From the NCBI GenBank assembly GCA_900551205.1, contig URUW01000125.1, positions 1 through 5,605 of the forward strand: DNA of 5,605 nucleotides, read 5' to 3'. The stretch is from an uncultured Collinsella sp. GTDB taxonomy: Bacteria; Actinomycetota; Coriobacteriia; Coriobacteriales; Coriobacteriaceae. Each line of letters begins with the position of its first letter. Within the stretch, counting starts at the first letter, position 1. Under the pieces are notes generated by a model. It was not told the origin of the DNA and ran no database searches. It saw only the letters and a program-made list of their open reading frames with translations. Shown here piece after piece: positions 1 to 5,605 of this stretch. Position numbers and translations under genes: made by a program.

Positions 1-66
1 GATATGGATGCCGTGACCAATTCCGCCCTCGATCTTTCGGATGAGATTATCGCCTGCCATGCATAA
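1..66 (+). CDS. 3' end of an unidentified upstream gene (partial)
   Basis: Frame 1 is open from the first base and ends in TAA at 64-66, giving a 21-residue tail that finishes DEIIACHA. Its stop overlaps the ATG of the glycosyltransferase (shared bases 59-66, ATGCATAA). Such an overlap is typical of co-transcribed, translationally coupled genes, and it is the main reason to treat this short open stretch as real. Its function cannot be judged from 21 residues. By context it probably belongs to the same surface-polysaccharide or glycosylation operon, but that is inference. Confidence 0.6.
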   Translation, partial: DMDAVTNSALDLSDEIIACHA

Positions 67-1090
67 AGTCATAACATTCGGTATTCCCTCGTATAACGCC
101 GCCAAGGACATGGACCATTGCATCACCTCCATCTTGGAGGGGAGCAATTACGCCACCGATATCGAGATTATCGTGGTGGACGACGGCTCCAAGGACGAGA
201 CGGCCGCCAAGGCCGACGAGTGGGAGGCCCGTTATCCTGGAATCATCCGCGCGGTGCACCAGGAGAATGGCGGCCACGGTATTGCCGTCCTTTCGGGTCT
301 GCGCGAGGCGCAGGGCACCTACTACAAGGTCGTCGACTCGGACGACTGGCTTGACGGCGCTGCCCTTTCGACCATGCTGTCGATTCTGCGCGGCTTTGAA
401 GAGCGCGACCAGCGCGTTGACCTGTTTATCTCGAACTACGTGTACGAGAAGGTTTACGAGGGTACGCATACGGCCATTGGTTACAAGTTTGCCCTGCCTC
501 GAAAAAAGATCTTTACCTGGGACCAGATCGGCCATTTCCGTTTGGACCAGAATCTGCTCATGCACAGCCTGTGCTATCGCACGGATGTGCTGCGCGAGTC
601 CAACCTGCCCATGCCGCCGCACACGTTCTATGTGGACAACATCTACGCCTACGTGCCGCTGCCGCGTTGCAAGACCATGTACTACGCCGACATCGACCTC
701 TATCGCTACTTTATCGGTCGCGAGGGCCAGAGTGTCAACGAGGCCACGATGGTCAAGCGTCTGGACCAGCAGTTCCGTGTTACGCGTATCATGATGGAGT
801 CGTACCACCTGTACAGCGATGTCGAGTCGTCGCGTCTGCGTTCGTACATGATGGGCTACTTCACCATGATGATGGCGATCTGCTCGGTGCTCACCAAGCT
901 TTCCGACGAGGATTGTGCCGATGAGCGTCTGAAGACGCTGTGGGCGGACCTGAAGGCCTACGATGAGCGCATGTATCGTCGTGCTCGCTACGGCGTGGTC
1001 GGCTTCTTCACTAACCTCCGCGGTCGTGCCGGAGACAAAACCACACTCGGCCTATACCGTCTTGCCTCAAAGATCTTCAAATTCAACTAG
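59..1090 (+). CDS. family 2 glycosyltransferase (GT-A fold)
   Basis: This 343-residue protein should transfer a sugar from a nucleotide-sugar donor onto a growing glycan at the cytoplasmic face of the membrane, as GT2 enzymes do. The opening VITFGIPSYNAA (residues 4-15) is the first GT-A strand. IIVVDDGSKDET (37-48) is the nucleotide-binding motif, and VVDSDDWLD (91-99) holds the DxD metal/donor site. YVDN (191-194) sits where the later acidic acceptor motif is expected. A Met-rich hydrophobic stretch (about 265-284) may associate with the membrane, and the tail is basic and aromatic (SKIFKFN). An ATG at 41 is in frame, but the ATG at 59 is preferred because homologous GT2 proteins begin just before this strand and it gives an 8-base overlap with the upstream stop. 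No strong Shine-Dalgarno site precedes either ATG, which fits translational coupling. Donor and acceptor cannot be predicted. The family call is firm; the polysaccharide role is inferred. Confidence 0.93.
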   Translation: MHKVITFGIPSYNAAKDMDHCITSILEGSNYATDIEIIVVDDGSKDETAAKADEWEARYPGIIRAVHQENGGHGIAVLSGLREAQGTYYKVVDSDDWLDGAALSTMLSILRGFEERDQRVDLFISNYVYEKVYEGTHTAIGYKFALPRKKIFTWDQIGHFRLDQNLLMHSLCYRTDVLRESNLPMPPHTFYVDNIYAYVPLPRCKTMYYADIDLYRYFIGREGQSVNEATMVKRLDQQFRVTRIMMESYHLYSDVESSRLRSYMMGYFTMMMAICSVLTKLSDEDCADERLKTLWADLKAYDERMYRRARYGVVGFFTNLRGRAGDKTTLGLYRLASKIFKFN

Positions 1091-1110
1091 TACAGAAACG
1101 CTCGGGTAAC

Positions 1111-1223
1111 GGGGACCCCTGGTCCTTAACTTGCTACTTCGGACAGTCCTGCGCAAGACGAAGGCGCCACTGGCGCCTCCTTTGCGTGCGGAACTCGTAT
1201 CAAGTTAAGGACCAGGGGTCCTC
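1111..1223. repeat. palindromic structured element A
   Basis: A 113-base element lies 20 bases after the glycosyltransferase stop. Its arms are 1111-1133 and 1201-1223. Of these, 1113-1133 pairs perfectly with 1201-1221 (21 bp), followed by one G:U and one G:C pair. The 67-base interior contains a hairpin, AGGCGCC (1162-1168) / GGCGCCT (1172-1178) with loop ACT, plus a second short pairing CGCAA (1152-1156) / TTGCG (1182-1186). The core blocks CGAGTTCCGCACG (- strand, 1197-1185) and CAGGACTGT (- strand, 1151-1143) recur in element B. There is no coding potential and no T-run after the stem, so it is not a classical intrinsic terminator, although a stem this long between convergent genes could still block transcription. 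It may be a REP/MITE-like repeat or a structured RNA. Confidence 0.85.
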
Positions 1224-1237
1224 TGCTATGTCTCGCT

Positions 1238-1312
1238 TTATGTCAGGCAGCTGAATTTGAAGATCTTAGACGCGCGGTACACAGGGGCCTGGGCTGAAAA
1301 GATTTTGGTTGG
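1238..1312 (-). pseudogene. remnant resembling the 3' end of the glycosyltransferase gene
   Basis: Bases 1249-1267 are an inverted copy of 1070-1088 in the glycosyltransferase gene, with 18 of 19 identical. Read on the - strand, 1279-1253 encodes YRASKIFKF, against YRLASKIFKF at the C terminus of the enzyme. The two differ by one missing codon, and the frame then ends at TAA (1238-1240). The residues before YR do not match the enzyme, and the frame has no plausible start, so any gene here is reduced to its tail. It lies between elements A and B. Alternatives are a recent inverted duplication around element A, or an outer arm of that element that includes the gene's 3' end. The repeat is certain; the gene-remnant reading is inference. 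Confidence 0.4.
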
Positions 1313-1314
1313 TA

Positions 1315-1439
1315 GGTTGCCCGGTGGGGCTTGGTTATGTTTGTCGCGAGTTCCGCACGAGCCGAAGAGCACTTAATGTGCTCTTCGTGCGTGCCAGGAC
1401 TGTAGAGCAGCAAACATAACCAAGCCCCACCGGGCAACC
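1315..1439. repeat. palindromic structured element B
   Basis: A 125-base element begins 12 bases beyond the peptidase stop. Its 29-bp arms (1315-1343 and 1411-1439) are perfectly complementary. The 67-base interior holds a 10-bp hairpin, CGAAGAGCAC (1363-1372) / GTGCTCTTCG (1378-1387) with loop TTAAT, extended by GCAC (1355-1358) / GTGC (1391-1394). The blocks CGAGTTCCGCACG (1347-1359) and CAGGACTGT (1395-1403) match element A read on the opposite strand. The arms and the inner stem differ in sequence from those of A yet pair within each copy. No coding frame is credible and no T-run follows on either side. Its place next to the 3' end of the - strand peptidase gene would let it protect or end that transcript. 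Confidence 0.87.
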
Positions 1440-1451
1440 GGTCAGGTTAGG

Positions 1452-2453
1452 CTACTTCGCGGCGCCGGGGATGCCGTGGGAGGTTTTGGCGGTTTTGGCT
1501 CCGTTTACGATGGCGGTTTGCAAAGCCCTTACGGCGAGCATGCCCAGCAGGTCTAGGGGAACGGCGGCGTTTGCCTGGGCGCCCAGTTTGCCGCTGGCGA
1601 GGGTGTAGATGGTGTCGCCGTCGTTGGTGGTGTGCGTGGGACGGATGGCGTGTGCGTAGGCGTCTGCGGCCATCTGGGAGACCTTGGTGGCTTGTTCCTT
1701 AGTGAGTTCCACGTTGGTGACGATGCAGCTGATGGTGGTGTTGGTGCGGTCGAGCGGCATCTGCATGGATCCGGCGGCGGCAAAGGCTGCGAGTTCCATA
1801 TCGACGATTTGGTCGCTATCGGCTGAGGCGCGCATGCCGGCGACCCACTCGCCGGTGAGGGGGTCGACAACGTTGCCGCAGGCGTTGACCGAGACCACGG
1901 CGCCCACCTTGATGGGGCCGAGCGCCACGGCGGCAGCGCCAAGGCCGGCCTTCATGCAGGTGGCGGGGCCCATGAGCTTACCCACGGTAGCGCCCGTGCC
2001 GGCGCCTACGTTGCCCTGTTCGAGCTTGGTGGGGGTGTGGTCGAGCGCCTCGCGCACGGCGGCGATGCCGGCCTCAATGTCGGGGCGAACGGTGGGGTCG
2101 CCAAAGGCAAGGTCGAAGATACAGCTGGAGCACACGATGGGCACCTGCGTGGGGCCGACGGGCAGACCAATGCCGCGGCTCTCGAGTTCGCGGGCCACGC
2201 CGCTTGCAGCCTCGAGGCCAAAGGCCGATCCGCCCGAAAGGCAGACGGCGTGGACCTTATCGACGGTGTTTTCGGGACGCAGCAGGTCGGTTTCGCGCGA
2301 TGCTGGAGCACCGCCGCGAACGTCAACGCCGCCGGTGGCGCCCTCGGGCGCCACGATTACGGTGCAGCCGGTGCCAGCCTCCTCGTCCGTATAGTTGCCA
2401 AAGCAAAAGCCATCGACATTGCAAACATCGATGGCTTCGAGCAGTGTGTCCAT
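1452..2453 (-). CDS. P1 family peptidase (S58, DmpA-type, Ntn hydrolase)
   Basis: This 333-residue protein belongs to the family of L-aminopeptidase D-Ala-esterase/amidase (DmpA) and beta-aminopeptidases. These cytoplasmic enzymes cleave themselves into two chains and use the freed N-terminal residue as nucleophile to hydrolyse small peptides or amides. Visible family signatures are the Gly/Ser-rich segment AVCLSGGSAFGLEAASGV (69-86), GNVGAGTGATVGKLMG (148-163) and RTNTTISCIVTN (236-247). By family precedent the chain should break between Asn238 and Thr239, making Thr239 the nucleophile instead of the Ser of DmpA; this is inferred. TNDGDTIYTLASGK (276-289) is the late conserved block. The ATG at 2453 is chosen because AGGAG precedes it by 5 bases and the protein then starts as the family does; the frame stays open for 95 more codons upstream into the maf region, which is not coding. 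The natural substrate is unknown. Confidence 0.93.
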   Translation of the reverse strand: MDTLLEAIDVCNVDGFCFGNYTDEEAGTGCTVIVAPEGATGGVDVRGGAPASRETDLLRPENTVDKVHAVCLSGGSAFGLEAASGVARELESRGIGLPVGPTQVPIVCSSCIFDLAFGDPTVRPDIEAGIAAVREALDHTPTKLEQGNVGAGTGATVGKLMGPATCMKAGLGAAAVALGPIKVGAVVSVNACGNVVDPLTGEWVAGMRASADSDQIVDMELAAFAAAGSMQMPLDRTNTTISCIVTNVELTKEQATKVSQMAADAYAHAIRPTHTTNDGDTIYTLASGKLGAQANAAVPLDLLGMLAVRALQTAIVNGAKTAKTSHGIPGAAK

Positions 2454-2475
2454 GTGTTCTCCTATCGGTTTTCCG

Positions 2476-2512
2476 CCGGGCCTTATGCCCGGTCGGGATC
2501 CGTACGGTACGG
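2476..2512 (-). promoter_or_regulatory. small palindromes in the leader of the peptidase gene
   Basis: Between the Maf stop and the peptidase start (2454-2553) are two small palindromes: CCGGGC (2476-2481) / GCCCGG (2487-2492) with a 5-base loop, and CCGTA (2500-2504) / TACGG (2508-2512). They may be 5' UTR structure or an operator. No convincing -35/-10 pair was found, although a TACAAT hexamer occurs on the - strand just upstream of them. This is pattern evidence only. Confidence 0.25.
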
Positions 2513-2522
2513 CAAAATTGTA

Positions 2523-2545
2523 GGCGCTGGGGGATACCCAGCGCC
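2523..2545 (-). terminator. hairpin after maf, possible weak intrinsic terminator
   Basis: A perfect 9-bp GC-rich stem, GGCGCTGGG (2523-2531) / CCCAGCGCC (2537-2545), has a 5-base loop and sits 8 bases downstream of the Maf stop codon. On the - strand it is followed by TACAATTTTG, a poor but T-rich tail. The position is right for ending the DJ-1/Maf transcript. The weak T-run allows readthrough into the peptidase gene, in which case it would act as an intercistronic stabilising hairpin. Confidence 0.5.
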
Positions 2546-2553
2546 AGATGCAA

Positions 2554-3135
2554 TTACGAGAGTTTTTGAATCGCGCGTGCGACGCGAGCGATGGGCAAGC
2601 CCACCACGTTGTAGAAGTCACCCGAAATATCGTGCACAAGCATGCGGCCGCCTGTGCCTTGGATGCCGTAGGACCCGGCCTTGTCCATGGGTTCGCCGGA
2701 GGCAACATAGCGCTCGATCTGCTCTTCGGTAAGCTCATAGAACGTCACGTCGGTCACATCGACAAACGACAGGCTCTCGGCGGCATGCGGAGCTGTAGCG
2801 TCGCCGGCTTTAACGATGCAGACGCCGGTTGCGACCTGGTGCGTGCGGCCCGAAAGCTCGCGGAGCATGGTGCGCGCCTCGTCCCCGTCTGCCGGCTTGC
2901 CCAAAATTTGGCCGTCAAAGGTGACAATAGTATCGGCCGCGACGGTCAGTTCGTTGGGCTCGGCATGCTCGGCGGCAACGGCGGCGGCTTTGGCACGCGC
3001 CAAGCGCTCGACGAGTGTAAGCGGAGCTTCGCCATCAAAAGGCGTTTCGTCGATATCTGCGGGAATCACGCGAATGTCATAGCCCGCCTCGCGCATCAAC
3101 TCGATGCGGCGCGGTGATTGCGAAGCCAAAATCAT
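2554..3135 (-). CDS. maf: Maf family nucleoside triphosphate pyrophosphatase
   Basis: This 193-residue cytoplasmic enzyme is of normal family length. Maf proteins hydrolyse non-canonical or surplus nucleoside triphosphates to the monophosphate and pyrophosphate, and are linked to nucleotide-pool cleaning and cell-division arrest. The N-terminal ILASQSPRRIELM (2-14) is the substrate-binding loop. AADTIV (66-71) carries the catalytic Asp68, followed by GKP with Lys80 (79-81) and SGRTHQVATGV (95-105). DKAGSYGIQG (151-160) and GDFYNVVGLP (172-181) complete the pattern. The SPRR, GKP and GIQG forms point to the YhdE-like dTTP/UTP pyrophosphatase group rather than the YceF-like m7GTP group; that subgroup call is inferred. 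Its ATG shares the sequence ATGA with the stop codon of the DJ-1 family gene, so translation is probably coupled and the start is well supported. Confidence 0.95.
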   Translation of the reverse strand: MILASQSPRRIELMREAGYDIRVIPADIDETPFDGEAPLTLVERLARAKAAAVAAEHAEPNELTVAADTIVTFDGQILGKPADGDEARTMLRELSGRTHQVATGVCIVKAGDATAPHAAESLSFVDVTDVTFYELTEEQIERYVASGEPMDKAGSYGIQGTGGRMLVHDISGDFYNVVGLPIARVARAIQKLS

Positions 3136-3674
3136 AGCTGAATGCCCTCGGCGACCTTCTCGACGGCCTTGTCGCCGGCGAGCGTGCGCAGCAGCTCAAG
3201 CGCAAAGGGGAGCGACTGGGCCATGCCGCTGGCGGTGATGATGTTGCCGTCTTGCGTAACCTTCTCGCCGGTATAGGCGCCTTCGGGGAAGCTTTTCTCA
3301 AAGCCAGGGAAGCACGTGGCGTGGCGCCCCTCGAGTAGGTCGAGCTCGCCCAGGATAAACGGGGCGGCGCAGATGGCGGCAACGTGCTTGGTCGCGGCGA
3401 ACTCGCAGACCACGTCGCAGACGCGCTGATCGGCACGCAGGTTGGTGGCACCGGGCAAGCCGCCGGGCAGCACGACGCAGTCGTACTCGTCAAAGTTGAT
3501 CTCATCAAAGAGCGCATCGCAGGTCACGGGGATCTGCAGCGAGCTTACGACCTCGCGCGTGGGCATGATCGAGACAAGCGTGGCGCGCACGCCGCCGCGA
3601 CGCATGACATCGACCATGGTCAGGCATTCAATAGTTTCAAAGCCATCGGCGGCGAGAACGGCAACGCTGGGCAT
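3132..3674 (-). CDS. DJ-1/PfpI family protein
   Basis: This 180-residue single-domain protein is of the DJ-1/ThiJ/YajL type. Family members act in oxidative or carbonyl stress; several have been reported to remove methylglyoxal or repair glycated groups, though the latter activity is disputed. AADGFETIE (8-16) supplies the conserved acidic residue (Glu16) that sits next to the reactive cysteine. VVLPGGLPGATNL (67-79) is the oxyanion segment. AAICAAPFIL (99-108) is the nucleophile elbow with Cys102, and the block around HATCFPGFE (118-126) and TASGMAQSLPFALELL also matches the family. The start at 3674 has AAAGGA about 7 bases upstream. A TATAAG hexamer at 3717-3712 on the - strand is a possible -10 box but lacks a good -35. 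It is the first gene of a two-gene unit with maf (4-base overlap). The exact activity is not predictable from sequence. Confidence 0.93.
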   Translation of the reverse strand: MPSVAVLAADGFETIECLTMVDVMRRGGVRATLVSIMPTREVVSSLQIPVTCDALFDEINFDEYDCVVLPGGLPGATNLRADQRVCDVVCEFAATKHVAAICAAPFILGELDLLEGRHATCFPGFEKSFPEGAYTGEKVTQDGNIITASGMAQSLPFALELLRTLAGDKAVEKVAEGIQL

Positions 3675-3765
3675 AAGGGTTCCTTTCGTAAGGCGGCATA
3701 CAATTAGCCGTCTTATACCCCGAAGACATGCGCTTGCCGCGCTCGATTTTCCATTGTTTAAAAAG

Positions 3766-3819
3766 GGACGGGGCTATTTTAGCTACCCCACTTGCAGGGT
3801 AGCTAAAATAGCCCCGTCC
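3766..3819. repeat. 23-bp perfect palindrome C
   Basis: The arms at 3766-3788 and 3797-3819 are perfectly complementary over 23 bp, around the 8-base loop CACTTGCA. The sequence begins GGACGGGG, has a T/A-rich middle and ends TAGCTACCC. A third partial copy, TTAGCTACCC, lies just beyond at 3823-3832 as a direct repeat of 3779-3788. It sits between divergently transcribed genes, 91 bases upstream of the DJ-1 family start, so a terminator role is unlikely. It looks like a dispersed REP-like intergenic palindrome, or an extruding/regulatory site. It shares no core with elements A and B. Confidence 0.85.
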
Positions 3820-3854
3820 GAATTAGCTACCCTCACCCATCCTCAACAATCTCA

Positions 3855-3899
3855 ATCTGTAACATCTAGACCCACTTTTGACCCCTAACTGTTACAGAT
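3855..3899. repeat. 45-bp palindromic repeat D, copy 1
   Basis: The arms ATCTGTAACA (3855-3864) and TGTTACAGAT (3890-3899) flank a 25-base spacer. Reading the reverse complement aligns it with copy 2: identical arms, equal spacer length, 16 of 25 spacer positions the same (including CAAAA and GGGTCT), and the flank TGAG against CGAG. Copy 1 is therefore inverted relative to copy 2. Confidence 0.82.
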
Positions 3900-3935
3900 C
3901 AAGACAAACGGAAACCGCCCCGACAAAACGTCTAA

Positions 3936-3980
3936 ATCTGTAACATCTACGGACCAAAACCGGGTCTTACTGTTACAGAT
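3936..3980. repeat. 45-bp palindromic repeat D, copy 2
   Basis: The arms ATCTGTAACA (3936-3945) and TGTTACAGAT (3971-3980) enclose a 25-base spacer that itself contains GACC (3952-3955) / GGTC (3963-3966) around AAAACCG. It lies 36 bases after copy 1 and in the opposite orientation. The pair could be a REP-like doublet or a double operator for a dimeric regulator. No transposase is nearby to decide. Confidence 0.82.

Positions 3981-5605
<1,625 letters not shown>

What the first reader, a model, noticed from the sequence alone, without database searches (positions are those of the whole stretch)
1111..1439. Two non-coding elements with one architecture, conserved cores and covarying stems
Elements A and B are oppositely oriented. 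Each has long self-complementary arms (23 and 29 bp) separated by exactly 67 nt. Both carry CGAGTTCCGCACG three bases inside one arm and CAGGACTGT near the other arm. Between these blocks each has its own internal hairpin (7 bp in A, 10 bp in B). The arms and the inner stems differ in sequence between copies but remain complementary within each copy. This is covariation, and it argues that the folded shape is what is kept. In both copies the two core blocks can pair with each other imperfectly (AGT-CC with GG-ACT, leaving one bulged base), which recalls substrates of single-strand DNA enzymes such as REP-associated transposases or integron attC sites, as well as structured RNAs. I know of no described element with this exact layout, but I cannot search.
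Basis: partly seen in the sequence, partly recalled or inferred. Interest (0 to 1): 0.75.

Follow-up and report, generated by a model that had tools for sequence, protein, structure and literature searches.

The report
Self-mirroring DNA hairpin repeats of Coriobacteriia
Many bacteria of the class Coriobacteriia carry a family of hairpin-forming repeats (6 to 49 copies in each of 12 genomes counted) whose stems differ between copies yet stay complementary within a copy, and which likely work and are kept as folded DNA rather than as RNA.

Summary
Elements A (1111-1223, minus) and B (1315-1439, plus) belong to a family found in 140 of 296 sampled Coriobacteriia genomes, with 6-49 copies in each of 12 genomes. 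No Rfam family matches A or B.

Anatomy: a long locus-specific stem; an internal loop from two conserved blocks (GCGAGTTCCGC / AGGACTGTnnGAGC); a variable apical hairpin that may be missing. Stems covary even between strains at one locus: 79 of 90 variable pairs switch between Watson-Crick pairs.

The RNA inference is weakened, not excluded. In outer arms and apical stem G.T and A.C are similar (44:33; 15:12), against 23:1 in tRNAs; but one subfamily's outer arms favour G.T (18:4). No upstream promoter or U-tract enrichment. RAYT linkage fails (0 of 19 Y1 loci). Tips flip and are lost at orthologous sites; every close inverted pair listed has 3' arms outward.

Best reading: REP-like extragenic DNA hairpins, likely recognised as a folded strand, arms likely kept complementary by copying from each other. 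Recogniser and function are unknown.

The parts
1111..1223 (-). Element A, whole hairpin (oriented on the minus strand)
   Evidence: model R1 81.2 bits
1201..1223 (-). A, 5' arm of the long stem
1111..1133 (-). A, 3' arm; 20 nt separate its outer end from the GT2 gene end (1090)
1185..1197 (-). A, core block 1 CGAGTTCCGCACG
1162..1178 (-). A, apical hairpin, 7 bp with 3-nt loop
   Evidence: fold
1143..1151 (-). A, core block 2 CAGGACTGT
1315..1439 (+). Element B, whole hairpin
   Evidence: model R1 83.9 bits
1315..1343 (+). B, 5' arm of the long stem (29 bp)
1347..1359 (+). B, core block 1 CGAGTTCCGCACG
1363..1387 (+). B, apical hairpin, 10 bp with loop TTAAT
   Evidence: fold
1395..1403 (+). 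B, core block 2 CAGGACTGT
1411..1439 (+). B, 3' arm; 12 nt separate its outer end from the S58 peptidase gene end (1452)
59..1090 (+). Neighbouring gene: family 2 glycosyltransferase, convergent with the next
1452..2453 (-). Neighbouring gene: peptidase family S58

Best explanation
A and B are two copies of a family of dispersed hairpin repeats, widespread in Coriobacteriia, that likely act as folded DNA (a single-strand hairpin or cruciform that would be bound at its conserved tip by an unidentified protein), with arms that are likely kept complementary by copying from one another. Shown: the architecture, the copy number, the intergenic position in one annotated record, the covariation within and between loci, its near strand symmetry in most variable stems, flips and losses of the tip at orthologous sites, and the uniform orientation of the close inverted pairs listed. 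Inferred: when the strand folds back, the two conserved blocks come together into one asymmetric internal loop that a protein can read whatever the length of the apical hairpin. Inferred: mutations in an arm are overwritten from the other arm (template switching or cruciform repair), so arms drift freely in sequence while staying paired. Inferred: copies spread within a lineage as non-autonomous repeats and come to lie at the edges of transcription units. The binding protein, the spreading enzyme and any benefit to the host are unknown.
For: High-copy family. The blocks are conserved although the part between them runs from 8 to 39 nt in 131 loci and about 60 nt in G009, so they are neighbours only in the folded strand. 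Variable stems: G.T 44 vs A.C 33 in outer arms of 136 loci (p 0.25), 15 vs 12 and 6 vs 3 in the apical stem, against 23 vs 1 in 25 tRNAs from the same loci. At 9 orthologous loci 68 of 90 variable pairs show only Watson-Crick types, 11 show Watson-Crick switches plus a mismatch, 11 mismatches only (some switches are whole-arm allele replacements). Element A in L152 has its tip partly inverted and in L155 partly deleted (by eye). The element upstream of S58 is oppositely oriented in G002 and G070 and looks reduced to a remnant in G178. Every inverted pair within 450 nt has 3' arms outward: 12:0:0 in four Collinsella genomes (by eye; some loci are shared between genomes), 11:0. Tips are more alike within a genome than between genomes (0.724 vs 0.624; the inner arms too, 0.458 vs 0.322). 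No promoter or U-tract enrichment.
Against: In the Eggerthellaceae-type copies (60 loci) G.T exceeds A.C in the inner 12 bp (84 vs 2) and also in the outer arms (18 vs 4, p 0.004), as expected if one strand folds, possibly as RNA; only the other 76 loci are symmetric there (26 vs 29). Over whole arms G.T is 172 vs A.C 64. The core is strand-asymmetric (though there A.C exceeds G.T, 35 vs 19, in A2). Selection on RNA made from both strands would also give symmetric mismatches. No recognising or copying enzyme was found and transposition was not seen. The outer 5' arm is G-rich (mean skew 0.36, 85% of 136 loci above zero), which pure arm-to-arm copying does not explain. Lack of SbcD is only a correlate.
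Confidence: 0.45

Rival explanations
1. A structured RNA: the GAGTTCC strand is transcribed (own promoter or read-through), folds, and binds a protein or ligand at the internal loop.
For: Strong covariation (score 0.562 vs 0.145 shuffled); G.T favoured in Eggerthellaceae-type copies, inner stem 84:2 and outer arms 18:4; in one annotated record 7 of 13 copies point towards a co-directional gene (rplC, rpsL, rplJ, groES, ribonuclease J, carbon starvation protein A, thrB).
Against: No clear RNA-like G.T preference in outer arms of the other 76 loci (26:29) or in the apical stem, unlike tRNAs. No sigma-70-like enrichment upstream (68 loci, mean score 3.4 vs 3.9 shuffled). No U-tract enrichment. 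Orientation to neighbouring genes is mixed. For rpsL, rplJ and groES likely promoters, judged by eye, lie between element and gene (the scan tool found none at groES), so the element would not be in the leader.
Confidence: 0.29
2. A two-way transcription boundary: read-through RNA of either strand forms the hairpin and stops polymerase or protects 3' ends.
For: Intergenic position next to stop codons (6 of 13 annotated copies lie 25-74 nt from an opposing stop) or upstream of strong operons; need for pairing on both strands would make G.T and A.C equally disfavoured.
Against: No U-tract enrichment: 3 of 136 sense and 6 of 136 antisense vs 6 and 7 in control positions. Copies also lie between thrC and thrB and between Maf-like and S58 genes. 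A plain terminator would not need a conserved asymmetric tip.
Confidence: 0.15
3. REPIN/RAYT-type mobile DNA moved by a Y1 transposase.
For: Inverted pairs, extragenic, within-genome similarity; Y1 genes present in 8 of 13 genomes.
Against: 5 of 13 genomes with 11 or more copies have no Y1 match; no element at E<=1 in 19 loci around Y1 genes; size and copy number differ from REPs.
Confidence: 0.05
4. An integron-attC-like recombination site used as a folded single strand.
For: Folded layout with a bulged base and unpaired loop resembles attC (recalled); the recombinant L166 switches arm alleles within the tip.
Against: Conserved blocks are inside and variable stem outside, the reverse of attC (recalled); neighbours in the annotated record are ordinary genes, no cassette array seen; L166 is explained by homologous recombination. 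Integrases were not searched.
Confidence: 0.05

Closest known systems
REP / BIME / REPIN extragenic palindromes
   Same: Dispersed, extragenic, palindromic, oriented, inverted doublets, more alike within than between genomes.
   Different: 81-157 nt (median 116, 136 loci) instead of 20-40 bp (PMC3733652, start of abstract seen in a listing), tens instead of usually more than 100 copies (PMC2817692, start of abstract seen in a listing), stems conserved in complementarity rather than in sequence, conserved split tip, no RAYT link.
Collinsella-1 RNA (RF01700) and other Rfam families
   Same: Candidate structured element of Collinsella and relatives.
   Different: No Rfam match at A or B. In 17 further loci no family reaches its gathering score at a copy; miRNA-precursor matches far below gathering overlap copies in L046 and L275. 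The one Collinsella-1 hit (L015 3125-3277, 27.2 bits, below gathering 35) does not overlap the copy at 3825-3878.
Palindromic structured-RNA candidates of human microbiomes (PMC8040213; three passages seen)
   Same: Palindromic, gut bacteria; most of those were predicted terminators.
   Different: No U-tract enrichment here. Whether one of that paper's 3161 candidates is this element could not be checked: supplements were not available.
Integron attC sites (recalled)
   Same: Folded-strand recognition logic, bulged base, variable apical part.
   Different: Outer arms variable here; no cassettes seen; integrase not searched.

Membership tests
REP/REPIN (RAYT-associated) | Extragenic position | tested here: met
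   13 of 13 copies in NZ_OY725717.1 lie between listed genes; the gene table of that collection is incomplete, and my crude gene caller put 10 of 147 and 27 of 102 copies inside an ORF.
REP/REPIN (RAYT-associated) | Paired copies in inverted orientation | tested here: met
   Inverted pairs within 450 nt are all (-)(+): 12:0 plus 5 same-strand neighbours, 11:0 plus 4 same-strand, 12:0 in four Collinsella genomes. Most copies are single.
REP/REPIN (RAYT-associated) | Short palindrome of 20-40 bp | tested here: not met
   Whole hairpins 81-157 nt.
REP/REPIN (RAYT-associated) | Linked Y1/RAYT gene | tested here: not met
   No Y1 match in 5 of 13 genomes; 0 elements at E<=1 in 19 Y1 loci.
REP/REPIN (RAYT-associated) | GTAG or CGTC tag at the foot | not tested
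   k-mers at the foot showed TCAAC and CAGGT, but the tags were not scored.
Rfam RNA families including Collinsella-1 | Covariance-model match above gathering score | tested here: not met
Structured RNA | G-U favoured over A-C in variable helices | tested here: inconclusive
   Not favoured overall in outer arms (44:33) and apical stem (15:12) vs 23:1 in tRNAs; favoured in Eggerthellaceae-type copies (inner 84:2, outer 18:4).
Structured RNA | Transcription of the folded strand | not testable with these tools
   No expression data; promoter scan negative.
Intrinsic terminator | U-tract directly after the stem | tested here: not met
   3 and 6 of 136 vs 6 and 7 in control positions.
Phage- or plasmid-borne element | Occurrence on phage or plasmid records | tested here: not met
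   0 in viral contigs by two exact patterns, 0 in phages with one query; the only plasmid record is 899,693 bp and carries ribosomal operons.
Integron attC | Gene-cassette array with integrase | tested here: inconclusive
   Neighbouring genes in one record look like ordinary genes; integrase was not searched.

The most novel reading that the evidence does not exclude
A new kind of repeat whose identity lies in a split tip that exists only when the DNA strand is folded, and whose arms are rewritten by each other, so that DNA-level copying produces RNA-like covariation without RNA; Coriobacteriia, in which none of 13 genomes tested has an SbcD above the curated score, would carry a conserved protein that reads this folded DNA.
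Probability: 0.3. Interest if true: 0.82.

Novelty: new variant of a known kind. Interest (0 to 1): 0.63.

Why it matters
It adds a repeat family, found in about half of the sampled Coriobacteriia genomes, that Rfam and the papers found by my searches do not describe, with copies beside ribosomal-protein, groESL and RNA-decay genes. It is also a warning case: covariation, the usual proof of RNA structure, may here arise in part from DNA arm-to-arm copying. The G.T versus A.C test helps to separate the two and could be applied to other palindromic 'structured RNA' candidates. A recombination-mutant experiment would make the mechanism directly testable.

Tried and rejected
Local duplication or coincidence: rejected by the genome scan. 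RAYT: rejected. Intrinsic terminator: no U-tract enrichment. Own promoter: no signal. CIRCE at groES as a promoter marker: no match. A sense-strand RNA reading from the whole-arm G.T excess: I first took this as proof of RNA, then found that it comes mostly from the inner 12 bp of Eggerthellaceae-type copies; it is gone in the outer arms of the other 76 loci (26:29) but not in those of the Eggerthellaceae type (18:4). Insertion of the tip into a pre-existing hairpin: the empty gaps seen by eye show no such hairpin and inner arms are shared between loci, so not supported. Phage or plasmid carriage: negative. Clustering of copies on one side of the G002 chromosome: seen by eye, not seen in G148. 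My gene caller was crude: 10 of 147 and 27 of 102 copies were scored 'inside' an ORF, which I attribute to wrong starts but did not check one by one; the context counts carry that error. Rows dropped before counting: antisense or weak matches (3 rows, 4; they remain among the 105 rows), edge cases, and copies failing the arm-score cut-off. Literature: eight searches found no description; supplements could not be read.

Full report
Observation. The window carries A (1111-1223, minus strand) and B (1315-1439, plus strand) in the gap between a convergent glycosyltransferase (59-1090) and S58 peptidase (1452-2453). The window's own genome is not held.

Family. All 120 record names are Coriobacteriia genera or family labels (Collinsella, Adlercreutzia, Slackia, Gordonibacter, Parvibacter and others; class membership of the rarer genera recalled). 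From 47 distinct tips I built an alignment and model R1. With R1, 140 of 296 genomes of the class match at E<=1e-6 although only 14 candidates per genome were scored. In the phylum sample 27 of 396 match at E<=1e-4; 24 of these 27 are also among the matching genomes and three are not (G322, G524, G576; class unknown). Two of the three, and the class member G009, were read and show the same core. Copies per genome, with the best 150 candidates scored: 29, 32, 6, 23, 30, 39 (E<=0.01) and 32, 27, 29, 23, 49, 33 (E<=1e-4). None in viral contigs by two exact patterns or in phage records with one query.

Anatomy. The consensus is: long stem P1; internal loop GC-GAGTTCC / GGACTGTnnGA-GC with a bulged T; GC/GC; a variable joint; apical stem P3. 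In A1 the core is invariant because the scan demanded it. In A2 (105 matches, fitted to the model, including three or four antisense or weak rows) it stays nearly invariant while P1 and P3 vary. P3 is missing in short forms of G006 and G036 and long in G009. Arms are 20-41 bp (5th-95th percentile of 136 distinct loci that passed an arm filter) and whole hairpins 81-157 nt, median 116.

Covariation. A1: score 0.524 vs 0.167 shuffled. A2: 0.562 vs 0.145. At 9 loci with at least three alleles, 68 of 90 variable pair positions show only Watson-Crick types, 11 show Watson-Crick switches plus a mismatch, and 11 show mismatches only; part of the switches come from replacement of a whole arm allele. 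At the window locus in 22 genomes of the aerofaciens clade B has two very different arm alleles, each complementary, and A has two. L166 carries the 5' arm of one B allele and the 3' arm of the other, a recombinant through the tip.

RNA or DNA. In RNA, G-U survives and A-C does not. tRNA stems from my loci give 23 G.T to 1 A.C (25 tRNAs, 300 cells). Outer arms give 44:33, P3 gives 15:12 (A2) or 5:2 (A1) or 6:3. Split by subfamily (membership listed), the outer arms of 76 loci, many from Collinsella, give 26:29, but those of 60 Eggerthellaceae-type loci give 18:4, and their inner 12 bp give 84:2 with a conserved G.T. The core pairs of A2 give 19:35. So most variable stems look strand-symmetric while one subfamily and the inner stem do not. 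This fits DNA that is paired at both strands and read at the tip on one strand; RNA, above all made from both strands, is not excluded. No promoter enrichment and no U-tract enrichment were found. The G-rich outer 5' arm suggests some selection for clean folding.

Dynamics. Upstream of S58, among 18 further loci, G002 and G299 have the element in one orientation, G070 has it reversed, G178 has what looks like a remnant, and 14 show none in the 230 nt read by eye; R1 finds no match in the 14. Element A in L152 has part of its tip inverted between intact arms; in L155 part is deleted. Tips are more alike within than between genomes (0.724 vs 0.624; largest shuffled difference 0.035 against 0.100 observed), and so are inner arms (0.458 vs 0.322); kinship of the genomes was not corrected for.

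Position. In NZ_OY725717.1, 13 copies lie between listed genes (the table is incomplete). Seven point to a co-directional gene 22-389 nt away: rplC, rpsL, rplJ, groES, ribonuclease J, carbon starvation protein A, thrB. Six have the 3' arm side 25-74 nt from an opposing stop codon: PNPase, manA, a UvrD-domain helicase, tsaD and two hypothetical genes. Promoter-like sequence between element and rpsL, rplJ and groES was judged by eye; the scan tool found none at groES. Close inverted pairs are (-)(+) in every case listed: 12:0 (two of the twelve are near-identical loci), 11:0:0 in four Collinsella genomes (110 of 111 matches listed, some loci shared); same-strand neighbours were 5 and 4.

Mechanism search. 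Y1/RAYT. SbcD (TIGR00619), whose complex cuts long palindromes (recalled), is over its cut-off in 0 of 13 genomes; the five Collinsella genomes have no match and the eight others a partial one. Eggerthellaceae-type copies also have the shorter arms (median 22 vs 29), a correlation only.

Novelty. No Rfam family at gathering score on copies and no description in eight paper searches. Passages found by term were seen in PMC8040213, PMC12306157, PMC11109978, PMC2864571, PMC7771070 and PMC3116915, and term counts only (all zero) in PMC3733652. None describes this element, but no paper was read whole and supplements were not available. I place it as a new variant of dispersed extragenic palindromes.

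Noticed in passing
window 1249-1273 versus 1064-1088: An inverted, diverged copy of the glycosyltransferase 3' end (minus strand reads VYRASKIFKFS, gene ends YRLASKIFKFN) lies between A and B in the aligned strains.
   Followed up: partly
window 2476-2492: CCGGGCCTTATGCCCGG in the Maf-S58 gap resembles the 5' arm of the element that C. stercoris has at the same place; possibly a remnant with the tip lost.
   Followed up: partly
window about 3763-3820: Another long hairpin, GGACGGGGCTATTTTAGCTACCC with its complement, followed at about 3850-3985 by two related hairpins with CTGTAACATCTA / CTGTTACAGAT.
   Followed up: no
L271 and L270, 5' side of the elements at rpsL and ribonuclease J: Both loci share AAAACCGACCAAAATAAACCTGTCCCT just upstream of the element; perhaps a second Collinsella repeat.
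   Followed up: no
3' flanks of Eggerthellaceae-type copies, e.g. L202, L206, L228: CAGGT is enriched within 40 nt outside the 3' arm (25 of 136 vs 4.8 expected) and TCAAC outside the 5' arm (18 vs 4.3); a possible outer stem or end motif.
   Followed up: partly
L273 about 2055-2240 (groES): The hairpin seems to continue in a further outer stem of about 12-14 bp (CTGAATGCCGGG / CCCGGCATTCAG) beyond an internal loop.
   Followed up: no
NZ_OY725717.1 (L269-L277): A record labelled plasmid 6 (899,693 bp) carries ribosomal-protein operons, fusA and groESL; it looks like a piece of chromosome.
   Followed up: partly
L243 and L251 (G002): The two loci, about 635 kb apart, carry nearly identical element pairs in opposite orientation, suggesting a duplicated segment.
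   Followed up: no
L015 3125-3277: Sub-threshold Collinsella-1 RNA match (27.2 bits, gathering 35) in Adlercreutzia.
   Followed up: no
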